Below, in pieces: positions 1 through 7,075 of a stretch of DNA of 7,075 nt. A program made the translations under genes and the position numbers. The DNA lies in assembly GCA_025936195.1 (NCBI GenBank), contig JAICTW010000127.1:1-7075 (forward strand), written 5' to 3'. The notes below the pieces were generated by a model. That model did no database searches. It saw nothing but the letters and a program-made list of their open reading frames with translations, and was not told the origin of the DNA. Source of the stretch: Flavisolibacter sp. (lineage in GTDB: Bacteria; Bacteroidota; Bacteroidia; Chitinophagales; Chitinophagaceae). Every line of letters starts with the position of its first letter. Position 1 is the stretch's first letter.

Positions 1-99
1 CAAACTCCACCCAAACACGGCAAACCCTAACTCCATCTCATTTCTCTCACTTCTTCAAACGCAGATTTCCCTAATTTTACCGCCAATCTAAAATTGCCT
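1..99. other. G-poor upstream region of accA
   Basis: This non-coding leader lies before the accA start. It is very strand-asymmetric: by my count the first 60 bases hold 25 C and only 2 G on the plus strand. I see no Shine-Dalgarno sequence, no convincing Bacteroidota promoter (TTG / TAnnTTTG pair) and no hairpin. A TAATTTTA at 72-79 is one mismatch from the -7 consensus but has no matching -33 element. The promoter of accA may lie here or to the left of the window. Confidence 0.4.
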
Positions 100-1131
100 A
101 TGCCGTCGAATGCAAACAGACAGTTCCTTGATTTTGAAAAACCAATCAAAGATTTGATTGACGAGATTGAAAAGCTGAAGCATGCACAGGAACATAAAAA
201 AATTGATTACGCTGATGCTATTTCGAAACTGGAAGCGCAGATTCTTGAAAGGAGAAATGAGATCACGCAACATCTTACCAGTTGGCAAAGAGTTCAGTTG
301 AGCCGTCATCCTGATCGTCCCTACACCATGAAATACATCCAGAACATGACCACCAACTTTGTGGAATTGTTTGGCGACAGAAATGTCAAAGATGATAAAG
401 CAATGGTGGGCGGGTTTGCCATGTTGGGCGGACAAACCGTAATGATGATCGGTCAGCAAAAAGGGATCAATACCAAAACAAGACAATTGAGAAATTTTGG
501 TATGGCTAACCCGGAAGGTTATCGCAAAGCTTTGCGCCTTATGAAGCTTGCCGAAAAATTTGACAAGCCCATTATTACATTGATTGATACGCCAGGTGCT
601 TACCCGGGTTTGGAAGCGGAAGAACGCGGACAAGGTGAAGCTATTGCTAGAAATATTTACGAAATGATCCGTCTGAAAGTTCCGGTCATTGTGATAATCA
701 TTGGCGAAGGTGCATCAGGTGGCGCTTTGGGAATTGGTGTTGGCGACCGGGTTTACATGATGGAGAATACATGGTACACGGTGATCTCACCGGAAAGTTG
801 TTCTTCTATTTTGTGGCGAAGCTGGGATAAGAAAGAAGTGGCTGCGGAACAATTAAAATTAACGGCCGACCACATGAAGAGCTTTGGCCTTGTAGATGGA
901 ATTATTCCAGAACCCGCCGGCGGCGCTCATTGGGATTATGTGGAGTCGGCTGATATTTTGAAAGAGTATTTGCTGAAAGTGTTGGAAGAACTAAAAATGA
1001 TTCCTGCCGAAGAAAGAATCCGGTTGCGAATTGAAAAATTTGGCAAGATGGGTTTTTGGGAAGAATTGCCCGCATCGTCTCAAAACAATATAGCAGAAGA
1101 GCAGGTTACCAATACAAGGAATATTGGATAA
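100..1131 (+). CDS. accA: Acetyl-CoA carboxylase carboxyltransferase subunit alpha
   Basis: The product is the alpha half of the cytoplasmic carboxyltransferase that, with AccD, moves the carboxyl group from carboxybiotin (on AccB) to acetyl-CoA, giving malonyl-CoA for fatty acid synthesis. The predicted protein has 343 residues. A charged helical N-terminal region (about 10-60) is followed by the crotonase-like carboxyltransferase fold. Family blocks are [15 protein letters not shown] (91-105), [17 protein letters not shown] (131-147), IDTPGAYPG (162-170), the glycine-rich oxyanion-hole segment [15 protein letters not shown] (202-216) and [13 protein letters not shown] (229-241). These align without gaps to my memory of E. 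coli AccA (319 aa); the extra length is a short N-terminal extension and a polar C-terminal tail of about 20 residues. The ATG at 100 is preferred to a TTG two codons upstream. A 65-bp gap leads to dapA on the same strand, so co-transcription is possible but unproven. Confidence 0.97.
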
Positions 1132-1160
1132 TGATTGCAAGGTTGGGAATGTTCACACTC

Positions 1161-1197
1161 AACTACAAACTATAAACTTCAAACTACAAACTATAAA
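1161..1197 (+). repeat. Perfect 16-bp direct repeat before dapA
   Basis: AACTACAAACTATAAA occurs at 1161-1176 and again at 1182-1197, 21 bp apart. The final A of the second copy is the A of the dapA start codon. The stretch 1151-1197 has one G by my count. Similar ACTACAAACTATAAA spacer text is, from memory, common between genes in Chitinophagaceae genomes. It could be an unstructured A-rich translation enhancer or a simple expansion by slippage; the sequence does not decide between these. Confidence 0.8.
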
Positions 1198-2084
1198 TGT
1201 CACTTAGAGATCAGTTAACAGGAACAGGTGTAGCATTGGCCACACCATTTAACGAGGACGGAAGCATTGACTTTGACGGTCTTGATAAATTAATTGACTT
1301 CGTTATTGAAGGTGGAGTGGATTATGTGGTTACACTTGGAACAACAGGAGAAACGCCAACGCTTTCAAAGGAAGAGAAGATTGAGATCATCAATCAAACA
1401 TTTTCATTTGTTGCAGACAGGGTTCCTGTTGTTGTTGGTATTGGTGGCAATAACACGGCTGCAGTAATAAAGGAAATTGAAACCTCTCCCATAGATAATG
1501 CAATTGCTATTTTGTCGGCAAGTCCGTATTACAACAAACCTTCGCAGGAAGGATTGTACCAGCATTACAAAGCATTGGCTTCATCAACAACAAAGCCCAT
1601 TATTTTATATAATGTTCCAGGACGTACGGGAAGTAATATTTCTGCAAGCACCACCATTCGCCTTGCGAATGATTTCAATAACATCAATGGCATTAAAGAA
1701 GCAAGCGGAAATATGAACCAGTGCATGCAAATTCTTCGCGACAAGCCACAGGAATTTTTGGTGGTAAGTGGTGATGATAATTTAGCACTGGCTCAAATTG
1801 CCTGCGGCATGCGTGGCGTGATCAGCGTTGCAGCTAATTGCTTTCCAAAAGATCTTTCTTCCATGGTAAAGGCAGCATTGGAGGACGATTTTGATTCGGC
1901 AAGAAAGATCAATAATCTTTTGCTGCAGGGATATGAATTATTGTTTGCCGAAAATAATCCGGCAGGTCTAAAAGCAATTTTGGCAGAACTGGGCATCATC
2001 AAAAACAATTTGCGTTTGCCATTGGTTCCATTGAGCGACGTGCTTCACAAGCAGGTGAAAGCCTATCTTCCTACATTGAAATAA
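1197..2084 (+). CDS. dapA: 4-hydroxy-tetrahydrodipicolinate synthase
   Basis: This cytoplasmic class I aldolase condenses pyruvate with aspartate-4-semialdehyde, the first committed step towards diaminopimelate (peptidoglycan) and lysine. The protein has 295 residues, the usual length, and forms one TIM barrel. Key residues are visible: the pyruvate-pocket motif GTTGE (48-52, Thr49/Thr50), the tyrosine pair in SPYYNKPS (Tyr111/Tyr112), Tyr138 and Arg143 in YNVPGRTG, and the Schiff-base lysine Lys167 in NGIKEASGN. These match E. coli Thr44/45, Tyr106/107, Tyr133, Arg138 and Lys161. The family segment VVSGDDNLAL (189-198) follows. The ATG at 1197 places GTGVALATPF at the expected N-terminal position. 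No Shine-Dalgarno is visible; the leader is A-rich, as is usual in Bacteroidota. The stop codon is 6 bp before the next gene, which suggests translation from one mRNA. No truncation or missing catalytic residue is seen. Confidence 0.97.
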   Translation: MSLRDQLTGTGVALATPFNEDGSIDFDGLDKLIDFVIEGGVDYVVTLGTTGETPTLSKEEKIEIINQTFSFVADRVPVVVGIGGNNTAAVIKEIETSPIDNAIAILSASPYYNKPSQEGLYQHYKALASSTTKPIILYNVPGRTGSNISASTTIRLANDFNNINGIKEASGNMNQCMQILRDKPQEFLVVSGDDNLALAQIACGMRGVISVAANCFPKDLSSMVKAALEDDFDSARKINNLLLQGYELLFAENNPAGLKAILAELGIIKNNLRLPLVPLSDVLHKQVKAYLPTLK

Positions 2085-2090
2085 TTGTTG

Positions 2091-3230
2091 ATGATTAAGA
2101 AGATCATTCTTTCTATTGAGCTTTTGCTGATCGGTTTGATTGCACTGGCTCAATACAAAGTGAGTTTTGTGATGGATAAACTGCCTTCTTATCAAAAAGC
2201 ATCTGATAAAATTTATCTTGTTGGAAATTTCAATAACTGGAATCCACACGATGAAAGATTTCTACTGAAAAATATCAATGGAAAGCCCGGCATTACAATT
2301 GAATTGCCGAAGGACACGTACGAATATAAATTCACAGAAGGAAGCTGGGAGAGAAGTGAATCGGGAAACGGCGGCTTCCCAACTGAAAACAGGAGATTAA
2401 ACTTGGAAAGCGATACTATCATAAATATCGAAATTGAAAACTGGGCGGATCATTTTCCCAAAAAAGAAAAACTTCACACCGCAAGTAAAAATGTGCACAT
2501 TATTGACGATTCCTTTTACATTCCCCAGTTAAATCGTTACAGGAGGGTTTGGATCTATTTGCCGGAGAGTTATAACACATCCAACAAAAAATATCCCGTG
2601 CTGTACATGCACGATGGGCAAAATGTTTTTGATGATGCCACTTCTGCTTACGGTGAATGGGGCGTGGATGAAGCATTGGATACGTTAGGTCCAAAGAATA
2701 AAGAGGTCGTTGTTGTGGCCATTGACAACGGTGGTGATAAGCGGGTAAATGAGTACTCGCCTTACGACATGGAAAAATATGGCAAAGGCGAAGGTGATCA
2801 GTATGTTGATTTTTTAGTGCAAACATTAAAGCCTTTCATTGACAAACATTATCGCACTAAGAAAGATGAAAAGAACACATTCATTGCAGGAAGCTCCATG
2901 GGCGGGCTGATCTCTTTCTATGCCATTTTAAAATACTCAAAAGTGTTTGGTGCCGCCGGTGTATTTTCTCCCGCATTCTGGATCACTCCCCAATTAAAAA
3001 ATATTGATCCGCACCAGGCAAAAAAGGTAAAGGGGAAAATTTATTTCTACGCCGGATTGCAGGAAAATGAAGCCATGGTGCCAGACATGCTGAATGTTTT
3101 TGAACAAATGCGCAAGTACTCAAAAGCAAAAATGAAAACAGTGATCAGGGCAGAAGGAAAACATAATGAGCCGACATGGAGAGAAGAATTTCCATTGTTT
3201 TATAAATGGTTGTTCCCCCTGTCCCCCTGA
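2091..3230 (+). CDS. Secreted alpha/beta-hydrolase esterase with N-terminal E-set domain
   Basis: This is a putative exported esterase of the esterase D / Fes-IroE type, 379 residues from the ATG at 2091. Two in-frame TTG codons (2085, 2088) lie upstream, but the ATG gives a good signal peptide: Lys3-Lys4, a hydrophobic core of about 6-19 and an ALA cleavage motif (18-20) before Gln21. Residues about 38-118 resemble the glycogen-binding/E-set fold (IYLVGNFNNWNP, then DTYEYKFTEG). The catalytic domain begins near 150 (RRVWIYLPESY, YPVLYMHDGQNVFDD). The nucleophile is Ser269 in GSSMGG (267-272), and His358 in GKHNEPTW is the likely catalytic His. The acid may be Glu325 or Glu327 in AGLQENE; this is unsure. 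The substrate cannot be told: relatives cut ferric enterobactin-like esters or acetyl and feruloyl esters. The gene starts 6 bp after dapA. Its last codons (the end of FPLSP) and its stop lie inside the left inverted repeat, so its native 3' end may have been replaced. Confidence 0.85.
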   Translation: MIKKIILSIELLLIGLIALAQYKVSFVMDKLPSYQKASDKIYLVGNFNNWNPHDERFLLKNINGKPGITIELPKDTYEYKFTEGSWERSESGNGGFPTENRRLNLESDTIINIEIENWADHFPKKEKLHTASKNVHIIDDSFYIPQLNRYRRVWIYLPESYNTSNKKYPVLYMHDGQNVFDDATSAYGEWGVDEALDTLGPKNKEVVVVAIDNGGDKRVNEYSPYDMEKYGKGEGDQYVDFLVQTLKPFIDKHYRTKKDEKNTFIAGSSMGGLISFYAILKYSKVFGAAGVFSPAFWITPQLKNIDPHQAKKVKGKIYFYAGLQENEAMVPDMLNVFEQMRKYSKAKMKTVIRAEGKHNEPTWREEFPLFYKWLFPLSP

Positions 3231-3243
3231 AGGGGAGACTTAG
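3214..3243 (+). repeat. Left 30-bp inverted repeat of the cassette
   Basis: The arm starts with a tandem octamer TCCCCCTG (3214-3221, 3222-3229) followed by AAGGGGAGACTTAG. Bases 3221-3239 form an imperfect palindrome (GTC-CCCC-TGAA-GGGG-A-GAC type) able to fold as a short GC-rich hairpin, as REP elements do. It is the exact reverse complement of 3728-3757; the match ends sharply on both sides. It contains the esterase stop TGA (3228-3230) and, on the other strand, a TAA (3240-3242) that ends the shifted frame of the endonuclease. There is no T-run after the hairpin, so a classical terminator is not supported, though it could slow or end transcription. Confidence 0.9.
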
Positions 3244-3319
3244 ACTTTAGTGTCTTTACTGATTGCACCTTTTCCTTTAAGGTAAGTTTCTATTTTGTAG
3301 ATCACTTCTTCTGATTTCA
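3240..3319 (-). pseudogene. Frameshifted C-terminal tail of the DUF559 endonuclease
   Basis: Downstream of the endonuclease stop (TGA at 3319-3317), the frame one base back reads without interruption from the CTG at 3320 to a TAA at 3242-3240. The translation includes SEEVIYKIETYLK, which fits the amphipathic C-terminal helix that usually follows the FTNEE motif in DUF559 proteins. Joining the two frames gives about 127 residues, a normal family length. A single-base loss in the A-run just before the stop (ATAAAC) would explain the shift. I see no canonical X XXY YYZ slippery heptamer, so programmed frameshifting is less likely than decay or a sequencing error. Confidence 0.65.
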
Positions 3320-3622
3320 GTTTATTTCTTCATTGGTGAATCGCAAAAAGCTGAGTCCTTCTCGCTCCAATTGCTTTTGCCTTATCTCATCATTCTGTTT
3401 TACTTGTTCTAACTTATGAATGGAACCATCTACTTCAATTGCAAGTTTTAGAGAATGGCAGTAGAAGTCGAGAATATAACAAGAGAATGGATGTTGTCTT
3501 CTAAACTTAAAACCAAGCGGCTTCGTTCTTAAGTAATTCCAAAGGATTTCTTCAGCAAAAGTCTGTTGCTTTCTAAGCTGAGAAGCTCTTTCAAACAAAA
3601 GTTTTTCTGCTCCTAAGAACAA
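3317..3622 (-). CDS. DUF559 / Vsr-like endonuclease, probably frameshifted
   Basis: This is a small protein of the DUF559 family, related to very-short-patch-repair (Vsr) and EDxHD homing endonucleases; its cell role is not established. It has 101 residues when counted from the TTG at 3622. Visible family motifs are FLGAEKLLFERASQLRK at the start, TFAEEILWNYLR with the acidic pair Glu24/Glu25, FKFRRQHPF (38-46), YILDFYCH with Asp52, and LAIEVDGSIH with Glu63, Asp65 and His69. These would form the single metal site of the PD-(D/E)xK-like Vsr fold, so the catalytic core is intact. Two oddities suggest decay. First, the expected MRRKLFLGA-type beginning reads IRRKLFLGA, with ATT at 3634-3632 instead of ATG, and an in-frame stop lies at 3652-3650. 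Second, translation stops early and the C-terminal helix continues in another frame. The gene runs in the direction of rnz and could be reached by read-through from it. Confidence 0.8.
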   Translation of the reverse strand: MFLGAEKLLFERASQLRKQQTFAEEILWNYLRTKPLGFKFRRQHPFSCYILDFYCHSLKLAIEVDGSIHKLEQVKQNDEIRQKQLEREGLSFLRFTNEEIN

Positions 3623-3727
3623 TTTTCTTCTAATCAGAATTAGCTTTCTCTAAAACTAATGATTGTTTCAATGGGAAGAAAAACATTGTGCTTTAAAGAA
3701 CCGTTGAGAAAGAAAAGTTTCTTCGAC
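3623..3727 (-). other. Upstream region of the endonuclease inside the cassette
   Basis: About 105 bp separate the endonuclease start from the right inverted repeat. The region is A/T-rich and holds a short open frame (ATGTTTTTCTTCCCATTG begins it on the minus strand) with no recognisable product. I find no clear TTTG / TAnnTTTG promoter and no hairpin of note. It may carry the endonuclease promoter, or leader sequence mutated after insertion. Confidence 0.35.
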
Positions 3728-3757
3728 CTAAGTCTCCCCTTCAGGGGGACAGGGGGA
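3728..3757 (-). repeat. Right 30-bp inverted repeat of the cassette
   Basis: This is the exact reverse complement of 3214-3243. Read on the minus strand it again begins with the tandem octamer TCCCCCTG. Its outer end is the base directly after the rnz stop codon (TAG, plus-strand CTA at 3758-3760). The palindrome GTCTCCCCTTCAGGGGGAC (3732-3750) can form a 7-bp stem with one T-G pair and a CTTCA loop. In an RNA crossing the whole cassette the two arms could pair over 30 bp around a 484-nt loop. Confidence 0.9.
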
Positions 3758-4660
3758 CTATATCTCATAAGTATTCCCCTCAATCGCCAATTCCGTATTC
3801 GGAAAAACTTCTCTCGCTTCCTGTTCAAACTGTTCAAGTGAATTATACTTGGAACTGAAATGTCCGATCAATAATTTTTTTACCATTGCCTTCTTTGCAA
3901 TCATTGCCGCCTGTTTTGTTGTGCAATGAAAACGTTCCAGCGCTTTTTCCTGCATGTTATCGAGATAGGTGCTTTCATGGTAGATCATGTCGGCGTCAAG
4001 AATGTAAGGGATCATGGTTTCATCATATCGTGTATCTGCACAAAAAGCATATTTTTTCCCTTTTTCTGGTGCAGTAGTTACTTCATCATTGCGTATGGTT
4101 TGTCCGCGGGGAGTAATATAATCCAAACCATTTTGGAGACTGGAGTAAAATGAAATCGGAATATTTAGCTTTCGCACTTTTTCGATAAGCAATTTTCTTT
4201 TGCCTTCTTTTTCTTCAAACAAAAATCCGTAACATTCAATACGGTGGGTGGTAGGGAAGCAGCTGATTTTTATTTTATCGTTGTCCACTAAAGTTTCCGC
4301 CCGGTTAAGCCTATGAAAATAGAGAGGATATGATAATTGGGTTTCTGCAACATTCATTTGCATTTCAATGATCTGCTGCAAAGGCGAAGGCGCATACACA
4401 TGTAATTCCTGCTTGTGATTAAGCAAACCAAATGAGTTCAGAAACCCCACCAACCCAAAATACTGGTCCCCATGCACATGAGAAATAAAAATGTGTGAGA
4501 TCTTTCCACGGCGGATCTTGTATTTGATCATTTGTATTTGCGTGCCTTCGCCGCAATCCACCAAATAATTGCTGCCATCATGCGACACTACCTGGCTGGT
4601 GGGATGGCGGTTAAAAGCAGGTACTGCAGAATTATTTCCCAGTATGGTTACCGATAACAT
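3758..4660 (-). CDS. rnz: Ribonuclease Z with a His-to-Gln change in the metal motif
   Basis: This is the tRNA 3'-processing endonuclease of the metallo-beta-lactamase fold, which cuts after the discriminator base of tRNA precursors lacking encoded CCA. The protein has 300 residues, a normal short-form (RNase Z-S) length. Blocks seen are LGNNSAVPAFNRHPTSQ (7-23), VDCGEGTQIQM (34-44), the metal motif FISHVHGDQYFGL (58-70), the exosite-like arm around 150-195 (EEKEGKR to TPRGQTIRN), TTHRIECYGF with His139, CADTRYDE with Asp209, YHESTY (227-232), FHCTTKQAA with His245, and IGHFSSKY with His267. Spacing matches B. subtilis RNase Z ligands His63, His65, Asp67, His68, His140, Asp211 and His269. The fourth member of HxHxDH is Gln66 (codon CAG) instead of His, which should weaken the second zinc site. 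The ATG at 4660 is well placed before the first beta strand. The gene lies 32 bp downstream of the kinase gene, probably in one operon, and ends at the cassette boundary. Confidence 0.94.
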   Translation of the reverse strand: MLSVTILGNNSAVPAFNRHPTSQVVSHDGSNYLVDCGEGTQIQMIKYKIRRGKISHIFISHVHGDQYFGLVGFLNSFGLLNHKQELHVYAPSPLQQIIEMQMNVAETQLSYPLYFHRLNRAETLVDNDKIKISCFPTTHRIECYGFLFEEKEGKRKLLIEKVRKLNIPISFYSSLQNGLDYITPRGQTIRNDEVTTAPEKGKKYAFCADTRYDETMIPYILDADMIYHESTYLDNMQEKALERFHCTTKQAAMIAKKAMVKKLLIGHFSSKYNSLEQFEQEAREVFPNTELAIEGNTYEI

Positions 4661-4692
4661 CGGAGCAAATTTAAGCGGAGCATTTGAATTGC

Positions 4693-5577
4693 TTAATTGT
4701 AATTGTGCAACGTTCTTTCAATTTGGGAAAGATAACTTCTTCCAAATAGTAGCAAGTGAATGAGCAATGGATATAAATTACAAGCCTCCCACTGTTCTTC
4801 GTAGTTAGATGGAAATGGAGAATGGTAATTATAAGCTTCATAAAAACCAGTGGGGAAGCCGCCAAATAAGGTGGTCATTCCAAGATCAACGGAAGAATGA
4901 CCAAAGTAAACGGCCGTATCAATCAAAACAGGTTCAGCATTTTCATTGCACATGAAATTGCCACTCCACAGATCGCCGTGAAGGAGTGAAGGTTTTTGTT
5001 GGCCTTTAAAAATGTTTGATAATTGCTTATATAAGTTTTCAAATTGCGATTGATGTTTTGAAGACAACAATTTTTGTGCAAGGCATTTGTCGATTAAACA
5101 TTGAAGTCTCTGCTGAATAAAGAAATCAATCCAATTATCAGTTGGCTGATTGCTTTGAGGAACGCTGCCCATGTAATTGTTTTCATTCAATCCAAAGTAA
5201 TCATTGGATGATTGATGAAGAGCAGCCAATTGTTCTCCGAATTTTTTCCAGAAGCTTTCGGTTCGTTCTCCTTCGTTGATCCATTCCAATAAAAGAATTT
5301 GCTGATCATTGGCTTCAAAGCAATCAATCACTTCGGGAACTTTAATGATCTGCTGCTGCGCTATTAATTTCAGACCCTTGACTTCCTTTTCAAACAAGTG
5401 GGGAAATTTGGTCGCAGAATTGATCTTGCAAAAAAACTGATGTTTGTCAAAATTGATTTTATAGGTTTCATTGATACATCCGCCGCCGATTGAACTAAAA
5501 CCAGCTTCCTCCGTTACTAATAAAAATTTCTCTTTTAACTTTTGCTGAATGGATAGCTGTATAGATGTTAAAGGCAT
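4693..5577 (-). CDS. Fructosamine kinase family protein
   Basis: The product belongs to the fructosamine-3-kinase / ketosamine kinase family (aminoglycoside phosphotransferase-like fold; E. coli relative YniA). Such enzymes phosphorylate sugar adducts on protein amines so that they fall off, in the cytoplasm. The preferred ATG at 5577 gives 294 residues, the family length; a TTG eight codons upstream would add a short hydrophobic stretch and is less likely. Seen are the P-loop GGGCINETYKI (31-41) with Cys34, the ATP-binding Lys51 in FFCKI, the hinge LLLEWI (95-100), the catalytic loop LHGDLWSGN (199-207) with Asp202 and Asn207, and the metal-binding Asp220 in VLIDTAVYFGH. The last differs from the usual DPA by Pro to Thr. 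FPTGFYEAYN and LYPLLIHLLLFG complete the family C-terminus. The substrate is not shown by the sequence. The 135-bp upstream gap has a weak TTTG-N21-TAATTTTT promoter-like pair on the minus strand (about 5650-5618). The gene is followed closely by rnz. Confidence 0.9.
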   Translation of the reverse strand: MPLTSIQLSIQQKLKEKFLLVTEEAGFSSIGGGCINETYKINFDKHQFFCKINSATKFPHLFEKEVKGLKLIAQQQIIKVPEVIDCFEANDQQILLLEWINEGERTESFWKKFGEQLAALHQSSNDYFGLNENNYMGSVPQSNQPTDNWIDFFIQQRLQCLIDKCLAQKLLSSKHQSQFENLYKQLSNIFKGQQKPSLLHGDLWSGNFMCNENAEPVLIDTAVYFGHSSVDLGMTTLFGGFPTGFYEAYNYHSPFPSNYEEQWEACNLYPLLIHLLLFGRSYLSQIERTLHNYN

Positions 5578-5712
5578 TTCGAAAATGATGATAAGTAGCA
5601 ATGCAGATCGGTTGACAAAAAATTATTTCGTACAGAGTACTCAAAGCAAACGGAGGAACTTACTGCTAAAACATTTTCCACTCTAATCCAATGAATCTAC
5701 CCAAATCACGGT

Positions 5713-6093
5713 TCAGACATCTTCATCTCCCAGCAAATCTCTTTCAACCTCTTCCATTTGAACAATATCACTGGCCTCGCTTTCAGTTGGTGTTACATTC
5801 ATCAGCTCCAGCAGCTCTTTCTCGTCTAAAAATTGTTCTACTTCTTCCTTCAATTCGCATACAACAAATGAAGCGTTTTGCTCGTAAAATTTTTGCTGGG
5901 TTCGGACCAAAACTTCTGCGGTTTCTTCGGCAATAGTCTTAACATTGTGTAGATTTAAAACGACGTTCTTTATTGTATCTTTAAGTGGTTCTTCTAAATG
6001 GTTTTTCAATTCTGCTGCCACATTAGCAGGCAATTCTGAGGTTTCCACCCGAATGACATGAAATTTCTCTTTGGTATCAGTTTTGACTTCCAT
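5713..6093 (-). CDS. STAS-domain protein (anti-sigma-factor-antagonist-like)
   Basis: This small acidic cytoplasmic protein of 126 residues has the STAS fold of SpoIIAA/RsbV-type regulators. The ATG at 6093 is chosen over an upstream GTG at 6135, which would add a hydrophobic, unconserved stretch. Residues 41-79 align without gaps to remembered B. subtilis SpoIIAA: IKNVVLNLHNVKTI with IRHIVLNLEDLSFM, and ASFVVCE with GEMVVCA. At the place of the phosphorylated MDSSGLG loop this protein reads IAEETAE (54-60), with Glu57 where the phosphoserine would be. Switching by a classical serine kinase is therefore unlikely. The tail (VQMEEVERDLLGDEDV) is strongly acidic. No partner kinase, phosphatase or sigma factor lies in the window. 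It is divergent from clpC, and the kinase and rnz genes follow on its strand after 135 bp. A STAS gene next to rnz is, from memory, a recurrent arrangement in Chitinophagaceae. The exact role is unknown. Confidence 0.85.
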   Translation of the reverse strand: MEVKTDTKEKFHVIRVETSELPANVAAELKNHLEEPLKDTIKNVVLNLHNVKTIAEETAEVLVRTQQKFYEQNASFVVCELKEEVEQFLDEKELLELMNVTPTESEASDIVQMEEVERDLLGDEDV

Positions 6094-6105
6094 ATAGACT
6101 AAACT

Positions 6106-6127
6106 AAGACTTAACCATATAAGTCTT
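6106..6127. promoter_or_regulatory. 8-bp inverted repeat between divergent STAS gene and clpC
   Basis: AAGACTTA (6106-6113) and TAAGTCTT (6120-6127) are perfect complements around a 6-base spacer ACCATA. The dyad sits 13 bp before the STAS start and 50 bp before clpC. It could be an operator shared by both genes, as ClpC-type genes are often under stress control, or a hairpin near the 5' end of an mRNA. It matches neither CIRCE nor a CtsR heptamer repeat that I know, so no regulator is named. Confidence 0.45.
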
Positions 6128-6157
6128 GCAATCACTCAAAAATATTTTTTATTATTG
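6126..6157 (+). promoter_or_regulatory. Candidate promoter of clpC
   Basis: TTG at 6126-6128 and TATTATTG at 6150-6157 are separated by 21 bp. This fits the Bacteroidota housekeeping pattern (TTTG or TTG, 19-21 bp, TAnnTTTG) with one mismatch in the -7 box. It would give a short A-rich leader before the ATG at 6178. The match is modest in such AT-rich DNA. Confidence 0.3.
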
Positions 6158-6177
6158 TATAAAGCATAAACAATCAA

Positions 6178-7075
6178 ATGGACAATAATTTTTCCTCACA
6201 AGTAAAAGAGATCATTTCCTTTAGCAGGGAAGAAGCACTAAGGCTGGGCAATGATTTTATCGGGACGGAACATTTATTGCTGGGTCTGATTCGTGAGGGT
6301 GATAATACAGCTATTCGAATTTTGAAAAGCTTTAATGTTGACCTGTACGAGTTAAGAAAAGAAATTGAACTGGCAGTGAAAGACAAGACTGGTAAGAATA
6401 TTGCAAATATTAATAGCCTGCCATTAACGAAGCAGGCAGAGAAAGTGATCCGTGTAACCGTGTTGGAAGCAAAGGCGCTAAAAAGCCCGACTGTAGAAAC
6501 CGAACACTTGATGCTTTCCATCCTCAAGAACAAAGAAAATATTGCAACACAAATTTTAAATCAATTTGACGTGGACTACGATTTATTCAGACAGGAACTG
6601 GGGGTGATGAAATCAAATGATCCCCGTGCCGAGTACCAGGATGAAAACGAAGAGGATTTTGATGAAGAAAAGAAATATTCCGGATCAAAATCACGTCAGG
6701 CTGGTGCGGCAAAAAGTAAAACGCCTGTGCTCGATAATTTTGGTAGAGATATTACAAAATTAGCAGAGACAGGACAATTGGATCCAATCATTGGCCGTGA
6801 AAAAGAAATAGAACGTGTTTCTCAAATCCTTTCTCGCCGTAAAAAGAACAACCCCATTTTAATTGGTGAACCCGGCGTTGGTAAAACAGCTATTGTTGAA
6901 GGGCTTGCATTGAGAATTGTTCAACGCAAAGTTTCCAGAGTGTTGTTTTATAAAAGAGTCATTTCTCTTGACCTCGCTGCTTTGGTGGCCGGAACCAAAT
7001 ATCGTGGACAGTTTGAAGAAAGGATGAAAGCCATCATGAATGAATTGGAAAAAAACCGGGACGTGATTTTGTTTA
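6178..7075 (+). CDS. clpC: ATP-dependent Clp protease ATP-binding subunit ClpC (5' part)
   Basis: The frame is open from the ATG at 6178 to the window edge, giving 299 codons of an AAA+ unfoldase that normally has about 840 residues. ClpC hexamers unfold proteins and feed them to ClpP. Two Clp_N repeats are visible, at about 5-75 ([23 protein letters not shown]) and 80-145 ([19 protein letters not shown] and [10 protein letters not shown]). A charged, poorly conserved linker follows (about 146-183). The first nucleotide-binding domain starts near 184 ([26 protein letters not shown]), with Walker A GEPGVGKT at 230-237 (Lys236 binding ATP phosphate) and the pore loop [12 protein letters not shown] with Tyr275. 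The sequence stops at VILF, just before the acidic Walker B residues, so the second ATPase domain and any ClpP-binding loop are outside the window. The ATG is supported by an A-rich leader and the family N-terminus. ClpC rather than ClpB or ClpA is favoured by the Clp_N text and the short linker. Confidence 0.96.

Follow-up and report, generated by a model that had tools for sequence, protein, structure and literature searches.

Why does a single endonuclease gene lie between two identical, inverted repeats at the point where two convergent genes meet, and could this enzyme be what moves the unit? In the window (the whole stretch of 7,075 nucleotides analysed here), the two arms of the unit are complementary at 30 of 30 positions and spaced 484 nt apart (Table 1); exact inverted repeats or palindromes in 200 Markov-shuffled copies of the window never exceed 22 nt, with a mean of 14.1. 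The open reading frame between the arms matches DUF559 (PF04480; Pfam, E 4.6e-28), confirming what the sequence-only reading had proposed, a single DUF559 gene within identical inverted repeats; the REP-like make-up that it assigned to them, a GC-rich palindrome plus a tandem octamer, is read directly in the core stem and the doubled TCCCCCTG. Its placement of the unit in the gap between two convergent genes is right in that esterase and rnz do converge on the unit, but the esterase gene ends inside the left arm. As a DNA strand, a single window arm forms an unexceptional hairpin (z -0.78). Elsewhere in the window, positions 1161-1202, between accA and dapA, hold a 21-nt tandem duplication, 90% identical.

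Table 1. Features of the unit and of its neighbouring genes, in window coordinates.
Feature	Position	Strand	Remarks
Esterase gene (PF00756)	2085..3230	+	last codons and stop codon (3228-3230) come from the left arm
Left inverted arm	3214..3243	+	outer tail TCCCCCTG, palindromic core, inner end GACTTAG
Tandem octamer TCCCCCTG x2	3214..3229	+	outer tail and first half of left core
Left-arm palindromic core	3222..3236	.	stem TCCCC/GGGGA; read from the sequence
Former C-terminal part of nuclease gene	3240..3316	-	shifted frame; stop of that frame in inner end of left arm
DUF559 nuclease ORF	3317..3622	-	101 aa, TTG start; C-terminus lost by apparent frameshift
Right inverted arm	3728..3757	-	30/30 complementary to left arm
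Right-arm palindromic core	3735..3749	.	read from the sequence
rnz (ribonuclease Z)	3758..4660	-	stop codon (3758-3760) directly adjoins right arm

The nuclease copy and its locus

Two Pfam families, PF04480 and PF18741, are all that the window enzyme matches at E <= 0.001, and the Y1 transposase family (PF01797) is not found. Its nearest relative among the matches listed, P0122 (131 aa), is 91% identical; compared with it, the window gene starts with TTG and loses its frame near residue 100, with about 25 C-terminal residues out of frame as a result. The window copy thus looks damaged, although intact relatives exist, and the unit itself is probably inactive; the apparent loss of frame might also be a sequencing error. 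One source gives the names 'cyclase' or 'HisF' to many stand-alone DUF559 proteins related to that of the window, perhaps because a reference HisF bears such a unit.

DUF559 is found (tblastn) at none of 22 rnz loci of relatives, so the unit at the window locus is most likely an insertion; a layout common to all relatives at this locus, which the sequence-only reading had named as counting against it, is not what these loci hold. In six of them (L001, L002, L005, L008, L011 and L013) rnz and an esterase match are no more than 160 nt apart, with about 40 nt between them in L001; the other 16 are less informative, their neighbour being different or farther away. In L013 the same esterase-rnz gap contains, as read by eye, a similar inverted repeat pair without the nuclease.

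Inverted repeats around DUF559 genes

The enclosure of a DUF559 gene by inverted repeats is a general layout. In a first set of 101 DUF559 loci including the window, both flanks are present in 98, and the inverted-flank score reaches at least 28 in 70 of these, compared to 4 of 2000 control windows with matching geometry from L001-L022. When arms are paired across different units this score is reached in 328 of 3000 cases; the arms thus have a common style, yet match best within their own unit. The pooled set comprises 132 loci, 131 of them evaluable, with strong inverted flanks at 92 (embedded 53/78, stand-alone 39/53) and no strong inverted pair at 39; repeats placed at random with respect to DUF559 genes, the other observation named beforehand as contrary, are not seen (92/131 against 4/2000). 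C-rich hairpins stand on both sides of 86 of 128 DUF559 loci, on one side of 28 and on neither side of 14, whereas among 2000 controls they occur on both sides in none and on one side in 39. Tail-core pairs are found at stand-alone and embedded units alike. All DUF559 loci are best-scoring matches, a choice that may favour embedded units: every locus returned is included except for the weak partial matches L027, L035 and L036, together with 60 further places from a list that was itself cut short; L154, which was reached via the repeat, is no independent case in the in-frame, tree and pooled flank counts.

The layout extends to a phylum-wide sample, with inverted flanks at 20 of 30 DUF559 loci, and beyond Bacteroidota to plasmids, where 6 of 10 loci (hand-picked from 40 listed of 43 records) score at least 28 (L248, L249, L251-L254), one scores 27 (L250), and L247, L255 and L256 remain below 28. 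In Sinorhizobium meliloti pSymB (L253) and a Pseudanabaena plasmid (L254), each DUF559 flank is about 90-115 nt long and contains two palindromes, an arrangement resembling REPINs. For E. coli ycjD the score is 20, with no paired inverted flanks and a single canonical-looking repeat on the 3' side.

Units in frame within host genes

An unexpected property of the family is that at 79 of the 132 loci the unit's open frame is also that of a longer gene. In 68 of these 79, at least 120 host residues lie on each side of the unit; the remainder are located at the end of a host frame (the start of ArgB, the end of a PurQ-type amidotransferase), at a contig edge, or unclearly (L033, L072). The hosts are LeuS (27), MetH (10), MetG and AroC (6 each), CinA and HsdR (5 each), ArgB (4), DNA methylase-type proteins and Lhr-type helicases (3 each), TDO, IcmF and adenine deaminase (2 each), and acetyl-CoA synthetase and the PurQ-type protein (1 each), two in-frame units (L033, L190) being without a named host; hosts were assigned by clustering and motif, and all 14 kinds are confirmed on at least one member by Pfam/NCBIfam. 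The arms are translated along with the rest, yielding, for example, TPSPSPKERG from the left arm and SPLERAGGE from the right. The window copy is intergenic and overlaps only the end of the esterase gene; residence in frame is a property of the element family.

A query with a LeuS-embedded DUF559 domain returns 666 protein matches, and tRNA-ligase domains are found too in the 120 matches listed, where they are favoured because the query was taken from a LeuS. In one genome (G015) the only LeuS gene found carries the insert, so the fused enzyme presumably works. An AlphaFold model of the whole LeuS-DUF559 fusion (pLDDT 60) is too poor for placing the insert. A plain intein reading is rejected: no intein or Hint family is detected in 39 DUF559-bearing proteins (Pfam, E 1e-8), and the host frame continues through the unit.

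Two HsdR frames (L037, L209), those of type I restriction R subunits, include, in frame and besides DUF559, a GIY-YIG nuclease domain (residues 265-331 and 251-317, respectively). At LeuS site 2, in L041, the left repeat has apparently been amplified in tandem and in frame (SPKERGADIPNASPKERG...) beside a DUF559 unit, and L046 (LeuS site 3) and L061, identical to L218 (LeuS site 4), have translated repeat-like peptides without nuclease.

Full, empty and nuclease-less sites

Orthologous sites occur in up to three states. At LeuS site 1 some loci are empty (48 nt, as in L223 and L228), one is occupied by a solo palindrome (90 nt, in L224), and others are full (L217, L219-L222, L225). The L224 solo palindrome folds well as a DNA strand (z -4.67) and reads as two joined half-arms of the L220 type, the left one from the left arm and the right one from the right arm. 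On a host tree of 41 hand-picked rows (42 loci tried; L061 and L218 are one gene), 22 are empty, 18 full and 1 solo, which takes a minimum of 11 state changes, and well-supported branches alone force 7 changes for 'full'; since 7 of 200 shuffles are as low, the state is only mildly clustered. Two insert types, only 37-44% identical to each other, occupy this same site in related hosts.

Other host genes vary in state too. The AroC proteins of two genomes are 93-95% identical, one gene being full (L257 of G223) and the other empty (L263 of G609). Of 21 TDO loci (L287-L307), 2 are full and 16 empty, 2 are unmatched by motif, and one (L290) has a short inverted pair from which the nuclease is absent; the TDO insert replaces about 15-20 host residues rather than being additional. 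No target-site duplication is seen by eye at the AroC, LeuS and TDO junctions, for which the nearest empty alleles have diverged. Mobility of the unit is well supported; the solo state may have come before or after the full one.

The nuclease family

The sequence-only reading took the enzyme for a relative of Vsr and of the EDxHD nucleases, and both profile and fold agree. A family profile compared with the PDB matches 3hrl (DUF559-type, E 6.7e-30), I-Bth0305I (3r3p, 1.5e-6) and PvuRts1I (0.005), and the predicted fold of P0122 (pLDDT 86.9) matches best 3hrl (E 9e-6) and I-Bth0305I (6e-4), with two Toxoplasma mitoribosomal proteins nearly as close (8e-4 to 1e-3) and Vsr only weakly (0.2). The EDxHD/Vsr fold and motif residues are thus present in relatives (alignment A2, P0122), and the E, Q, D, ExD, H and D positions are near-invariant in 79 embedded and 50 stand-alone DUF559 domains. 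Over 67 DUF559 pairs with dS 0.2-1.5, which overlap in their members, dN/dS has a median of 0.20 and a maximum of 0.36, the signature of a nuclease family under purifying selection; in part this could reflect the folding of the host protein. A tree of the DUF559 domains (108 columns, many open forks) groups them by host site, with 32 label changes against a shuffled mean of 76 and a least possible 18, and includes many switches between hosts; the pattern is in line with long-term copying within a site and occasional jumps.

Repeats, DUF559 and RAYT genes across genomes

Repeats were counted in the genomes of relatives (n=294), 156 of which have DUF559, with up to 9 matches per genome; in 129 of the 156 the match is strong (E below about 1e-10). 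The window-type repeat (24-mer, at most 2 mismatches) is found in 17 genomes, the reversed control giving 0 matches, and every one of the 17 also has a strong DUF559 match, compared to 129/294 overall (p 4e-7, uncorrected for kinship). Most of the fetched copies nevertheless lie away from a nuclease: among 30 window-type repeat loci only L154 is a full unit whose nuclease frame is open, and one more (L130) has a weak DUF559 match near its inverted pair. Such pairs, 130-241 nt apart, are present at 5 of the 30 loci, and allowing up to 4 mismatches reveals no inverted partner at 24.

The canonical tail-core repeat is present in 82 of the 294 genomes, 81 of them usable (G089, with CT-rich microsatellite matches and equal control counts, was dropped from the repeat side). 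Strong DUF559 matches are found in 63 of these 81 genomes, being absent from 18, and in 66 of the 213 others (odds ratio 7.8, p 6e-13, uncorrected for kinship). RAYT-family genes, which exceed the cut-off in 217 of the 294 genomes and are counted in 221 for this comparison, are also enriched, at 72/81 against 149/213 (odds ratio 3.4, p 8e-4, likewise uncorrected); with DUF559 held fixed this link weakens (p 0.15 and 0.06), and in genomes without a RAYT match strong DUF559 still accompanies the repeat (7/9 repeat-bearing genomes against 14/64 others). The RAYT genes have paired repeats of their own: of 30 loci, 21 were retained after the weaker ones were dropped, 4 of the 21 lie too near a contig end, and 12 of the 17 evaluated score at least 28, with tails that look by eye unlike those of DUF559. 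The RAYT genes of L156-L173 have, for example, CCGTAGG cores and TTGGTAG tails, compared to the C-run tails of DUF559, although the palindromes of L169 and L172 have C/G-rich cores too.

Mechanism and alternative explanations

These observations lead us to favour, though with some reserve, a reading of the unit as a REP-like palindromic mobile element with a partner nuclease of the Vsr/EDxHD fold, of which the window holds a broken copy. A wider claim has about even chances: that DUF559 proteins are the driving enzymes of widespread palindromic selfish elements, which insert by homing at their own palindromes and are maintained in frame within essential genes without splicing, the solo palindromes being both their footprints and their targets. 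The order of parts would be outer tail, C/G-rich palindromic core, DUF559 gene, core and outer tail. The nuclease would cut the palindrome or the empty allele of its site, and repair of the break from a unit-bearing copy, via the homology of core and tail, would copy the unit in; spread by cutting and break repair is probable, and we infer that the nuclease drives it. As the core is palindromic, the arms share it in direct orientation as well, so that the nuclease would be lost, and a solo palindrome left behind, if the two cores recombined or slipped against each other. A nuclease residing in frame in an essential gene would be expressed with its host gene and protected against frameshift and stop mutations.

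If instead another enzyme, a RAYT or an IS200/605-type transposase, moves the repeats, DUF559 would be a hitch-hiker between two of them. The abundance of RAYT genes in the same genomes and their correlation with the repeat (72/81 against 149/213), the lack of DUF559 at the majority of the window-type repeat loci (30 fetched) and the C/G-rich cores of L169 and L172 all agree with this. RAYT as the mover is nevertheless disfavoured and overall improbable, since the paired repeats at 12 of 17 RAYT loci have tails different by eye, the link of repeat and DUF559 persists without RAYT and that of RAYT weakens at fixed DUF559, and arms match far more often within one unit than across units (70/98 against 328/3000). 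About equally doubtful is a reading of the units as ordinary homing endonuclease genes confined to fixed sites, with the palindromes as mere linkers or terminators. The grouping of DUF559 sequences by host gene and site is what site-specific homing should produce; against it stand the solo palindromes and nuclease-less short pairs, at the same sites and elsewhere, the tail-core pairs at both stand-alone and embedded units, and the two distant insert types that related hosts have at a single LeuS site.

The least probable of these alternatives, and one that we consider most unlikely, sees in DUF559 a resident Vsr-like repair enzyme, for mismatches or cruciforms for example, with the repeats as its regulatory or terminator elements. 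It can call on VsrA, a DUF559 protein of Caulobacter that the consulted part of PMC12907096 ties to DNA damage in cells without a cytosine methylase, and on the unpaired flanks of ycjD; it is at odds with the patchy presence of DUF559 (156/294 genomes, up to 9 matches in one), with its occurrence in frame within unrelated genes and with the presence and absence of units at orthologous sites. The partner-nuclease reading stands as the preferred one, and the occurrence of nuclease units with mirrored repeats in many other bacteria, often in frame within housekeeping genes, suggests a little-noticed type of mobile DNA. A literature search for DUF559 together with 'inverted repeat', which left most subscription papers and separate preprints outside its reach, returned no paper.

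If this is true, the DUF559 proteins, a very large family still without a functional name, would gain a function, and odd annotations, such as leucine--tRNA ligases with DUF559, would be explained.

Comparison with known systems

Of the systems to which the unit can be compared, VsrA of Caulobacter shares the DUF559 domain family; it is studied as a chromosomal repair-type enzyme, and the part of that study drawn on here does not mention flanking repeats (PMC12907096). The EDxHD homing endonuclease I-Bth0305I is related to DUF559 in fold and sequence, but is the protein of a mobile intron by its PDB name, with extended DNA-binding regions as described in an excerpt of PMC3943268; in the DUF559 units no splicing domain is seen, and the host frame continues across them.

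The Rickettsia palindromic elements resemble the units in being palindromes that lie in frame in unrelated protein genes and are translated, as stated in the available part of PMC10969869. By their description they differ in being about 150 bp long and in that no nuclease partner is named in that part of the source; the full and nuclease-less DUF559 forms share sites. The units, if rightly understood, would offer a testable explanation for the entry of palindromes into protein genes, a puzzle posed by the Rickettsia elements.

Closest in layout is the REPIN/RAYT system, in which, as far as the cited portion of PMC3116915 goes, an enzyme gene lies beside inverted REP-like palindromes, and solo or inverted-pair copies occur elsewhere (here, in relatives). 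The description of the unit as RAYT-like in the sequence-only reading therefore stands for the layout, with its inverted REP-like palindromes and enzyme-less copies elsewhere, and falls for the enzyme, which has no Y1 match, and for the repeats, those of RAYT looking different; neither of the REP tag tetramers, GTAG and CGTC, is found in the window arms. The RAYT enzyme is a Y1 HUH transposase (same portion of PMC3116915), whereas the enzyme here is a nuclease of the Vsr/EDxHD fold; the RAYT genes of the same genomes have other repeats, as judged by eye, and DUF559 units, unlike REPIN/RAYT, often share their frame with coding genes. The DUF559 units would thus add to the REP world a partner that is not a transposase.
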